The translations under genes were made by a program, and so were the position numbers. From Sinorhizobium arboris LMG 14919 (GTDB taxonomy: Bacteria > Pseudomonadota > Alphaproteobacteria > Rhizobiales > Rhizobiaceae), in the NCBI RefSeq assembly GCF_000427465.1, contig NZ_KE386497.1, positions 693,014 to 757,013 on the forward strand: DNA of 64,000 nucleotides, in the 5' to 3' direction. Below are positions 1-64,000 of the stretch, one piece after another (within the stretch, counting starts at the first letter, position 1; each line of letters starts with the position of its first letter). Below the pieces are notes generated by a model, which searched no databases, was not told the DNA's origin, and worked only from the letters and a program-made list of their open reading frames with translations.

Positions 1-6
1 TCGCGA

Positions 7-1314
7 TCATTTCTTCGCCTCCAATGCCTGTTCTTCGGCGTCTCGGCGCAGTTCGGCGCGGGCCTTGTGGCTGTCGTCGAGGGATCGGACGTCATCCATC
101 TCGGCCTTTGCCGTGGGTCCGCCGGGGCGTTCGGCGATTTTAACCCGCACGCCATTTTCCGTTTTCACCGCCTGCCGGGGCAGGATGACGCGTGTTTCGA
201 CGCGGCTTCGCAAGCCGAGCGTCGTTGTCTGCCTGAAGCATTGAGCGGTGATGGCATCCATGGCCTCGGGACGGGTCAACACTTGGATAGCGGTCATCAT
301 CCGACCCTTCTTTCCGAAGGTCGGGGTTTGCGTCACGTCGATAACGCCCTCGGTGGTGCGAATCCGGTCGATTCCGACGGCCAGTTCCTCGCCCGTCTGA
401 TCATCGATTTCGAACTGGATGATCCCGACCTGATCCTGTTCGGCGGCTTCAGGGGTAAAAGCCAGCACGCGCAGGACATTGCTCATTGCGGGAAACCGGC
501 GCGTGCCGAACCCGGTCCCGGTGCGATCCAGCACCTGCGGCCTGTGTCCGATGCTGGTCGCCGGTTTCAGAAAGCGCAGGATCGCAGCTCCCGTCGGCGT
601 GATCCGCTCGCCGTGCCGGCCATCATCGTGGAAGGCAAAGCCACGGAGGAGCAGCGTGGTGGCCGGCGCCGGTACCGGCAGGCGGCCATGGGCGGTTTCG
701 ACGAAGCCGCGGCCGAGCGGAAGAGAGCCCACCGACCAGCTTTCAGGATGGACCGCGTCGATCATGGTGGCCGCCGCAACGATATCGGCAATCGAGTCCC
801 AGTTGCCGACCTCATGAAAGGCAACATCCTCGACCTTCTTTCCGTGGACCGCAGCCTCGGCCTCCGCCAGTTCCTGAAAGATGCCGATGGCGGTGCTTTT
901 CACGTTTTCAGGAATCCCGCTTGCTGCGAGCTTGGCGCGCAGCTCCCGCCAATGGGTGTGGTCGTGACCGTGCCTGTCATGGCGATGGTCATGATCTTGG
1001 CTATGGACGTGATGATGATGGCCATGGTCATGGTGATGGTGATCATGCTCGTGTGCATGATGATCACGACTATGTTCGGAACGACGATCATCGGCGTCGC
1101 CGACAGGTTCAGACGTCGATTTCGTCACATCGAACCGGTGGCCGGTCAACACGCCGTCGTCATGCGGCAGCATCTCGGCCCGGACATCGCTTTCGAGACC
1201 GGCAATGCGCAGATTTTCCTGCACCGTACCTGCGAATTCGGGCCAGGCGTCCAGCATGGCGGCGACGAACATGTCACCGGCAATTCCGCCCACCGCGTCA
1301 AGATGGATATGCAT
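7..1314 (-). CDS. larC: LarC, nickel-insertion protein for the nickel-pincer cofactor
   Basis: LarC proteins insert nickel into the pyridinium bisthiocarboxylate mononucleotide to complete the nickel-pincer cofactor of lactate racemase (LarA) family enzymes. The 435-aa protein opens with the family's HLDAVGGIAGDMF motif. It has a very long His/Asp-rich metal-binding stretch at about residues 80-122 and a C-terminal LarC2-type domain from about residue 300 (FEIDDQTGEELA, GKKGR). It lies 15 bp behind the 175-aa gene in one minus-strand operon. Its stop overlaps an ATG at positions 10-8 (ATGA), so another coupled gene starts beyond the window edge; larB or larE would fit. No LarA is visible in the window, so the client enzyme is unknown. 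Confidence 0.9.
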   Translation of the reverse strand: MHIHLDAVGGIAGDMFVAAMLDAWPEFAGTVQENLRIAGLESDVRAEMLPHDDGVLTGHRFDVTKSTSEPVGDADDRRSEHSRDHHAHEHDHHHHDHGHHHHVHSQDHDHRHDRHGHDHTHWRELRAKLAASGIPENVKSTAIGIFQELAEAEAAVHGKKVEDVAFHEVGNWDSIADIVAAATMIDAVHPESWSVGSLPLGRGFVETAHGRLPVPAPATTLLLRGFAFHDDGRHGERITPTGAAILRFLKPATSIGHRPQVLDRTGTGFGTRRFPAMSNVLRVLAFTPEAAEQDQVGIIQFEIDDQTGEELAVGIDRIRTTEGVIDVTQTPTFGKKGRMMTAIQVLTRPEAMDAITAQCFRQTTTLGLRSRVETRVILPRQAVKTENGVRVKIAERPGGPTAKAEMDDVRSLDDSHKARAELRRDAEEQALEAKK

Positions 1315-1329
1315 GGCCGCCTTCCTTCG

Positions 1330-1857
1330 TCATTGCTCTCGAAGCCAGCCGGCAATATCGACGCAAAGCGTTTCGCCCGGTTCTCCTGCTCCGAGGGCAG
1401 TTTCTATCGCAGCCTTCAGCACGGCCACCGAAACTCGAAATTCCGGCTGCATCTCTTCCGAGATCGCAACGAGATCATCATGCTCGGCTTTCGCCCGCAT
1501 GAAGACGCCTTCATTTAGGATTCGTTTCACGCGGAGCGGAAAACGGCGGACGCCTCCCCGCCATTGCAGCTCGAGCGTGGTCCTGTAGCGAAGTATTTCG
1601 AAATGCTTGTGCCGGGACTCCAGGACACGATAGCCCCAGATGCCGAGATCGCCGACCAGGAGGGCGGCCAAATCGGGTTCGTCCTCCGCCTTGATATCGA
1701 CAAGGAGCACATAGGAGGGGCGGCCCTTCTTGCCGAGGCTCGGGAGCAGTTGCACGTTCTTGGCTCCCATCTCGGTCATCTGCTCGATGACATGGCCGAG
1801 CAATTCGCCCGGCGCGTCGTCGATCTGGGCCATGATGAGGATGACGTCGCTAGCCAT
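1330..1857 (-). CDS. Stand-alone LarC C-terminal-domain-like protein
   Basis: This 175-aa protein resembles the C-terminal (LarC2) domain of LarC. Its start (IMAQIDDAPGELLG, then LPSLGKKGRPSYVLLVDI) parallels the downstream LarC segment (FEIDDQTGEELAVG, then TPTFGKKGRMMTAIQVL). It therefore looks like a duplicated, free-standing copy of that domain beside a full-length LarC. The start codon overlaps the stop of the upstream 594-aa gene by one base (TGATG), which implies translational coupling. It may assist nickel delivery or cofactor cyclometallation. The domain resemblance is seen by eye and its function is inferred. Confidence 0.7.
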   Translation of the reverse strand: MASDVILIMAQIDDAPGELLGHVIEQMTEMGAKNVQLLPSLGKKGRPSYVLLVDIKAEDEPDLAALLVGDLGIWGYRVLESRHKHFEILRYRTTLELQWRGGVRRFPLRVKRILNEGVFMRAKAEHDDLVAISEEMQPEFRVSVAVLKAAIETALGAGEPGETLCVDIAGWLREQ

Positions 1858-3641
1858 CAGAGTCCCATCGTATCAATGGCGACCCGTGCCGCGGCTTCCG
1901 CCTTGGCTTTCGTGCCGGGGATGCCCGCTGAAATCAGCCCGGCCGCCTGCGCCTCGCTTGCTGCATCGGATGCGCTCATCTTTCCCATGGCCGCCGCAAC
2001 GACGGCCGGCACGGTCACGTTCATGATGACATTGCCTGCGAGCAGCAATTCGCTGGCGATCGGCGCCAGCGCAGTCAGGAACGGCGCACGCTCCTTGCCT
2101 ACACCCTGGGCGACCTCCGGGATGACCGCGTTGATGATGCCTTCCATGTGGATCGTCTCCTCGCCCACCGTCACTTCGGCATCGAGCGCGGGGTCGAAGG
2201 CGAGCCAGCGCGCCGCCATCTTGCTGGATCGGCGGGCGCCCTTGCTGATTTTGGTGAAATGCACCTTGATTGTCTTGCCCTTGGCCTTGGTCAGGAATTC
2301 GGAGCCTCGCGTTTCGACGAGCAACTGTCGCTCCTCGTCCATGGCGCGGACGATCTCGCCGACAGTCTTTCCGGCTTCGAGATCGTCATAGCTGCGCGCG
2401 GCGCGCGCATAGAGTGCCTTGGTGACCATCGGAGTTGAAGACATGATCAGGGCATCGGTGACCGGCCCATTGCAGATCTGCGTCGCCTTGCGCGCGACGA
2501 TGTTCATCGCCACCATGGCCGTCTCCGGATCGAAGCTGAAACCGAGCCGCCGTTCCCTCAGGGCCTGAGCGACACTCTGTTCGGTCGAGCCGTCCTCAAG
2601 CAGGCACATCAAGGCAATGACAGCGTCGCCGCAGATATGGCCGAGGGGGGGATTGACCGGCCCGGCGCCGCCACCGCAAATGCCTTCCTCGAAAACGGAA
2701 ATGATCTCGTCGAGCGCCATAATGCCGATGACCGTCGGCCCACCGATATCCTTGAGGATCAGGCCAAGGTCGCCGATCAGCCTGGCGGTCTCGATCTCCT
2801 TGCCGGTGATGCGGACATGGAGCTTGTCCGGCAGTCCCGCTGTGCGCGCTGCGGCGCGACCGGCGACGAAGGCGCTTGTCACCTTGCCATAGGGGCCATA
2901 TTCCTCCGCGACATCGGCATCCGGGTGAATGATTTCGAGGATCGCGGCAGCGCCAAACAGTGCGCAGAGGAATTTCTGGCTCGGCATTCCTGCACCTGAC
3001 ATGGCGTCCATCATCGCCTTGGTGCCGATGGTCGCTCCCCGTTCCGCCATGCCGGGAAAAATAATGTCTTCGCCCAGCGCGCCATGGCCGACCATGACGC
3101 CGCCGCCGACGCCTTCGGGAATATCGCGGCCCTGGACCGGCGAAAGCTCGCCCTTCATCATCGCCTCATAGACGGCGGCGACCGCGGCAAAGCCCGAGAT
3201 CTTGTTGTTCATCTTGGCGGTGGGCACGGCGGCAAGGCCAGAACGGCTGACGCCGGCGATCATGCGCGCCGAGGAGCCGAGCTTTCGGTTGCCGGCCGGG
3301 ATGCCGACCTGTGCATTTGCACCGCAGAGGTAGAGCAGGGCTGCCGCGATGAGCGCGGCGTTTGCGCCATCGGCACCCCCCGCCTTGGCGACTGCTACGG
3401 TCTTGGCGAGCAGATCATCGATCGGCTGGTGGACGGCGTCCGCAAATTTGACCTCTGGACTGACACCCCGGCGCAGCTCGGTGGCAATGACGTTGCAGAC
3501 GGCGACGACCGGGATGTTGAGCATGCCGTGCCCGCCGGTCAGCGCCTCGACGCGATCGCTGGTTAGCCAGCCGGGATTCGCGTTCGCCGCCATGATGGAG
3601 GCAAGAATAACCTTCTCCCGTTGCGCGGTTGCGTCCGTCAT
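1857..3641 (-). CDS. Unrecognised 594-aa protein, first gene of the LarC operon
   Basis: I do not recognise this family. The protein is Gly/Ala-rich with several conserved-looking glycine segments: GGHGMLNIPVVAVCN near the N-terminus, GANAQVGIPAGNRKLGSSAR, EGVGGGVMVGHGALGED and ICGGGAGPVNPPLGH. It has hydrophobic alpha-helical stretches but no signal peptide. The ATG at 3641 is chosen because GGAGA lies a few bases upstream; the open frame runs to 3758. It is coupled to the LarC2-like gene and LarC, so it could be the enzyme that uses or needs the nickel-pincer cofactor, or a lyase/racemase-like enzyme. I see no LarA signature. Gene reality is well supported; function is unknown. Confidence 0.75.
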   Translation of the reverse strand: MTDATAQREKVILASIMAANANPGWLTSDRVEALTGGHGMLNIPVVAVCNVIATELRRGVSPEVKFADAVHQPIDDLLAKTVAVAKAGGADGANAALIAAALLYLCGANAQVGIPAGNRKLGSSARMIAGVSRSGLAAVPTAKMNNKISGFAAVAAVYEAMMKGELSPVQGRDIPEGVGGGVMVGHGALGEDIIFPGMAERGATIGTKAMMDAMSGAGMPSQKFLCALFGAAAILEIIHPDADVAEEYGPYGKVTSAFVAGRAAARTAGLPDKLHVRITGKEIETARLIGDLGLILKDIGGPTVIGIMALDEIISVFEEGICGGGAGPVNPPLGHICGDAVIALMCLLEDGSTEQSVAQALRERRLGFSFDPETAMVAMNIVARKATQICNGPVTDALIMSSTPMVTKALYARAARSYDDLEAGKTVGEIVRAMDEERQLLVETRGSEFLTKAKGKTIKVHFTKISKGARRSSKMAARWLAFDPALDAEVTVGEETIHMEGIINAVIPEVAQGVGKERAPFLTALAPIASELLLAGNVIMNVTVPAVVAAAMGKMSASDAASEAQAAGLISAGIPGTKAKAEAAARVAIDTMGL

Positions 3642-3810
3642 TGTTTCTCTCCATCTCCCGTTACCTCGCATCGTCGCTCGAGGTTGAACCGGCCAAGCAG
3701 CGTCGTTTCTTCGCTGCGTCCTGTTCCGTGATTTTCCAGCGCGAGCAGACGGCGCCAAGACGGATCAGGACGTAAGCCGGGAGGGATATCACGGGATTTC
3801 TATGCCAATA

Positions 3811-3851
3811 AGCGGCATTTTTTCATGGATGCATGAGTACAGTTCATAATG
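3811..3851 (-). promoter_or_regulatory. Candidate operator/promoter copy upstream of the LarC operon
   Basis: This stretch carries the palindrome TCATGGATGCATGA (3823-3836; arms TCATG/CATGA) inside a longer context that aligns with the region just before the MetR-like regulator gene. Both read AGCGG, a T-run, TCAT-N6-ATGAG, then 12 bp ending in TCATAATG. It lies about 180 bp upstream of the 594-aa gene. The ATG it contains (3849) leads only into a frame antisense to the transporter ATPase, so it may be a duplicated regulator promoter whose gene has been lost. Confidence 0.5.
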
Positions 3852-3878
3852 CTCGGCAAATTCCCGCGGATCCCTAAT

Positions 3879-4670
3879 TCAGCGCCCAAGGATTTGGCCA
3901 AGAAACTTTCGCGTGCGCTCGGACGCCGGAGCACTGAAGAATGCCTTCGGTTCGTTTTGCTCCACGATCTGGCCTTGATCCATGAAGATCACCCGGTCGG
4001 CGACGGCCTGGGCAAATCCCATCTCATGCGTCACGCAGAGCATCGTCATGCCGTCTTCGGCCAATGCGATCATCGTGTCGAGCACCTCCTTGATCATCTC
4101 CGGATCGAGCGCCGAGGTCGGCTCGTCGAACAGCATGATCTTCGGCTTCATGCAGAGCGAGCGCGCGATCGCCACCCGCTGCTGCTGGCCGCCCGAAAGC
4201 TGGCCCGGATATTTCTGCGCTTGATCCGGTATTTTCACCTTCTCGAGGAAATGCATGGCCAGTTCCCTCGCTTGCTTTTCCGGCACCTTGCGGACCCAGA
4301 CCGGGGCGAGCATGCAGTTCTGCAGGATTGTCAGGTGCGGAAAGAGATTGAAGTGCTGGAACACCATGCCGACTTCGCGGCGCACTTCGTCGATCTTCTT
4401 AAGGTCGCTGGTCAGTTCGATGCCGTCAACGACGATCTTGCCGGATTGATGTTCCTCGAGGCGGTTGATGCAGCGGATCATCGTCGACTTACCCGAGCCG
4501 GAGGGACCGCAGATAACGATGCGTTCGCCGCGCCGCACCTTGAGATTGATGTCGCGCAGCACGTGGAACTCACCGTACCACTTGTTCATTCCTGTGATCT
4601 CGACGGCGACGTCTTGAAGCATGAACCGGTAGTTCTGCGAGGATGCCTGGCTCATCAGTGTCTTGGTCAT
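3879..4670 (-). CDS. aapP: Amino-acid ABC transporter ATP-binding protein, AapP/GlnQ type
   Basis: This is the ATPase of a polar amino-acid importer. The 263-aa protein shows Walker [10 protein letters not shown] (about residues 55-63), the signature [15 protein letters not shown], Walker [16 protein letters not shown] and the switch His in CVTHEMGFA. The ATG at 4670 is chosen over the open frame to 4802 because a strong AGGAGG precedes it and the permease gene ends 11 bp upstream. It is the last gene of a J-Q-M-P ordered operon. The gene order matches rhizobial aapJQMP; this may be a paralogue specialised for the substrate of the neighbouring C-S lyase. Confidence 0.92.
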
Positions 4671-4681
4671 GCGAATTCCTC

Positions 4682-5971
4682 CTAACGGTGGTCGGTCTTC
4701 AGTCGGCGCTCGAGATGGATCGAGTAACGCGACATGCCGAAGCAGAAGACGAAAAACACCGCCCCGATGAAGATGAAGAGTTCCCAATAGATTCCCTGCC
4801 AATCGGTGTTGGCGCGGATGGCCGCGGCAAGGGCGATTGGATCGAGCAAGCCGATGAACATGACGAGCGTCGTGTCCTTGAAGAGACCGATAAAGGAATT
4901 GACGATCCCGGGAATGGAGATCTTCAGGGCCTGCGGCAGAATCACCAGACGCTGCGCCTTCCAGTAGTCGAGTCCCAAAGCCTCCGCTGCCTCGTATTGG
5001 CCGCGTGGCAGAGCGGCGAGACCGCCGCGAATGACTTCGGCCATGTAGGCGCTGGCAAACAGCGTCACCATGATGACCACCCGCAGGATGAGGTCGAAAT
5101 TCGTTCCCGGCGGCAGGAAATAGTTGAGCAGCAGAGAGGCGGTGAACAGCAGCGTGATCAGGGGAACACCGCGAATGAACTCAATGAAGGTGACGCTCAG
5201 GAGATGAATGAGGGGCAGGCTCGACCGACGACCGAGCGCGAGCAAAATCCCGAGCGGCAATGACAGGGCAATACCTGTCACCCCGATGATGATCGAGAGC
5301 AGGAATCCTCCGATCTCCCGCGAGGCGACAGGAGTAAGCGCGATCGGCAACACGTCGTCTGCAAGTGCCGAGACAAGCTGCACCGCATAGGTCCACCATA
5401 GAGCCGCGCCAACGGTTGCACTCGCGACAGCGAGACCACGGCTAACCCGGGCCGTCAGATAGAGGAGCCCGGCTGCGACCACGACGCCGCAATAGACCGC
5501 GACCGGGAACCACAGGCTGCCGCCCCAGATCAGCCAATAGGCGAAGCCGGGATAGACGGCGCTGAACCAGAGGGCCCGTTGCGGAATTGCGCGGAACAAG
5601 ATCGGCGCGAGCGCTGCGATCAGCAGCGCGAATGTCAGAACGGGCCGCCAATAGAGGTGCGGCGGATAGAAGCCGAAGAGAAGCTGCGGCCAGCGGTCCC
5701 GAATGACGCCCCAGCAGGCGCCGGACGCGCCATCGAGGATCTGGCGACATTCGGCAAGCGAGTTCGCCCGCCAGATGGAGTTTGAAAGCCAGGGCGCAAG
5801 CGCCATTGCCATCCACACGACTATAGTCACGGACGCGACGGTCAAAAGCGTGCTGAGCCAGCCGTTGAAGAGGTTTTTTCTGGCCCATTCAGCGACGCCG
5901 CCCTGGGCGGCCGGTCGTGGCGATGCGGCTATTATGTCCTGGCGGACCCAGGAGGCATTGTGGATGTTCAT
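4682..5971 (-). CDS. aapM: Amino-acid ABC transporter permease, AapM type
   Basis: A 429-aa inner-membrane permease with about eight hydrophobic segments and the HisMQ-type coupling motif ([16 protein letters not shown], then [11 protein letters not shown]) that contacts the ATPase. The long N-terminal half, with extra membrane segments before the transport domain, is typical of the Aap/Bzt subgroup and not of short GlnP permeases. It starts one base after the AapQ stop, so the two are translationally coupled, and it pairs with AapQ as the heterodimeric channel. Confidence 0.9.
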
Positions 5972-5972
5972 C

Positions 5973-7226
5973 TCAACGCTCCTTCAGCCTGACGCGATTG
6001 TTGTAGATGTTCATGGCGCCGGAGATCGTGAGGCTGATCGCGACATAGATCAGCATCATCATGAGCATGCCCTCGAGCTCGCGGCCGGTCTGGTTGATGG
6101 TGATGCCGCCGAGCGTGGAGCGCAGGTCCATGTAGCCGACGGCGAGGCCCAGCGAGGTGTTCTTGGTGATGTTGAGATATTGCGATATCAGCGGCGGAAC
6201 GATGATCCTGAGTGCCTGCGGCAGGATCACCAGACGCATGGTGCGGCCGGACGAGAGCCCCAGAGCGTGCGCGGCTTCCGATTGCCCGCGGGAGATCGCC
6301 AGAATGCCGGAGCGGACATTTTCGGCGATGAACGCGCCGGTATAGACACTGAGACCGATCCAGAGCGCGATGAAGGAATTGCGCAACTGCAGACCGCCTG
6401 TGAAGTTCAGGCCCTTCAGCGCGGGATAGTCGAGGTGAAAGCCGATCGCATAAAGCAGCACTACGACTGGCGCGATCAAGATGCACAAGCTCTTCCACCA
6501 GGTCACGGGTCGCTCGCCGGTCGCACTCTGGATCTGCTGCGCGTGCTTCAACAAAGCCCAACGTGCCAGAAGCGAAAGCGCGAGCACGGCGAGGATTGCC
6601 GCGTAGTTGAGGTCGAAGGATCCAAGGGCACCGGGCGCTTGGCCGAGGCTTCGTGAGAAATCCGGCACGGGCAGATAGATGCCGCGATTGGTAACGGCAA
6701 TACTGTCCCATAACAGCATGGAGGCCGTCGGGCTTTCGCCGCGAAACGCGTTCGGCGCCGGCATGGCCTCCGACATGACCGCAGCCACGACGATGATCCA
6801 GAGGAGCGTCGGGATGTTGCGGAAGCACTCGACATAGACCGTCATCAGCCGGGCAACGATCCAATTGTCGGAAAGCCGGAGAACGCCGGCGAGCACGCCG
6901 AGAAATGTGGCCATGACGCAAGCCATCGCTGCAACGATCAGCGTGTTGAGGAGGCCGACCAGGGCCGCGCGGCCATGGGTGCTCGTACTCGAATAGTCAA
7001 TAGCATGCGGTGCGATGTCGTACCCGGCCTTGCTCCACAGAAAGCTGAACGAGAAGTCTTTTCCGAGAGCCGCGAGATTGCGGATCGTGTTGTCGACGAG
7101 CCAGGCTGCGGAAAGAACGAGGATGCAAAATGCTATGACCTGGACTGTCCGGCCTCTGTAGCGGGCATCGTTGAAGAGCATGTTGAGGCGAAGCGGTTGG
7201 CGCGGAGCGCCGCTATTCGTGGCCAT
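5973..7226 (-). CDS. aapQ: Amino-acid ABC transporter permease, AapQ type
   Basis: A 417-aa permease subunit with the EAA-type loop (GQSEAAHALGLSSGRT, then LPQALRIIVPP) and multiple membrane spans. The ATG at 7226 (MATNSG) is preceded by AGGGAGA; the open frame to 7337 crosses the intercistronic hairpin and lacks a ribosome site. It follows aapJ after 112 bp and is coupled to aapM. Together with aapM and aapP it forms the membrane part of a general L-amino-acid importer. Confidence 0.9.
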   Translation of the reverse strand: MATNSGAPRQPLRLNMLFNDARYRGRTVQVIAFCILVLSAAWLVDNTIRNLAALGKDFSFSFLWSKAGYDIAPHAIDYSSTSTHGRAALVGLLNTLIVAAMACVMATFLGVLAGVLRLSDNWIVARLMTVYVECFRNIPTLLWIIVVAAVMSEAMPAPNAFRGESPTASMLLWDSIAVTNRGIYLPVPDFSRSLGQAPGALGSFDLNYAAILAVLALSLLARWALLKHAQQIQSATGERPVTWWKSLCILIAPVVVLLYAIGFHLDYPALKGLNFTGGLQLRNSFIALWIGLSVYTGAFIAENVRSGILAISRGQSEAAHALGLSSGRTMRLVILPQALRIIVPPLISQYLNITKNTSLGLAVGYMDLRSTLGGITINQTGRELEGMLMMMLIYVAISLTISGAMNIYNNRVRLKER

Positions 7227-7306
7227 GCGTAATCTCCCTGAAGAGCCGCTCGGCGACCTTCGGCACGAAATCGGATGCGGTAGAGGTGAACGGGACGAAA
7301 AGGAAA

Positions 7307-7327
7307 GGCGCGGGACTGGCCCGCGCC
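7307..7327 (-). terminator. Intercistronic hairpin between aapJ and aapQ
   Basis: A perfect 8-bp inverted repeat (GGCGCGGG / CCCGCGCC, 5-nt loop) is followed on the minus strand by a T-rich stretch. It sits just after the binding-protein gene, where such hairpins usually act as partial terminators or mRNA stabilisers, giving more binding protein than permease. Confidence 0.6.
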
Positions 7328-7338
7328 CGATGGTCACC

Positions 7339-8355
7339 TCAGCGAAGCGGCAGACCGTACATCAGTCCGCCGTCAGTCCAGACCGCATTGAGGCCGCGAG
7401 GCAGTGCAATCGGCGTCTTGTCGCCGAGGTTCCTCGCAAAGATCTCTCCGTAGTTGCCCTCGGCTGCGATTGCACGCTTTGCCCACTCGGCGTCGAGGCC
7501 CAGCATCTCGCCCAGCTTGTCTTCCTTGCCCAGCAGGCGATTGACGTCCGGATTGTCGGAGCCGGCGGAAAGTTTCTCGACGTTCTCAGCGGTGATTCCG
7601 AGTTCTTCGGCTGATATCAACGCGTTCAGGGTCCAGCGCGCGACGTCTGCCCACTGATCGTCGCCCTGGCGCACCAGCGGACCCAAAGGTTCCTTCGAGA
7701 TCACTTCCGGAAGGATGATGTGATGCTCAGGGTTCTTGAAGCTCGAACGGGTGGAAGCGAGGTCGGAGCCGTCGGACGTATAGACGTCACAGCCGCCGGC
7801 GAGATATTTCTGCTGGACGTCGGCATTGTTTTCGACCGGCACCGGTTCGTACTTCATGTTGTTCTTGCGGAAATATTCCGCGAGATTGAGCTCGGTGGTC
7901 GTGCCGGTCTGAATGCAGACCGTAGCGCCATCGAGATCCTTTGCGCTCTTGATGCCGAGCGATTTCGGCACCATGAACGCCTGGCCGTCATAGTAGTTTA
8001 CGCCGGCGAAGGTGAATTTGAGGTCGACGTCACGAGAGAAGGTCCACGTCGTGGTGCGCGAGAGAATGTCGATTTCACCGGAGGCAAGCGCGGTGAAACG
8101 CGTTTGCCCCGTCGTCGGAATGAAATTGACCGCGTTCGGATCCTTCAACACCGCTGCGGCGATCGCCCGGCAGTAGTCGACATCCATGCCATGCCACACG
8201 CCGGAGGCGTCGGGCGCCGAGAAACCGGCCTGACCGCCGGTAACACCACAGTTCAGCTTGCCGCGCGCCTGTATGTCGGCCATCGTTCCGGCCGTCGCGA
8301 TGCCTGATGTCAGCGTCGCCGCCGCCACGGCGGCAAGTGCAATCGTCAATTTCAT
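7339..8355 (-). CDS. aapJ: Periplasmic amino-acid-binding protein, AapJ/BztA type
   Basis: The 338-aa precursor starts with a classical Sec signal (MKLTIALAAVAAATLTSG, cleavage near ATAG). It continues as a family-3 solute-binding protein of the Aap/Bzt subgroup, with GVTGGQAGFSAPDASG, GQTRFTALASGEID, LSRTTTWTFSRD and GTTTELNLAEYF. The ATG at 8355 is preferred over 8361 because GGGAGA then has normal spacing. It captures L-amino acids for AapQMP. The next upstream genes encode RidA and a C-S lyase, suggesting a sulfur-containing or beta-substituted amino acid as the main ligand; that is inference. Confidence 0.92.
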   Translation of the reverse strand: MKLTIALAAVAAATLTSGIATAGTMADIQARGKLNCGVTGGQAGFSAPDASGVWHGMDVDYCRAIAAAVLKDPNAVNFIPTTGQTRFTALASGEIDILSRTTTWTFSRDVDLKFTFAGVNYYDGQAFMVPKSLGIKSAKDLDGATVCIQTGTTTELNLAEYFRKNNMKYEPVPVENNADVQQKYLAGGCDVYTSDGSDLASTRSSFKNPEHHIILPEVISKEPLGPLVRQGDDQWADVARWTLNALISAEELGITAENVEKLSAGSDNPDVNRLLGKEDKLGEMLGLDAEWAKRAIAAEGNYGEIFARNLGDKTPIALPRGLNAVWTDGGLMYGLPLR

Positions 8356-8469
8356 ATGCATTCTCCCTGTTTGTGATCCGGCGGCGGTGGCTTTTGCCTT
8401 TTCCCGCCAACCGGATCGGTTGAGTTCCCGAATAGACGTGACCGTCGGCGACGCCGCCGACAGTCACGA

Positions 8470-8937
8470 TTAGTGAGCGATCTCGATGATCGCTTCGATC
8501 TCGACCGGTGCATTCATCGGCAGCGCCGCCACCCCAACGGCGGAACGAGCATGCTTGCCGTTGTCGCCAAGGGCTGCGACCAGCAGGTCCGAAGCGCCGT
8601 TGGCGACGAGGTGTTGCTCCGTGAACTCCTGAGCCGAGGCCACGAAGACCGTGATCTTGACGACCCTTGCAATCCTCTCGAGGCTGCCGAGATGAGCTTC
8701 GGCCTGAGCAAGAATGTTCAAGGCGCATTGCCTGGCAGCGAGCGCTCCCGCGGCGACGTCGAGATCCCGTCCAAGCAGCCCCGTGGCGGTCAACTTGCCG
8801 TCGGCGAGCGGCAGCTGGCCGGAGGTCAGGACGAGGTTTCCGCTCGCCATGACCGGCAGATAATTGGCGACTGATTTGGCCGCCGCCGGCAGCTCGAGAT
8901 TGAGTTCAGCCAGGCGGCCCCGGATCGTCTGTGACAT
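8470..8937 (-). CDS. ridA: RidA (YjgF/YER057c) family imine/enamine deaminase
   Basis: RidA proteins hydrolyse reactive 2-aminoacrylate and related imines released by PLP enzymes. The 155-aa protein has the family pattern MASGNLVLTSGQLP, a central NILAQAEAHLGSLERI helix, VKITVFVAS, and a C-terminal Arg/Glu-containing strand (ARSAVGVAALPMNAPVEIEAI). It is longer than classic RidA (about 130 aa), as in the Rid subgroup common in rhizobial catabolic operons. AGGAGG precedes its start. Its position directly behind a PatB/MalY beta-lyase fits a role in clearing the enamine that lyase releases. Confidence 0.9.
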   Translation of the reverse strand: MSQTIRGRLAELNLELPAAAKSVANYLPVMASGNLVLTSGQLPLADGKLTATGLLGRDLDVAAGALAARQCALNILAQAEAHLGSLERIARVVKITVFVASAQEFTEQHLVANGASDLLVAALGDNGKHARSAVGVAALPMNAPVEIEAIIEIAH

Positions 8938-8949
8938 CGGTTCCTCCTC

Positions 8950-10188
8950 TTAGATTTCTGCGACGGCGGAGGTGATGCGCCGGATTGCCTCATCGACTGT
9001 CGCGCGCGGGCAGCCGAGATTCACGCGCATGAAGCCATGGCCTTCGATCCCGAACTTCTGTCCCTTGTCGAGCCAGACGCGGGCCTTGGTCAGCATGAAC
9101 TTGTTGAGCGCTTCGGCATCCATGCCGAGAGCGCGGCAGTCCATCCATGCGAGATAGAGGGAGTCCGTCGGCAGGACCTTCAGGCGCGGATCGGCTTCGT
9201 TGACCGTCCTGGCAAAATGCGCGTGATTTGCCCTGAGATAATCGAGCATCTCCTCGAGCCACGGCTCGCCATGCGCATATGCCGCTTCTGCCGCGACCAT
9301 CCCCAGCACGTTGACCAGTTCGAAGACGTTGCGCTCATACTGGCGGCGCAACTCCTCCCTGAGCTTCTTGTTCGGCACGAAGACATTGGCGCTCTGCAGA
9401 CCGGGCAAATTGAAGGTCTTGCTAGGCGCGGTGCAGGTGATGCTGTTCTGAGCGAATTCTTCGCCGAGCGACGCGAAGGGGATGTGCTTCTTCTGCGGAT
9501 TGAGGATCAGATCCTCGTGGATCTCGTCGGAAATCACGAGCACGCCGTGGCGGGCGCAGATTTCGCCCATTGTCCGCAACTCGTCCTCCGACCAGACATT
9601 GCCGGTCGGATTATGCGGGTGGCTGAGGATAAAGATCTTCGTGTTGGGACGAATGGCCTCCTCAAAGGCCTTCTCGTTGAACAGGTAACCGTCGCCTGTG
9701 AATTCCAGAGGCGCGCAGGCGAGGTGCCGGCCGTTCAGCAGCACGTCGTTGTGGAAATGTGCATAGACCGGCGGCTGGATCAGGACGCTGTCACCCGGCG
9801 CGGAAAAAGCCTGCACCGCCGTCTTCAGCGTCGTGATGATGCCCGAGGTCTGGAGGATCCACTCCTTGGCAACGTCCCAGCCGAAACGCCGCTGCTGCCA
9901 GCCGACGACAGCATCGAGGTAGGATGATGTTGCGCCGCCCGGATAACCGAACACACCGTGATCTACGGCCTCGTGAAGCGCATCGATGACGGCTTGCGGC
10001 GCCTTGAAGTCGGTATCGGCGACCCACATCGGCAAGGGATCGGCGGCTGCTTCGTCGGGCGACAGCAGTTTTTCGGCATAGGCCCACTTCATCGAATTGC
10101 TGTTCTTGCGGTCGATGACCTCGTCGAAGATCGAAGAGTCCGGGGCATCGTCGGCTTGCCGATGGTGGGCAGTTGCGAGCTTCGTCAC
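8950..10188 (-). CDS. patB: PatB/MalY-type PLP C-S lyase (cystathionine beta-lyase family)
   Basis: A 412-aa fold-type I PLP enzyme. It shows PMWVADTDFKAP, the asparagine of HPHNPTGNVW (about N193), the PLP-ring aspartate in ISDEIHEDL (about D221) and the Schiff-base lysine in TAPSKTFNLPG (about K257). PatB/MalY enzymes cleave cystathionine, cystine or related beta-substituted amino acids to pyruvate, ammonia and a thiol. It heads the operon patB-ridA-aapJQMP, divergent from a MetR-like regulator. Known rhizobial aap operons are preceded by metC, so a C-S lyase beside this transporter is a recurring theme. Confidence 0.88.
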   Translation of the reverse strand: MTKLATAHHRQADDAPDSSIFDEVIDRKNSNSMKWAYAEKLLSPDEAAADPLPMWVADTDFKAPQAVIDALHEAVDHGVFGYPGGATSSYLDAVVGWQQRRFGWDVAKEWILQTSGIITTLKTAVQAFSAPGDSVLIQPPVYAHFHNDVLLNGRHLACAPLEFTGDGYLFNEKAFEEAIRPNTKIFILSHPHNPTGNVWSEDELRTMGEICARHGVLVISDEIHEDLILNPQKKHIPFASLGEEFAQNSITCTAPSKTFNLPGLQSANVFVPNKKLREELRRQYERNVFELVNVLGMVAAEAAYAHGEPWLEEMLDYLRANHAHFARTVNEADPRLKVLPTDSLYLAWMDCRALGMDAEALNKFMLTKARVWLDKGQKFGIEGHGFMRVNLGCPRATVDEAIRRITSAVAEI

Positions 10189-10278
10189 TGCGATATCCTT
10201 TCGTCCGTCCAGGCTCTCCAGCCTGCTTGTTGACGAAAAGCTTAGCGGCGCTGCATTATGAGCGGAAATGGTATGTTT

Positions 10279-10292
10279 TCATCCATTCATGA
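10279..10292. promoter_or_regulatory. Candidate MetR-like operator in the divergent promoter
   Basis: The palindrome TCATCCATTCATGA (TCAT-N6-ATGA) ends 12 bp before the regulator's ATG, in the 116-bp divergent region between patB and the LysR gene. The same TCAT-N6-ATGAG arrangement with 12-bp spacing to TCATAATG recurs at 3823-3836. LysR proteins normally bind such sites next to their own promoter. Confidence 0.55.
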
Positions 10293-10304
10293 GGCTGGGT
10301 CATA

Positions 10305-11204
10305 ATGATCGATCGACAACATCTGGCAATTCTGCGGGAGGTCAGCCGTCGCGGCAGCGTCACGGCCGCCGCCGAGAAACTGAACGTCACGCAATCGGCG
10401 CTCAGCCATACCGTTGCGAAGTTTGAAGAACGGCACGGGATCAAGATCTGGATGAAAACCGGCCGCGGCCTGCGCCTGACGCAGACCGGCGAGTATCTGC
10501 TTAGCGTTGCCGAGCGGGTCCTGCCGCAGATGGAGCACGCGGAGCGGGTGCTGAACGACTTCGCTGTCGGCCGGCGGGGAGCGCTGCGCGTCGGCATGGA
10601 ATGCCATCCCTGCCAACGCTGGCTGTCGCGCATTGCTACACCCTATTTGACCCGTTGGCCGGATGTCGACTTCGACGTTCGGACAGCCTTTCGCTTCGAT
10701 GGTGTCGAAGCGCTTCTGGGCTATGAGATCGACCTCCTCATCACCCCGGATCCAGTGGAAGCGACGGACCTCATCTTCACGCCGGTCTTCGACTACGAGC
10801 TTGTCCTGATGGTGCATGAGTCGCATCCCCTCGCCAGTCGAGCGAGCGTGCAGCCTCAGGATCTCATCGACGAGGAACTGATCACCGTGCCGGTCACTCT
10901 GGAACGCCTGGACATCTACACACAGTTTCTCGTCCCCGCACATTGTCGGCCACGCCAGCATCGCACCGCCGAAACCATCGACCTCATGCTGCAACTCGTT
11001 TGCGCGGGCAGGGGCGTGACGGTGCTCCCGGACTGGCTGCTCAATGAGGATGCCGCCGGTTTGCCAATCCGGGCCCTGCGGCTCGGCGAGGCCGGCATTG
11101 AGAAGAGCATCAATCTCGGCGTGCGACGAGGCGAGGAGGCGATCTCCTACATCGACGGCTTTCTGAAGCTCGCGAGCGAGATGGGACGTTCGCCGCTGCC
11201 CTGA
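10305..11204 (+). CDS. LysR-family regulator, MetR-like
   Basis: A 299-aa LysR protein with an N-terminal winged helix (residues 1-60: TAAAEKLNVTQSALSHTV) and a periplasmic-binding-like effector domain. Its effector domain shares distinctive segments with E. coli MetR: GMECHPCQRWL (IECHSCIQWL in MetR), FTPVFDYELVLMVHESHPLA, and a TVLPDWLL segment near the C-terminus. MetR responds to homocysteine and controls methionine genes. Here the gene is divergent from patB-ridA-aapJQMP, which points to sulfur amino-acid control of that operon and, through the shared palindrome, possibly of the LarC operon. Confidence 0.85.
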   Translation: MIDRQHLAILREVSRRGSVTAAAEKLNVTQSALSHTVAKFEERHGIKIWMKTGRGLRLTQTGEYLLSVAERVLPQMEHAERVLNDFAVGRRGALRVGMECHPCQRWLSRIATPYLTRWPDVDFDVRTAFRFDGVEALLGYEIDLLITPDPVEATDLIFTPVFDYELVLMVHESHPLASRASVQPQDLIDEELITVPVTLERLDIYTQFLVPAHCRPRQHRTAETIDLMLQLVCAGRGVTVLPDWLLNEDAAGLPIRALRLGEAGIEKSINLGVRRGEEAISYIDGFLKLASEMGRSPLP

Positions 11205-11212
11205 TGGCAAAG

Positions 11213-12085
11213 CTAGTCTGCGAGCGTGGCCCTGAGCCCCCAGGCAAATCCCGGCCTCACGGAGCTGATGTGATCCTTTCCAGGGATCACGGTCGAGACG
11301 ATTTCGAGACCCTTGTACCGACGTGAGCGAAGCCGCTCCTCAAACTTCTGCATGCCGGCAATCATGTCGCGGGTTTTTCCCTTGCGTGCAGGGTCGTAGC
11401 GGGATGTCTCAAGGCCGCCGGCGTAGAGGAGTACCGTCGCATTAAGCTGGCGTTGGCGCTGAGCGATACCTGCTTCGAGGCCGAAAATCGCCTCGTCGCC
11501 AAACCAGAAGGAGGGGCTGCCGAGAATGTAGGTCTGAAAGAGGGACGGCTCTGTGAAAAGAATGTGAGCGCCCAACAGTCCTCCATAAGAATGGCCCCAG
11601 AAGATGCGCTTGTCGGGCGCGATGCGGTAATGCTCCTCGACATAGCGGATGACAACACCCCGCACATATCGCTGATAGCCAGCAGCCCCTCCATACACCT
11701 TGCCGCTCCCGGAAAGAGGCGAGGGCGTGTAATCCCGCTGCCGGCTGTCCTCTAAGTTTTCACCGAGTGCGTAGGAGAGACCCACGACGACCACTGGGCC
11801 GATGGCCTTGTTCTCTTGTAGCATTCGGGCGTCGCAGCTCAGCTTCGGAAAAGCACGGCCGCCATCGGCGATTATTATGAGCGGATAGCTCGTTAGAGTA
11901 TCCACCGAGTAGCCAGCTGGCAGGCTGACATAGATCTCATATCGCCTGCCCGATACCGGATCGGGCAACTCTATGGTCATGCGCTTGTCTTGCGAGCAAG
12001 CGGATCTGGCCTCAGTCCGCGACGAGAGCATTAGGAAAGAAGCGGCCATCAAGATGGTTACGCCAACTCGGGCAATGCGCAGCAT
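11213..12085 (-). CDS. Exported alpha/beta-hydrolase (esterase D / IroE-like)
   Basis: The ATG at 12085 (MLRIARVG) gives a 290-aa protein with a hydrophobic signal sequence (ILMAASFLMLSS). It has the nucleophile elbow GHSYGG, a DGGR-type oxyanion segment (LIIIADGGRAF) and a late histidine (PGKDHISSV), as in putative esterase-family hydrolases that include the siderophore esterases Fes and IroE. The frame open to 12202 lacks a ribosome site. It is likely periplasmic; the substrate is not evident. It is the last gene of a same-strand run from about 16.4 kb. Confidence 0.75.
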   Translation of the reverse strand: MLRIARVGVTILMAASFLMLSSRTEARSACSQDKRMTIELPDPVSGRRYEIYVSLPAGYSVDTLTSYPLIIIADGGRAFPKLSCDARMLQENKAIGPVVVVGLSYALGENLEDSRQRDYTPSPLSGSGKVYGGAAGYQRYVRGVVIRYVEEHYRIAPDKRIFWGHSYGGLLGAHILFTEPSLFQTYILGSPSFWFGDEAIFGLEAGIAQRQRQLNATVLLYAGGLETSRYDPARKGKTRDMIAGMQKFEERLRSRRYKGLEIVSTVIPGKDHISSVRPGFAWGLRATLAD

Positions 12086-12263
12086 GCGTGAGCAACCTCG
12101 CTTCGATGAGTATTGAGTTTTCAGAAAGTCAGACGGCTGGTGCGCCATATCGGTGGAGACAGCAGGTCCGAAGACCTTCCAGCACCTTCGAAATGCGTCC
12201 ACGGTGGCTCGAACAAACTATCCGTAAGCGCCCGCAGATGACCGGCTATCTGGCCGCTTCTCC

Positions 12264-13490
12264 TCATGCGGTTCTCGGCAAAGTGGCTGCCCGCCACACA
12301 AGGGGAACGAGGATGAAAGCCGCGGCCGGGAGCACAAGCCAGTTGACCGTCGTCCACCCGGAACCGTGCAATAGCGATCCGGCGAAGAAGGATGCGCAGG
12401 CAACCGTGCCAAAGACCAGGAAGTCGTTCGCGCCCTGAGCCTTGCTGCGCTCGGCCGGCGAGTGGCAGTCTGCGACCATCGCGGTTGCGCCGATGAAGCC
12501 GAAATTCCAGCCGACGCCCAAGAGGATCAGCGCGCCCCAGAAATGCGCGAAATCCAGACCGCCGAGCGCGATCAGCGCCGATGCCCCGATCAGAATAAGG
12601 CCTACCGCGGCAACCCGCTCCTTGCCGAAGCGCGCCATCAGCCGACCGGTCATAAAGCTCGGCCCGAACATGGACAGCACGTGCCACTGGATTCCGAGCG
12701 CGGCCGAGTCGACCGAATGGCCATGTCCGACCATCGGTGCGGCCGTCATGACGAAGGTCATGAGCCCGTAGGAGACGACGCCGGTAGCGACCGCCAGGAG
12801 GTAACGGGGCGAGCGAAGAATTTCCCAAAGCGTCCGCCCGCCGGCGATCTCCGAATGACTGTTTGCAGAAGGCCGCGGTCGGCGCAGGCAGAGCAGGATC
12901 GGGATCGCGAGCGCGGCAAGAGCTGCCTGGCTTAAGAAACTCCCTGCGAAGGCGTGTGCGGGGAGTGCCTCGCGCGTCCAGATGACCAGTTGCGGGCCGA
13001 TGATCGCCGCGATAAGGCCGCCCACCATCACGCGGGAAATAGCTCGGTCGCGGTCAGCTCCTTCAAGGCCGTCCGTCACGGCGAAACGGTAGCTCTGTAC
13101 GTAAGCCGTGTAGAAGCCCGCAAGGAAGGTGCCGATACAGAAGACGAGGAAGCTCGCCTGGACTATTCCCGTGGTTGCGATGAGCCCGGCGGCGACGCCG
13201 AGCGTGGCACCCACGACATAGCCGGTCCGACGGACGAAGCGGCGCATCATGGCCGCAGCAGGCAGGGTGCCCACCGCAAGTCCGAGGTTCAGCAGGCTGA
13301 CCGGCAAGGTGGCGGCTTGAGGATCGGACGCCAGTTGTTGACCGACGAGCCCGCCCAGCGAGATGATGATCGGCGAGTTTGCTCCACCGAGAGACTGGGC
13401 TGCCGTCAACACCCAAACATTCCTCGCGGCGATTTCATGCGATTCCGGCACAACTGTCCCGTTGCGGAGCGTCGGGTCGACAATCCCCAT
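12264..13490 (-). CDS. MFS transporter
   Basis: A 408-aa integral membrane protein with about twelve hydrophobic segments. It has an MFS-type cytosolic loop after helix 2 (MMRRFVRRTGYVVGA) and the pseudo-repeat in the second half (GRLMARFGKERVAAVGL). It belongs to the large drug/metabolite group; the direction and substrate cannot be read. It sits downstream of the cupin/alcohol-dehydrogenase/amine-oxidase genes and may export or import the compound they act on. Confidence 0.85.
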   Translation of the reverse strand: MGIVDPTLRNGTVVPESHEIAARNVWVLTAAQSLGGANSPIIISLGGLVGQQLASDPQAATLPVSLLNLGLAVGTLPAAAMMRRFVRRTGYVVGATLGVAAGLIATTGIVQASFLVFCIGTFLAGFYTAYVQSYRFAVTDGLEGADRDRAISRVMVGGLIAAIIGPQLVIWTREALPAHAFAGSFLSQAALAALAIPILLCLRRPRPSANSHSEIAGGRTLWEILRSPRYLLAVATGVVSYGLMTFVMTAAPMVGHGHSVDSAALGIQWHVLSMFGPSFMTGRLMARFGKERVAAVGLILIGASALIALGGLDFAHFWGALILLGVGWNFGFIGATAMVADCHSPAERSKAQGANDFLVFGTVACASFFAGSLLHGSGWTTVNWLVLPAAAFILVPLVWRAATLPRTA

Positions 13491-13530
13491 AATTCGAGCG
13501 TCCTTTCACCTTCCTGGAAATGCAAGTGGA

Positions 13531-14211
13531 TCAGGCTGGCATCTGCAGCACGTCGGGGTGCTGGAGCGGCGCATCCTTGATCCAGATCTCGGCACCCGCC
13601 GGCCCTGTCACCGCCTCGAACCGCTCCCGTTGAGGCAATCGAAGCCAGCTCTGGGGCTCCAATGTCTCGCCCCGAACCGTCAGATTGCCGGCAAGGACGA
13701 GAATCTCCAGGCCGCGCGGGTTTCCCACAGTGACAGTGGAACCCGGGCGCCAGCTTTCGATCGAAACGCGTTCCTGTCCGTCGTCGAACAAAATACGCGC
13801 GGCTTCGACCCCTTCACGCAGTGCAGCGGCCTCACCCTCGCCGGGCTGGCGGACGATTTGCGTTTCGTCACCCTCGCGAAACTGCCAGAGACGCACGAAG
13901 ATCGTGCAGCCGTCTTTCGACGCGGGAACATGCGAGGTGCCGGGTGGATTGCGAAAATAGGTCCCTGCTGGATAGTCGCCGTGCTCGTCCTGGAAGGTGC
14001 CTTCGAGTACGAGAACTTCCTCGCCGCCGGAATGGACATGGCGGGGGAAGGCACTTCCGGGCGCGTAGCGCACGATCGAGGTGGCGCGCGCCACTTCGCC
14101 GCCGATGCGGTAGAGCATCCGGCGATCAACGCCGGCCGACGGGCTCGGAATCCAGTCGAGTTTTGCCGAGTGAACGATCACGGGTTTGGTCAGGTCTTCA
14201 TTGATACGCAT
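13531..14211 (-). CDS. ChrR-like double-cupin protein
   Basis: A 226-aa protein with two cupin units. The first has the metal motif region RHVHSGGEEVLVLEGTFQDEHGDYPAG followed by PGTSHVP; the second (LEILVLAGNLTVRG) lacks the histidines. This is the ChrR-type anti-ECF cupin arrangement without the N-terminal sigma-binding zinc domain, so it is probably a metal-dependent dioxygenase-like or quercetinase-like protein and not an anti-sigma factor. Its start overlaps the 3' end of the upstream alcohol dehydrogenase gene by 14 bp. Confidence 0.75.
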   Translation of the reverse strand: MRINEDLTKPVIVHSAKLDWIPSPSAGVDRRMLYRIGGEVARATSIVRYAPGSAFPRHVHSGGEEVLVLEGTFQDEHGDYPAGTYFRNPPGTSHVPASKDGCTIFVRLWQFREGDETQIVRQPGEGEAAALREGVEAARILFDDGQERVSIESWRPGSTVTVGNPRGLEILVLAGNLTVRGETLEPQSWLRLPQRERFEAVTGPAGAEIWIKDAPLQHPDVLQMPA

Positions 14212-15238
14212 TGGTCTGGTCTCCCATCGTCAGCACGACCCGGAAGTTCGCCTCGCCGGATCTCATCTTTTGAACAGCTTCCTGGGCGCGTTCCAGCGGC
14301 ATGGTTTCGATCCGCGGCCGCACGCCCGTGAGCACGCTGAAGTCCAACGTCTTCTCGTTCTCGAACGGAGAGCCGGTGATCGAGCCGATCACAGCGCGTT
14401 CGGCCCCCACTAGGTAGCCGGTCGATACCGGCAGCGGATCCTTGCCGACGCCGAGCACGATCAGTCGACCTCCCGGCGCAAGCGCGGGCATCAGAGCGGT
14501 GACGGCCATCGGATTGGCGGTCGTGGTCAGGATCGCTTTAGCGCCGCCCATCGCGTTGATTGCATCCGCTGGGTTTTCCCTGATCGTGTCGATGTAGCGA
14601 TGCGCTCCGAGCCTTGTCGCTTCCTCGGCGATGTCCTCACCACGGCCGACCGCCACGACACGAAATCCCATCTTGCGGGCATATTGCAGGGCCATATGGC
14701 CGAGGCCGCCAATGCCGAGAATGGCGACCGTGTCGCCTGCCTCGGCGCCCGACTTCTTCAGCGCATTGAATGTGGCAATGCCGGCGCAGAGGATCGGTGC
14801 GGCCTCCGCGGACGAGAGTTCGTCCGGAATGGAGACGAGGCCGGTGGCGCGCGCGATCATCATCTCGGCATAGCCGCCGTCGCAGGAGGATCCGACAACC
14901 GGCTGATTGCGGCAGAGATTGAAACGGCCGCGGCGGCATTCGCTGCATTCGTTGCAGTGGCCTCCGAGACGGCCGACGCCGACGCGCTGTCCGATCTTCC
15001 AGGTCGACGGCGCGTTTGCACCAACGGCAACCACGCGGCCGACCACTTCGTGGCCGGGAACGCGCGGCGGCTGCAGCGTCGGATCGGCCCTATCTATGTC
15101 ACTCGCATCCGCGCCACAGATGCCGCAGGCCTCGATGGCAATCAGCACTTCACCCGCGTTTGGTTCAGGCGTTTGCCGCTCAACCAGCTCAAGGTTGCCC
15201 GCCGTCGTCACCTGCATGGCTCGATAGGTGGTCTTCAT
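14198..15238 (-). CDS. Zinc-dependent alcohol dehydrogenase
   Basis: A 346-aa medium-chain dehydrogenase/reductase. It shows the catalytic zinc segment CGICGADASD with GHEVVGRV, the structural zinc loop CNECSECRRGRFNLC, and a Rossmann motif GIGGLGHMALQ. It oxidises an alcohol or reduces an aldehyde with NAD(P). It is placed between an amine oxidase (which would yield an aldehyde) and a cupin, giving a plausible amine to aldehyde to alcohol/acid path; that path is inferred. Confidence 0.9.
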   Translation of the reverse strand: MKTTYRAMQVTTAGNLELVERQTPEPNAGEVLIAIEACGICGADASDIDRADPTLQPPRVPGHEVVGRVVAVGANAPSTWKIGQRVGVGRLGGHCNECSECRRGRFNLCRNQPVVGSSCDGGYAEMMIARATGLVSIPDELSSAEAAPILCAGIATFNALKKSGAEAGDTVAILGIGGLGHMALQYARKMGFRVVAVGRGEDIAEEATRLGAHRYIDTIRENPADAINAMGGAKAILTTTANPMAVTALMPALAPGGRLIVLGVGKDPLPVSTGYLVGAERAVIGSITGSPFENEKTLDFSVLTGVRPRIETMPLERAQEAVQKMRSGEANFRVVLTMGDQTNAYQ

Positions 15239-15251
15239 GATGCTTCAATCC

Positions 15252-16406
15252 CTATGTCCGGGTGTCTTCGGATCGGGCGGCGAACGGGCGCCCTTCGGAC
15301 CTGTTCAGCTTGCTGATGATTTCGTTCGCGGTTCGGGTGGCAGCTTCGACTGCGCCGGCCAGATAGCCGGGTTCACTGAGGCTGGTTTCGCTGCCCGCCA
15401 ATGAAATGTAGTCCCGCCATTTTCCATTGACCCATGGCCGTGAGTCGGGACTTATATGGCCACCCGCTTGCCTGTCATCGGCCGTCGCGGTCATCGGGTC
15501 GTCCGACCAGTCCTTGAACAACGTCGCCCGCAGTGTAGCGGCCTCTGGCCCGAACAAATGAGCGAGCTGTTGAACCGTAGCCGACACGATCGCATCGCGT
15601 CCAGCGGCTGCGCGCCCATCGGCCGGAATGCCGATGAAGCCAAACAGGGCGGCTCGGCCGGAGGCGGTTGTCGCATCGTGGATCTCGACCAACGGCCCCA
15701 CCATGCTTTGCGCCGTGCCCGAAAGGCCGGCGTCGCGCCAGAACGGGCGATCGTAGAGCGCGAAGAACTTTGCATGTGGCGCCATCCAGGTCGGGGTCCG
15801 CCGCCATCGCTCGGATGTCGCGAAGTCGAGCGCGGGCGAAAACAAGACTTTTGCCTCGAGCAGACGCGGCGGCAGTGCGAACAGAACATGCGACGCCCGG
15901 TGCTTATGGGATGTTCCGCTCGCGTCGACGTACCGCACAACGACGTCTTGGCCCTCGAGCGAGAAATGCGTCACCCGCGCACTGAGTTGAATGCTTTGTG
16001 CGGGCAGGCTGTCGGCAAGCGCCGTTATGATCGCACTCGTGCCACCGACGAGCCGCATTGACTGTGGTTCCTGTCGCATCCCGCGATAGCGCTGAGGAGC
16101 TTCGCGGGACATCCGATGAATGATCACGTCGCCGTCGCCGTTCTGCTCGAAGTAGTGAAGCCCGAGATGATGGACGAAGTCGCTGAGCGCTGGCTGCATG
16201 TCGGGCCAGAACCACGACGCACCAAGATCGAAGCCGTCACCCGATGGTTCACCGGTGGCGTCGACCGACAGAATTCGGCCGCCCAGGCGTTCGCGGGCCT
16301 CAAGAAGCTTGAATTCGACACCGGCTCGATGGAGGAGACGAGCGGCGGTCAGGCCAGCTAGCCCGCCGCCAACGATCAGAATGGTTTGTGACGCGGATGT
16401 GCTCAT
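15252..16406 (-). CDS. FAD-dependent amine oxidase (MAO family)
   Basis: A 384-aa flavoprotein with the N-terminal dinucleotide motif GGGLAGLTAARLLHRAG, ERLGGRI, and the C-terminal FAD-covering motif (LAGAVEAATRTANEII, from the ETSLSEPGYLAGAVE segment). It would oxidise a primary or secondary amine to an imine/aldehyde with H2O2. It is 14 bp upstream of the alcohol dehydrogenase. The family also includes phytoene-desaturase-like enzymes, but length and motifs favour monoamine oxidase. Confidence 0.85.
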   Translation of the reverse strand: MSTSASQTILIVGGGLAGLTAARLLHRAGVEFKLLEARERLGGRILSVDATGEPSGDGFDLGASWFWPDMQPALSDFVHHLGLHYFEQNGDGDVIIHRMSREAPQRYRGMRQEPQSMRLVGGTSAIITALADSLPAQSIQLSARVTHFSLEGQDVVVRYVDASGTSHKHRASHVLFALPPRLLEAKVLFSPALDFATSERWRRTPTWMAPHAKFFALYDRPFWRDAGLSGTAQSMVGPLVEIHDATTASGRAALFGFIGIPADGRAAAGRDAIVSATVQQLAHLFGPEAATLRATLFKDWSDDPMTATADDRQAGGHISPDSRPWVNGKWRDYISLAGSETSLSEPGYLAGAVEAATRTANEIISKLNRSEGRPFAARSEDTRT

Positions 16407-16448
16407 CGTGAAGACCAGGGACCGGCGGTCCGGTCCTTCCCCTGTAGC

Positions 16449-16730
16449 TTAGGCCACGGCGTAGATGCGGATTTCCGGTGCAACTGCCAAAAGCGGCTTG
16501 AGCCCGGCCAAAACATTCTCGGTGAACAGCGCGCTCTCGAGATAGGCTTTTGCGTCCTCGACGCTGTTGAAGCCGTGGAGCACCTGGACGTCATCGTCCC
16601 GCACGAGAAGCTCCTTGGATATTGCGCCGGCGATCTGGGAGAGGAACGGCTGCTTGTACTTTTGATAGACGCCTACCGCAGCACGGCGGTTTTCGGGGGC
16701 AATCTGCAGCGTGATTTCCAGATAGGCCAT
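16449..16730 (-). CDS. Small dimeric alpha/beta-barrel (ABM-like) protein
   Basis: A 93-aa protein whose beta-alpha-beta-beta pattern (YLEITLQIAPEN, LLVRDDDVQVLHGF, VEDAKAYLES) suggests a ferredoxin-like antibiotic-biosynthesis-monooxygenase/Dabb-type dimer. There is no catalytic signature. It lies 43 bp upstream of the amine oxidase on the same strand and is likely co-transcribed. Confidence 0.6.
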   Translation of the reverse strand: MAYLEITLQIAPENRRAAVGVYQKYKQPFLSQIAGAISKELLVRDDDVQVLHGFNSVEDAKAYLESALFTENVLAGLKPLLAVAPEIRIYAVA

Positions 16731-16949
16731 GATCGTCCTCTTGAGCGTAGCTTCGTGTTCGATGCGCCGGATTGCCGGCGGATCATCCCTAACGAGCGCG
16801 TCCGGGATGGTTATCGAAGCGCCAGTTACGGTGATTGAGTGCCGCTTGAGGGACGTTCTGACAAATGAGAGTTTCTTGGGTGCGGCGAAGAAAGTCTTTG
16901 CCGTCCTGGCCTATGTCGCCTGCTGCATGGCAGAATCGCTCGAGCCCTG

Positions 16950-17867
16950 TCAGGCTTGGAGCGCCTCTTCCATCAGCCAATCCCGGAAGGTCCGAAGCTT
17001 GGGAAGCGACGAATATTCTTCCCGATAGACCACATAATAAGCCAGTCGCGACGAGACCTGAATCTCGGGAAAGAGCCGCTGCAGCCGACCCGCCGCCAGA
17101 TCGTCGTGCGCCAGGATGCTGCGGGCCAGCGCCACGCCGCGCCCTTCGATCGCGGCCTGGAGCACCGCCGCCGAATTGTCGATTCTCATGCCCCTTTGTG
17201 CCTGGCCCTCGCGCACCCCGGCTGCGCGCAGCCACATGTCCCAGGTGATGAAACCAATTGCTGGATCGACGGAGAGGTCGTGGATGAGTGTGGTCCGCGT
17301 CAGATCGGCCGGTTCGGCAAAACTGCTCGAATCGGTGAAACTGGGGGAGCAGACCGGGAAGATCTCCTCTTCCATCAGTTTTTCCGAAACAAGGCCCGGC
17401 CAGGTGCCGTCGCCATACCGCACGCCGACATCGATGCCATGGGCCTTGTAGTCGACGAGCCTCAAACTCGTCTCGAGCCGAATGTCGGTGTCCGGACATC
17501 TGGTTTGAAAGCGATCGATGCGCGGTAGCAGCCATTTGGCGGCGAAAGCGGGGCTGACGGTCACGTTGAGGATGCCGCCGGTCGCGGACTCGCGAAGCCG
17601 ATCCAGGCCCATGCCCAGCCGGTCCAAGCCTGCACGGATGTCCGGCAACGCGCGCTCCGCGTTTTCCGTCAGGGTGAGGCGGGCTTTGCCGGTGGTGCTG
17701 CGATTAAACAGCGGCATGCCCAGCCATTCTTCAAGTCCACGCACCATCTGCCCTACGGCAGCGGCGGTGACATTGAGCTCTTCGCCTGCGCCCGAAAAAC
17801 TCCCGTGGCGCGCACTCGCTTCAAAAGCACGAAGGGCGTTGAGATAGACTGGCGATTTTCTATTCAA
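16950..17867 (-). CDS. LysR-family regulator, GcvA-like
   Basis: A 305-aa regulator starting with PVYLNALRAFEASARHGSFSGAGEELNVT, the pattern of the GcvA/AmpR-like LysR subgroup, followed by the substrate-binding fold (LNVTVSPAFAAKWLLPRI, DVGVRYGDGTWPG). It is the first gene of the minus-strand run toward the amine oxidase/alcohol dehydrogenase genes, which it may regulate. The gap of 219 bp to the next gene leaves room for an internal promoter. Confidence 0.88.
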   Translation of the reverse strand: MNRKSPVYLNALRAFEASARHGSFSGAGEELNVTAAAVGQMVRGLEEWLGMPLFNRSTTGKARLTLTENAERALPDIRAGLDRLGMGLDRLRESATGGILNVTVSPAFAAKWLLPRIDRFQTRCPDTDIRLETSLRLVDYKAHGIDVGVRYGDGTWPGLVSEKLMEEEIFPVCSPSFTDSSSFAEPADLTRTTLIHDLSVDPAIGFITWDMWLRAAGVREGQAQRGMRIDNSAAVLQAAIEGRGVALARSILAHDDLAAGRLQRLFPEIQVSSRLAYYVVYREEYSSLPKLRTFRDWLMEEALQA

Positions 17868-18183
17868 GGCAGCATTCTCTTACGGGAAGCGAGGAGGATG
17901 GAGTGCAACAACACTAAATAAGCTACCCGCTTCTTGTCATCCAGCAGATTGGTCCGGAGAGCACGAGATATGTATCCAAAGGGCTCTTAGCGTCGGCGGT
18001 GGTTAAACGAGACACTTGTCTCGCGGGCTTCGGCTTGGACTTGGACGCTGGCTCCCTCGCACGCATCGAGCCGTTCCCAATGATGAGGCAGATCAGGCGA
18101 CAGGAAGCGGTGGACCTGAAGCGCGTCGCCATCGTCAGCATCGATGTTCATGTTGCCAGCACACGATCAGCTTCCATGTCGGT
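17868..18183. other. Intergenic region, no gene seen
   Basis: I find no convincing coding sequence. The open frames here have no ribosome site or family signature. The left edge should contain the LysR promoter. Confidence 0.6.
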
Positions 18184-18828
18184 TTACGAATGGTCGGCAA
18201 TGCCAGGAGCGGCCCGCACAAACTCTCTATTCGAGACTTGATCAAAAAGAAACTTCGCCAGATGTCCCCTGGACAGCTTCATGCCGAGCTTTGTCCTTCC
18301 GTAGGAACCAACCGCTAAGCCGCCGTCGACGGGACCTTCCTTCAGGAACGGAATGCGCACCAGAGTCCAGTCGAGGCCGGAGCCTGCAATCAATTCGCCG
18401 GTCGCCTTGATGTCGTCGTAGGAACTCCGTGCGATCACCTTGAACAGCATCACCAAAGCCTTCGATTTCAAGTCGAAGCCATCTTTTGGATCGCGGTAGC
18501 TTGCGGTCGAGACCTGAATAAGTCGCCGGATATTCAGCTCGTCCATGACCGAAATCACGTTGCGCAGACCATTCATGACGGGCCGTGGCTCTTGCGTCTT
18601 GGCACCGTTCGGGCCAAGGGCGCTGATCACGGCATCGGAACCGGTGATGGTTCTCCTGATCGCCTCCCGATTCTTGAGGTCGCCGGTGATGATCTCAATC
18701 TTGCTGGCATAGTCCGACAGCTTGGCCGCCTCGCGGGTGTAGGCAGAGAGTTCGTATCCCCGCCGAAGACCTTCTTCGATGATGTATTTTCCGGTGGGTC
18801 CTGTTGACCCGAAAAGTGCAATCTTCAT
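18184..18828 (-). CDS. NAD(P)-binding atypical SDR protein (NmrA/BVR-B-like)
   Basis: A 214-aa protein with the Rossmann motif GSTGPTGKYIIEE at residues 7-19, VISALGPNG, and the LDWTLVRIPFL segment seen in atypical short-chain dehydrogenases that bind NAD(P)H (YwnB/BLVRB-like). It lies 20 bp downstream of an FMN azoreductase, opposite an HxlR regulator. The trio looks like a quinone/electrophile response unit. Confidence 0.8.
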   Translation of the reverse strand: MKIALFGSTGPTGKYIIEEGLRRGYELSAYTREAAKLSDYASKIEIITGDLKNREAIRRTITGSDAVISALGPNGAKTQEPRPVMNGLRNVISVMDELNIRRLIQVSTASYRDPKDGFDLKSKALVMLFKVIARSSYDDIKATGELIAGSGLDWTLVRIPFLKEGPVDGGLAVGSYGRTKLGMKLSRGHLAKFLFDQVSNREFVRAAPGIADHS

Positions 18829-18848
18829 CTTGACGCCTCCGGAAACAA

Positions 18849-19466
18849 TCAGGCGGCGCGTTCCAGCGCAGCTCGGATCGTTGCTTCGGTGGAGGCAATG
18901 GCAGCCATGGCTCGGTCCGGGCTCATGAGCGTTCCTTCCACCCGGATCACTTCGATATCCCTCAGTCCGATGAAACCGAGAAGGTGAGTGAGGTAGCCGG
19001 TCTGGAAATCGAATGGGGCATTCCTGCCTTCCGAAAAGACGCCGCCGGTTGCCGTCACGAGATAAACTTTCTTGCTAGGTAGCAGTCCCATCGGGCCAGT
19101 TGCGTCGTAGCGGAAGGTAACGCCGGGCCAGGTGATATAATCGAACCAGGCCTTGAGCTGCGTCGGCGGGCCGAAGTTGATCATGCCCCAGCCAATGACG
19201 ATCACATCGGCGGCTTGAATCTCGTCGACGAGGCTTTGGGCGAGATCGACGGCTTCGATCTGTTCGGGGGTGCGTGCCTCGGGCGGCGCAATACGGCCAT
19301 CGATGTAGGCCGCCGTGACATGCGGCAGCGGTACTGCGCCAAGATCGCGTTCGATTATTGCGCCGCCAGATCGAGCGCTGAGACTCTCAGCAATGTCACG
19401 GGCAAATCGGGTGGAAAGGCTTTGAGGTCCGCGTGGGCTCGAGGTGATGAGGAGGATGTTGGTCAT
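18849..19466 (-). CDS. azoR: FMN-dependent NADH:quinone/azo oxidoreductase
   Basis: A 205-aa flavodoxin-like protein: [16 protein letters not shown] (phosphate-binding loop), [31 protein letters not shown] (the AzoR FMN/dimer segment) and [12 protein letters not shown]. AzoR enzymes reduce quinones and azo dyes with NADH. The gene is divergent from an HxlR regulator, the usual arrangement for thiol-sensing control of such reductases. Confidence 0.88.
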
Positions 19467-19553
19467 GTTTGCTCCTTGGGAGAATAGGGTGGTATCAATT
19501 TGTGACCAACACTATTAATGTTCCCGACGAGCAATCCGCAAGAAGGCACTTTC

Positions 19554-19931
19554 ATGACACTCAGTAACATGGATTTTCCTACCCCCAGCAAAGACGCCGA
19601 CTGCCGTGTCGTGCGGGAAATCCTCGATCGCATCGCCGATAAGTGGAGTCTGTACATCTTCGTGGCGCTCAGGGATGGGCCGGTCCGCTTCAATGAATTG
19701 CGACGGCAGATCGACGGCATCTCGCAGCGGATGCTCACGATCACGCTTCGTCAGTTGGAGCGGGACGGTTTGATCAGTCGAACCCTTTTTCCGACAATCC
19801 CGCCGCGCGTGGATTACGAACTGACCGCTGTCGGAAGAACGCTCCTCGCGCCGGTTATGGCCTTGGTAACCTGGGCAGATTCAAATCGGGATGTGATCGA
19901 GAAGGCGCGCCAACGATACGACGCAAGTTAA
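19554..19931 (+). CDS. HxlR-family transcriptional regulator
   Basis: A 125-aa winged-helix protein with the family core [36 protein letters not shown] and [15 protein letters not shown]. The N-terminal Cys just before the first helix is the redox/electrophile-sensing residue of many HxlR proteins. The ATG at 19554 is chosen because AAGAAGG precedes it; an upstream ATG at 19518 is in frame but has no ribosome site. It probably represses the divergent azoR-SDR pair. Confidence 0.85.
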
Positions 19932-20089
19932 ATCGAGCCGGCCACTCGAAGGTGAACGTCTGCACGACACACGCAATCGCGCCATTCGCTGCGTTGGACG
20001 TCAAGGACCGCAGCGGGCTCGAAGCAGTCTTTGCCTATTGCATCTCAAAACGGCTGCACAGGGTCTCGACGTCCCCTGATCTAGAGAGA

Positions 20090-20560
20090 CTAGATACCCG
20101 CCGCTGTTATGAGCAGATGCCGGACCGGCTCGCGCTCGACGAATTCCACCTTCACGTGCCTGAGTACATGGCGCTGCCCCGCAAACGGAACCATGGTCAA
20201 TGCTTCCTCGAACGAAACCCAGCGAAACTCGCTGTGCTCGTGGTTGATGACAACGATCGCCTAGGAATCCACAAAGCCGACGAAGACCGGCAGCAAGGTG
20301 ATCGCGTCGCAGTCAGCTTCATAAAACTGCTCGCAAATGTCGGCAGAGTACAATCTATTGCATGCCAGTCCGATCTCTTCCTTCACCTCGCGGAGAGCAG
20401 CCTCCCATGCCTTCTCGCCATCCTCGATGGCTCCTGCAACTTGGCACCACTCGCCGACCAGCGTGTGATTCCTGCGAAGAAGCAGGACCTCCGGCTGAGC
20501 GTCGACGACGCGCAGGAGTACAACGGACACAACAAAACAACGTGCGGGGATGTCAGCCAT
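20090..20560 (-). pseudogene. Nudix hydrolase interrupted by an in-frame amber codon
   Basis: The N-terminal 99 codons contain a perfect Nudix box (GAIEDGEKAWEAAL, then REVKEEIGL). TAG at 20263-20261 then stops the frame. Reading on in the same frame gives clearly homologous-looking sequence (HSEFRWVSFEEALTMVPF, then VEFVER) to a second TAG at 20092-20090, for an intact length of 156 aa. The break is a single codon change, so loss is recent, or the codon is a sequencing error. The substrate class would be nucleoside triphosphate derivatives (NtpA-like). Confidence 0.75.
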
Positions 20561-20799
20561 TTGTCGCCTCAGGTCTCAAGTGGGAGATATCAGCCAGGGC
20601 CATGACAGAACGGCTCATCCAGAAGTCGTCCTGACGCAGGTGCGTGATGTTTCCCTGTTGCGCCGCGAAACTCACATATCCGGCGGCATTCGAGAGGCAT
20701 CTTGATCCATGCTGGGATGACGAACGCCAACGTAAAGGCACGCGTCACGAGGATCTGCCTTTCGCACGGGCGCTCGCGTCAGCATTCCAACAAACGGGC
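20561..20799. other. Intergenic region, nothing identified
   Basis: About 240 bp between the Nudix remnant and the end of the ABC exporter gene. No convincing gene or clear terminator was seen. Confidence 0.5.
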
Positions 20800-22626
20800 T
20801 CAGTCGCTCCCAGCTACTTGCCTGTCCCAGAGCTCACGATAGAGAGTGCTGGACTCGAGCAGACTCTCGTGGCTACCGATTGCCGAGACACGCCCTGCCT
20901 CCAAAAGAACAATTTTGTCAAAGCCACGCACTGTGGAAAGACGATGAGCAATCGCGATCACGGTTGCTTCCCTAGAGTAGGAAGCGATCGCGTCCTGAAC
21001 GACGCTTTCGCTTTTTGAATCGAGAGCGGACGTGGCTTCGTCGAGGATTAGGACTGGCCGCCTTCGCAGAAAAGCACGTGCCAACAAGATCCGTTGTTGT
21101 TGTCCCCCGGACAGCTTTGCGCCACGGTCACCAACTATAGTGTCGTAGCCGTTTTCGAGATTCAAACTCTCGATGAATGCGTGCGCGTCCGCCATTCTCG
21201 CCGCACTAACGATTTGTTCGTCGTCGGTGCGTTCGGCGGCAAACGCGATGTTATCTCGAATGGATCGGTGAAACAGCGCATCGCTTTGGGAAACGACGGC
21301 GAAGTTCCTTCTCAGGGTTCCGACGGGAAGGGACTTGATGTCGACCCCGTCAAAGGTGATCACGCCCGCCGTCACATCGTAGAGACGAAGCAACAAATCA
21401 ATGAGTGTAGACTTGCCGGCACCCGACGGACCGACAATGCCAACCCGCTCGCCTGGTTGAATCTCAAGCGTAACGTTCCTGAGAATAGCTCGCGCAGGGT
21501 CGTAGCCAAAGCCGACTTGGTCGAATTTGATGAGAGGAACTTTGGCAATTGGCGCATCGGAGCCGCAAGGCGCGGACGTCTGCGATCCGGCGCTTATGGT
21601 CGATCGAGCGTCGCCGATCGTTCCGAGGGTCTGTGTCAAACCCTCCCAAATCGACACGAACCATCCGGCATCCGCTGCCATGCCACCCGCCAGCGTCACC
21701 GCAGCAACGAACTCGCCCGGCGTAACACTCTGGGCATTCAGGCCGTAGAGACCCAACAACAGGACCGCCGCCATGAGTCCCGTATTCAGGAGGCGGATGG
21801 AAAGGCCGGTGAACGTAGTCAGCCGATTGATCCTCAGGCTGTTGCTGTTCTGCCGTTCGATCGCGCCCAGAACTAGGGCATTTTCCTCTTCGTGGGCAAA
21901 GGAGGTTTTTATCGCGCGAATGTTCGAGAAGAACTCTGTGATGGAACCATTGACGATGCTCGCTGTCTCCGAGATCTTTCGCGCCTGCGAATTTACCTTC
22001 GGTGCAAGCCACACAGCGAAGACACCATTCAATGCGATCCACGCCAGAACGGGCACGACGAAGATCGGCGCCAGGTAAAGGATCAGGGCGGCCGACCCGA
22101 TAAACCGTATCAGGCCAATCGGAAATCGCCCGGCCAACAGCTCCGCGCCTGATTGTACCGCAGTTGAAACTTGGGCGATGCGTCCGGCAACCTGGCCGGC
22201 ATGGACGCTGTTGAAGTACATCATCTCGTGGCGTCCCGCTGCCCGGTGAGACTGCCACAAAGAAGAGGCCTTCGTTTGACTTTTCAGCGCCTGCATACGC
22301 AGAGCGTAGTTCACGAACCAGACAGCCGGATCGAGCAGGGCGTAGGCAAGAACGAGGAGGGCGAAGGTCAGCAGGGTTTCGGCCGATAGCCGAAGATCCC
22401 CGGAGTAAGTGACGACGTCGACAAGGTGTGCAATCGCCCAAAGCCGGGCAAGATCAAACGTTGTCAGGAGCATTCCGCTGGCAACGGATGCGGCAATCGT
22501 CCAACGAAACGGTCTCAGGAAGCGCAGCAGAACCTGAAAGGCGCCCGCATCGACGGGCAAGTACAAATCATGCTCTCGAATCGAGATGAGGTTTTCGAAC
22601 TTCTTAAATACCCTATCAAGCATCAA
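20800..22626 (-). CDS. ABC exporter, fused membrane and ATPase domains (candidate RiPP exporter)
   Basis: A 608-aa half-transporter. The N-terminal domain has about six transmembrane helices (residues 35-320); the C-terminal ATPase shows Walker [24 protein letters not shown], Walker B LILDEATSALD and the switch His in AIAHRLST. There is no C39 peptidase domain, so any leader removal must be done by another protease. It starts 9 bp after the dioxygenase gene, in the operon peptide-dioxygenase-exporter. Exporters of this type carry peptides, lipids or drugs; the context favours the small peptide. Confidence 0.88.
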   Translation of the reverse strand: MMLDRVFKKFENLISIREHDLYLPVDAGAFQVLLRFLRPFRWTIAASVASGMLLTTFDLARLWAIAHLVDVVTYSGDLRLSAETLLTFALLVLAYALLDPAVWFVNYALRMQALKSQTKASSLWQSHRAAGRHEMMYFNSVHAGQVAGRIAQVSTAVQSGAELLAGRFPIGLIRFIGSAALILYLAPIFVVPVLAWIALNGVFAVWLAPKVNSQARKISETASIVNGSITEFFSNIRAIKTSFAHEEENALVLGAIERQNSNSLRINRLTTFTGLSIRLLNTGLMAAVLLLGLYGLNAQSVTPGEFVAAVTLAGGMAADAGWFVSIWEGLTQTLGTIGDARSTISAGSQTSAPCGSDAPIAKVPLIKFDQVGFGYDPARAILRNVTLEIQPGERVGIVGPSGAGKSTLIDLLLRLYDVTAGVITFDGVDIKSLPVGTLRRNFAVVSQSDALFHRSIRDNIAFAAERTDDEQIVSAARMADAHAFIESLNLENGYDTIVGDRGAKLSGGQQQRILLARAFLRRRPVLILDEATSALDSKSESVVQDAIASYSREATVIAIAHRLSTVRGFDKIVLLEAGRVSAIGSHESLLESSTLYRELWDRQVAGSD

Positions 22627-22635
22627 TCGCTTCGC

Positions 22636-23622
22636 CTAGTTTGCGAGGATTTCTCCCATAACCCGCCCGGATAGGGAAGCGCTCCGCAGATAGCATCGGG
22701 TGACCGACGCCTCTTTGAATGGCTCTTCGAAAACATCGCGCGCGTGGAAACCGGCGGCGTTGTTGAGAATGATCATTCTCCGCGATTCCTGAGGCACAGC
22801 ATAGCGAAAAGGGTTGTTTGCGATTGCTTGCTGAAATTCTGCCAAGCGACGAGTTGCGCTTCCCCCAGTGTCCGATTCCCGTCCAAGGAAAGTGCCATTC
22901 ATGAAAGTCACGACACGCCCATACTCGTCCTCTTGGAAAACCGAGGTTCTTGCACGGTGTGGAGATATGAATTTTACCCCGGATTCGCTGTTGCTGTAGA
23001 CCGATGGGGTCAGGTCGAAAAGATAATCATTGTTGCAGCCGAGGTTGCTGACATAACCGTGCATGGAGGGAATAGACGTGGAGGGGACCCAATAGAAATT
23101 TCCTCTTTTCGCGTAATTGATGAAGACGTTGTAGAGCGCTATGTGATCCGGCACAGCCAGCGTATTGCCCCGGATCGTTCCGTCTGAATGAAATTCCAGA
23201 ACGTCAACTGGAGATATGTTTTTGATGCCGAGCTCATTCAGAGCGGCATTGTTCTCTTCTGACGCGTTGAACATGGAGAACGGGGTTCTGTTCTCTCGGT
23301 CGAGGACACTCGGCATGATGTGTTGCGAAATGGACAAAGCGACCAGGGCACCGGTTATGGCATCCTTGGTCACGTCCTCGTAAATGACGGGAACGTCTAT
23401 GGCAGCTATGCCAACGTCGGCATTGGATATCTCCGTTCTAATCCGCCTGATCTCCTCAAAAAAGACCTCTCCCGCCAGGGCGCTCAATCTAGCAACCAGA
23501 TTGGCGTCGCTCGTCGCCACAAGAGGTATCGGCGAGTCGTTTTCCAGGAGAGTGGTTTCACAAAACTCCCTGACTGCGTTCTCATCTAGGGTAACAATTG
23601 GCGCGGCGTCAAAAGCTGGCAT
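22636..23622 (-). CDS. Fe(II)/2-oxoglutarate dioxygenase, TauD/clavaminate-synthase-like (candidate RiPP-modifying)
   Basis: The 328-aa protein has the 2-His-1-carboxylate pattern of clavaminate-synthase-like oxygenases: H145-x-D147 in LEFHSDG, a distal His (about H293) in NNAAGFHARDVFEEP, and an Arg for 2-oxoglutarate (about R309) in TRCYLRS. The ATG at 23622 is chosen because the longer frame reads back through the upstream peptide gene. It lies 67 bp behind a 58-aa glycine-rich peptide gene and directly before an ABC exporter, so peptide hydroxylation or desaturation is the obvious hypothesis. Family assignment is by motif only. Confidence 0.75.
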   Translation of the reverse strand: MPAFDAAPIVTLDENAVREFCETTLLENDSPIPLVATSDANLVARLSALAGEVFFEEIRRIRTEISNADVGIAAIDVPVIYEDVTKDAITGALVALSISQHIMPSVLDRENRTPFSMFNASEENNAALNELGIKNISPVDVLEFHSDGTIRGNTLAVPDHIALYNVFINYAKRGNFYWVPSTSIPSMHGYVSNLGCNNDYLFDLTPSVYSNSESGVKFISPHRARTSVFQEDEYGRVVTFMNGTFLGRESDTGGSATRRLAEFQQAIANNPFRYAVPQESRRMIILNNAAGFHARDVFEEPFKEASVTRCYLRSASLSGRVMGEILAN

Positions 23623-23689
23623 ATCCCTGGTTTCCTCAACTCTGGCAACGAACAAGGGGCGCGCAGCGCCCCTTGGATTGGCACGTCGA

Positions 23690-23866
23690 TCAGGCGTTAG
23701 CGGGCTTGACCCCGCCACGGCTCCAGCCGCCGCCGATACCGCCGCCGCCACCCACATCATGACCACCATCCGTGCATTCCGGGCGCGTCAGCCCAACCGA
23801 CAGGCCTTGCGCAAAGGTCTCCATTACAACAGTCTTGGCGGCATCAGTTTTCGTGGCCTCGTTCAT
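23690..23866 (-). CDS. 58-aa glycine-rich peptide, candidate RiPP precursor
   Basis: The peptide has a charged, helix-prone N-terminal half without Cys (MNEATKTDAAKTVVMETF), like a leader. Its core-like C-terminal half has Cys31, two Gly-Gly pairs and a glycine run at residues 39-47 broken by Ile44, followed by Trp48 and a basic end. An AAGAAGGA ribosome site precedes the ATG at 23866 with normal spacing. The longer in-frame ORF to 23998 is rejected because it crosses the promoter-like AT-rich region. It is the first gene of an operon with a 2-oxoglutarate dioxygenase and an ABC exporter. I do not recognise the peptide family. Confidence 0.7.
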   Translation of the reverse strand: MNEATKTDAAKTVVMETFAQGLSVGLTRPECTDGGHDVGGGGGIGGGWSRGGVKPANA

Positions 23867-23929
23867 AGTAAATCCTTCTTCGTTTGAACAACCTACGCAG
23901 AGATAAGCCGTTTCTAATGTAGTTTTACG

Positions 23930-23953
23930 TGGTGGAAACAGATGTATCCACCA
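23930..23953 (-). promoter_or_regulatory. Inverted repeat in the peptide-operon promoter
   Basis: TGGTGGA (23930-23936) and TCCACCA (23947-23953) form a perfect 7-bp inverted repeat with a 10-bp spacer, 64 bp upstream of the peptide start codon. The spacing suits a dimeric repressor or activator; it could also be an RNA hairpin in the leader. Confidence 0.5.
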
Positions 23954-24029
23954 ACAATTGTTTCTTATAGTCACAATGATCGGCGGCAACACCCCCAAAC
24001 TCCATTGAAAGCCGATTTATTTTCACGGC

Positions 24030-24082
24030 GCTGGTTATCTATTGTAATAAGCTGGTTATCTATTGTAATAATTTTGTAATAA
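24030..24082. repeat. Perfect 21-bp tandem direct repeat upstream of the peptide operon
   Basis: The 21-bp unit beginning GCTGGTTATC and ending TGTAATAA occurs twice without gap (24030-24050, 24051-24071), followed by a partial third end (TTTTGTAATAA). A 21-bp period is two helical turns, so both copies face the same side of the DNA, as in sites for response regulators. It lies between the peptide operon (minus) and the yhaO-like gene (plus) in an unusually AT-rich stretch. Confidence 0.7.
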
Positions 24083-24263
24083 TTTGCCAAGTCGCCGGCT
24101 TTTTGTCAGCCTTCGCACCGGCTGAGCCGATGACGCGATCGACCCGGCGAAAACGTAAAAACCCGCCGGACAAAGGTGTGGAGAACAGAACAAAACGCGA
24201 ATTCGCTATCGCGCCGACTCGGTTGTTGCCATATGAAGACGGGTCAATGCTTGAGGTATCCAA

Positions 24264-25526
24264 TTGGCCTATCGCTTCCTGCATACCGCCGACGTTCATC
24301 TCGACTCGCCTCTGAAGACGCTCGCTCTGCGCAATCCGGAACTCTCCGAACTGCTCGGTCTGGCAACGAGGCGGGCCTTCATCCGCGTGGTCGATCTTTG
24401 CCTGGAAGAGCAGGTGGACGCGCTTGTTCTTGCTGGCGATCTTTACGATGGCGATCAGACGTCGATGAAAACGGCCCGGTTCATCGCCGAGCAGCTTCGC
24501 CGTCTTCATGAGGCGGGCATTCGAACCTTCATCATCCGCGGCAATCACGACGCCCTGTCGAAGATCACGACGGAGCTTGTGATGCCGGACACGGTGAAGG
24601 TGTTCGGGGCGAGCGCCGAAGCGGTGGTGATCGACGGTGCCGGCTACTCTCCCATTGCGATCCATGGCCTCAGCTTCGCGAAGCCGCACGCCCCGCAGAG
24701 CCTGCTTCGGCACTACGCGCTTCCAGTCCCGGACGCGGTCAACATCGGCATTATGCATACCAGCCTCGGCGGATCGGAGAAGCATGACCTCTATGCTCCG
24801 TGCAGTGTCGCGGACCTACAGCAGAGCGGCTTCCGCTACTGGGCTCTCGGTCACATCCACAAGCGGTCGGTGGTCGAAGACGCCGCCTCGGTCATCGTTA
24901 TGCCGGGCATGCCTCAGGGGAGGGACATCAATGAAGACGGGCCTAAGTCGATCTCGCTGGTCACGATCAGGGACGACCGGTCGATCGTGGTCGAGGAACG
25001 ACCGACGGCGGTAGCGCAATTTGAGCGCCTTGCCGTTGACGTGTCGGGGGCAACCGACTGGAAGGGCATGATCGGCGAAGTCTCGTCTGGCCTCCACAAA
25101 CTGCGTGCGTCCGTCACCGCGGAACACCTAGTGGCACGCGTCCAGATAACCGGAACCAGCGACCTGGCTTGGCGGCTGCGTCGCGATCTCGACCTCGTCC
25201 GCACCGAGCTGGAGACCCGCGGGACGCTCATCGGAAACCTCTGGATCGACAAGGTGCAATCCGTCTGCCTGCCTCCTGGCAGCGTCAACAGTCGGTCGGG
25301 AGCGGCAGGGGAGTTGGCTGCCATCATGGAAGACGAAGTGACTCGGTCGGAAGGCTACCGGCAGGAGCTCAGAGCCATCGCCGAGGAACTGCGCGCGCAG
25401 CTTCCAGCCGAGCTTCGCGAGATGTTCGGCTCCGACGAGGTATCGTTCGAGGAGAATCTCGCCGACGTTGCCAGGGACGGGTCCGCCGAAGTCTTGGCGC
25501 GTCTTCGCCGGGAGAAGGTTGACTGA
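24264..25526 (+). CDS. YhaO/SbcD-like metallophosphoesterase nuclease subunit
   Basis: A 420-aa calcineurin-like phosphoesterase with the phosphodiesterase motifs in order: TADVHLDSPL, ALVLAGDLYDGD, IIRGNHDALS, and GHIHKRSV. These bind two metal ions in Mre11/SbcD-type DNA nucleases. The start is a TTG at 24264 with GAGGTA upstream; no in-frame ATG fits. It overlaps the next gene by one base (TGATG), forming a YhaO-YhaN pair analogous to SbcD-SbcC, probably in DNA end processing. Confidence 0.85.
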   Translation: MAYRFLHTADVHLDSPLKTLALRNPELSELLGLATRRAFIRVVDLCLEEQVDALVLAGDLYDGDQTSMKTARFIAEQLRRLHEAGIRTFIIRGNHDALSKITTELVMPDTVKVFGASAEAVVIDGAGYSPIAIHGLSFAKPHAPQSLLRHYALPVPDAVNIGIMHTSLGGSEKHDLYAPCSVADLQQSGFRYWALGHIHKRSVVEDAASVIVMPGMPQGRDINEDGPKSISLVTIRDDRSIVVEERPTAVAQFERLAVDVSGATDWKGMIGEVSSGLHKLRASVTAEHLVARVQITGTSDLAWRLRRDLDLVRTELETRGTLIGNLWIDKVQSVCLPPGSVNSRSGAAGELAAIMEDEVTRSEGYRQELRAIAEELRAQLPAELREMFGSDEVSFEENLADVARDGSAEVLARLRREKVD

Positions 25527-28500
25527 TGCGCATCAACCGGCTTGACCTGACGCGTTATGGCAAATTCACGGATGGCGTCATCGATTTCGGATCTTGTCCC
25601 GTCGGCTCGCCCGATCTTCATATCATCTATGGGCCGAACGAAGCCGGAAAGTCGACGACCTCCGACGCCATCCTGGACCTGATCTTCGGCATCGGCACCA
25701 CGAGCAAATACGGCTTCCTGCATCCGTATGCGTCGATGCGGATAGGCGCGAACATCCGCGTCGCCGGAGAGGATCGAGAATTCGTCCGAATCAAGCGTCC
25801 GCAGAACAGCCTCCTTGACGACGAAGAGCGGATTCTGTCCGACGCTCTGATCAGGGCCGATCTTGGTGGCATCGACCGGAACGCCTTCACGACGATGTTC
25901 TCTCTTGACGACGACACGCTTGAGAGAGGCGGGCAAAGCATTCTTGCAAGCAAAGGCGACCTCGGCGAGCTGCTTTTCTCCGCAAGCGCAGGGCTGTCGG
26001 ACCTCAGCCGCCAGCTCATGGAAATCCGCGGCGAGACCGACGCCTTCTACAGGTACCGTGCACGCAGCGGCGCCCTGGGCGACCTAAAGGCGAGGCTGCA
26101 GGATCTAAAGCAGCAGCGGGAGGCAATCGATCTGCAGGCGAGCGACTTCCAGCGGCTGGTGGCCGAGAGGGATCGATTCAGCCGGCTTTACGACAGCGCC
26201 ATCGCGGAAAGGACGCAAACGCAGAAGCGGATCGATGAAATTAGGCGCATTCTGCAGGCCATTCCTCCCATGGGACGGCTGTCGGGGCTACGGCAGAAGC
26301 TGGCCGACCTGGAGGTGGTTCCGGAGCCGCCGGAATCCTGGCGACAGGAACTACCTCAGCTAAAGAGCAAGGAGATCGAACACCGCGTCAAGCTGGAGGA
26401 CCTTTCCCGTTCGTCGACCTCGTTGCAAGAGGAGATCGCGAGCCTCGAAGCCGATCCCGTCGCGCTCAAGCTGGCCGCCAGTATGGAGGAATTTTCTGAG
26501 CTCAAGGCCAGATACCTCACGGCCGAGAAGGACATACCAAAGCTTTCGGCGCGCGCAGCCGAGCTTTCGATCGAAAGCATCCTTCTGCTTTTAGGACGAC
26601 CGGGTGAAGCCTCGCCGAGCAGGCTTATCCTCGACGCTGCTACCGTCGGAACACTCAGAGCGCTGATCGCCTCGAAGTCCGGCGTAGACGCTCGGAAGGC
26701 CGGGGCCGCGGACGAACTCGCGAAGGCGGAGCACGGCCTGGCGGAGGAAAGCGTCGGCTTTCGGGAGGCCGATGCGCTCCAGTCAGCGGAAAGGACGAAG
26801 GCGTTCGACCTGCTTGCCGCGACTTTGAAGGCGCAGCCCCGGGCGGAAGATGAGCTCGTGCTTCGGTCGCTCGCTCGGCGGCGCGACGCCGCTTCCGGTG
26901 CGTTGTCGGAAGCGATGTCCCGTCTTCTTCCCTGGCGCGGCGCCGTTTCCGAACTCGGTACGATGGCGTGCCCTTCGGCCGCGACAATCGCAAGCTGGAA
27001 GAAGCTGTTCAAGAGCAGCGAAGAAGACTTGAGGTCCGCGCGCGCGGACCTGGAGCGGCTCGAGCCCGAGGCGCGGCGGTTAGAGGCCGAGATAGAAGCG
27101 CTGCGTAGTCAGGCCGGGGATATCGATGAGGCTACCGCCACGGCAAGTCGCATGTCCCGTGACAGGGCGTGGGTGGAACATCGTCAGACGATGGACGCCG
27201 CGTCGGCGGACCTGTTCGAGGCAGCGATGATGGCCGACGATCGTCTTCTCTCTCAACGCCTGCTGCATTATGCGGAGCTAGGTAAGCTCAAGCAGCTTCT
27301 GCAGCGCCGCGCAACAGTGCGATCGGACATCCAAACGGTTCTTGAGTCCCATAAGCGCGCCGAGGGCGAACTCGAGAAGCTCAGATCAGAGGTCGCTGAG
27401 AAGGTGAGCACGATCTCTCCCGACCTTCGGCTCGCCGCCGATCCGCAGGAATTGGAAGAATGGCTTTGTAATCGAGATGCGGCTCTCAAGGCGCGGGATG
27501 ATCTTGCCGCCGTCGAGCAGGACATGGCCGATGTCCGGGATCGACTAGCTCAAGCGAGACGTTTGCTAACGCAGGCGCTGAGTGGTGCCGAAGTGCGCTT
27601 CCATCCGGACGCCGATCTAGCGGGACTGGCGTCCGCTGCAGACGAAGCGCTGCAAGCGTACAACGAAGCGCTGTCTCATGCGAGACGGATGGAGCGTCTC
27701 AGGAAGGATGTCCTGGAGCGCCGAAACACGCTCCACGTGGCGGAGGGGGCGGCGGAAGAATGGGCGCTGGCCTGGAAGACGACCTGCGAAGCATGCTGGC
27801 TTGGCGAGCTGAATGGCCTTCCCAGCGTCGACGCGGTCACGGAGATCCTATCGACGCTGGAAAAGCTTGCATCAGCCATAGAGACCAAGGACACATTGAT
27901 CGACCGCATTCAAAAGATGGAGAAGGACAAAGCGCAGTTTCAGGCGAGGGTGCTTGAGCTCTGCAGCATGCTCTCGATCCCGCCCGACGGATCACCGGGC
28001 GAGCTCGCCCAAGCGGTGGTCGAGAAGGTCCGAGGGGCGGGACTTAATCAGGAGCGCCTCGAAAAACTGGAGCGCGATCTCGATACAGCCCGGAAGGAGG
28101 AACACGGCCTGAGGCTGGAGCAGCAGCTTCTGGAAGCACGGGCGCGCAAGATGATCGAGTTCTTCGGAGTAGATACGCTGGACGAGGTTGAGGCATATTG
28201 CGACCTCGCAGGCAGGCGTCGGGAACTGTCGCGATCGATCTTTGAGCTGGAGCAGGAGCTTATCGAAAGCAGCGGCGCGAGCGACATCGCAGGCGTCGAG
28301 ACACTGGTCGGCGTCGCAGACAAGATGGAACTCGAAGAGGAGCTTGCCCGGCTTACGCCAGTCCTGGAGGATCAGGACCTCAGGTGCAGCGAAGTGTTCA
28401 GAGACCGTTCTAGGGCGCAGGACGCCATCGATGCCATCGGGGGCGATTCAATGGTCGCGCAGATCGAGGAGCAGCGGCGAACGACCATTCTGGAAATAGA

Positions 28501-29026
28501 GGACGGCGCTCGCCGTTACATGGAGCTGCGCGCGGGAATTGCGGCGGCGGAGCACGGTCTCCGGCTATACAGGGATCGTCATCGCAGCGGCATGATGGCT
28601 CGGGCGTCGGCAGCCTTTAGGACGATAAGCCGCGGAGCCTACCAAGGCGTCGCCGCCCAGCCTGGCAAGGATGGAGACGTCCTGATCGCGGTAACGGCGG
28701 CTGGCGGTTCGAAGGCTGCAGACGAACTGTCCAAGGGCGCTCGCTTCCAGTTGTACCTAGCCCTCCGGGTGGCCGGATATCACGAATTCGTCGGCAATCG
28801 GGTGTCGGTGCCGTTCATCGCCGACGATATCATGGAAACGTTCGACGACTTCCGCGCGGAGGAAGCTTTCAAGCTGTTTGCGGAGATGGCGCAGCGTGGC
28901 CAGGTCATCTACCTGACGCACCACCGGCACCTTACAGACATCGCGCGGAAGGTCTGCCCCGGAGTCCGGCTCCACGATCTTGATAAGGTCGGGGCGACCA
29001 GGCTCGAGATCGTCGCGGCCGAATAG
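25526..29026 (+). CDS. YhaN-like SMC/SbcC-type ATPase
   Basis: A 1166-aa AAA ATPase: Walker A GPNEAGKST at residues 36-44, long heptad-rich coiled coils from about 160 to 1000, and a C-terminal half with the signature-like LSKGARFQLYLALRVAGYHE, Walker B VPFIADDIMETFDD and a conserved THHRHLTD segment. This is the YhaN architecture, larger than RecF and without an SbcC zinc-hook CxxC visible at the coil tip. It is translationally coupled to the YhaO-like nuclease. YhaNO pairs are implicated in DNA repair; a defence role is possible but not shown. Confidence 0.85.
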   Translation: MRINRLDLTRYGKFTDGVIDFGSCPVGSPDLHIIYGPNEAGKSTTSDAILDLIFGIGTTSKYGFLHPYASMRIGANIRVAGEDREFVRIKRPQNSLLDDEERILSDALIRADLGGIDRNAFTTMFSLDDDTLERGGQSILASKGDLGELLFSASAGLSDLSRQLMEIRGETDAFYRYRARSGALGDLKARLQDLKQQREAIDLQASDFQRLVAERDRFSRLYDSAIAERTQTQKRIDEIRRILQAIPPMGRLSGLRQKLADLEVVPEPPESWRQELPQLKSKEIEHRVKLEDLSRSSTSLQEEIASLEADPVALKLAASMEEFSELKARYLTAEKDIPKLSARAAELSIESILLLLGRPGEASPSRLILDAATVGTLRALIASKSGVDARKAGAADELAKAEHGLAEESVGFREADALQSAERTKAFDLLAATLKAQPRAEDELVLRSLARRRDAASGALSEAMSRLLPWRGAVSELGTMACPSAATIASWKKLFKSSEEDLRSARADLERLEPEARRLEAEIEALRSQAGDIDEATATASRMSRDRAWVEHRQTMDAASADLFEAAMMADDRLLSQRLLHYAELGKLKQLLQRRATVRSDIQTVLESHKRAEGELEKLRSEVAEKVSTISPDLRLAADPQELEEWLCNRDAALKARDDLAAVEQDMADVRDRLAQARRLLTQALSGAEVRFHPDADLAGLASAADEALQAYNEALSHARRMERLRKDVLERRNTLHVAEGAAEEWALAWKTTCEACWLGELNGLPSVDAVTEILSTLEKLASAIETKDTLIDRIQKMEKDKAQFQARVLELCSMLSIPPDGSPGELAQAVVEKVRGAGLNQERLEKLERDLDTARKEEHGLRLEQQLLEARARKMIEFFGVDTLDEVEAYCDLAGRRRELSRSIFELEQELIESSGASDIAGVETLVGVADKMELEEELARLTPVLEDQDLRCSEVFRDRSRAQDAIDAIGGDSMVAQIEEQRRTTILEIEDGARRYMELRAGIAAAEHGLRLYRDRHRSGMMARASAAFRTISRGAYQGVAAQPGKDGDVLIAVTAAGGSKAADELSKGARFQLYLALRVAGYHEFVGNRVSVPFIADDIMETFDDFRAEEAFKLFAEMAQRGQVIYLTHHRHLTDIARKVCPGVRLHDLDKVGATRLEIVAAE

Positions 29027-29086
29027 AAGACGCGTGATCAGGATACGAGACCTGCAACTTTCGCGGACGAAAGCGAAAAACACCCC

Positions 29087-29836
29087 ATGGCAAACGACAT
29101 TCCTTCGACGCTCGCGCTCCTGATCGACGGCGACAACGCCTCGCCGAAGATCATTGCCGGCCTGCTCGCTGAAATCGCCAACTACGGCACTGCCAGCGTC
29201 AAGCGTGTCTATGGCGATTGGACCAAACCCGATCTCAATGGCTGGAAGGAATGCCTGCTTGAGCATTCGCTCCAGCCGGTCCAGCAGTTCTCCTATACAT
29301 CCGGCAAGAACGCTACCGATGGTGCGATGATCATCGATGCGATGGACCTGCTCTATACGGGCCGCTTCTCTGGTTTTTGCGTTGTGTCGAGCGACAGCGA
29401 TTTCGCAAGGCTCGCGGCACGGATCCGCGAACAGGGCGTAACGGTATACGGGTTTGGCGAGCGGAAGACGCCTCGCCCGTTCATCACGGCCTGCGACAAG
29501 TTCGTCTACTTCGACGTGCTGAAAGCGCCGGGAGAAGAAGTGCTGGCAACCCCTGCTGCGCAGCAAGAGGCGAAGGCAAAGGCGACGAAAAACGCCAGGG
29601 ATAAGACGCTGCTCTCCATGCTCCGGAACGCCGTGGTTGCCGTTTCCGATGAGACCGGCTGGGCCAATCTCGCCGCCGTCGGCAGTCACGTGGCAAAACA
29701 AAAGCCGGATTTCGACTGCCGGAACTATGGTTTTGCTCGGCTGAGCGATCTCGTCGAAGCGACGGCAAAGTTCGAGCTGGACCGATCCGGCAAAGCACAA
29801 AAAGGCATTCTCGTCCGGCTTTTGCGCCCAAACTGA
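29087..29836 (+). CDS. NYN-domain RNase-like protein with C-terminal LOTUS/OST-HTH domain
   Basis: A 249-aa protein. The N-terminal PIN-like NYN domain carries the acidic metal residues (LLIDGDNAS, about D14/D16; NATDGAMIIDAMDLL; VSSDSDFARLAARI). The C-terminal part (about 175-249: LLSMLRNAVVAV, GWANLAAVGSHV, FDCRNYGFARLSDLVEA) matches the OST-HTH/LOTUS fold. This NYN-LOTUS combination is widespread in bacteria as a presumed RNA-processing enzyme. Confidence 0.85.
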   Translation: MANDIPSTLALLIDGDNASPKIIAGLLAEIANYGTASVKRVYGDWTKPDLNGWKECLLEHSLQPVQQFSYTSGKNATDGAMIIDAMDLLYTGRFSGFCVVSSDSDFARLAARIREQGVTVYGFGERKTPRPFITACDKFVYFDVLKAPGEEVLATPAAQQEAKAKATKNARDKTLLSMLRNAVVAVSDETGWANLAAVGSHVAKQKPDFDCRNYGFARLSDLVEATAKFELDRSGKAQKGILVRLLRPN

Positions 29837-30278
29837 ACAAAGGAAGGCGCCGAGTCGAGACAATGGCACATAGCAGTCTTGGGCCAGAATACGCGGGCCT
29901 TCCGCTACAAAGCTCTTGAACTCCGCGCTTCCAGATCAGACGAAATGCGCAAGGGCCGGCCGCTGCACGTCACCGCTCGCCTTCCCTGCGCGAGAATTCG
30001 TTGGCCCGTTCGGGGTCGTCTGCAGCAATGGCCTTCAAGAACCAGCACCGCGGACTCGTCTACCACTGAAAGGACCATGGTGTTGAGCTCGGGAAACAGA
30101 GGAGCCTACTTGCTGCGGCCCTCTTCGGCATTCCAGGCAACGGGAGCTCTCGGACTGATCCGTTCGATCGAACCGCCGGCTCCTCGGTGCGGACGTCTTT
30201 TTGGGGCCGGAGAGACTTTACAGCAAATCCTAGACGCAGCGTCCTCCGGAGGAGCGACGATGATCGCGACGAACTCGC
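29837..30278. other. Intergenic region, no gene seen
   Basis: About 440 bp between two convergent genes. Open frames exist but none has a ribosome site or family signature. This is where the accessory island seems to begin. Confidence 0.5.
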
Positions 30279-31289
30279 CTAGCCAAAGACTGACGTCAGA
30301 TGATCCGGCAGCGATTCCTGGCGGGGGTTGAGGCCCGCGCACCGATCGCAGCAATATCTGAAGCGCTGAGGCTTGCTCTCTTTGGCAAAAACCGAGGTTA
30401 AAATGCCCCGTCCAAGTCCTTGGCGCGCGGTCACTTTCGGGCCCTCGAAATACTCGACGAGCACCTTGCGGAAGCAGTCCTTCGACCCAAGCAGGGCGGC
30501 GAGGTCGTCTATTTGAGAGAACCGCCGCAGCAACATCGCCCGCGCCGTGACCTCGTCGAGTCCCGAACCACTCGCGGTCTTTTCGGCCATGAACCGAAGA
30601 AGTCCGACATCACGGCCGGCACGGCGACCGGTTTCAGTGAACGTAACGGCGACGGACTGCTTGCCGTCGCGACCAGCTCGGCCGAACTCCTGCAGATAGT
30701 CCTCCACCGATGCTGGCTGCTGCCAATGGATCACCAAACGGACGTCTGGAACATCTAAACCCATGCCGAACGCGCTGGTGCAGATGATGTGGTTGACGAG
30801 CGGACGGCTTTCTCCTTGAAACCTCTTCAGCAGTTCCTGCCGATCCCACTCAGTTCCAAGTTTCGAATGATAGAAGGGAATGTCCAGGCCATCGCTGCTG
30901 AGATTACTCTGCAATTCCTGCCCGATCCGCGCGGTCGGTACGAAGATCATCGCCTTGCGACTGGCAAACATTGGAAGCCGTAGCAGTTTGGTGATCTCGC
31001 GGTGACGAGCTGAGGCCGGAGCGCTCCACCGGATCAGCGCTATGTTTGGACGGTCGACGCCGCGGACGAACACTGTCGCGTCCTCGATGCCTAGCGACGA
31101 AAGGATTCGCTTCTGCATGGCCTGTCCCGCAGTCGCAGTGAAGGCAAGGATCGGAGGCGGGGTGACAAGGTTCGAGAGCGCGTCGGAGCCGCCCATCGAT
31201 CTCGGAAGGAGATGATGGACATCGGCGTTGCTCGAACTCAGCTTCGTGGAACACGAGACGCACTGGTATCCGTCTCGCTCAAGAACCAA
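30279..31289 (-). pseudogene. HNH fragment fused in frame to a RecQ helicase lacking its N-terminal half
   Basis: Residues 1-43 are an HNH nuclease head (LERDGYQCVSCSTKL, VHHLLPRSMGGSDALSN). From residue 44 the protein is RecQ helicase starting at motif III (ILAFTATAGQAMQKRIL), with motif IV (KAMIFVPTARIG), motif V (IICTSAFGMGLDVPDV) and motif VI (QEFGRAGRDGKQ). Walker A and the DExH box are absent, so no ATP hydrolysis is expected. Just upstream of the TTG start the HNH sequence continues as ETRR after a TAA, so the HNH part is itself truncated. It looks like a deletion product joining two genes or two ends of one larger HNH-RecQ gene. Confidence 0.7.
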
Positions 31290-31774
31290 GCGTCGCGTCT
31301 CTTACCAGTTCCTCACCAGACCGAACTCGTCACACGTTTGCCTCGCTCGCGAAGATGCCGGAAACTCGCTGATAAAAAGTAACTGCTAGGCGCCGCTCTC
31401 GCGCTCGTTCGGTGAACTGAGCGTTGTTGACGGAGGCACCCGGCCGCTCGCCTCCTTTGATAGGGGAAGTCTGACCCGTGCGCGGTTTGCTGCACGGGCG
31501 TCGCCAAAGAGCCGCAGGGCAGCGTTCCCATACCCGTTCGAGCCGCTCCTCGTCTTGTATCGTGCGAGCGGCTGCGAGTGTGCCCGCAAGACGCGGCGGA
31601 TGCACGCCCTCGTGGAAGCGCTGAAGAATTCGATCGGCCGATCGGCTCGTCCTTCGAGACAAGGTATTCAAAGACGACGCGCCCAGGCAGCTATGCCGCG
31701 CTCTGGGTCATGCTGGGTCCGTCTTGACTAGGGTTTACCAAGCGGCGATGCTTCCTCACGGACGAGGAGCAGCC
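31290..31774. other. Intergenic region, no gene seen
   Basis: About 480 bp upstream of the HNH-RecQ remnant. The minus-strand frames here have no recognisable domain; the stretch may be debris of the gene lost upstream of the HNH fragment. Confidence 0.4.
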
Positions 31775-32122
31775 ATGATGACTTACGACTGGCAAGACAC
31801 TCTCTTGGGCGAAGGGGACCTGGCAAGACGCGCGGCGGCAATGGTGCCCAGGATGCTAGCGCACCCAGCGGTCACTCTCGACCAGGTCTCGCAACTTCGA
31901 GGTCACATCGACGACTGCATCGGCAGGCTCGGAACCCTGCTCGTCGAAATGGAGAATGCCGGAGCCGATCAGGTCTTCGTCGGGGCCGCGCGCACGATAC
32001 GTGATGCATGGCAGAGCCTTGCCCATAAAGCCGCTGAGAGGTCGCGATTGTTCGAAATTGGCTTCGTTGACGTCCGCCCCACGCTGACGGACACCAAGGA
32101 TCAGGGCGTGGCCACGCACTAG
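31775..32122 (+). CDS. Hypothetical 115-aa protein
   Basis: I do not recognise it. Starting at the ATG at 31775 (MMTYDWQ), which follows GAGGAG, it is mostly alpha-helical (LARRAAAMVPRMLAHP, VSQLRGHIDDCIGRLGTLLVEME) and soluble. It stands alone between two broken genes. Confidence 0.5.
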   Translation: MMTYDWQDTLLGEGDLARRAAAMVPRMLAHPAVTLDQVSQLRGHIDDCIGRLGTLLVEMENAGADQVFVGAARTIRDAWQSLAHKAAERSRLFEIGFVDVRPTLTDTKDQGVATH

Positions 32123-32342
32123 TTGATCAGCCGAATGCTGGTGATCCGCTGTTACCGCGAGACCATGCGGCCTAGTGCAATCCCTAAGTTTCAGCTTGCG
32201 ACCCGTCTCAGCACCTCAGCAAGGCGGCCGCCACCGCTGGGGACCATGGGCCCATGCGAAACTACGACGCGGATCATGTCCGTCGACATCCTGCGGCCGC
32301 ACTCCGCGGGTGCTTGCCGACCTGCCTCAGCGAGACAGGAAT

Positions 32343-32700
32343 ATGGGAGCAATTCTCGGCTACGCGCGCGTATTGACCGGTGATCAGGATGTCGCTGGCC
32401 AGACGATGCGGCTCGAACAGGCCGGCGCCACCAGGGTTTTCACCGACATCAGATCAGGCAAGAGCATGGACCGTCCCGGCCTAGCCGAGCTGCTGACCCG
32501 CCCCGGCGACACGCCGTCGTGCGGCTCGATCGGCTCGGACGGTCACTGGCGGAGCTTTTGGAAACGATGAAGATACTGCGAGAGCGACAGATCGACCTTC
32601 TCAGTCTCGAGGAGAAGATCGGCACATCCTCGGCCGCCGGTGAGTTGATCTTCCACGTGTTCGGCGTCATTGCGCATTTCGAGCGGCGGCTGATTAGGAT
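32343..32700 (+). pseudogene. Serine recombinase (Tn3-type resolvase) remnant, frameshifted and truncated
   Basis: The frame from 32343 gives the resolvase N-terminus (ILGYARVLTGDQDVAGQ, IRSGKSMDRPGLAELL). The family's catalytic Ser is replaced (YARVLT for YARVST). Near 32510 the reading shifts to another frame, continuing with VRLDRLGRSLAELLETM and IFHVFGVIAHFERRLI, then ends abruptly where the cold-shock gene begins. The helix-turn-helix C-terminus is missing. It is inactive mobile-element debris. Confidence 0.75.
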
Positions 32701-32703
32701 TTC

Positions 32704-32907
32704 ATGGCAGCCGGTACGGCAAAGTTTTTCAACCAGGATAAGGGCTTCGGCTTCATCACGCCTGACAATGGTGCGGCAGATGTGTTCGTCCATGTGTCGG
32801 CGGTGCAGGGCTCCGCGCTTCTTCGAGACGGACAGAAGGTCAGCTACGAGCTGGGCCAGGACCGCAAGACCGGAAAGTCGAAGGCGGAAAACGTCAGATC
32901 AATTTGA
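32704..32907 (+). CDS. CspA-family cold-shock protein
   Basis: A 67-aa cold-shock domain: [20 protein letters not shown] (RNP1 KGFGFI) and DVFVHVSAV (RNP2). It binds single-stranded nucleic acid and melts RNA structure. The ATG is directly behind the truncated resolvase, so its original promoter and leader have been replaced; GATTAGGATTTC may act as ribosome site. The fold is intact. Confidence 0.9.
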
Positions 32908-33099
32908 CCGTCACCTTCATCAAAGTTTCGCGACTTGCGTCGCCGCCTTATTCTTTCTCGACACAGCTTCGATCACTTGAGGATGCTCGACTGCACGCGC
33001 CTTTATCCCGCGAACGACCGGTTGTTCGGCCGGTCCTTACCCGCTACGGGAGTCTGTGAAAATTAGCGTCCGACGGACCTTTCCTCCCCAGCGGATCGC

Positions 33100-34137
33100 C
33101 TATTTGTTTGTTGTTTCTTCGAGTGCCGCGATTGTCGTAAGTATCTCGTCGAACGATGGCGGCCTGTCATCGAACATCATGGGGGCCATCGCCCTGTAGT
33201 CGGCGCGGAGGTCCTTGATCCGGTTTTTGTCCGGCAGGAGCCGTAGCGTACCAGGACGGGCGGTGTCGTAACTAGCCCAGCCGGAACGGAAGAAGGTAGC
33301 CTTGTGCTTGGCCACCTGCGCGAGAAGCTCGAAATCGGTCGCGGCGGCTTTGCCTTCGTGCGTGGCAAGCAGCATGGCGAGATCGTAATAGTGCCGCGAG
33401 AAATATTGTGGCGTGGGGGACTCTGCAGGGCGGTGCGCCTCGGCATGCAACGCAGTCGCCTTCTCCCAGAAGGTGCGGTGGGCAGAGAGGACGATGACGG
33501 TGGTGTCGGGGTTATCGAAGAAGCCGGGATAGTCGTCCGCCGCATAGGGTCGGATTATCCGTTTCTCTATCGGCCAAGGGTCTCCGCGGGCGCCAAGTTC
33601 GAGCTTCACCCGTGGTGTGATGTATCCCATGCTCTCGTATTCGGTCGCGGCGAGCGCGTTGGGATAGTGGAAGTTCACCGTCTGCGCGTCGGTGGCATCT
33701 ATCTCCAGCGACCACTCGCCTTTCGTCGGCTCCCCGAGTTGCTCGACGATCGCCGACCGAAGAGCCGGAAGCAGCTTCTCGGCAATATGCTCCTCGATAT
33801 CGCTCACAAGGGCTTCAATGAGTTTGTTCGCCTGTTTCTTGCTGATGCCTTCTTTCTCGGGATCGCGGTCACCCGTGTAACCGAGATCCGCTCGATCGAA
33901 AGAGAGATCGATATCTTCGGAAAACCGGCGTATCGCACCAAACGCCTTGGAGAGGGAGGTGCCACCCTTGAAGACAAGGGTGGCCGCGTCTTTCTCCTGC
34001 AGTCCGAAAAGCCGCTTCAATGTCCAGCAGACCCAGAAGTCCTTTTCGATGATCGTATTGGCGACGCCTCGGCCAGCACCCGTTTCGCCAAACAGGGCCG
34101 CCCGATCGCGATCTGAAAGAAGAGCGACCTTATCCAT
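33100..34137 (-). CDS. AbiEii-type nucleotidyltransferase toxin
   Basis: A 345-aa protein of the AbiEii/DUF1814 family. The nucleotidyltransferase motif is intact: FKGGTSLSKAFGAIRRFSEDIDLSF, with GGTS at 58-61 and the metal aspartates D75 and D77. These toxins modify tRNA or nucleotides and cause abortive infection or stasis. The ATG at 34137 overlaps the AbiEi stop by 8 bp, the usual coupled layout; the longer frame to 34410 runs inside abiEi. Confidence 0.88.
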   Translation of the reverse strand: MDKVALLSDRDRAALFGETGAGRGVANTIIEKDFWVCWTLKRLFGLQEKDAATLVFKGGTSLSKAFGAIRRFSEDIDLSFDRADLGYTGDRDPEKEGISKKQANKLIEALVSDIEEHIAEKLLPALRSAIVEQLGEPTKGEWSLEIDATDAQTVNFHYPNALAATEYESMGYITPRVKLELGARGDPWPIEKRIIRPYAADDYPGFFDNPDTTVIVLSAHRTFWEKATALHAEAHRPAESPTPQYFSRHYYDLAMLLATHEGKAAATDFELLAQVAKHKATFFRSGWASYDTARPGTLRLLPDKNRIKDLRADYRAMAPMMFDDRPPSFDEILTTIAALEETTNK

Positions 34138-34759
34138 CGACCTCACCCGACGCTGCGTTGGCGATCGAGACGAGCGTCGGCCGCATCCAGGCAGGCGCTT
34201 GGACAGCAGTGGATGCGAGTGTCTTCTTGTCGCTGGCCGACAGACGACGCGCCGCGATCTGCGCAACGTCACAGGCACGTACCGCCCCCACGTGACGAAG
34301 GGCCTGAACGACCGTCCCTGCAGCGCTTCCCGGAGCGATGAGATGCTTGGGCGAGGCGTGACGCAGATCAACCACGCGCTTGCCCAATGCGACACGCCGC
34401 GAGGGACCATCGGTTAGATAGGTGCTCTTTGCCGGAACTTGCGTCGAAAGACCGAGCGCGTTTGCTGCACGCGCACCCGTAATCTGTACGTGGGATCCAG
34501 TCTCACGCGCTAATGCCTGCGCGACATCATCGGGGGCTGGCGAAAGGGGACCAAGTTGCGGATGGACTTTCGGGAAGTCGTAGAGGCCTCGCGCCAAACG
34601 CCGGAGCTTGCCACCCTTGACCAGACGGGAAAGCGCCTGGTCGACTGCCGCTCGTGCGGCGATGTCCAGGAAATCACTGGGCGTGAAAACGCCACCGCGG
34701 CCGCCAGCGCGGGCGCGCCCCATGATCCGATCCGGTACCGACGTCACAGAGTTGCTCAT
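34130..34759 (-). CDS. AbiEi-type antitoxin / transcriptional regulator
   Basis: A 209-aa protein with an N-terminal winged helix (VFTPSDFLDIAARAAVDQALSRLV, GKLRRLARGLYDFPKVHP) and the AbiEi C-terminal domain (GSHVQITGARAANALGLSTQVPAK). AbiEi antitoxins repress their own promoter and neutralise AbiEii non-covalently. A near-perfect palindrome lies 2 bp upstream of its start codon. No ribosome site is visible, so the message may be leaderless. Confidence 0.85.
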   Translation of the reverse strand: MSNSVTSVPDRIMGRARAGGRGGVFTPSDFLDIAARAAVDQALSRLVKGGKLRRLARGLYDFPKVHPQLGPLSPAPDDVAQALARETGSHVQITGARAANALGLSTQVPAKSTYLTDGPSRRVALGKRVVDLRHASPKHLIAPGSAAGTVVQALRHVGAVRACDVAQIAARRLSASDKKTLASTAVQAPAWMRPTLVSIANAASGEVDG

Positions 34760-34761
34760 GC

Positions 34762-34789
34762 GTCAGAAAATAGTGCATATTTTTCTGAC
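34762..34789. promoter_or_regulatory. AbiE operator palindrome
   Basis: GTCAGAAAA (34762-34770) and TTTTCTGAC (34781-34789) are perfect 9-bp arms around a 10-bp AT-rich spacer. The site abuts the AbiEi start codon on the minus strand, so bound AbiEi would block the promoter and initiation region. Confidence 0.75.
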
Positions 34790-35306
34790 ATTCAAGGCGG
34801 GGGAAATGCTCGACGAGAGGCTTCTACTATACCTCTATGCTGGCGGCGCCAGTTTGGTGGACTCGCGCCGGTCTGTCTCTATCCGTTATGTTATACAATT
34901 ACATTGTGGCATAATATGTATTATGGAACTGCGCCACTGTTATTTTGCGCTTCCAGAGAAGACGCCCGCAAGTACACCATTGTCTACAAGACGGCGCAGA
35001 GGTCCGCAAGGTTGTGGCTCAGATTCCCGACTCAAGCTTACCAAAGTGTTAGATGAACATTATCTCAACCACCCCATTTCTCGCTTCGACCGTCGATACG
35101 ATGGCCCCCGCCGTCTCGAAGAACTGGACCCGGAGCTTGATCTAGAGGGCGACTTCGAGCACTGGGACGTTGCGTCGGAAGATCACCCATTTTAAGCAGT
35201 GAAATCCCGGCAGGAGCGTAGCATCGCCACAAGCTCCAGCTGGGAAAGCCTGCAACCCAATGGATGGCCCGGCGGAACTGAGCTGCGGCGTCAGCGAGCT
35301 TTTCGA
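34790..35306. other. AT-rich region with a possible gene end
   Basis: No firm gene. On the plus strand an acidic C-terminus-like peptide (EELDPELDLEGDFEHWDV, stop near 35195) may be the tail of a lost gene. The stretch around 34880-34950 is strikingly AT-rich, suggesting foreign DNA or the abiE promoter zone. Confidence 0.35.
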
Positions 35307-35717
35307 TCACGATCGCGTCTGACGGCCATAAATGCTATCGTGATCATGCGCGGAATAGACCTCGATTTTCGCATTGCCGTGCAACAGGATTTTGATCACG
35401 GCATTAATGTCATTTTCTTCGGTCGTAATGATGACTTTGTTGCCGTCCTGCTTTGCGTTGAACTCATAGATAAGCTGTTCAGGGTCTGTGTAACCCAGTG
35501 ACAGCTGGGTTCGACGGTAAAGATCCATCATTGCATCGGAAAACTCCCTCTTCTGCGCCGCATTGTTGTATTTTCCGGAATCGTAATCGCTCTGGGCCAC
35601 CTTTATCGCTTCATTAAAAAGGGCAAGATTGTCGCGTGCTGCAGATGCGTCGGCGAATTTCCCGATGATTACGAGATTGGCAGAATGCTCACTGCCGTAA
35701 CCGTTCCAAATTTTCAT
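35307..35717 (-). CDS. DUF6375-like hypothetical protein
   Basis: A 136-aa soluble protein (MKIWNGYGSEHSANLVIIGKF, DLYRRTQLSLGYTDPEQLIYEF, ITTEENDINAVIKILL), which I associate, with moderate certainty, with DUF6375. Its start overlaps the stop of the upstream radical-SAM gene by one base, so the two are coupled and probably form one functional unit. The A+T content is higher than in the flanking genes, a sign of transfer. Confidence 0.65.
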   Translation of the reverse strand: MKIWNGYGSEHSANLVIIGKFADASAARDNLALFNEAIKVAQSDYDSGKYNNAAQKREFSDAMMDLYRRTQLSLGYTDPEQLIYEFNAKQDGNKVIITTEENDINAVIKILLHGNAKIEVYSAHDHDSIYGRQTRS

Positions 35718-36640
35718 TAAGCGTACTCCTCCATTTGACTTTGTTTGCTACGTGTTTCTTGGATCGCAGCCACAATCGATGTGCCAACCGTGAGGCTGAT
35801 CCCCTCGCCCGCAAAGGCCGAAATCTTGAGAGTGCCCGTCGCATCGACGTGCATGAAATCATAGGTCTGATATTCAGGCTTGCTGGTCATCAGCATCGGG
35901 GCATCGATCTCCTCACCTCCATGCGCCGAAGTTGCAAGACGACAGCGCTCGTAGTTATCGCTGACCCAGTTCTTGAGGCGCCGCAATGTCTCCGGTGCCA
36001 TCGCGAGCTTGCCATCTGTTCCGGTTTGGGGAAGCAGCAGGAATTCCTCCGCCCCCTCACCAAAGACAAGAGCAGCCGCTTCCGGCAGGTCCTCAATAGT
36101 CTCGTCGTTGACAACAAAGTTGACGCCAAAGCGCGCCGTTGACCTGACCAGCGCAAGCTTTTCCAGGAAAGAAGGAAAGGAACGGCCTCTTAAGCGCTCA
36201 TACGTTTCTCCAACGCCATCCATCGATAGGCGGATAAAGTTTACGTGGCCGCTGAGTTTGTCTGAGAGTTCGTCACTGAACCGGTGTCCGTGCGTCGTCA
36301 TGGTGACGGCGAGATTCGTTTCCAGGGCAACGTCCCGACAGAGTTCGGCAAACCTCGGATACAGCGTTGGCTCGCCGCCGCCAAACCCGACACCAAAACA
36401 TCCTGCCGCATCAAGGTCCTTGGCCCAACGCAGGATATCCTCGAACCGTTGTCGAGCCGGAATCTTAGACGCGTAGCAATAGGGGCAGGCAAGCTCACAG
36501 GCATTGGTGAGCGCAAACGACATGTAACGCGGCGCTAGAGACCATTGAGATGGGTCGACATGTACCTCATCAAGGAGAATATTGAGCCCCGTTTGGCGGT
36601 CAAACCCATGAATGCCTGCATATCCATATCGTGTTTTCAT
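35717..36640 (-). CDS. Radical SAM enzyme
   Basis: A 307-aa protein with the radical-SAM iron-sulfur motif CELACPYC (C48, C52, C55), the SAM-binding GGEP segment (GFGGGEPTLYPRF) and a TIM-barrel pattern to about residue 230. There is no C-terminal SPASM cysteine cluster. The family resembles MoaA/peptide-modifying enzymes; I see no viperin-specific feature. It is coupled to a DUF6375-like gene and divergent from a 329-aa unknown gene, inside a defence-rich island. The substrate is unknown. Confidence 0.82.
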   Translation of the reverse strand: MKTRYGYAGIHGFDRQTGLNILLDEVHVDPSQWSLAPRYMSFALTNACELACPYCYASKIPARQRFEDILRWAKDLDAAGCFGVGFGGGEPTLYPRFAELCRDVALETNLAVTMTTHGHRFSDELSDKLSGHVNFIRLSMDGVGETYERLRGRSFPSFLEKLALVRSTARFGVNFVVNDETIEDLPEAAALVFGEGAEEFLLLPQTGTDGKLAMAPETLRRLKNWVSDNYERCRLATSAHGGEEIDAPMLMTSKPEYQTYDFMHVDATGTLKISAFAGEGISLTVGTSIVAAIQETRSKQSQMEEYA

Positions 36641-36926
36641 GGGTTTACCTTAGCGAACAAACTCAACCCTTGCTAGTATGTGGCAATCTGGAAAAGCACC
36701 GAACTTAGACAGAGGACTCTCCACAACGCCAAAAAGTGTCAACGAATCTGCCGATATCATCCGCGAAGAACGCGACGAGAAGAGACACAGCGCCGTTGGC
36801 TAGTTTGCCATCATGCTGATGACGATTTTGTCACCGACTGCCAGATGCAGGTAACTTCAGCCACAAACGCCTTGACGCTGTCCCACGACATGCGAATGTA
36901 CGACCTAGAGTCGCGCGGAGGGTGTA

Positions 36927-37916
36927 ATGCAGTTCAGAGACGTACCTTGGAAGAGAAATCTCAGGAAAGTGCCTGAGGAAATAATTTCAAAGATTCAGCA
37001 GCTTACTACCGATGCCTTCATAGTTGGTACGGTAAAGACACTTTCAGCCGCGGATGTAGCCGGCCGGTTCAGCCATCTAGCTCCACCTAGCGAATTGGAT
37101 GAACCATCGGAGCTACTGCCTCCCAGAGATATGGGAATGTATTCCACGCGCAATGTTGATGGCTGGGAGGTAAAGCGCACCGACCTCCCGAAGATCAAGA
37201 AGACATTTTACTGGGAAACACCGAACTTCGGCGACGCAGCCACGTACGGGACGCATCTGCATTTTCATGAGAGGGAAGTTTATCGTCGCGAATTCCACGA
37301 GCCTCGATTTTATACGATTTCGACCAAGCTCCTGAAGATGGCGACCGGCGCTGGCGGCGGCGGGATTTACCAGCTCGCGATCAACCAGCCTCTTCTTCGC
37401 ACCCAGAACGGCTATGAAGAAGAACTCTTCTTCATGCTAAATCTCCTCCAGGAGAATTGTGAGTCTGTGGGAATATACAGTGCGGATGCCTCACCCGAAG
37501 AGATTATTTCGACCCTATCGCTGGATTGGGAGATTTTCCCGCCCGGCTCTAACGATGAAATCGTTCGCCGACTGACCGCAGGGCGCAAACAAGATGCCCG
37601 CAAGACTGGCGTGGTCGCAGAGAGGGTCAAGCTCTTCTCTCTCCTTAAGCCCAATGCCTTCCTGCGTGGAAACGGTGCCTTCGGCAGCTACATTGGCGCC
37701 CGCTACGCTGATGATCTCGTTGTCTTTGAGAACATGGAATACGGAAACGCCCTCTATGTCCTCTATGATAATTGGCAGGAGGTTTCTAAAAGGTCGCGCC
37801 TGGACCTTATCCGGGGCACTGACGCTGAATACGACCGGCTACCTCATACGTATGGGTGGGAACAGGCTTTCGGCAAGATTATGCGCCGGGAGAAGAAAAA
37901 GCGCGGGCTGGTTTAA
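36927..37916 (+). CDS. Unrecognised 329-aa protein opposite the radical-SAM gene
   Basis: I do not recognise the family. The protein is soluble, with an N-terminal region (residues 1-90) and a larger C-terminal domain containing THLHFHEREVYRREFHEP, FYTISTKLLKMATGAGGGGIY and YGNALYVLYDNWQEVSKRSR. The His-rich strand could bind metal. A GGAGG ribosome site supports the ATG at 36927. It shares a 286-bp divergent promoter region with the radical-SAM operon. Confidence 0.7.
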   Translation: MQFRDVPWKRNLRKVPEEIISKIQQLTTDAFIVGTVKTLSAADVAGRFSHLAPPSELDEPSELLPPRDMGMYSTRNVDGWEVKRTDLPKIKKTFYWETPNFGDAATYGTHLHFHEREVYRREFHEPRFYTISTKLLKMATGAGGGGIYQLAINQPLLRTQNGYEEELFFMLNLLQENCESVGIYSADASPEEIISTLSLDWEIFPPGSNDEIVRRLTAGRKQDARKTGVVAERVKLFSLLKPNAFLRGNGAFGSYIGARYADDLVVFENMEYGNALYVLYDNWQEVSKRSRLDLIRGTDAEYDRLPHTYGWEQAFGKIMRREKKKRGLV

Positions 37917-38004
37917 GCAGCCCTCGTGTGAATGCCGTGAACGTTGGGCGTACCCGTCTATACACACCTCAATCACATTGCACCATTTCGAGGGGAATCG
38001 TTTT

Positions 38005-38490
38005 ATGCGTGCATTGCTGTGCCTTATGCTCATCCCTCTGGCCCTGACCTCCTGCGCCGGAGTGCAGGTCAAGCGCGTTACATCCCACAATCAGCAAGGC
38101 ATCCGGTATTGGCGGCCTGCACCCTACCTAGCTCTTGTCGAAACCAGGACGGAAAAGACTGTCACATGCGATGTGAGGCCATTCTATCTGCCCGACAAAA
38201 CAGAGGAATATGCCATAACGATTTCTGCCGGTATGGGCGCAGTCAAGGCAACACCCACCCTCAATGATGGCTGGAACCTCACCAGCCTCAGCACCGATGT
38301 AGACAGCAAAGCCAATGAGAACATCACAGCGATCACAGGCTTGCTAAAGGAAACCTTGGCAGCCACGCGCGGATTTACCAGCGACAATGGGGCTCCAGCG
38401 CCCATGAAGTGCCAAGGCGTCTTCAAGGTCGAATATGACCCATCAGGCAACTTCGCAGGCTTTAGGAAAGTAAACTTGGCCATCAACTGA
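38005..38490 (+). CDS. Small lipoprotein
   Basis: A 161-aa protein starting at the ATG at 38005 (GAGGGG upstream), with a lipoprotein signal MRALLCLMLIPLALTSCAG (lipobox LTSC). The mature part is beta-rich with two later Cys residues (VTCDVRPF, MKCQGVF), possibly a disulfide. The function is unknown; it sits opposite the membrane-anchored lysozyme operon. Confidence 0.75.
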   Translation: MRALLCLMLIPLALTSCAGVQVKRVTSHNQQGIRYWRPAPYLALVETRTEKTVTCDVRPFYLPDKTEEYAITISAGMGAVKATPTLNDGWNLTSLSTDVDSKANENITAITGLLKETLAATRGFTSDNGAPAPMKCQGVFKVEYDPSGNFAGFRKVNLAIN

Positions 38491-38516
38491 CGGTAGGCTG
38501 CGTCTAAGATGGCATT

Positions 38517-38888
38517 TCAGAGCGGCATCCTATAGCTTGGGACCTCGGCAAAGCGGGTGCCAGCCGCATTCGCTTTGTCGAAAATGGGAAGCAGCTCACC
38601 GCTGCTCAGATCAACAATCCGGTAGGCACCATTGGAGTTGATGTAGATGTGGTGCCCAATCAGCCGAAGAGCCGTGCCTCCGTCTCCATAGGGACGGGAG
38701 CTGGAAGCATTCAACGCAGGAATCGTCCAGGACGTTCCGGAGCTATCGACAGCGTCCACCTGCTGCAGGACATCCGAGATGGTGTCCCAGGCTTCTTGTT
38801 GGGATCTCGCGGGAGCACTCTGCTGCAGACTATGCAATACACGCTCCAACTGTCCTTGCCTTTGTTTTGGTTGTTTCATATCCCCCAT
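38517..38888 (-). CDS. Hypothetical 123-aa protein
   Basis: Not recognised. The N-terminal third is helical (LERVLHSLQQSAPARSQQEAWDTISDVLQQVD); the rest is a small beta domain (LRLIGHHIYINSNGAYRIVDLSSGELLPI). It is the last gene of the three-gene minus-strand operon with the lysozyme-like protein. The start could also be the ATG at 38879. Confidence 0.6.
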   Translation of the reverse strand: MGDMKQPKQRQGQLERVLHSLQQSAPARSQQEAWDTISDVLQQVDAVDSSGTSWTIPALNASSSRPYGDGGTALRLIGHHIYINSNGAYRIVDLSSGELLPIFDKANAAGTRFAEVPSYRMPL

Positions 38889-38956
38889 CTCAACTCTGCC
38901 GCGTTCGTAAACGGCAAAAACTCGGCTGCTGCCACTTTAAGATGGCCGTAACTCGG

Positions 38957-39628
38957 CTAAGAGAGGGGGCCAAACCACACCTCGAAATGATTCGGACGGA
39001 TGCGAGTTGAGTTCTGGTAGGTCGCGCTAAGGTTCTTGAGCGCTGCGGGCACCTTGTTCGTTTTGAGGAATTCTAGCAGTCTGTTGCCCAGGAGATCACA
39101 TTCTTCTTTCTTAAAGCAACGCACTTCAGTTTGTGGTTTCGGTGCGTCGATAAACTGGATTCCGGGAACAATAACTGGTTGTGAACTGAACGAAGGCCCC
39201 GAGTCCTCCAGGAGTGTCTCGATTTCCTTTGCTTTGGCCCGGTCGACTTCTCGGCTAATGTGGAAATACACACGGATGGGCAGAGCGTCGAGAGCCTGCG
39301 TAACCTGCTTTGCAACTGCCTCATTTCTTTGTGCAAGAGAATCGGCACCCACATTTGCGGTTTCGCGGAGATTGGCATTGTTGCCGACATTTGCTGAAGC
39401 AACAATCGAAGCGTAAAGCTCCGGCGGGATACGCTCCAACTCGGCATACTTGCCCGCCAGGACAACACCAGCCGTGGCAGTACGAGGTTCGCTGGCAAAT
39501 GCCAGCTCGACGACTAGCTTCACATCCTCATTTTGTTGCTTAAACGCACTAAACTGGTAGCTGACATAAGCAGCAATCGCAGCAAGGGCGAGCTTGAAAA
39601 GAACATCGGCGCCAGAAACGATACCCAT
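38957..39628 (-). CDS. Membrane-anchored 223-aa protein
   Basis: One N-terminal membrane helix (VLFKLALAAIAAYVSYQF) is followed by a helical middle and a C-terminal alpha/beta domain (IRVYFHISREVDRAKAKEIETLL, then HFEVWFGP at the very end). That ending resembles the LytR-C-like domain appended to several envelope and caspase-like proteins; the match is weak. It begins immediately after the stop of the lysozyme-like gene (TAAATG). Confidence 0.6.
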   Translation of the reverse strand: MGIVSGADVLFKLALAAIAAYVSYQFSAFKQQNEDVKLVVELAFASEPRTATAGVVLAGKYAELERIPPELYASIVASANVGNNANLRETANVGADSLAQRNEAVAKQVTQALDALPIRVYFHISREVDRAKAKEIETLLEDSGPSFSSQPVIVPGIQFIDAPKPQTEVRCFKKEECDLLGNRLLEFLKTNKVPAALKNLSATYQNSTRIRPNHFEVWFGPLS

Positions 39629-40801
39629 TTACGCCCCCCGGTAGGCTTTCATCGCCCGTTTTGCCCAAATCAGACGATTGGACAGATGAGGAACACCGGG
39701 CCGCTCAAAACTTTCCATGAAAATCTTTGTTGCCTCTTCCAAGCTGCCAGCCTTCTTGAGAGAAACCAGAGCGTTCTTCTCGGAAGAGTTCAGCTCATGA
39801 GCCAAGAAGCCGTAGTTGGCTTCGTCTGAGTCGAAAGCAAATTTTCGCTCTGATGCCCATGCTTCAAATGCCCTGCGACGCGGCCCTGTCCACTGGCACC
39901 AGCCCCAACCACCGTTTGGCGCCGGTACTCCGATTTCCTGAAAATGGCGAAAACCATCGCATTCGTGGCCGACGTTACCCAACACTCCGCAAGCCTGAAA
40001 ATCCGTCATCGCAAAATCCGCCATAAGCTCCTCGATGATGCCTGCAGCCTTACGATCGAAGAGCTCACCCAGACCTGAAGCGGTTGCAGCACCTCTTTCC
40101 CCGGCCCTCGCTGCAGTTCCTCGTGCATGACCCCCTTCGGCCGATCCAGACGGACCTCGGCCTTCTTCCCTCTGAACCGCTCGCTCAGCCAGGATTGCTG
40201 TATTCACGTCCTTTTGTTTCGATCCCGCAGATGAACCGAAATGAAAACCGATCACAGTGGCAAAGGCCGTGGAAAGTGCGCCGAGGGCAATGTTGAAGAC
40301 TTGGTTGTCCTTTGTCTCAGCGGGAGGGCTGAACAGCAGCAGATATACGATCGCCAGGAAACCAAATGTGATTACAACCGAAAGCGCCGGATTGACCCAA
40401 GCAACGGCGCTACCCGAACGCGCGATGTCACTATAGAAGGCCCTGGCAGCCTGGATGCTCTGCATTTCCTCCCGAAAACGCGCCATGGAGTCTTCTCGCT
40501 CGCGTGCTGCTTCGGAAAACTTTTCCTTCAAGGTCTCAAGCTCGATACCGCGCTTCGCTTCCTCGGCTCGGTTCTGTTCCTTAGTCTCATTCAACGCAAT
40601 GTCGGCAAGCTCCTTCTGGAGTTGCGCCTTCAACGCGGGATCAGCATCAACTTTAGCCTGCGCCGCCTTGTCATCGCTGGTCGCGGTCACCGTTTTGACG
40701 GCATTGGTTACCTTCTCGGAAAACGCCCCGGCTTTGTCTCCAGCAAGCAATCTGACGAGGTCAGGAACCAATGCAATCGCAATTCCAAGCAAGGGATTCA
40801 T
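39629..40801 (-). CDS. Membrane protein with C-terminal phage-tail-type lysozyme domain
   Basis: A 390-aa protein. The N-terminus resembles a phage holin-type DUF (MNPLLGIAIALVPDLVRLLAGD), followed by a charged helical region (60-125), two membrane helices (about 135-200: PALSVVITFGFLAIVYLLLF, IALGALSTAFATVIGF), a Gly/Ala/Arg linker and a C-terminal lysozyme domain. The last shows ACGVLGNVGHECDGF (candidate catalytic Glu), GGWGWCQWTGPRRRAFEAW and LIWAKRAMKAYRG, as in phage tail lysozymes. This is a holin/endolysin-like fusion in one polypeptide. It leads a three-gene operon. Confidence 0.7.
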   Translation of the reverse strand: MNPLLGIAIALVPDLVRLLAGDKAGAFSEKVTNAVKTVTATSDDKAAQAKVDADPALKAQLQKELADIALNETKEQNRAEEAKRGIELETLKEKFSEAAREREDSMARFREEMQSIQAARAFYSDIARSGSAVAWVNPALSVVITFGFLAIVYLLLFSPPAETKDNQVFNIALGALSTAFATVIGFHFGSSAGSKQKDVNTAILAERAVQREEGRGPSGSAEGGHARGTAARAGERGAATASGLGELFDRKAAGIIEELMADFAMTDFQACGVLGNVGHECDGFRHFQEIGVPAPNGGWGWCQWTGPRRRAFEAWASERKFAFDSDEANYGFLAHELNSSEKNALVSLKKAGSLEEATKIFMESFERPGVPHLSNRLIWAKRAMKAYRGA

Positions 40802-40989
40802 TCAAACGCCCTCAAAAAACCCCCGAAACTTAGGGCATATGTGCATTAAAACAATAAGTTGTCAAATGGGATGTACGCGTCTTTTGCGGGAAGCGAAACG
40901 TTGAAGGAGACAACGACGGCACGGCTCGTCTCGCGTGACGGTGAAATAGACCTTTGTTAAAGTGGCGGAAGAGGATGGGTTGCAAAAAA

Positions 40990-41430
40990 TCACCCTAAGT
41001 TCAGCCATTTGGGCATCCGCGATATCGTGCTCTCGCTTACTCCAAAAGCCGTTGCAATTTGCGAACATGGCTCACCGAGCGCCCGGCGGCCAGCAATCTC
41101 TTCCCTTTCACGCGGTCCAAGTTTGGGCTTCCGTCCGAATTTCACCCCGCGTTGACGCGCCAGCTCACGGCCATGCGCCGTGTTCTCTAGTATTCTCTTG
41201 CGATGCCACCGGGCCGCCCAGCCGACGATGAACAGAATCAGGTCGGACATTTCAGACGTGGTGTCGATGAACGGCTCGTCCAGAAGCCTCATGCCGGCAC
41301 CGGATGCCTTCACCGCATCGAGAATATTCAGCAGGTCCAACGGATCGCGGGCAACTCGGTCGGTCGTCGTCGCCAGCACAACATCGCCAGGCTTCAAACT
41401 ATCCAGCATCCGGCGTAATTCCACCGACAT
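40990..41430 (-). pseudogene. Serine recombinase remnant lacking its N-terminal catalytic part
   Basis: The 146-residue frame begins inside the resolvase domain (LKPGDVVLATTTDRVARDPLDLLNIL) and keeps ARWHRKRILENTAHGRELAR and the C-terminal helix-turn-helix (SQIATAFGVSESTIS). The catalytic Tyr/Ser segment that should precede it is replaced by the 5' end of another small gene, so it cannot be active. Its orientation is opposite to that of the resolvase remnant at 32.3 kb. Confidence 0.7.
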
Positions 41431-41476
41431 GGAAGATTTCGTGGGTGGGAGCCTTAGGTGTGTTGGTATTCGCCAT
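41399..41476 (-). pseudogene. 5' end of a small conserved gene, cut by the recombinase fragment
   Basis: ATG at 41476 follows a GAGG site and encodes ANTNTPKAPTHEIFHV before running out of frame into recombinase sequence (25 codons in all). The start resembles small proteins common on rhizobial plasmids and ICEs. The junction lies near 41430. Confidence 0.35.
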
Positions 41477-41905
41477 TGGTGTTTTCCTCTGCGGCCGGTC
41501 GCCGAATGTCAGGGCTGATCACCACGGGGCGCGGGCAATGGCGTTCTCGGGAAACCGCTTGCGGCGGAAGGTCCATTGAGCGCGGCACGGATTAGCCCAG
41601 TTTGGCGACCAATCCGGCCAGCAGGGGTACGGGTATCGACCAGGGCGGGAAACACGGCGAGACCCATCCTAAGCTCCAGAACAAATTCCATGACGGGTAA
41701 GAACAAGCCTTCGATCGACGATCGAGTGAGCCGCCGGCGACCGGCGGATTTCTCGGCAATTCGCCTTCCCCTCAGGCAAGCCGTGTTCTGCGTCAGGAAG
41801 CACAGGAGAGAGGCGGAATACCGGCCAAGGCAGTTGGCAGGACCTGTTCCTGCGGCACGCCATAAAGAAGTAGGCAACCGTTCCGCGACGATGGTAAGGT
41901 GAGTC
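41477..41905. other. Intergenic region, no gene seen
   Basis: Several overlapping open frames occur on both strands but none has a ribosome site or recognisable motif. The right end should contain the promoter for the Fic module. Confidence 0.4.
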
Positions 41906-42115
41906 ATGAAAAAAGATTTGAAAACAGCCCGCTCGGCCGTGACAGGCAAGTTCGTGACGCAGCCCATTGGCGGCAAGAAGGCCGCGAAATTCGCCCAGGT
42001 CGAAGGCTTGAAGATGAATGCCGCGTCAAAGGCGCTTTCGGAGAAGCTGACCGCGAGCGGCCTCAAGGGTGACGCCTACCGTAGCGAGATCGTCAAGGCC
42101 TTTAAGAAGGGCTGA
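41906..42115 (+). CDS. Small antitoxin of a Fic toxin-antitoxin module
   Basis: A 69-aa basic, helical protein (TGKFVTQPIGGKKAAKFAQVEGLKMN) directly before a Fic gene. The glutamate of VEGL (E33) resembles the inhibitory (S/T)xxxE(G/N) helix of class I Fic antitoxins, though the Ser/Thr is not in the canonical position. It ends 3 bp before the Fic GTG start, so the two are coupled. Confidence 0.7.
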   Translation: MKKDLKTARSAVTGKFVTQPIGGKKAAKFAQVEGLKMNAASKALSEKLTASGLKGDAYRSEIVKAFKKG

Positions 42116-42118
42116 CGG

Positions 42119-42697
42119 GTGGTCCGTTACAATGCCGTCGAAGATCCGCTGTGCTATCCCGGCACCCATGTGCTGCGCAACAGGGCGGATATTCAGGATC
42201 AGAACGAGCTGGATGAGTTCGAGCAACTAATGTTCGATTCCCGTGCGCGGGAAGCGCTTCCGGACGGCAATCTGGATTTCGCCCACTATCGCGCGTTACA
42301 CCGACACTTCTTCCAGGACGTTTATGAATGGGCCGGGCAAACACGGACTATCCGCACCGGCAAGGGTGAGAACTGGTTTTGCTATCCGGAATATATTGAA
42401 GGGGAAGCCAATCGCCTATTTGCCGAACTGGCCGCTCGCGACCACCTTGCCAGGACGGAAAGCAAGGATGCCTTCGCCGAAGGCGCAAGCTGGTTTCTCG
42501 CGGAGATCAACGCGATTCATCCATTTCGCGAAGGCAACGGCCGCATCCAACTGGTCTTCCTGACGATGCTCACCCGCAATGCGGGGTACGAGCTCGACGA
42601 GAGCAAGCTGGAGCCGAAGCGGTTTCTGGACGCCATGATCCGGAGCTTCAGCGGCGACCTGGCGCCGTTGGGCGCCGAAATCAGGCGGATGATTTAG
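42119..42697 (+). CDS. fic: Fic-domain AMP-transferase toxin
   Basis: A 192-aa Fic protein with the complete catalytic motif HPFREGNGR (His134) and the flap region KGENWFCYPEYIE. No N- or C-terminal inhibitory helix is present, consistent with a class I toxin whose inhibitor is the separate upstream protein. It would AMPylate host targets such as topoisomerases. The GTG at 42119 is the only start close to the antitoxin stop. Its 3' end overlaps the converging 161-aa gene by 17 bp. Confidence 0.9.
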   Translation: MVRYNAVEDPLCYPGTHVLRNRADIQDQNELDEFEQLMFDSRAREALPDGNLDFAHYRALHRHFFQDVYEWAGQTRTIRTGKGENWFCYPEYIEGEANRLFAELAARDHLARTESKDAFAEGASWFLAEINAIHPFREGNGRIQLVFLTMLTRNAGYELDESKLEPKRFLDAMIRSFSGDLAPLGAEIRRMI

Positions 42698-43166
42698 CGG
42701 CTTCACCCTCGTCGGATTTTTGCCAGAGCACCCGCTTCGTCGGACCCTCCCCGATGACGATCTGCCACTTCGTGAACCCCGCGCCAAGATCTCCGGCCGA
42801 TGCCAGCTCGTCGTGAAGCGTAACGGCGGATGATCCGCCGAGGGAATGCTCGCTCTTTACCCGTATGGCAAGACGCGTACCGGTTCGGATAGCCGCGCCC
42901 AAGGGAGCCGAGGTTTGGCCCGGATCGAAGACACTGGTCTCGTCCACCTCTACACGGACACCCGGAATAATAAGGCCTCGCCAACTGTCGTTTGCCGTAC
43001 TCGGAAAGTATCGGAAAGCAAACTCTCCTGAAAGAAAGACAGCCGCAGGCGCTTTGTCGACATGGCCGACCAGCATGGTCGCCTCGTATTTCGTTCGTGG
43101 CAGGATAAGGCTGAGAGGCGCGGCGCTCCCCAGCGTGCCGATCGTGAATTCATTCGGTGACAGCAT
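42681..43166 (-). CDS. Unrecognised 161-aa partner of the TIR protein
   Basis: A soluble, mainly beta protein (LPRTKYEATMLVGHVDK, AAVFLSGEFAFRYFPS, WRGLIIPGVRVEVDE). The ATG at 43166 follows AAGGGA and lies 10 bp after the TIR gene stop, indicating one operon. The function is unknown; it may be a regulator, sensor or immunity partner of the TIR protein. Confidence 0.65.
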   Translation of the reverse strand: MLSPNEFTIGTLGSAAPLSLILPRTKYEATMLVGHVDKAPAAVFLSGEFAFRYFPSTANDSWRGLIIPGVRVEVDETSVFDPGQTSAPLGAAIRTGTRLAIRVKSEHSLGGSSAVTLHDELASAGDLGAGFTKWQIVIGEGPTKRVLWQKSDEGEAAKSSA

Positions 43167-43176
43167 ATGCTTTCCC

Positions 43177-44148
43177 TTAATAGCGCGTCCCCTGAAGAGG
43201 GGCGATAAGGATCGCCCATAGCAGTTCGGCGGCCCCTTCTTGTGAAAGTTTCTGATCGCGATCCCGCCCAAACGACGCCATGCCCATACTTGTCAAGTAG
43301 AGCGTCTGATCGTCGGCCTCGACGTTCAGGGACTCATTCGAGCTATTGCTGCTGGTCGTCTCACCGTGAACGTAATTGATGCCTCGTCCCCACGTCTCCC
43401 CACCCAGATAGACGGTGCCCCGTGCCACATCCTTGCCGTCGCGGTAGATGGTGGCGAAGAACCTGTTCGCGTCAACCCGTCGGAAAACGCCCTCGAAACC
43501 GGCGTTTCGCTCGCCAAGCTCCTTAAGGGAGTTCTCGAAAAAACGGGCAATGTATTCGAACGTGTCGTGTTTGAACTGGTCCTTGTCCCTTTGAGTGAAG
43601 CTCTTCGCGAGCCGCAGATTGCTCGACCGCGGGCCGAGGGATTGAGGAGCTGGCGACGCCGCAGGCGTAGCAGCCGCAGCGGCCCGTGCAGGCGGAGCCG
43701 AGACCGTTCGGGTTACCCGCCCAGCTGCTTCGCGCACGGCCTTGGCGACTTGCAGGAAGGCCTCGTCGATATCGGGCCATTGTGTGATCGGTTTGCCGTC
43801 CCGAGGAACCGCATTCAGCTTTCCAAACGGCGCGTGGTGCCAGTCGCATGCCCGAAGAATGACGGGAATGACAATGGCTTCACCGCTGTGGTGGCGCTCC
43901 ATCGCACGCTGCATTTCGATGTCGTAACAGTAATCCGAGGCTATGAAGTCGGCGCTGACGAGCAGCAGGATGATGTCGTCCGTATTGATGTGATCGTCAA
44001 TCGCACGATGGATATCTTCGCCGGCGCCGATGCGGCGGTCGTGCCAGGTCTCAATCACGCCCTGTCGTTTGAGCATGGACAACTGCTTTTCGAGTTGATC
44101 CCTCAGCCCCTCATCTGCGTGCGAATATGAAAAAAAGACGGTCGGCAT
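43177..44148 (-). CDS. TIR-domain protein, candidate defence effector
   Basis: A 324-aa protein. Residues 1-140 form a TIR domain: VFFSYSHADEGLRDQLEKQL, WHDRRIGAGEDI, LLLVSADFIASDYCYDIEM with the putative catalytic Glu (about E78), and VIPVILRACDWHHAPF. A Pro/Ala linker (about 165-200) connects to a C-terminal domain (KHDTFEYIARFFENSL, GRGINYVHGETTSS) that I do not recognise. TIR domains of this kind consume NAD+ in abortive defence. The ATG at 44148 follows GGGGGAG. Confidence 0.85.
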   Translation of the reverse strand: MPTVFFSYSHADEGLRDQLEKQLSMLKRQGVIETWHDRRIGAGEDIHRAIDDHINTDDIILLLVSADFIASDYCYDIEMQRAMERHHSGEAIVIPVILRACDWHHAPFGKLNAVPRDGKPITQWPDIDEAFLQVAKAVREAAGRVTRTVSAPPARAAAAATPAASPAPQSLGPRSSNLRLAKSFTQRDKDQFKHDTFEYIARFFENSLKELGERNAGFEGVFRRVDANRFFATIYRDGKDVARGTVYLGGETWGRGINYVHGETTSSNSSNESLNVEADDQTLYLTSMGMASFGRDRDQKLSQEGAAELLWAILIAPLQGTRY

Positions 44149-44494
44149 GTCTCCCCCTTTGCTGCGCGGACTATGGGACGCTTCGCATCTGCATGACAAG
44201 ATCTCTGTTTGTGTTTTTCCCGCTCCCCGTTCGGTCGCTTCAACACGCATTTACAGCTGACGCCTCCGGTTTCGGAGGCTGTGACCGGTTTGCGTCAGCC
44301 GTGGATACGGCTGTCGTCTTGTTCATGCCCACCGCGCGTGTTCACGCGTGAGCGGTGTTCATGGCAGCCTCGATGCATGGCGGTTCCGCCCTTATGCATT
44401 TGGCTGCCTTGCGGTAGCGTTCACCGCCTGTGCGTTGAAATCCCGTTGATTTTCTAGGTTGCTATTCTCGCCATAGTTGAGCTGGGGCAAGAGT
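44149..44494. other. Intergenic region with nested inverted repeats
   Basis: It holds a 7-bp hairpin GCCTCCG/CGGAGGC (44262-44279) inside a wider TGACGC/GCGTCA pair (44258-44297), and the palindromic CGCGTG-TT-CACGCG within CACCGC/GCGGTG arms (44330-44357). No gene is seen. The structures may be terminators, a plasmid-type transfer/replication site or divergent-promoter operators. Confidence 0.5.
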
Positions 44495-44833
44495 GTGACT
44501 AATAAGTTTGATCCGTTCGGTGATCTCGAACGCGATTTCTCAAGCGCGCTAAAATGGGGACAATGGGGTCTCAAGGCGGGACGACACCTGATGGCCCGCT
44601 CGGCGAGGAGTCGGGCCGAGAAACTCTACGGTCCCGAGGTCGCCGATGCCGTCGAAGCGGCAGTCCGTGCCGGCCGCGATCCACGACCCATTATCGAGCG
44701 GACCAAGCGTGATCTTGCCGACCGCCGGGAGCGCGAGCGCCAGCTTATAGATCCGCCGCCGCTTTACGGCTCGGCCAAATGGCCGTCTTCGTCGGATCTC
44801 CAGCCATACCTTCGGAACAGGGATGCATTTTGA
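44495..44833 (+). pseudogene. 5' fragment of a VirD4/TraG-type coupling protein, frameshifted
   Basis: The frame (GTG at 44495, or TTG at 44477) encodes a basic helical leader and ends with LYGSAKWPSSSDLQPYLRNRDAF, the segment that precedes the ATPase core in VirD4-like proteins. The core continues in the next frame (DSPRSLLLGTF). Removing one T from the T-run at 44829-44832 would join the two. It is an indel mutation unless a programmed frameshift occurs at this T-run. Confidence 0.65.
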
Positions 44834-46073
44834 CAGTCCACGGTCCCTCCTGCTTGGAACGTTCAGCGACGACGCCGAGGCCACCCCAGCCGGCTTTGTC
44901 CATTGGGATGGTGACGGTCATCTCCTGACCATCGCCCCGACACGATCGGGAAAGGGCAAAACCACGATCATACCCAACCTGCTGCGCTATCAGGGCAGCT
45001 GCGTTGTGTTGGACCCCAAGGGAGAGCTGTTCGAGGCCACCTCGCAACGGCGGAGCAGGTTGGGGCCGGTGTACTGGATCGCTCCCCTGGACGAAGGTTC
45101 AGGCAAGCCCGTCCATCGCTTTGATCCCGTCAGTCGGGTGCGCCGGGAGGCAGATGCGCGCTCCATCGCGCAGCAAATGTTCCCGCGTGATCCGAAGTCG
45201 CCGTCGTTTTTTGCCGAAGACGCGGTCGGCTTCATGACGGCGGTCATCATGTTCGTACGCTACAAGGCGCCGCGGCACCGCCGGACACTGGCAACTGTCT
45301 GCCAAATGGCATCCCTGAAGGGTGCCAATCTTTCCCTGAAGGGTGCCAATCTTCTTAAAATCGCGAGGGAGATGGAAGCCTTTCCGCCATCTGCCGACGC
45401 GGCGCGCGCCATCCTTGAGAAGGATGCGCAGCGTGGACTGAAGGTCCTGCAGGAGACCCTGAGCAGCAAGCTGTATGAATGGAAGGCCTATGCTATCGGC
45501 GCTCATGCCAACAGCGCCCTTGTCGTGATCGGCCAGCCACTGATCGATTCCCTGAGTGAGGCCGAAGTGAATGCGATTATCGGCCACGAATTGGGGCATA
45601 TCGCCAACAATGATATGCGCCGCATGGGATTGGCCCGATCATTCCAGAGCTCGCTGGTCTGGTATCTTGGCTTCTCCAATACCCTTCAGCGTTGGGGTCG
45701 TTGGACCCTAACCTGGCTGTCGGAACTCTTCGTGCTGCGCCTCTCGCGCAAACGCGAATACTGGGCCGACGCCATCGGCGCTACCCTTAGGAGTAAGGAA
45801 CTCATGATCGCCGCACTGGAAAGACGGCATAACGGCCCGGAAATGAGCGCCTTCGAACGTCAACACGCTCGCCTCATGTTCCGTGGCCGAGCCTCCGGCT
45901 CGCTCTTTTCTACGCATCCGACGCTGGAGGAGCGACGGTCGGCTCTCGAAGCGGAGACCTATCTCAAACGCATTCCGCTGCTACCGAGGCGGGACGACGT
46001 GCCCTTAGGGCGAACGATGGTGCAGCCGAAGGCAGGCGACATTGCGTACGCTACGAAAGATATCCGGCTCTGA
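44823..46073 (+). CDS. Chimaera: VirD4/TraG ATPase N-part fused to an M48 (HtpX-like) metalloprotease
   Basis: Residues 1-220 are the front of a type IV coupling protein with Walker A APTRSGKGKTT and VVLDPKGELFEATS; the Walker B half is missing. From about residue 225 the protein is an M48 peptidase without its N-terminal membrane segments: the zinc motif IIGHELGHIANNDM, a hydrophobic helix (SSLVWYLGFSNTL), the third zinc ligand region RKREYWADAIGA and FSTHPTLEERRSAL. The junction (near LYEWKAYAIGAHAN) is in frame. A 21-bp internal duplication lies before the junction. The product, if made, has an intact protease motif but an incomplete ATPase. Confidence 0.7.
   Translation: MHFDSPRSLLLGTFSDDAEATPAGFVHWDGDGHLLTIAPTRSGKGKTTIIPNLLRYQGSCVVLDPKGELFEATSQRRSRLGPVYWIAPLDEGSGKPVHRFDPVSRVRREADARSIAQQMFPRDPKSPSFFAEDAVGFMTAVIMFVRYKAPRHRRTLATVCQMASLKGANLSLKGANLLKIAREMEAFPPSADAARAILEKDAQRGLKVLQETLSSKLYEWKAYAIGAHANSALVVIGQPLIDSLSEAEVNAIIGHELGHIANNDMRRMGLARSFQSSLVWYLGFSNTLQRWGRWTLTWLSELFVLRLSRKREYWADAIGATLRSKELMIAALERRHNGPEMSAFERQHARLMFRGRASGSLFSTHPTLEERRSALEAETYLKRIPLLPRRDDVPLGRTMVQPKAGDIAYATKDIRL
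45312..45353 (+). repeat. 21-bp tandem duplication inside the coupling-protein part
   Basis: The 21 bases starting TCCCTGAAGG and ending CCAATCTT occur twice head to tail (45312-45332, 45333-45353), duplicating seven codons (SLKGANL). The copies are identical, so the event is recent. Confidence 0.85.
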
Positions 46074-46559
46074 GCAAAGCTTCGTGGCTCTAACGCTTCC
46101 ACCAATCAAGATAGTCTTCCGGTCCCGGTCTTCGCGGTGCATTTCCGTTAGCATCCGCTCTTCACCTTCATAATGGTGGTGACGATCGCCCTGATCCTGC
46201 TCCTGAGGTGTGTCCGGTGCATCAAGGATCGGCCGCAGCCAGTCGAGATGATCCTCCCGAGCCGATGGCACGTCCGTCTGCCAGGCCTGCACGGCTTGGC
46301 GCTCTGCATCACGCTCGTCTTGCTCCCGAATACGGTTCTCAAGGTCTGCGATCTGCGCTTCCAGCTTGCCGAGGTCGTACATAAACCCGGACTGGCGATT
46401 TTGCCTCTCGCGCAGGAAGGACATGGCTTGGCCGGTGTCGGTTGTGCCGGCTGCGACGGTATGGACCGTTCGCTCGATTTCATAATCGAGGTCTTTGATG
46501 GCTTCCTCCAGGGACAGCGCTCGATCGTAAAGGAGCGCAAACTTTTCCTTGTCATCCAT
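46005..46559 (-). CDS. Hypothetical coiled-coil protein of the mobilisation region
   Basis: A 184-aa protein starting at the ATG at 46559 (MDDKEKF), although an upstream ATG at 46580 has a GGAG-like site only for this start. Residues 1-85 are heptad-rich (LSLEEAIKDLDYEIERTV, LGKLEAQIADLENRIRE); the C-terminus is hydrophilic with a repeated W-x2-DV/DHLDWL element also present in the gene at 46.9-47.4 kb. It lies 23 bp after the 95-aa gene in the relaxase gene run. Its tail overlaps the converging chimaeric gene. Confidence 0.55.
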   Translation of the reverse strand: MDDKEKFALLYDRALSLEEAIKDLDYEIERTVHTVAAGTTDTGQAMSFLRERQNRQSGFMYDLGKLEAQIADLENRIREQDERDAERQAVQAWQTDVPSAREDHLDWLRPILDAPDTPQEQDQGDRHHHYEGEERMLTEMHREDRDRKTILIGGSVRATKLCSEPDIFRSVRNVACLRLHHRSP

Positions 46560-46582
46560 GGCGGACTCCGGCGTAGCCACTC

Positions 46583-46870
46583 TCAGTGGGCGTGGTGATA
46601 TGCGGGCAGGTGCTCCGGTTGGTCCTGGAGCTCGGCAACGAGATAGGCGCGCAAGCGCTCCCCTGAATTCACCAGGTCCTGGGCACGGGCATGAAAGTGA
46701 AATGCGCTCTGCCGCAATTCCTCACGGATACCGGGCATGGTTTCGGCCTGAGCCTTGCGCTGGCGAACAAGATCCGTTTCAAGCCAGACCAGTTCCTCGC
46801 GTGTGGCGGCGCGTTGCTCTTCCGTCAGTTCGCGGATTCCGAATACAGAGCCTGTGTAAACCTTTGTCAT
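46583..46870 (-). CDS. Hypothetical 95-aa protein of the mobilisation region
   Basis: A small helical protein (GIRELTEEQRAATREELVWLETDLVRQRK) with a His-rich C-terminus (HLPAYHHAH). No family is recognised. It follows the relaxase remnant on the same strand and may be an accessory mobilisation protein. Confidence 0.55.
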   Translation of the reverse strand: MTKVYTGSVFGIRELTEEQRAATREELVWLETDLVRQRKAQAETMPGIREELRQSAFHFHARAQDLVNSGERLRAYLVAELQDQPEHLPAYHHAH

Positions 46871-46908
46871 GGAAGCATGATGGGACGGGGGAGACGATCC
46901 TGCAAGTG

Positions 46909-47991
46909 CTACTTGCGGCTGCGCTCGGGCTCGTGCCAGACGCCGTCCTCCGCAGGTGACGCGGGCTGGCGCTGATCAAGCTCCAGCCAGTCGAGGTGAT
47001 TTTCCCAGCGTTCGAGAACCTTCAGATCAGCCGCATCGTCCGGCATCGCCGACGCGCCTAGCCAGTCGAGCATATGTTCCGGCGCCAGGCGGTAGGCGGC
47101 CGCCTCATCTTCACTCATCTCCCGAGTGTTTTGGCGCTCGACCGTCGCACGCGCGAGCTCAGGGTTGCCGTCCTGACTGCCTTGAACGACTTGCACATGG
47201 CGATGCATTTCATCCTGCATCCGTGCTTCCGCTACTTCCAATTCGCGCGGATGAATCGGAGAACCATCAGGATCAGGATCAGGATCAGGAACGGGCAGGT
47301 CACTGTCAGAGTCTCCGGGTCTCATCTGCTCTCTCTCCTTGCGTGCGCGGACACGACGCATCCGCCGTTCCTCCGGGTTCGGTCCGCGATGCCGACTCGG
47401 CGTCCGATCCAAATTGCGTTTGGCATAGCTGCGACTCGATGCTGACGGAAACCCCCGCCTTTCTCAGCGCCTCGTTGGCACACGCTCCCAAAGACTCCGC
47501 GCATCCGCCACGAACTGACGCCCATCCGCACTGCGGATCTTCGGCCCAAATCCATCAGCCGTGATCACACGCGTCGTCATGAGAAGGTGAACATGCGGAT
47601 TATGCCGGGTGCCGTCCTCGTGAATTGCCAGATCGACAGCAAACTCTTGAGCTGCATAGGCATCGGCCATGATGCGAGCGACAGTCAACCATGCGGAAGG
47701 TGGCAATTCGACCGGGAGCGCGAACTTCACCTCTTTGGCTAGACGCGCGTCCTTGCGTATTTCGGCGGTCTCGACCGCGTTCCAGAGCTGCGCGCGATCG
47801 GCCATCCAGCGCGGCGCATTTTCGGGAAGCCGGATTTCGTTGGCGACAACGTCACGCCTCCCGCCGAATTCCGAACGGCGTTCTTCGGCTTCGTTCGGCA
47901 GCGTCTCTCCCGCCCGGTAGGCTGCCGCCGCGACGATCGAGCGTCCATCGCCCCGGCTGATGTTCTTCACATTCAGGTGGTAGATAGCCAC
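46909..47991 (-). pseudogene. MobA/MobL (MobQ-family) relaxase split by two frameshifts
   Basis: Starting at the GTG at 47991 (GAGGAG upstream), the N-terminal relaxase domain has AIYHLNVKNISRGDGRSI, AAYRAGE and the HUH motif HNPHVHLLMTTR. Near 47480 the frame is lost (RVPTRR-stop) but homology continues in another frame (CANEALRKAGVSVSIE). A second shift near 47435 moves to a third frame (SYAKRNLDRTPSRHRGPNPEERR), which runs to 46909 (PEHMLDWLGA). Restoring both would give one protein of about 360 residues. The enzyme nicked oriT for transfer; as sequenced it is broken after the catalytic domain. Confidence 0.75.
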
Positions 47992-48105
47992 CAGCCACTC
48001 CTCGGCACGGACGGGGTCCAGGGGTTTCCCCTGGCGCACTTGCCGGCTTTCTCCGGACGCTGTGCGGACGGTTAGAAAGCCGTGCAACGCATCGCCTCTC
48101 TAGCC

Positions 48106-48148
48106 AATGCGTACACATTGGGCGATGCGTAGGTGCGCTGTACGCATT
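48106..48148. other. Candidate oriT upstream of the relaxase remnant
   Basis: A perfect 10-bp inverted repeat, AATGCGTACA (48106-48115) and TGTACGCATT (48139-48148), flanks a 23-nt spacer. The spacer contains TAGGTGCGC (48130-48138), close to the TAAGTGCGC nic core of MobQ/IncQ-type oriT sites. It lies about 115 bp upstream of the relaxase start, the usual place. Confidence 0.6.
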
Positions 48149-48280
48149 CATACACTCTGGCGTTGACTCTTTTCAAGATGACTACACCCACAGGCGTCAC
48201 AGCGCGCTACAGGCTTTGTCACCTAACCGCGTGAATATGGTTGAGAATACTGGCTCTCTTTGCTAGCAGAGGGAAACCAC

Positions 48281-48570
48281 GCGGACGTGGTGGAATTGGT
48301 AGACACAAGGGACTTAGACGCAATTTGAGTGCACCGGCGGAAACGCTGGCTGTAGAACTGCTCAAAGTCGGGGAAACCTGTCAGATGGCGATCCCGAGCC
48401 AAGCCTCGTCAGGGGAAGGTGTAGAGACTAGACGGGCAGCACCTAAGGCGAAAGCTAAGGTGAAGGTATAGTCCAGACCACAAACGCCGGAAGGCGGCGG
48501 CGAAAGCCGTAGCTGGTAAGAAAATCCCTCGCCCTTGGCTGTGCGGGTTCGAGTCCCGCCGTCCGCACCA
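48281..48570 (+). tRNA. tRNA-Leu(UAA), split by a group I intron
   Basis: The 5' exon (48281-48315) gives the acceptor strand GCGGACG, a D arm and AGGGA-CTT. The 3' exon (48521-48570) gives AAAA-TCCCT, a long variable arm with a GCC/GGC stem, the T arm GCGGG-TTCGAGT-CCCGC, the acceptor strand CGTCCGC, discriminator A and encoded CCA. Joined, the anticodon loop is CT-TAA-AA closed by AGGGA/TCCCT, so the anticodon is UAA. The exons are separated by 205 nt inserted between U34 and A35, the same position as the tRNA-Leu intron of cyanobacteria and plastids. Confidence 0.93.
48316..48520 (+). ncRNA. Group I self-splicing intron in tRNA-Leu(UAA)
   Basis: The 205-nt intron ends in G (48520). P1 forms between exon ACTT (48312-48315) and intron GAGT (48327-48330), giving the required U-G wobble at the 5' splice site. 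The UUU before it (48324-48326) can pair with the AAA of the 3' exon as P10. The conserved R and S elements are present (AGAGACTAGACGG at about 48423 and AAGGTATAGTCC at about 48463), with GACTA/TAGTC as P7. A GNRA-capped hairpin CGGC-GAAA-GCCG near 48500 fits P9. No homing endonuclease is encoded. It is of the small, tRNA-type class. Confidence 0.9.
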
Positions 48571-48625
48571 CTATCAAAAGGGATGCTTAGAAGGCCTATT
48601 CGGGGCACAGGTGATTGTGCTGCGG

Positions 48626-49257
48626 CTACGCTTGACCGTAGGGAGGGTCTACCATGGCACCGTCGAACTTATCCGCAAGGCCCCAGAAACGGGAGCATGC
48701 GGTGGCGTAGCGGACGACATCGTCAGGCTCCAATAGCAGCTTCTCACTTTCATCCCCGTTCGGGGGAAGGAGGTCTACGTAGCGTGACTGCTCGTAAATC
48801 CAGAGCTCGGGTGACTGTTCGCGCAAATCAGCCACTGACGGCCCGTCGCCGTGACGGAACACGTTCCCCACCAGAAACATTTCAACCAGGGTCCGGCCAA
48901 CGCGTCTGTGTCAAGATCCACGTCAAATCCTCGGGCACAATCTGTGACGAGGCTCCGGAATTTCTCCTTACTCGCCTTCTCGCGCAGCGGGGCGCTGCTA
49001 CTTCTCGCCCATATCCGTAATTGCCGCTCGAACAGTCCAGCCAACACCAGCGTGTAGGCCTTCGCGCCCTCGCTGGCGGTGTAGTTGTCGACCTGAGCCT
49101 CGGCTTTCATCAGGAGGTCATTCATCGATGAAGCTTCCTCAGCGCACAGTTCGGTAGGGACTGGGAGCGCGTGCAGCCCAGGCAGGATCACGCGCTGAAA
49201 GAGACGGTCGATGTTGGCTTGGAAAATCCGCGGAAGGTAGTCGGGCGTTGTCATCAC
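48626..49257 (-). pseudogene. Hypothetical gene broken by a frameshift
   Basis: The first frame (from 49257: [47 protein letters not shown]) loses sense near 48890. An overlapping frame then continues with a matching [16 protein letters not shown], and ends at 48626 after [21 protein letters not shown] one-base indel at about 48885 explains both. The full protein would be about 210 aa and soluble. I do not recognise its family. It sits between the tRNA and the integrase remnant. Confidence 0.6.
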
Positions 49258-49263
49258 TTCCCC

Positions 49264-50089
49264 TCAGACTAACTCGCTTGACTGCCGGTGCGCATTCCGC
49301 TTGGCGTGTTCGATAATCTGCTTCTTGGATTTGGCTTTGCGTCTCACATTCACCGCCGCAGCACTGATGCTGGTCGAGATATGCGACGCATAGTACTTCT
49401 CGATCATCTCCACGCTCGTCCGGCAATTCTTGGCGATCTGGTAGATATCCGCGCCTTCCATGAGCCGGAGGCATATGTAGGTGTGGCGTAGGCTATAAGC
49501 CGTACGGCGACTGCCCTCTCGATCAAATTTCAGACCTTCTTCCTCCAAAATCTTGTTGAACATCATCATGTGATTGTCAGCGAAAATCGGGTCATCCGGC
49601 TTCGGCTCATTCCGCTTGAGAAGCCGCTCGAAGGGAAAAACGGCGTTGGTCGTGCTCTTGCAATAACCCACACCACGTTTGCCGCGCACCTGGATGAGGA
49701 GGATGGTTTCACCCGTTTCCTCATCCTCGACGATTTCGACGTCCCGATACTGGAGCCGTTTAGCTTCATCGGGACGTAGGCCAGTGTTGGTCATAAAGAG
49801 AACGTAGTCGTGCAGCTGTTCAGAATGCCAGGCGAACCGCTTGGTATTCCTCTAAATACCGTTTGGCCGCCTCCTTGAAGGTCTTCTCGTCCTTCAGTCC
49901 GCCGCCTTTCTCCTTTGCCTTCATCCGGGAAAACCAGTCCTCCGCGAATTCCTTCGCGAGGGCGAGACTTTCCTCGCCCGTGCTCGTCCGCCAATTCTTG
50001 CCGTTGATACGGGTCGAGCACTGCCACTTTTTACTGTTCTCGCGGCGATAGACGAGGACCTTGCCTCCCAAAATCTCATGACTGGCCAT
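49264..50089 (-). pseudogene. Tyrosine integrase with an internal deletion and frameshift
   Basis: The N-terminal part (50089-49820: HEILGGKVLVYRRENSKKW, RTSTGEESLALAKEFAEDW) stops at LEEYQAVRLAF. The catalytic part resumes in another frame (HSEQLHDYVLFMTNTGLRPDEAKRL) with R of TGLRPDE, the HxxR-type YSLRHTYICLRL and the nucleophile Tyr in IEKYYASH. Roughly 130-150 residues of the core-binding domain are missing. It lies next to a tRNA gene, the typical location of ICE/genomic-island integrases. No second copy of the tRNA 3' end was seen in the window. Confidence 0.8.
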
Positions 50090-50300
50090 TCTTTTAAACC
50101 CACCCTTGCGTTCCGAAAGCGGCGCCAGACTGTGTATGAGATGTGTACGCCGAAATGGCGGAGAAATTACGGCATTAAAAAAGTAACTATTTGTTTTCAC
50201 ATCAGAAAAATTCTAGAAAGCTACCGTACAGCCTAAGCCAGAGGGATTTAAAGCCTACAACCGGGTAACTCAGTGAGCCCAAATGCGCTCGTGGCCGGAC

Positions 50301-50486
50301 TCAGCGGTTTTTGGGGACGTCTGTGATCTGTGGTGTGTAGACCGCTGTGTCGGTGTTATTCTCCGACCAAGCCCCGCCGATTGCCAAGTAGGCGAGAATG
50401 ACGGCCATGGAGAGTAAGATGACGCCGATCGGGAAAGCCGTTGAGGCGTTCCGTTCTGGCGGGTCATGATAATCCCGGAGATTCAT
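50301..50486 (-). CDS. Small membrane protein, 61 aa
   Basis: Starting at the ATG at 50486 (GGGAG upstream), it has one membrane helix (AFPIGVILLSMAVILAYLAIGG) and a short hydrophilic tail. No family is recognised; such single-span proteins are common in rhizobia. Confidence 0.55.
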   Translation of the reverse strand: MNLRDYHDPPERNASTAFPIGVILLSMAVILAYLAIGGAWSENNTDTAVYTPQITDVPKNR

Positions 50487-50536
50487 TTTCGCACTCCCGT
50501 GAGATGTTGAGGAGAGCGAGCGGTTCGGCGACCTAC

Positions 50537-50803
50537 CTACCACCAATAATATCCGAAGACCGGTCGAGCATGGCGCTTACACTTGATCTCTTCCTTATAC
50601 TCGTCATCGTCCCACTTGCGCTCGATCTTGCAGCGGCCGCGACGGTATTCTTCTTTGTAGGCTCTGCGCTCGTATCGGGGTTCATCATAGTAGTAGCGGT
50701 AAGAATGCCAGCGCCCATGGCCGCTTTCGTCCTTCCAAGGATCGGCCACTGCATTCCCGGCGAGAACCGCGATCCGCGTCGGCTTCCCGATCTGGAACCG
50801 CAA
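50537..50803 (-). CDS. Small exported basic protein
   Basis: An 88-aa Tyr/Arg/Glu-rich protein (RIAVLAGNAVADPWKDESGHG, then YRYYYDEPRYERRAY, ending VFGYYWW). It resembles the small secreted proteins frequent in rhizobia that begin with a signal peptide before DPWKDESGHG. The first start in frame is TTG at 50803, just after an in-frame TGA, and the signal sequence is short, so the 5' end may be damaged by a frameshift. Confidence 0.5.
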   Translation of the reverse strand: MRFQIGKPTRIAVLAGNAVADPWKDESGHGRWHSYRYYYDEPRYERRAYKEEYRRGRCKIERKWDDDEYKEEIKCKRHARPVFGYYWW

Positions 50804-51041
50804 TCTTCATCGGCGCAGGGCGCCGCCGTGGTCGGTGTCTTCGCATCTTCTCCGAGGGATCGATGAACAGCACCAACACAACCGCTGCCGCCACAAGTAT
50901 GTATCCCGGAATGCCTGTCTTTGCGCTCGCGAAAGCGGCAATCAACATGGCGGCTGCTATGTAGATTGCCGTTGACCCGGGACCGGATGTGACGCCCCAA
51001 ACGAGATCGGAAATTCGATTTTTCCATCTACTTTCCAACAT
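50685..51041 (-). CDS. Possible small membrane protein
   Basis: This frame gives two hydrophobic stretches (IYIAAAMLIAAFASA and GYILVAAAVVLVLFID) after a short basic N-terminus. The 3' half overlaps the exported-protein gene in another frame and is probably not functional sequence, so a frameshift or a shorter product is likely. Confidence 0.35.
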   Translation of the reverse strand: MLESRWKNRISDLVWGVTSGPGSTAIYIAAAMLIAAFASAKTGIPGYILVAAAVVLVLFIDPSEKMRRHRPRRRPAPMKIAVPDREADADRGSRRECSGRSLEGRKRPWALAFLPLLL

Positions 51042-51053
51042 CGCCATAACCAA

Positions 51054-51430
51054 TAACCCCGATAGAACTGGCTTGGACTGGTGAGAAGCAACAGTCCGTC
51101 CGTGTTTTCGATTACCTCCGATTGTGTGTCGGAAAAGCTATTTTGCAACCGGCTTCAGACCTTTGGCACCGGGCGCGGGACTAAGGTCCTAACGCCCAAT
51201 AAGGCTCTGCGGGTGGAACTACCCTCAATCGACGGTTGCTTGCCAATGGCGCTGCCGTCACGGGAAGATGCCTATGCTTCACCCTCCAAGATAGGAGTTG
51301 GTGCGATGAGCCCTTCCCGCGACGATTGGTCCAAAATAGTCTCCCGGGGACTCTAGAGCGTCGCGTCAAGAGGTGGGGGCGAGACCATTAGAGCAGAGAT
51401 CGGCCCAGATCGTGGCGCGAAATCATGGCT
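51054..51430. other. Intergenic region upstream of groESL
   Basis: No gene is supported. It should contain the groESL promoter at its right end next to the CIRCE element. Confidence 0.4.
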
Positions 51431-51457
51431 TTAGCACTCCATGTGGTGGAGTGCTAA
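51431..51457 (+). promoter_or_regulatory. CIRCE element (HrcA operator)
   Basis: TTAGCACTC - 9 bp - GAGTGCTAA, a perfect match to the CIRCE inverted repeat, 148 bp upstream of groES. HrcA bound here represses the chaperonin operon until heat shock. Confidence 0.97.
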
Positions 51458-51604
51458 AAAATTTCGTCGCCCTCTTGAAACTCGAAAAGCCAGAAACCAG
51501 ATCGATTGGCGCGATGCCAAAACATCGTGCGTCCCGCGTCGGATTCGCATCGGATGCGGCGCCGAGGATCCTCTAAAAATGTGTTTGTCAACGAGGAGAG
51601 CAAC

Positions 51605-53603
<1,999 letters not shown>

Positions 53604-53615
53604 CCGAAGCAACCG

Positions 53616-53640
53616 GGGTCCGCGCCGACGGCGCGGACCC
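53616..53640 (+). terminator. GC-rich hairpin after groEL
   Basis: An 11-bp inverted repeat (GGGTCCGCGCC - GAC - GGCGCGGACCC) begins 13 bp after the groEL stop. It lacks a long T-run, so it may work with Rho or protect the 3' end. Confidence 0.7.
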
Positions 53641-53859
53641 GCCTGGTAGAGTTGTGAACTGATGCCTCGCCCCTTGCTGGGAAGGCATTCGACATCGATT
53701 TGGAGCAGGTTGGCAGGTGCCCGAGACGTGGCTTCGACGAGCCTGAGGCCGCCAGTCCGCTCCGAAGGAGGATCTGAAGAAATCGGGGCCAAAAATGACC
53801 ACGCGTCGTCGAAATATGTTGGCGTATTCGCGCACTCGTCCATTCCGGGCTAACCCGGG

Positions 53860-54060
53860 TCAGTAACCGAGTTCGAGGTCGATCCTGTTGGACAAAGGCT
53901 GGCCTCTTGCGACTTGACCGCAGAGATTGGCGACCTAGTCGATCCCAGAATCCACCGAGAAACTCGCGACATGAGGTGTGATGGTCACCTTGAGATAATT
54001 CCACAGCGGCGACGAGGCCTCCAGCGGTTCACGCTGGAACACGTCCGTAATCGCCGGCGT
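53860..54060 (-). pseudogene. C-terminal remnant of a 2-hydroxyacid dehydrogenase (GhrA-like)
   Basis: The frame contains [15 protein letters not shown] and [17 protein letters not shown], the C-terminal signature of GhrA-type D-2-hydroxyacid dehydrogenases. It then has an in-frame TAG (53937-53935) and continues as VANLCGQVARGQPLSNRID to the natural-looking end LELGY-TGA at 53860. The NAD-binding and catalytic parts are absent. Confidence 0.65.
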
Positions 54061-54463
54061 CGACGCGAAGGCGGCTCTTTGCCTCCGTCGCCGTGGCGAA
54101 TGCGGTAGCTTTGACAACGTTGGTTGGATCGCGCTGACGACCCGAAAAGATCAATTCGCCGCCATCCGTCCGGTCGCGAACCCCTATTCCGAGCCGTTTT
54201 TTACCGAGGTCGACGTACCTTCCCACTGAGCGCAGATAGGCCACAATCTCCAACTTGAGGAAATCACGATCGCCGTAGACATCCTCGATATCGCCAAGCC
54301 TGTGTTTTATTTTCTCATAGGCAGCCGGCGAGAGGTCCGCGTCTCCAATAACGTATTTGTCGTGCCCGACCGCGCGGATATCACAGCCAGTTTCAAGGAT
54401 TTCATCGACGAAGGCGGGAATTTCGCTCGCCTTCATCAACCTTCGTTTAGTACTCTGCGCCAT
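54029..54463 (-). CDS. Hypothetical 144-aa protein
   Basis: Starting at the ATG at 54463 (GGAGGTAG upstream), it is soluble: [63 protein letters not shown] do not recognise the family. Its last 10 codons overlap the dehydrogenase remnant in another frame, so its natural end may have been lost at that junction. Confidence 0.55.
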
Positions 54464-55015
54464 TGAAGAAGCGCTACCTCCGTAAATTGCAAAAGTGCAA
54501 ACCCCGATCGCCCCGTTTCGTTCCCGGACGCTGCCCCTTTTCGCCGACCTCCTTGCGACGGCCGCATGAACACGGTGGACCAGCATCACCGAAGCTGGCA
54601 TCCGCTCGGTAGCGCGTGGCTATGGTGGTTCGCGGATATCGACCCAGACAGGGGGCACTTTCCTCGAACTGACAAATCCAAGAATGGCTTCCCCTACGGA
54701 CCTGCCTTCCGAGCCGATTGCGACGACATCGGCTTCGAGACTCAGCTGGGCGAGAAACTCGCTCGCCGTGTGCCGCCAGCTGCCCTCCGGCTTATAAGGT
54801 GGTCAGCTACTACCAGCCAACGTCTCGCCGCGATCACGGCGTCGCGCGCATGGGCATGCGGCTTCGAGCCAATCACAATGTGCTTGAGCAGACTGCCAGA
54901 GTACCTGGCTTCGCCAGCTTCCATTTGCAATGGACTCTGCAGGCATTGAGCCGAACCGCTTCGTCGACGAAGCTGATGAGCCTATTCAACGCCGTTTGAG
55001 CGAAGGAGTAGATTC
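54464..55015. other. Degenerate region with coding fragments
   Basis: No intact gene. On the minus strand, fragments in different frames look protein-like: KHIVIGSKPHAHARDAV (about 54880), tentatively like a universal-stress-protein strand, and SLEADVVAIGSEGRSVGEAI (about 54720). They may be parts of one decayed gene. Confidence 0.3.
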
Positions 55016-55340
55016 GTGGGGTATTCGATTGCCTTCATTGGTCCCGGACTTGGCGGAATGCTGAGCCACGGGGTCAACCAGTCGGCCGCGTTGCTATTTG
55101 GCTTCGGATTCCCTACGGAACGCTGAATGTGAATATCGTCGGTTCAGTGGTCATGGGAGTCTTGGCCGAATATTTCGCATTCCACGGCGGCTTCGCGCAG
55201 GACACTCGATTATTTCTCCCGACTGGTATCTCGGGGGCTTCACCACCTTCTCTACCTTTCCCCTCGACACAGTCAGCCTCTGGCAGCGGGGCCAGTGGTC
55301 GGCCGCGGCCGCCTATGTTGTGTTCGTGAAGGCGGCAGCT
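55016..55340 (+). pseudogene. crcB: Fluoride channel CrcB/FluC, frameshifted twice
   Basis: The GTG at 55016 follows GGAG. The first frame gives GPGLGGMLSHGVNQSAALLFGFGF and then shifts near 55117 to PYGTLNVNIVGSVVMGVLAEYF. A second shift near 55232 leads to GGFTTFSTFPLDTVSLWQRG. These are the characteristic FluC segments (GTLNVNIVGS, GGFTTFSTF). The C-terminal helix is also missing. It is a clear pseudogene. Confidence 0.85.
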
Positions 55341-55369
55341 CGCTCAACGGGATGGCCGCAGCTTGCGTC

Positions 55370-55537
55370 TCACGCACTCCCCTCCGTCTCGCTACCCTCG
55401 TCCAACTCATGGAAAGGCAGAAAGCCGTACTGCTCCAGCCATTCGCGAATGATGAGGCGGATTAGCTCTTGTCGCTTCATCTCAAGTTCTTCACCGGCGC
55501 GAGCGAGCGCCATCTCAACGTCGTCGTCGAAGGTCAT
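55370..55537 (-). CDS. Small 55-aa protein, possibly ribbon-helix-helix
   Basis: Minus-strand ATG at 55537 to TGA at 55370 encodes an acidic helical peptide (VEMALARAGEELEMKRQELIRLI, then REWLEQYGFLPFHELDE). The pattern of amphipathic helices resembles CopG-like antitoxins, but no ribosome site is obvious. It is short, so the call is tentative. Confidence 0.45.
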   Translation of the reverse strand: MTFDDDVEMALARAGEELEMKRQELIRLIIREWLEQYGFLPFHELDEGSETEGSA

Positions 55538-55550
55538 CGGAGCTTGACTC

Positions 55551-55784
55551 TCAGCGTGTTAGTGGCCGTTCCCGTGGGCCACTACTCGAGATGACACCCT
55601 TGCTTACGAGCCACGCCTCGAAGCTTCCCGGGCACCCCTCGTGAGTCCACATCCCGCGATACGAGAAACCAAGACTATGGAGGCCGAGCCCAATGGCGTT
55701 GAAGCCTTCCTCGGTAACGGACGCGGTTCCATTTGGTGTTTGGACGCTTCCGGGATACTTCTTCTTCGCCCTTCTGATTTTCAT
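55551..55784 (-). CDS. Hypothetical 77-aa protein
   Basis: The ATG at 55784 is preceded by a strong AGGAGG. The protein is basic at its start (MKIRRAKKKYPGS) and contains SVTEEGFNAIGLGLHSLGFSYRGMW. The family is not recognised. It lies 13 bp upstream of the 55-aa gene, so the two may be an operon. Confidence 0.5.
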   Translation of the reverse strand: MKIRRAKKKYPGSVQTPNGTASVTEEGFNAIGLGLHSLGFSYRGMWTHEGCPGSFEAWLVSKGVISSSGPRERPLTR

Positions 55785-55900
55785 TGCCTGCCTCCTACGC
55801 ACTACAACCGAGAGGTCTTAGGGTCGCACAGCGCAAGTTGCAGTCAAGAATTAGGGGCGCCGCCCGAATGGGCTACGGACGCCGTCTGCTTGGAGGTCGA

Positions 55901-56071
55901 TCATTCCTTCCCTGCTTTCTCCACATACTGTAACCGCTGGAGGAGAACCCTTATTTTCTTGGGCAGTTTTGGCAGGACTTTGGATAATACTGGAAGGGAT
56001 CGGAGGAAATCGACATTGTAATCAGTTGCCATTTCCCGCCGGATTCGCAGGTCCCTGTAGGGCTTCTTCAT
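55901..56071 (-). CDS. Hypothetical 56-aa protein
   Basis: From the ATG at 56071 (AGGAG upstream) it encodes a very basic, helical peptide (KKPYRDLRIRREMATDYNVD, then LPKLPKKIRVLLQRL). No family is recognised. Confidence 0.4.
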   Translation of the reverse strand: MKKPYRDLRIRREMATDYNVDFLRSLPVLSKVLPKLPKKIRVLLQRLQYVEKAGKE

Positions 56072-56431
56072 GTCGCCGCTCCTAGTGAGAAAACACCGCG
56101 GCTGAGAGAATGTTCCGCATTTGCGATCGCGCCACTCGCAGGGCGGGGTGAACTGCTCAAACAGATTGAGCCTTCTAAGCCAGCCCCGAGCGAAGCCGCT
56201 GCGGAATGCGCCATCACGCGGGCGATCAATCAAAGTCCAGCGTCTTTCAGGCTGACCTGATCGCCGGGCTCGACTAGCTTGGACCTTGCGGCGACGGAAA
56301 CGGTTCCGGGTCCGCGCAGCCCCCGCCGTCGCTGCGGCCTGCGGCGGTCACTGTCACCGCCGCTGCGGTCACGATTGTCGTCGCCGCGGCGGATGACGCG
56401 ATTCGGATTTAGGTCCCTGGAGCCCGCGAGA
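56072..56431. other. Intergenic region with GC-rich low-complexity stretch
   Basis: The part 56280-56400 is CG-repeat-like (many GCCGC/GCGGC). No gene with support is seen. Confidence 0.4.
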
Positions 56432-56845
56432 CTAAACGATGACTTGCTCGCCCAACTCGACGACTCGGTTTGCGGGGAGATGGAAGTAGTCGGTTGGATC
56501 GATCGCCGAGTCCGCCATCGCGATGAATAGCTTGTCCTGCCAGTGCGGCATGCCCGACAGCGGGTCTGCGACCAGCTTGCGGCGGCCGAGATAGAACGAC
56601 GTCGTCATAATTTCGAACTTGAAGCCCTCCTTGCGACAACGAGCGAGCGCCCGCGAGACGTTCTGGTCGTCCATGAAGCCGAAGCGCAGTTCAAGTTTGC
56701 TGAACCGGTCGGAGAGTTTTGTCAGCGTGTAGCGGTCCTGCTCCTGGACAAAAGGTATCCTGGCGGTCTTGATCGTCAGGATGACGTTGTGCTCGTGCAA
56801 TACGTGATTGTGCTTGATGTTGTGCAACAGAACGGCCGGGGTCAT
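56432..56845 (-). pseudogene. C-terminal cytosolic part of a Kup potassium transporter (second frame)
   Basis: The 137-aa frame starts [24 protein letters not shown], the conserved start of the Kup cytosolic domain, and continues with [14 protein letters not shown] and SFYLGRRKL. It overlaps the stop of the membrane part by ATGA. Intact Kup proteins carry both parts in one chain of about 630 aa, which matches the sum here. No ribosome site precedes the internal ATG. Confidence 0.75.
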
Positions 56846-58320
56846 ATCGGGAAGATTGCGGTTCCCGGTACCACGACGGGAGCGTGTTCGGACTTTCGCT
56901 CGACCGCGGCAATGAACGTGTCGAGCGGAACATCCTGGCGGGCCGTCTTTTCACGCAGGATCCGAACGCCTTTGCGCCAGGTCCACATCAGCGTCATCAC
57001 AAGGCCGGCGAAGAGGATGGGCACGTAGCCGCCGTCATGGATCTTGAAGAGGTTGGCACCGAGAAAGGTAAGCTCCAGCAGGAACAGGGGCAGCAGGACC
57101 GCAGTCGCGATCCATATGGGCCAGTTCCACTGATGGCGGACGAATTCGAAGGCGAGAATGGTCGTCACGACCATGGCGCCAGTGACCGAGACACCATAGG
57201 CGGTAGCAAGAGACTCGGAACTGCCGAACACGAACATGAGAGCGAGCACGCCGATCAACAGCGCGGTGTTGACCAAAGGCAGGTAAATCTGTCCCGTCTG
57301 CGTTTCCGAAGTGTAGCAGATCTCAAACCTCGGCAGGAATCCGAGGTGAATCGCTTGCCGCACCAGTGAAAACGCTCCGGTGATCACTGCCTGGCTGGCG
57401 ATGATAGTTGCTGCGGTTGCCAGAATCACGATCGGCAACAGAGCCCAGCTTGGAAACATCAGAAAAAATGGATCAGAGATCGCTTCGGGATGCGACAGCA
57501 CCAGGGCGCCTTGTCCGACATAATTCAAGGCCAGTGCCGGAAACACGATCGCAAACCAAGCCGCCTGGATTGGCTGGCGACCGAAGTGTCCAAGATCGGC
57601 ATAGAGCGCCTCGGCTCCTGTCACCGTTAGGAAGACGGCGCCGAGGACGATGAAGCCGACGAGACCGCCGTTCCATAGAAAGGTCACAGCGTGAACGGGA
57701 TTGACGGCCGCCAGAATCCCTAAATCGTCGCCGATGTGGGCAATGCCGGCCGCCCCCATGGCGAGAAACCAAACGAGCGTGATCGGTCCGAACAGGTTCG
57801 ACACGGCTCCCGTGCCGCGGGACTGGATGGCAAACAACAGCACTATGATCGCCACAGCGAGCGGTAGCACGTAATCCTGAAACGCTGGCGTGACGAGCTT
57901 GAGCCCCTCCACCGCCGAAAGGACGGAAAGCGCCGGCGTGATCATCGCATCGCCGATAAAGAGGGCGGCACCCAAGATTCCAGCCATAAGCATGATCGTC
58001 GTCTGGCGGGGTGCCTTCTTCATCAACAGGGCCAGCAGCGCCAGCATCCCACCCTCACCGTCGTTGTCGGCGCGCAGCAGAAACAGCACGTATTTGCAGG
58101 TCACGATGATCGTCAGCGCCCAGAGCATCAGCGAAATGAGGCCGATGACCTCGCCGCGCTCGACCCCTCCTGCGGCAAAGGGACGGAGTGCCTCGCGGAA
58201 GGCATACAGTGGGCTCGTCCCAATATCGCCGTAGACGACGCCAACCGAGCCAAGGGTGAGCACCAAAAATTGGCGCAGGTTGTTTGCCTGCGCGGGCGTA
58301 TGGTTCATGGACGCTGTCAT
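56842..58320 (-). CDS. kup: Kup potassium transporter, membrane part (split gene)
   Basis: About 492 aa with twelve hydrophobic helices and Kup hallmarks: [54 protein letters not shown] and the C-terminal VPGTAIF. It should run on into the cytosolic domain but ends at TGA (56844) one frame off, overlapping the next ATG (ATGA). Either an indel has split the gene or coupling makes two chains. The start at 58320 follows GGAGAG; 58308 is an alternative. Confidence 0.85.
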
Positions 58321-58750
58321 CGGCTCTCCGAAAATGCCTCGCTCTGCGATTATCCGCAAAGCCCGATTGCGAGGCGGTCAGGATCTTGTGCCAGCATCGC
58401 TGTACCGAATGGGCCTTATATGCGTTTGCAGACGGCTTTGCGTCTACCTTACGTCCGTACGAGGTCTGGATTCGATTGGGGATTTCGGTTGCGCGCGTAA
58501 AGATTTCATAAAGAGCGAGCCCTTTCCTTCCAGAAACACGAGCTCAGAAAGGGCCGATAAGGATGGTACCGTCACGCGCTAACCCGACGCGGCGGGCGGT
58601 GCTCGTCCAGTCCCTGCAGCCCTATCTCATGACGGCTCGACGTCCTCGCCGGGCGGGCGCCCCTCGAGGCCGCCACGCGCGACCGTTGGTCGTCCTGGCG
58701 GCCGCAACAGGTCACCGTTGATGGGAAGGCAAGATGCTGACGATACCCGC
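58321..58750. other. Intergenic region, no gene seen
   Basis: About 430 bp between the Kup start and the end of the arsenic operon. Open frames here lack ribosome sites and motifs. The kup promoter should lie in the left part. Confidence 0.5.
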
Positions 58751-59458
58751 TCAAATCGACTTGAGCTTGACCCGCTGATCTAGCTTCTCTGCCTCTTGCT
58801 TGCGTTCGCTGTATCGGTCGACGAGATAGGCCGACGCGTCGCGAGTGAGCAGCGTGAACTTCACGAGTTCCTCGCAGACATCGACCACCCGGTCGTAATA
58901 GGGCGACGGCTTCATGCGTCCGTTCGCATCGAACTCCTGGTACGCCTTGGCGACCGAGGACTGGTTCGGAATCGTGATCATGCGCATCCAGCGGCCGAGC
59001 AGGCGGAGCGTGTTGACCGCGTTGAAGGATTGCGACCCGCCCGACACCTGCATGACGGCGAGAGTCTTGCCCTGCGTTGGGCGGATCGACCCGATTGACA
59101 GCGGTACCCAGTCGATCTGCGCCTTCATGATGCCGGTGATCGCTCCATGCCGCTCCGGGCTCACCCAGACCTGGCCTTCGGACCACTCGGAGAGTTCCCG
59201 GAGTTCCTGCACCTTCGGGTGGCTGGCGGGCGCATCGTCCGGAAGCGGCAGCCCCGAAGGATTAAAGAAGCGAACCTCGGCCCCGAAGTGCTCCAGCAGC
59301 CGGCCGGCCTCTTCGGCAAGCAGCCGGGAATAGGAGACCTGCCGCAGCGATCCGTAGAGAATGAGAATGCGCGGCGGATGGGTCGAGAACGGCGGCCGAA
59401 GCGCCTCGGTATCAGGCTTGCGGAGGTGGCGCGGATCGGCGGCTGGCAGATCAGACAA
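58751..59458 (-). CDS. arsH: ArsH, NADPH-dependent FMN reductase (organoarsenical oxidase)
   Basis: The 235-aa protein has [25 protein letters not shown] (FMN phosphate loop), [20 protein letters not shown] and [15 protein letters not shown], the ArsH flavodoxin-like pattern. ArsH oxidises trivalent organoarsenicals and confers resistance. A TTG at 59458, overlapping the ArsC stop by 8 bp with GAAGGG upstream, gives the family's usual N-terminus ([16 protein letters not shown]). It is the last gene of the operon. Confidence 0.9.
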
Positions 59459-59882
59459 GACGGCGACCCTTCTCGTCCAGAACTGCTTCCCCGTCTTCCT
59501 TGACGAAAGGCCCCTTGAAGGCATCGGCGGGGAGGATGTCGAGAACGGCCTCGGATGGCCGCGCCAAGCGTGTGCCGATCGAGGTGATCACGAACGGCCT
59601 ATTGATGAGGATCGGATGCTCGAGCATTGCTCTCAGAAGCTGGTCGTCGGACATTGCCGGATCGTCGAGACCGAGCTCCGCATAGGGCGTTCCTTTTTCA
59701 CGGATTGCCTCGCGAACCGAGAGGCCGGCGTCGCGGATCATTTGGGGAAGCTCCTCCCGGCTTGGCGGCGTCTTGAGATATTCAATCACCGTCGGTTCGA
59801 TGCCGGCGTGGCGGATCAGCGCCAATGTATTGCGCGAAGTGCCGCACGAGGGATTGTGATAGATGGTAACGTCCATGGTCAT
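59451..59882 (-). CDS. arsC: Glutaredoxin-type arsenate reductase ArsC
   Basis: A 143-aa ArsC of the E. coli plasmid type: [14 protein letters not shown] with catalytic Cys13, the Arg-containing [12 protein letters not shown] and RLARPSEAV. It reduces arsenate to arsenite with glutaredoxin. The ATG at 59882 overlaps the AqpS stop (ATGA). In this operon arsenite would leave through AqpS. Confidence 0.92.
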
Positions 59883-60577
59883 TCGATTTCCTTGACGCTT
59901 AATCGCGAAGCTGAGGTGTTTCGTTCGGCGAGCATCCAGCCAACGACGGCAGTGGCGATGAGCGCCCCGGTGACCTCCGCGACGATGAATGCCGGCACAT
60001 CCGTCGGGCGGATGCCCGCGAAGGTGTTGGAGAAGGCACGGGCGACGGCGACGGCAGGATTCGCGAACGACGTCGAGGCCGTGAACCAATAAGCGGCCGT
60101 GATGTAGAGGCCGACGAGCCATGGAATTGCCTCGCCGCGGAAGCGCAATCCGGCAAGGATCGTGAGGACGAGCCCGAAGGTGGCGACCGCCTCGGCGACC
60201 CACTGACCCGTGCCCGTCCGGACCGTTTCGGAGACCTGGAACAGCGGCAGGTCGAACATCGCATGTGCGATCAGCGTTCCGGCGATGCCGCCCGCGACCT
60301 GCGCAAGGACATAGAGCGCTGCCGCGAATGCTTCGATCTCTCGTCGGGCCGCGAACACCATGGTGACCGCAGGATTGAAGTGCGCGCCGGATATCGGCCC
60401 GAGAATGCTGATCAGGACGACGAGGATCGCCCCTGTCGGTATCGTGTTGCCGAGCAGCGAGACCGCTACGTCGTCGGAGAGGCGGTCAGCCATGATCCCG
60501 GAACCGACGACGGTGGCAACCAGGATGGCGGTGCCCATCGCCTCCGCGGCGAGGCGGCGCGTTAAGTCGAAGGCCAT
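59879..60577 (-). CDS. aqpS: AqpS, aquaglyceroporin for arsenite efflux
   Basis: A 232-aa MIP-family channel with six helices and the two NPA boxes (SGAHFNPAVTMVF and SFANPAVAVARAF). In S. meliloti AqpS replaces the arsenite pump and lets internally produced arsenite diffuse out. The gene order arsR-(arsC)-aqpS-arsC-arsH here matches that system apart from the extra reductase. The selectivity filter cannot be assigned by eye. Confidence 0.92.
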   Translation of the reverse strand: MAFDLTRRLAAEAMGTAILVATVVGSGIMADRLSDDVAVSLLGNTIPTGAILVVLISILGPISGAHFNPAVTMVFAARREIEAFAAALYVLAQVAGGIAGTLIAHAMFDLPLFQVSETVRTGTGQWVAEAVATFGLVLTILAGLRFRGEAIPWLVGLYITAAYWFTASTSFANPAVAVARAFSNTFAGIRPTDVPAFIVAEVTGALIATAVVGWMLAERNTSASRLSVKEIE

Positions 60578-60653
60578 GCTTCAGCCCGCTTGGTCTTGGG
60601 TGTTCTGCGACGTGCCACTGTCCATGTGGCGGATATCGAGTGGAGCGCCGTTG

Positions 60654-61178
60654 TCATGCGAAGTCGGATCCGATCGACGTGGTCCCTTCCATCCGACCGA
60701 TCTCGTGGAGCTTCGACGTCAGGCTCATCCGCTCGAGGCTCTCGACAGGCAGGGCCGCAAAGGCTGCGATGCGGAGCTTCATGTAGCGGAGCGTCGTTGC
60801 GAAGGCGACCCGCTTCTCGGCGTCCGTCCCCTCGACGGCGGCCGGGTCCTCGACGCCCCAGTGCGCCGTCATCGGGTGGCCGGGCCATACCGGGCAGGCT
60901 TCACCGGCTGCGCTGTCGCAGACGGTGAAGATGAAATCCATCTCGGGCGCATCGCGGCCTGCGAACTCCTCCCAGCTCTTCGAGCGCAGATCCTCGACCG
61001 GGTAGTGATGGCCGGCGAGGGTCTCGATCGCGAGGGGGTTCACCTCCCCCTTTGGCTGACTTCCGGCGGAATAGGCGTTGAACTTGCCGCCGCCATCCTT
61101 TCTCAGGACGCTCTCGGCAATGATCGAGCGGGCCGAGTTTCCCGTACACAGGAACATCACGTTAAATTTTCTGGTCAC
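60654..61178 (-). CDS. Low-molecular-weight phosphatase-type arsenate reductase
   Basis: A 174-aa protein with the LMW-PTP loop FLCTGNSARSIIAE (C-x5-R-S) and HPMTAHWGVEDPA, typical of thioredoxin-coupled ArsC proteins. The start is a GTG at 61178 overlapping the ArsR stop (GTGA), with GGAGGAGG upstream. It is a second, unrelated arsenate reductase in the same operon. Confidence 0.88.
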   Translation of the reverse strand: MTRKFNVMFLCTGNSARSIIAESVLRKDGGGKFNAYSAGSQPKGEVNPLAIETLAGHHYPVEDLRSKSWEEFAGRDAPEMDFIFTVCDSAAGEACPVWPGHPMTAHWGVEDPAAVEGTDAEKRVAFATTLRYMKLRIAAFAALPVESLERMSLTSKLHEIGRMEGTTSIGSDFA

Positions 61179-61528
61179 CGAGAGACCTCCTCCTTTGCAC
61201 AACAGGGTTCGAGCTCCTCGATCAGCGGCGCACAGAGGCTGGCGTTCCCGCCGCAGCAATCCTTGAGGAGAAACAGGGTCAGCTCCCGCAAGCGCGGCAT
61301 TTCCGCTCGATAGACGATGAGGCGGCTGCGCCGTTCGGACGAAACCAGGCGAGCGCGGGCAAGAATGTTCAGATGCGTCGACATCGTGTTGTGGGGTATC
61401 GCCAGCGCGCGGGCGATGTCGCCTGCCGGCAGCCCCTCGGGCTCATGCCGGACAAGCAACCGGAAGGTTTCCAGGCGGGTCGACTGGGCGAGTGCCGCGA
61501 GGGCCAGGATGGCTTCTTCTTGTTCCAT
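61175..61528 (-). CDS. arsR: ArsR-family arsenite-responsive repressor
   Basis: A 117-aa winged-helix protein (STRLETFRLLVRHEPEGLPAGDIARALAI, NTMSTHLNIL) with Cys residues confined to the C-terminus (DCCGGNASLC, EPCC). As(III)-binding cysteines placed there differ from the classic helix-3 CVC site. It heads the arsenic operon and should repress it. Confidence 0.9.
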   Translation of the reverse strand: MEQEEAILALAALAQSTRLETFRLLVRHEPEGLPAGDIARALAIPHNTMSTHLNILARARLVSSERRSRLIVYRAEMPRLRELTLFLLKDCCGGNASLCAPLIEELEPCCAKEEVSR

Positions 61529-61556
61529 ATGTCGAGAATACCGGAAATATAGACAT
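61529..61556. promoter_or_regulatory. Candidate ArsR operator
   Basis: ATGTC (61529-61533) and GACAT (61552-61556) form an interrupted inverted repeat directly upstream of the ArsR start codon, enclosing an AT-rich core (GGAAATATA). Position and symmetry suit ArsR dimer binding. Confidence 0.5.
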
Positions 61557-61713
61557 AGTCAATCCGCGCTGGCTCCCCCCGCTAGAGGTCCCTCGAAACA
61601 CACCTCCTATGGGTGTATAGTTGCATTACGATCAAATCTCGCGTTGTATCGTGGGAAGTGGATTTCCTATCTGCCCTTTCAATTGGGCGCATGCCCTGTG
61701 GGAGGAAGCACCT

Positions 61714-63852
61714 ATGATGAAGCCCGCCGCCGTGACTGGGTCGCTCATTCTCGCCGGAGGGAGTTATCGGGATGCATCGAGAGTCGCCCGCAAACTCCGC
61801 GAAAATGGGTATTCGTGCGTTTGCTCTCCAGACTACCGGACGTTCGAGCAACATACGCGATGGCTAAAGCCGGACCTCCTATTGCTGGACATCGGCATCT
61901 ACGAGGAGTTCTTTGGTGATGCAAAGCGTCGTGAACAGGTCCAATCTATTCCGGCAATTCATCTCGTCTCGACAGCCGCTGACAGAACACGCGCGTTTGC
62001 TGCGGGCGCGGTGGACTACATTATCAAACCAGTGCTGACCGAAGAGTTGCTGTTGCGGGTGAGAGCCCAAATCGAGCTGCTGCAGACGCAGAAACAGCTT
62101 GCTCAGCGGAATATGCAGTTCGCCACGACACTGGAAAACATCGGCCAGGGTGTCTGCTTCTTCGATTCGGACCAGCGGCTCATACTATCCAATCGGCGTT
62201 ATGCGGAAGTATATGGGCTGCCTCCGGAGTTGGTCCGGCCCGGCATGACTTTAAGTGAGATTACCCAGCTGCGTTATTCCGTCGGCGCTTGTCCAGTCGT
62301 GGCGCACGATGAATATCTGGCCTGGTGCGACTCGATCAACTCCAAGTCTTCGCCGCAAGACTGGACGATGGAGCTGAAGTCGGGCAAGGTCGTTCGCGTG
62401 CACCACGAGAGAACAGCCAATGGCGGATGGGTTTCGACGCACGAGGACGTCACCGAGCACCGAAACGCCGAACGGCAAATAGCCCATCTCGCATTGCATG
62501 ATCCACTCACCGATCTACCCAACCGCGCCGCACTGAAGCAGAAACTCGAGGCACTGCTCGAGCAGCACCGCACGCAAGGATCACAGTTTGCGGTGCTGTG
62601 CCTCGACCTGGACCGGTTCAAGGAGGTCAACGATCTCTTCGGTCATAGTGTTGGGGATATGGTTCTGGGCCTGGCCGCCAAACGTCTGTGCGCGGCTGCG
62701 GTGGGTGCATTCGTCGCCCGCCTCGGCGGTGACGAGTTCATGGTTTTGGCAGAAGCCGATGCCAGCTCTGCGGCGCAGCTCGCCGACCTGACTATCACCG
62801 TTTTAAGTGAGGACGCAGAGATCGACGGCACCCGGATCCGAATGGGTACGAGCATCGGCGTAGCAATCTTTCCCGCGGACGGGGACAATGCCGCTGAACT
62901 TACCAGCAATGCCGATGCGGCTCTCTATCGCGCCAAGGCCGACGGGCGTGGTACGGCTCGGTTTTTCGAACCTCAAATGGATAAGTGGTTGCGGGAGCGG
63001 CGAGCGTTACAACGTGATTTGCAAGCTGCGATCTCCGAACAGCAGCTGTCTATTGTCTATCAGCCACAGGCTAATATCGGTGGGGATGTCACTGGCTTTG
63101 AGGCCTTGCTGCGGTGGAACCACCCGACGCGCGGCAATGTCCCTCCGACCGTATTTATTCCGATTGCCGAGGAGAGCAGTCTGATAATCGAGATCGGAGA
63201 GTGGGTATTGCGGGAGGCTTGTCGGGAGGCAGCCTCTTGGTCGCGGAAACTGTCAGTAGCCGTAAACCTCTCTCCCGTGCAATTCAAGCATGGGGATCTT
63301 TCCGGGCTCGTCAAGTCAGCCCTGATCGAAACGGGACTGGAGCCTGCACGCCTAGAGCTCGAAATCACGGAAGGCGTTTTGATCGATAATCTTGAACGTG
63401 CCATCTCGACGTTGGGGCACCTAAAGGCGCTTGGCGTCCGGATCGCTATGGACGATTTCGGGACCGGCTATTCCTCCCTGTCGTATCTGCAGTCTTTCCC
63501 TTTCGACAAGATCAAGATTGATCAGTCGTTCGTCCGCAATATCGGGCTTGCACAGTCTTCAGCGATCATTCGCGCCGTGATTGGACTTGGACGCGGACTC
63601 GATCTGCCCATCATCGCTGAAGGTGTGGAATCGACGGACCAGCTTGCATTTTTGACTCGGGAGTCATGCGATCAAGTGCAAGGCTATCTCGTGGGCCGGC
63701 CACGTCCTATCTCGCACTATGCCAAATACGTTGGCCGGGCGGAGGAAAACGAGCAGCTCGAGCGCGGCCGATCGGCCGTCGCTGTCCGGCCAGAGCAAAG
63801 CCATGTTGCCAATCCACGGCGAAACAGTGGGAATGCGGAGGCCACCAGCTAG
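61714..63852 (+). CDS. REC-PAS-GGDEF-EAL cyclic-di-GMP enzyme
   Basis: A 712-aa protein, ATG at 61714 after GGAGGAAG. A receiver-like domain comes first (about 1-125: LLLLDIGIYEEFFG, GAVDYIIKPV). A PAS domain follows (TTLENIGQGVCFFDSDQRLILSN), then GGDEF (ARLGGDEFMVL, about 345) and EAL (FEALLRWNHP, DDFGTGYSSLSYLQ, KIDQSFV). Both catalytic motifs look intact, so it may be bifunctional or switch with phosphorylation and PAS state. No cognate kinase is adjacent. c-di-GMP here would affect motility, exopolysaccharide and biofilm. Confidence 0.9.
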   Translation: MMKPAAVTGSLILAGGSYRDASRVARKLRENGYSCVCSPDYRTFEQHTRWLKPDLLLLDIGIYEEFFGDAKRREQVQSIPAIHLVSTAADRTRAFAAGAVDYIIKPVLTEELLLRVRAQIELLQTQKQLAQRNMQFATTLENIGQGVCFFDSDQRLILSNRRYAEVYGLPPELVRPGMTLSEITQLRYSVGACPVVAHDEYLAWCDSINSKSSPQDWTMELKSGKVVRVHHERTANGGWVSTHEDVTEHRNAERQIAHLALHDPLTDLPNRAALKQKLEALLEQHRTQGSQFAVLCLDLDRFKEVNDLFGHSVGDMVLGLAAKRLCAAAVGAFVARLGGDEFMVLAEADASSAAQLADLTITVLSEDAEIDGTRIRMGTSIGVAIFPADGDNAAELTSNADAALYRAKADGRGTARFFEPQMDKWLRERRALQRDLQAAISEQQLSIVYQPQANIGGDVTGFEALLRWNHPTRGNVPPTVFIPIAEESSLIIEIGEWVLREACREAASWSRKLSVAVNLSPVQFKHGDLSGLVKSALIETGLEPARLELEITEGVLIDNLERAISTLGHLKALGVRIAMDDFGTGYSSLSYLQSFPFDKIKIDQSFVRNIGLAQSSAIIRAVIGLGRGLDLPIIAEGVESTDQLAFLTRESCDQVQGYLVGRPRPISHYAKYVGRAEENEQLERGRSAVAVRPEQSHVANPRRNSGNAEATS

Positions 63853-63911
63853 TGGTCTCAATGCCGTACTCGGCCGACGAAGCTGATGAAGTTCGAAGAA
63901 AATCAGTGTGA

Positions 63912-64000
63912 TCACCGGCCGCCGACTATCGCGAGCACAGTTTCTTGCTGCTGCCAAAGCATGGCGGCTCCGCTCAGCGCCATGAACCCGACCACAATTG
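63912..64000 (-). CDS. Possible C-terminus of a membrane protein (partial)
   Basis: Minus-strand frame entering at the window edge: VVGFMALSGAAMLWQQQET, then VLAIVGGR and TGA at 63914. It is hydrophobic and may be the last membrane helix of a gene beyond the window. Too short to assign. Confidence 0.35.
   Translation of the reverse strand, partial: IVVGFMALSGAAMLWQQQETVLAIVGGR

Follow-up and report, generated by a model that had tools for sequence, protein, structure and literature searches.

Three minus-strand genes follow one another in tight order in the window (the whole stretch of 64,000 nucleotides of the Sinorhizobium arboris LMG 14919 genome, itself 6.85 Mb in seven contigs, that was analysed). 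They code for a short peptide, an oxygenase and an ABC exporter (Table 1), and are separated by gaps of 67 nt (peptide to oxygenase) and 9 nt (oxygenase to ABC gene). The ABC gene has an alternative start, an ATG 3 nt on, which would give a protein of 607 amino acids. The coordinates, lengths and short gaps of the original prediction were borne out, as were the residues it singled out: Cys31, a glycine run at positions 39–47 interrupted by Ile44, and Trp48 in the peptide, and H145-x-D147, H293 and R309 in the oxygenase. The exporter was also correctly described as lacking a peptidase domain, since C39 is not among the Pfam matches of the 608-aa protein. The peptide itself matched no Pfam or NCBIfam family. 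In the window's gene set no protease gene was seen, and no further modifying enzyme was recognised beside the oxygenase.

Table 1. Features of the peptide–oxygenase–exporter locus (positions in the window)
Feature	Positions	Strand	Remarks
Precursor peptide gene, 58 aa	23690..23866	-	residues 1–25 leader-like, 26–33 LTRPECTD, 34–58 variable Gly-rich tail
Codons of the conserved LTRPECTD box, including Cys31	23768..23791	-	pattern search, codon variation, peptide comparison
Hairpin, 10-bp GC-rich stem, attenuator-like	23653..23675	-	lies in the gap that separates peptide gene and oxygenase gene; most related loci have a counterpart
Fe(II)/2-oxoglutarate oxygenase, 328 aa, HxD...H...R, GlaH/clavaminate-synthase-like fold	22636..23622	-	
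Dedicated exporter, ABC membrane domain and ATPase, 608 aa, no C39 peptidase	20800..22626	-	
Two head-to-tail 21-bp repeat copies upstream of the peptide gene, possible control region	24030..24071	-	

A stretch of 14,984 bases around the locus is letter-identical in Sinorhizobium kostiense DSM 13372 (locus L002), and L002 was therefore counted as the window's own locus. The 21-bp repeats overlap promoter-like hexamers; this signal is weak, since three promoter-like sites were found against 1.8 ± 1.4 in shuffled sequences. One similar copy of the repeat is present in E. aridi.

The oxygenase and its fold

2-Oxoglutarate (2OG) oxygenases are versatile oxidation catalysts. In a Pfam scan, the window oxygenase matched TauD (PF02668) with 12.4 bits, below the gathering cut-off of 27; at E-values of up to 1, 4 of 31 family members matched this profile, with a best E-value of 0.0049. 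For the window oxygenase, the scan at E-values of up to 1 gave no match to MNIO (DUF692), the sub-threshold TauD being its sole result, and an HExxH motif is absent, there being no HE pair anywhere in the protein. In an alignment of 23 rows, H145 and D147 are present in all rows and H293 and a meaningful R309 in 22, the row of locus L025 being cut short and its arginine match an alignment accident.

The structure model of the enzyme has the double-stranded beta-helix of 2OG oxygenases, and the protein carries the metal triad and the 2OG-binding arginine. Its closest fold is that of the glutarate hydroxylase GlaH (GlaH/CsiD), followed by clavaminate synthase, in a VIA-align comparison that covers the best 1000 Foldseek chains and leaves room for families absent from that list. 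Neither protein was matched by sequence among solved structures at E-values of up to 10. Thus, of the predicted clavaminate-synthase-like dioxygenase, the 2OG-oxygenase fold and motifs stand, and clavaminate synthase as the nearest relative was rejected since GlaH/CsiD scores higher in the fold comparison.

Related loci and their precursor peptides

A protein search with the oxygenase, in which 3,945 candidates were scored out of ca. 5.8 billion sequences, retrieved 30 proteins at E-values of up to 0.001, and a second search with alignment A2 as the query retrieved 24. Where these relatives carry a name, it is "hypothetical protein" or "TauD/TfdA-like domain-containing". Scans of genomes and plasmids gave 19 loci, 15 on genome contigs (including that of the window) and 4 on plasmids, spanning Rhizobiales, Rhodobacterales and one cyanobacterial plasmid (Calothrix); five queries against plasmids returned the same four records and no additional loci. 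The oxygenase was found in 5 of 394 genomes of the family sample (own genome included). Among the 397 genomes of the order sample, the own genome was joined by a single match of 26 residues, and among the 385 of the class sample by none. A genus of the Ochrobactrum/Brucella group had it in 8 of 35 genomes, three of which gave nothing but broken or fragmentary matches, and the own genus in 4 of 33 (the own genome, the DSM 13372 record, E. aridi and one 32-residue fragment). A phage origin was rejected, no relative having been found among viral contigs at the search's sensitivity.

Short fragment matches in three genomes (G753, G1154 and G1188) were left out of the 19 loci. The one in G1154 (L034, Ochrobactrum/Brucella group) covers 37 residues of the last part of the oxygenase profile, and G1188 gave no peptide match at E-values of up to 1. 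An oxygenase remnant of 34 residues, 50% identical, lies at L050:6392-6493 in another genome of the own genus; apart from it, the DNA of that genome shows no resemblance to the window region at the search cut-off. In Brucella pituitosa and B. tritici (L014, L015 and L016) the locus is decaying, with enzyme and exporter genes broken or shortened.

An intact short open reading frame (ORF) on the same strand lies just upstream of the enzyme gene in 18 of the 19 loci; in the remaining one, L016, peptide and enzyme are both broken. The check proposed with the original prediction, a search for homologous peptides beside oxygenase homologues across Rhizobiales, therefore upheld the pairing, and the set proved to extend to Rhodobacterales and the cyanobacterial plasmid as well. 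Since the loci were gathered via the enzyme, this adjacency is partly built in, and a search for the DNA pattern of the conserved box served as an independent test. The pattern occurred at four sites in 3 of 374 family genomes (0 of 374 for the backward control); all three genomes carry a full-length oxygenase, and three of the four sites, located without using the enzyme, adjoin it. As expected, the pattern was absent from the two sampled genomes with DCPGF-type peptides (G189 and G246).

What the peptides share is a leader-like stretch, with an N-terminal motif hydrophobic-x-x-L/F-x-K/Q-G-L-S, and LTRPECTD or PEC/DCPGF-like variants of it. Ten loci (L002, L003, L004, L005, L006, L007, L012, L014, L015 and L022) have an intact LTRPECTD ORF just upstream of the enzyme; SPECTD or APECTD takes its place in the Rhodobacterales loci L013 and L023, and QPECND in R. 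lusitanum (L025). In the Ochrobactrum/Brucella-group loci L008–L011, AFEDVLKG(L/I)S precedes DCPGF or one of its variants; Calothrix (L024) has SPECS, a weak precursor assignment and the least sure of the 18. As the first motif search had not picked up the precursors of L008–L011 and L024, these were selected for their position and for a leader resembling that of the others. Cysteine is the sole residue kept in all 18 intact peptides; exactly one Cys is present in 16, PEC in 14 and PEC(T/N)D in 13.

Among eleven LTRPECTD peptides (those of the ten loci and an extra copy, L042), the box codons vary at one first, no second and eight third positions, which points to selection on the protein. Judged by these sequences, the 58-aa ORF is a genuine gene, and all four plasmid records already list its counterpart as a hypothetical protein. 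It has the makeup of a short conserved RiPP precursor with leader-like and core-like parts, the former presumably acting as a leader. A protein search with the peptide found three close relatives only; since, in addition, the enzymes are generically named and the peptide matches no family, profile-based annotation misses the set. The Gly/Trp run, predicted to be the conserved core, was not confirmed as such: 2 of the 18 peptides contain Trp, in 5 Gly makes up at least 40% of the tail, the other 13 tails contain less Gly and their peptides no Trp, and three LTRPECTD peptides stop six residues past the Cys. We therefore rejected it as the modified core and regard it as a lineage-specific tail.

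Two side observations concern individual precursor genes. In L011, a second, degenerate precursor-like ORF (L011:6478-6663) lies upstream of the first. In L022, a PLSDB resistance call ("vatH, 100%") sits exactly on the 40-aa precursor gene (L022:6778-6900) and is almost surely an artefact.

The hairpin between the peptide and oxygenase genes was evaluated by comparing perfect stems within the first 110 nt or less past the peptide stop with 500 shuffles. In 13 of 18 loci no shuffle equalled the stem, and in L015 a single one did; the stem was not clearly outstanding in L008, L025, L007 and L024, where 10, 21, 148 and 375 of the 500 shuffles, respectively, were as good. Total folding energy gave a weaker signal, with 0 to 32 of 200 shuffles folding at least as well (4 for L002, 32 for L003), in stretches that end where the tblastn match begins and so include some enzyme codons. 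A part-terminator yielding more precursor than enzyme would explain the hairpin, which would also fit an attenuator.

In an enzyme tree of 15 loci and 10 proteins, from which L014, L015, L016 and L025 were omitted as broken, the clade of DCPGF-type enzymes has full support, and its branch (0.61) arises from within the LTRPECTD enzymes. Those LTRPECTD enzymes that are linked to MFS pumps make up one clade and the Rhodobacterales enzymes another; the Calothrix enzyme sits on a long branch and its placement is unsure.

Exporters and neighbouring genes

A peptidase-less ABC exporter gene follows the enzyme gene in L002, L003, L004, L005 and L012 (that of L003 assigned via 98% identity) and, in broken form, in L014–L016. 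The Peptidase_C39 domain is absent from the ABC proteins of the window, L004, L005 and L012 and present in L025. An MFS pump gene follows the enzyme in L006, L007 and L022 and lies upstream of it in L013 and L023, the only loci with an M24 (X-Pro type) peptidase as a neighbour; Pfam was run on L022 and L013 for MFS and on L023 for M24, the other MFS and M24 assignments being by clustering or record annotation. Next to the DCPGF-type enzymes of L008–L011, an exporter was not recognised among the neighbouring ORFs scanned, and none is annotated next to the enzyme in L024. The predicted exporter is thus part of the set in the window and several loci, though its type is not fixed: ABC, MFS, C39-ABC with HlyD, or none recognised.

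Full-length ABC exporters of the loci are 54–63% identical between genera (98% between S. kostiense and E. aridi); of the other ABC proteins in the own genome, the best-scoring is 34% identical and none of those listed exceeds 39%. By these identities, the ABC exporter is dedicated to the locus. Tails past the Cys measure 16–39 residues beside an intact ABC exporter and 6–11 beside an MFS pump, a correlation among ten related loci, and the latter lengths suggest that products of the MFS group are small. Tails are short, too (6–7 residues), in loci without a recognised exporter.

Of all loci, L025 alone combines a double-glycine-like site with a C39 domain. Its stretch of an R. lusitanum plasmid (L025:6521-14568) holds the PEC peptide with this site, the broken oxygenase gene, a radical SAM protein, a 528-aa protein without a Pfam match, HlyD and the C39-ABC protein, the last just 28–37% identical to the other locus exporters. 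A second LTRPECTD peptide (L042:1429-1575), in one Ochrobactrum-group genome with the box pattern, lies on an 8.9-kb contig behind genes for a C39-ABC protein, an HlyD-looking ORF and an 830-aa ORF (L046:3578-8668). Further on, near the end of this contig, come a piece of DUF1254 and another that resembles a fatty-acid hydroxylase below threshold; an oxygenase is not among the ORFs listed on it.

A candidate RiPP system and its comparison with known oxygenases

That precursor, 2OG oxygenase and exporter form a unit is well supported, and it is likely that peptide and oxygenase work together. We consider the locus to be, probably, a candidate for a new family of RiPPs, whose 2OG oxygenase, acting alone, would oxidise a box centred on Cys, with export as the next step. 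The oxygenase would bind or read the N-terminal leader motif of the 58-aa precursor and oxidise the LTRPECTD box, with the invariant Cys or a position adjoining it as the likeliest target of C-H oxidation, desaturation or formation of a sulfur bond; trimming of the oxidised peptide would follow, and the dedicated ABC protein would export it. The peptide as substrate, the site, the chemistry, the product, its trimming, its secretion and its role are what we infer. Since the loci are patchy, partly plasmid-borne and decaying, one may guess at a competition peptide with a bacteriocin-like use rather than a housekeeping role. Several findings speak against this scheme: enzymes of related fold have free small molecules as substrates, the four DCPGF-type loci have no recognised exporter, the R. 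lusitanum enzyme gene is broken and its ABC protein divergent, the Calothrix precursor is weakly assigned, the window's set shows no protease gene, and in one genome a further LTRPECTD peptide sits on a separate contig, where no oxygenase is listed.

As to the modified residue, the Cys itself is a tentative choice. A new RiPP class, with a stand-alone mononuclear oxygenase of the GlaH/clavaminate-synthase fold directly oxidising the invariant Cys of an LTRPECTD/DCPGF-like box, is conceivable at somewhat less than an even chance. If it exists, it would yield short oxidised-Cys peptides whose size is set by tail and exporter type (long with ABC, short with MFS).

The oxygenase may, in the same scheme, target the box Asp, Thr or Glu instead (giving, for instance, beta-hydroxy-Asp, the product of CanE on canucin), with the Cys serving recognition, a disulfide or metal binding; we hold this to be a serious though rather doubtful proposal. 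It would fit GlaH, the nearest fold, which hydroxylates a diacid, and the PEC(T/N)D string of 13 peptides. In the available parts of the sources, CanE is the Fe/2OG enzyme that beta-hydroxylates Asp in the linear precursor of the lasso peptide canucin (PMC9266682), and 2OG oxygenases are described as rare in RiPPs and largely confined to hydroxylation (PMC12636437). The DCPGF-type loci argue against such a target: their four peptides have no Thr or Asp after the Cys and just two have an acidic residue before it, yet the Cys stays, and the three DCPGF-type enzymes in alignment A2 retain HxD, His and Arg.

Improbable, in our estimate, is a regulatory role of the short ORF as a leader, by attenuation or ribosome arrest, combined with an oxygenase that modifies a free amino acid or small acid, which the exporter would pump out. 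The terminator-like hairpin after the ORF in most loci would agree with it, as would MFS pumps, which suit small molecules, and the fold neighbours VioC, AsnO, KDO1 and GlaH, whose substrates, in part going by entry titles, are free. Set against this are the ORF length and tail, which vary freely while the eight-residue box and leader motif are kept through synonymous changes, the second LTRPECTD peptide away from any oxygenase, and the double-glycine-like site and C39 exporter of R. lusitanum. An unmodified small bacteriocin beside an unrelated enzyme, as the small size and patchy spread of the peptide would allow, is very improbable, since three of the four box sites found independently of the enzyme adjoin it and the enzyme stays constant while the exporter type switches (in loci gathered via the enzyme).

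The gene set is not described in the available parts of PMC13060819, PMC12636437, PMC13097080, PMC9266682 and PMC12710340. Literature searches for RiPPs with 2OG oxygenases or dioxygenases gave no matching system among the matches listed, subscription journals being mostly beyond their reach; the box strings RPECTD, TRPECT, PECTDG and LTRPEC gave unrelated matches only, a Cys-Tyr search gave no match, and CsiD with RiPP gave nothing relevant among the best 10 of 14 matches.

GlaH/CsiD and clavaminate synthase share the fold and the HxD...H...R pattern with the window enzyme and differ from it in sequence (ca. 19% and 12–14% identity, respectively, over the aligned part) and in their free small substrates; we know of no peptide partner for either. 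By analogy, the closest precedent may be the alphaKG-dependent dioxygenase (Xia et al. 2025, doi 10.1021/jacs.5c07332) that reportedly forms a Cys-Tyr crosslink in a RiPP. As far as the available description goes, it is likewise an alphaKG enzyme acting on a RiPP precursor with a Cys involved; unlike its substrate, the window peptide has no Tyr, and Tyr beyond residue 20 occurs in 4 of the 18 peptides.

Further comparisons rest on the available parts of the sources cited. CanE resembles the window enzyme as an Fe/2OG enzyme hydroxylating a linear precursor, but stands beside lasso machinery (PMC9266682), whereas the window oxygenase is the only modifying enzyme recognised. The alphaKG-HExxH peptide oxygenases PflC, PosC and PesO also use iron and alphaKG on RiPP precursors, but bind iron via HExxH in a zincin-like fold (PMC12636437, PMC13060819), in contrast to HxD...H and a GlaH/clavaminate-synthase-like fold in the window enzyme. 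CorC of corallotide, a 2OG-Fe(II) oxygenase of another Pfam family (PF13640), acts on a RiPP too, but hydroxylates only after graspetide linkage (PMC13097080). The set suggests a type of modified peptide that has yet to be described, and the iron enzyme very probably alters this peptide; with a minimal pair of one short peptide and one 2OG oxygenase, and a natural panel of diverging boxes, rules leading from sequence to the chemistry of peptide oxidation would become directly testable.
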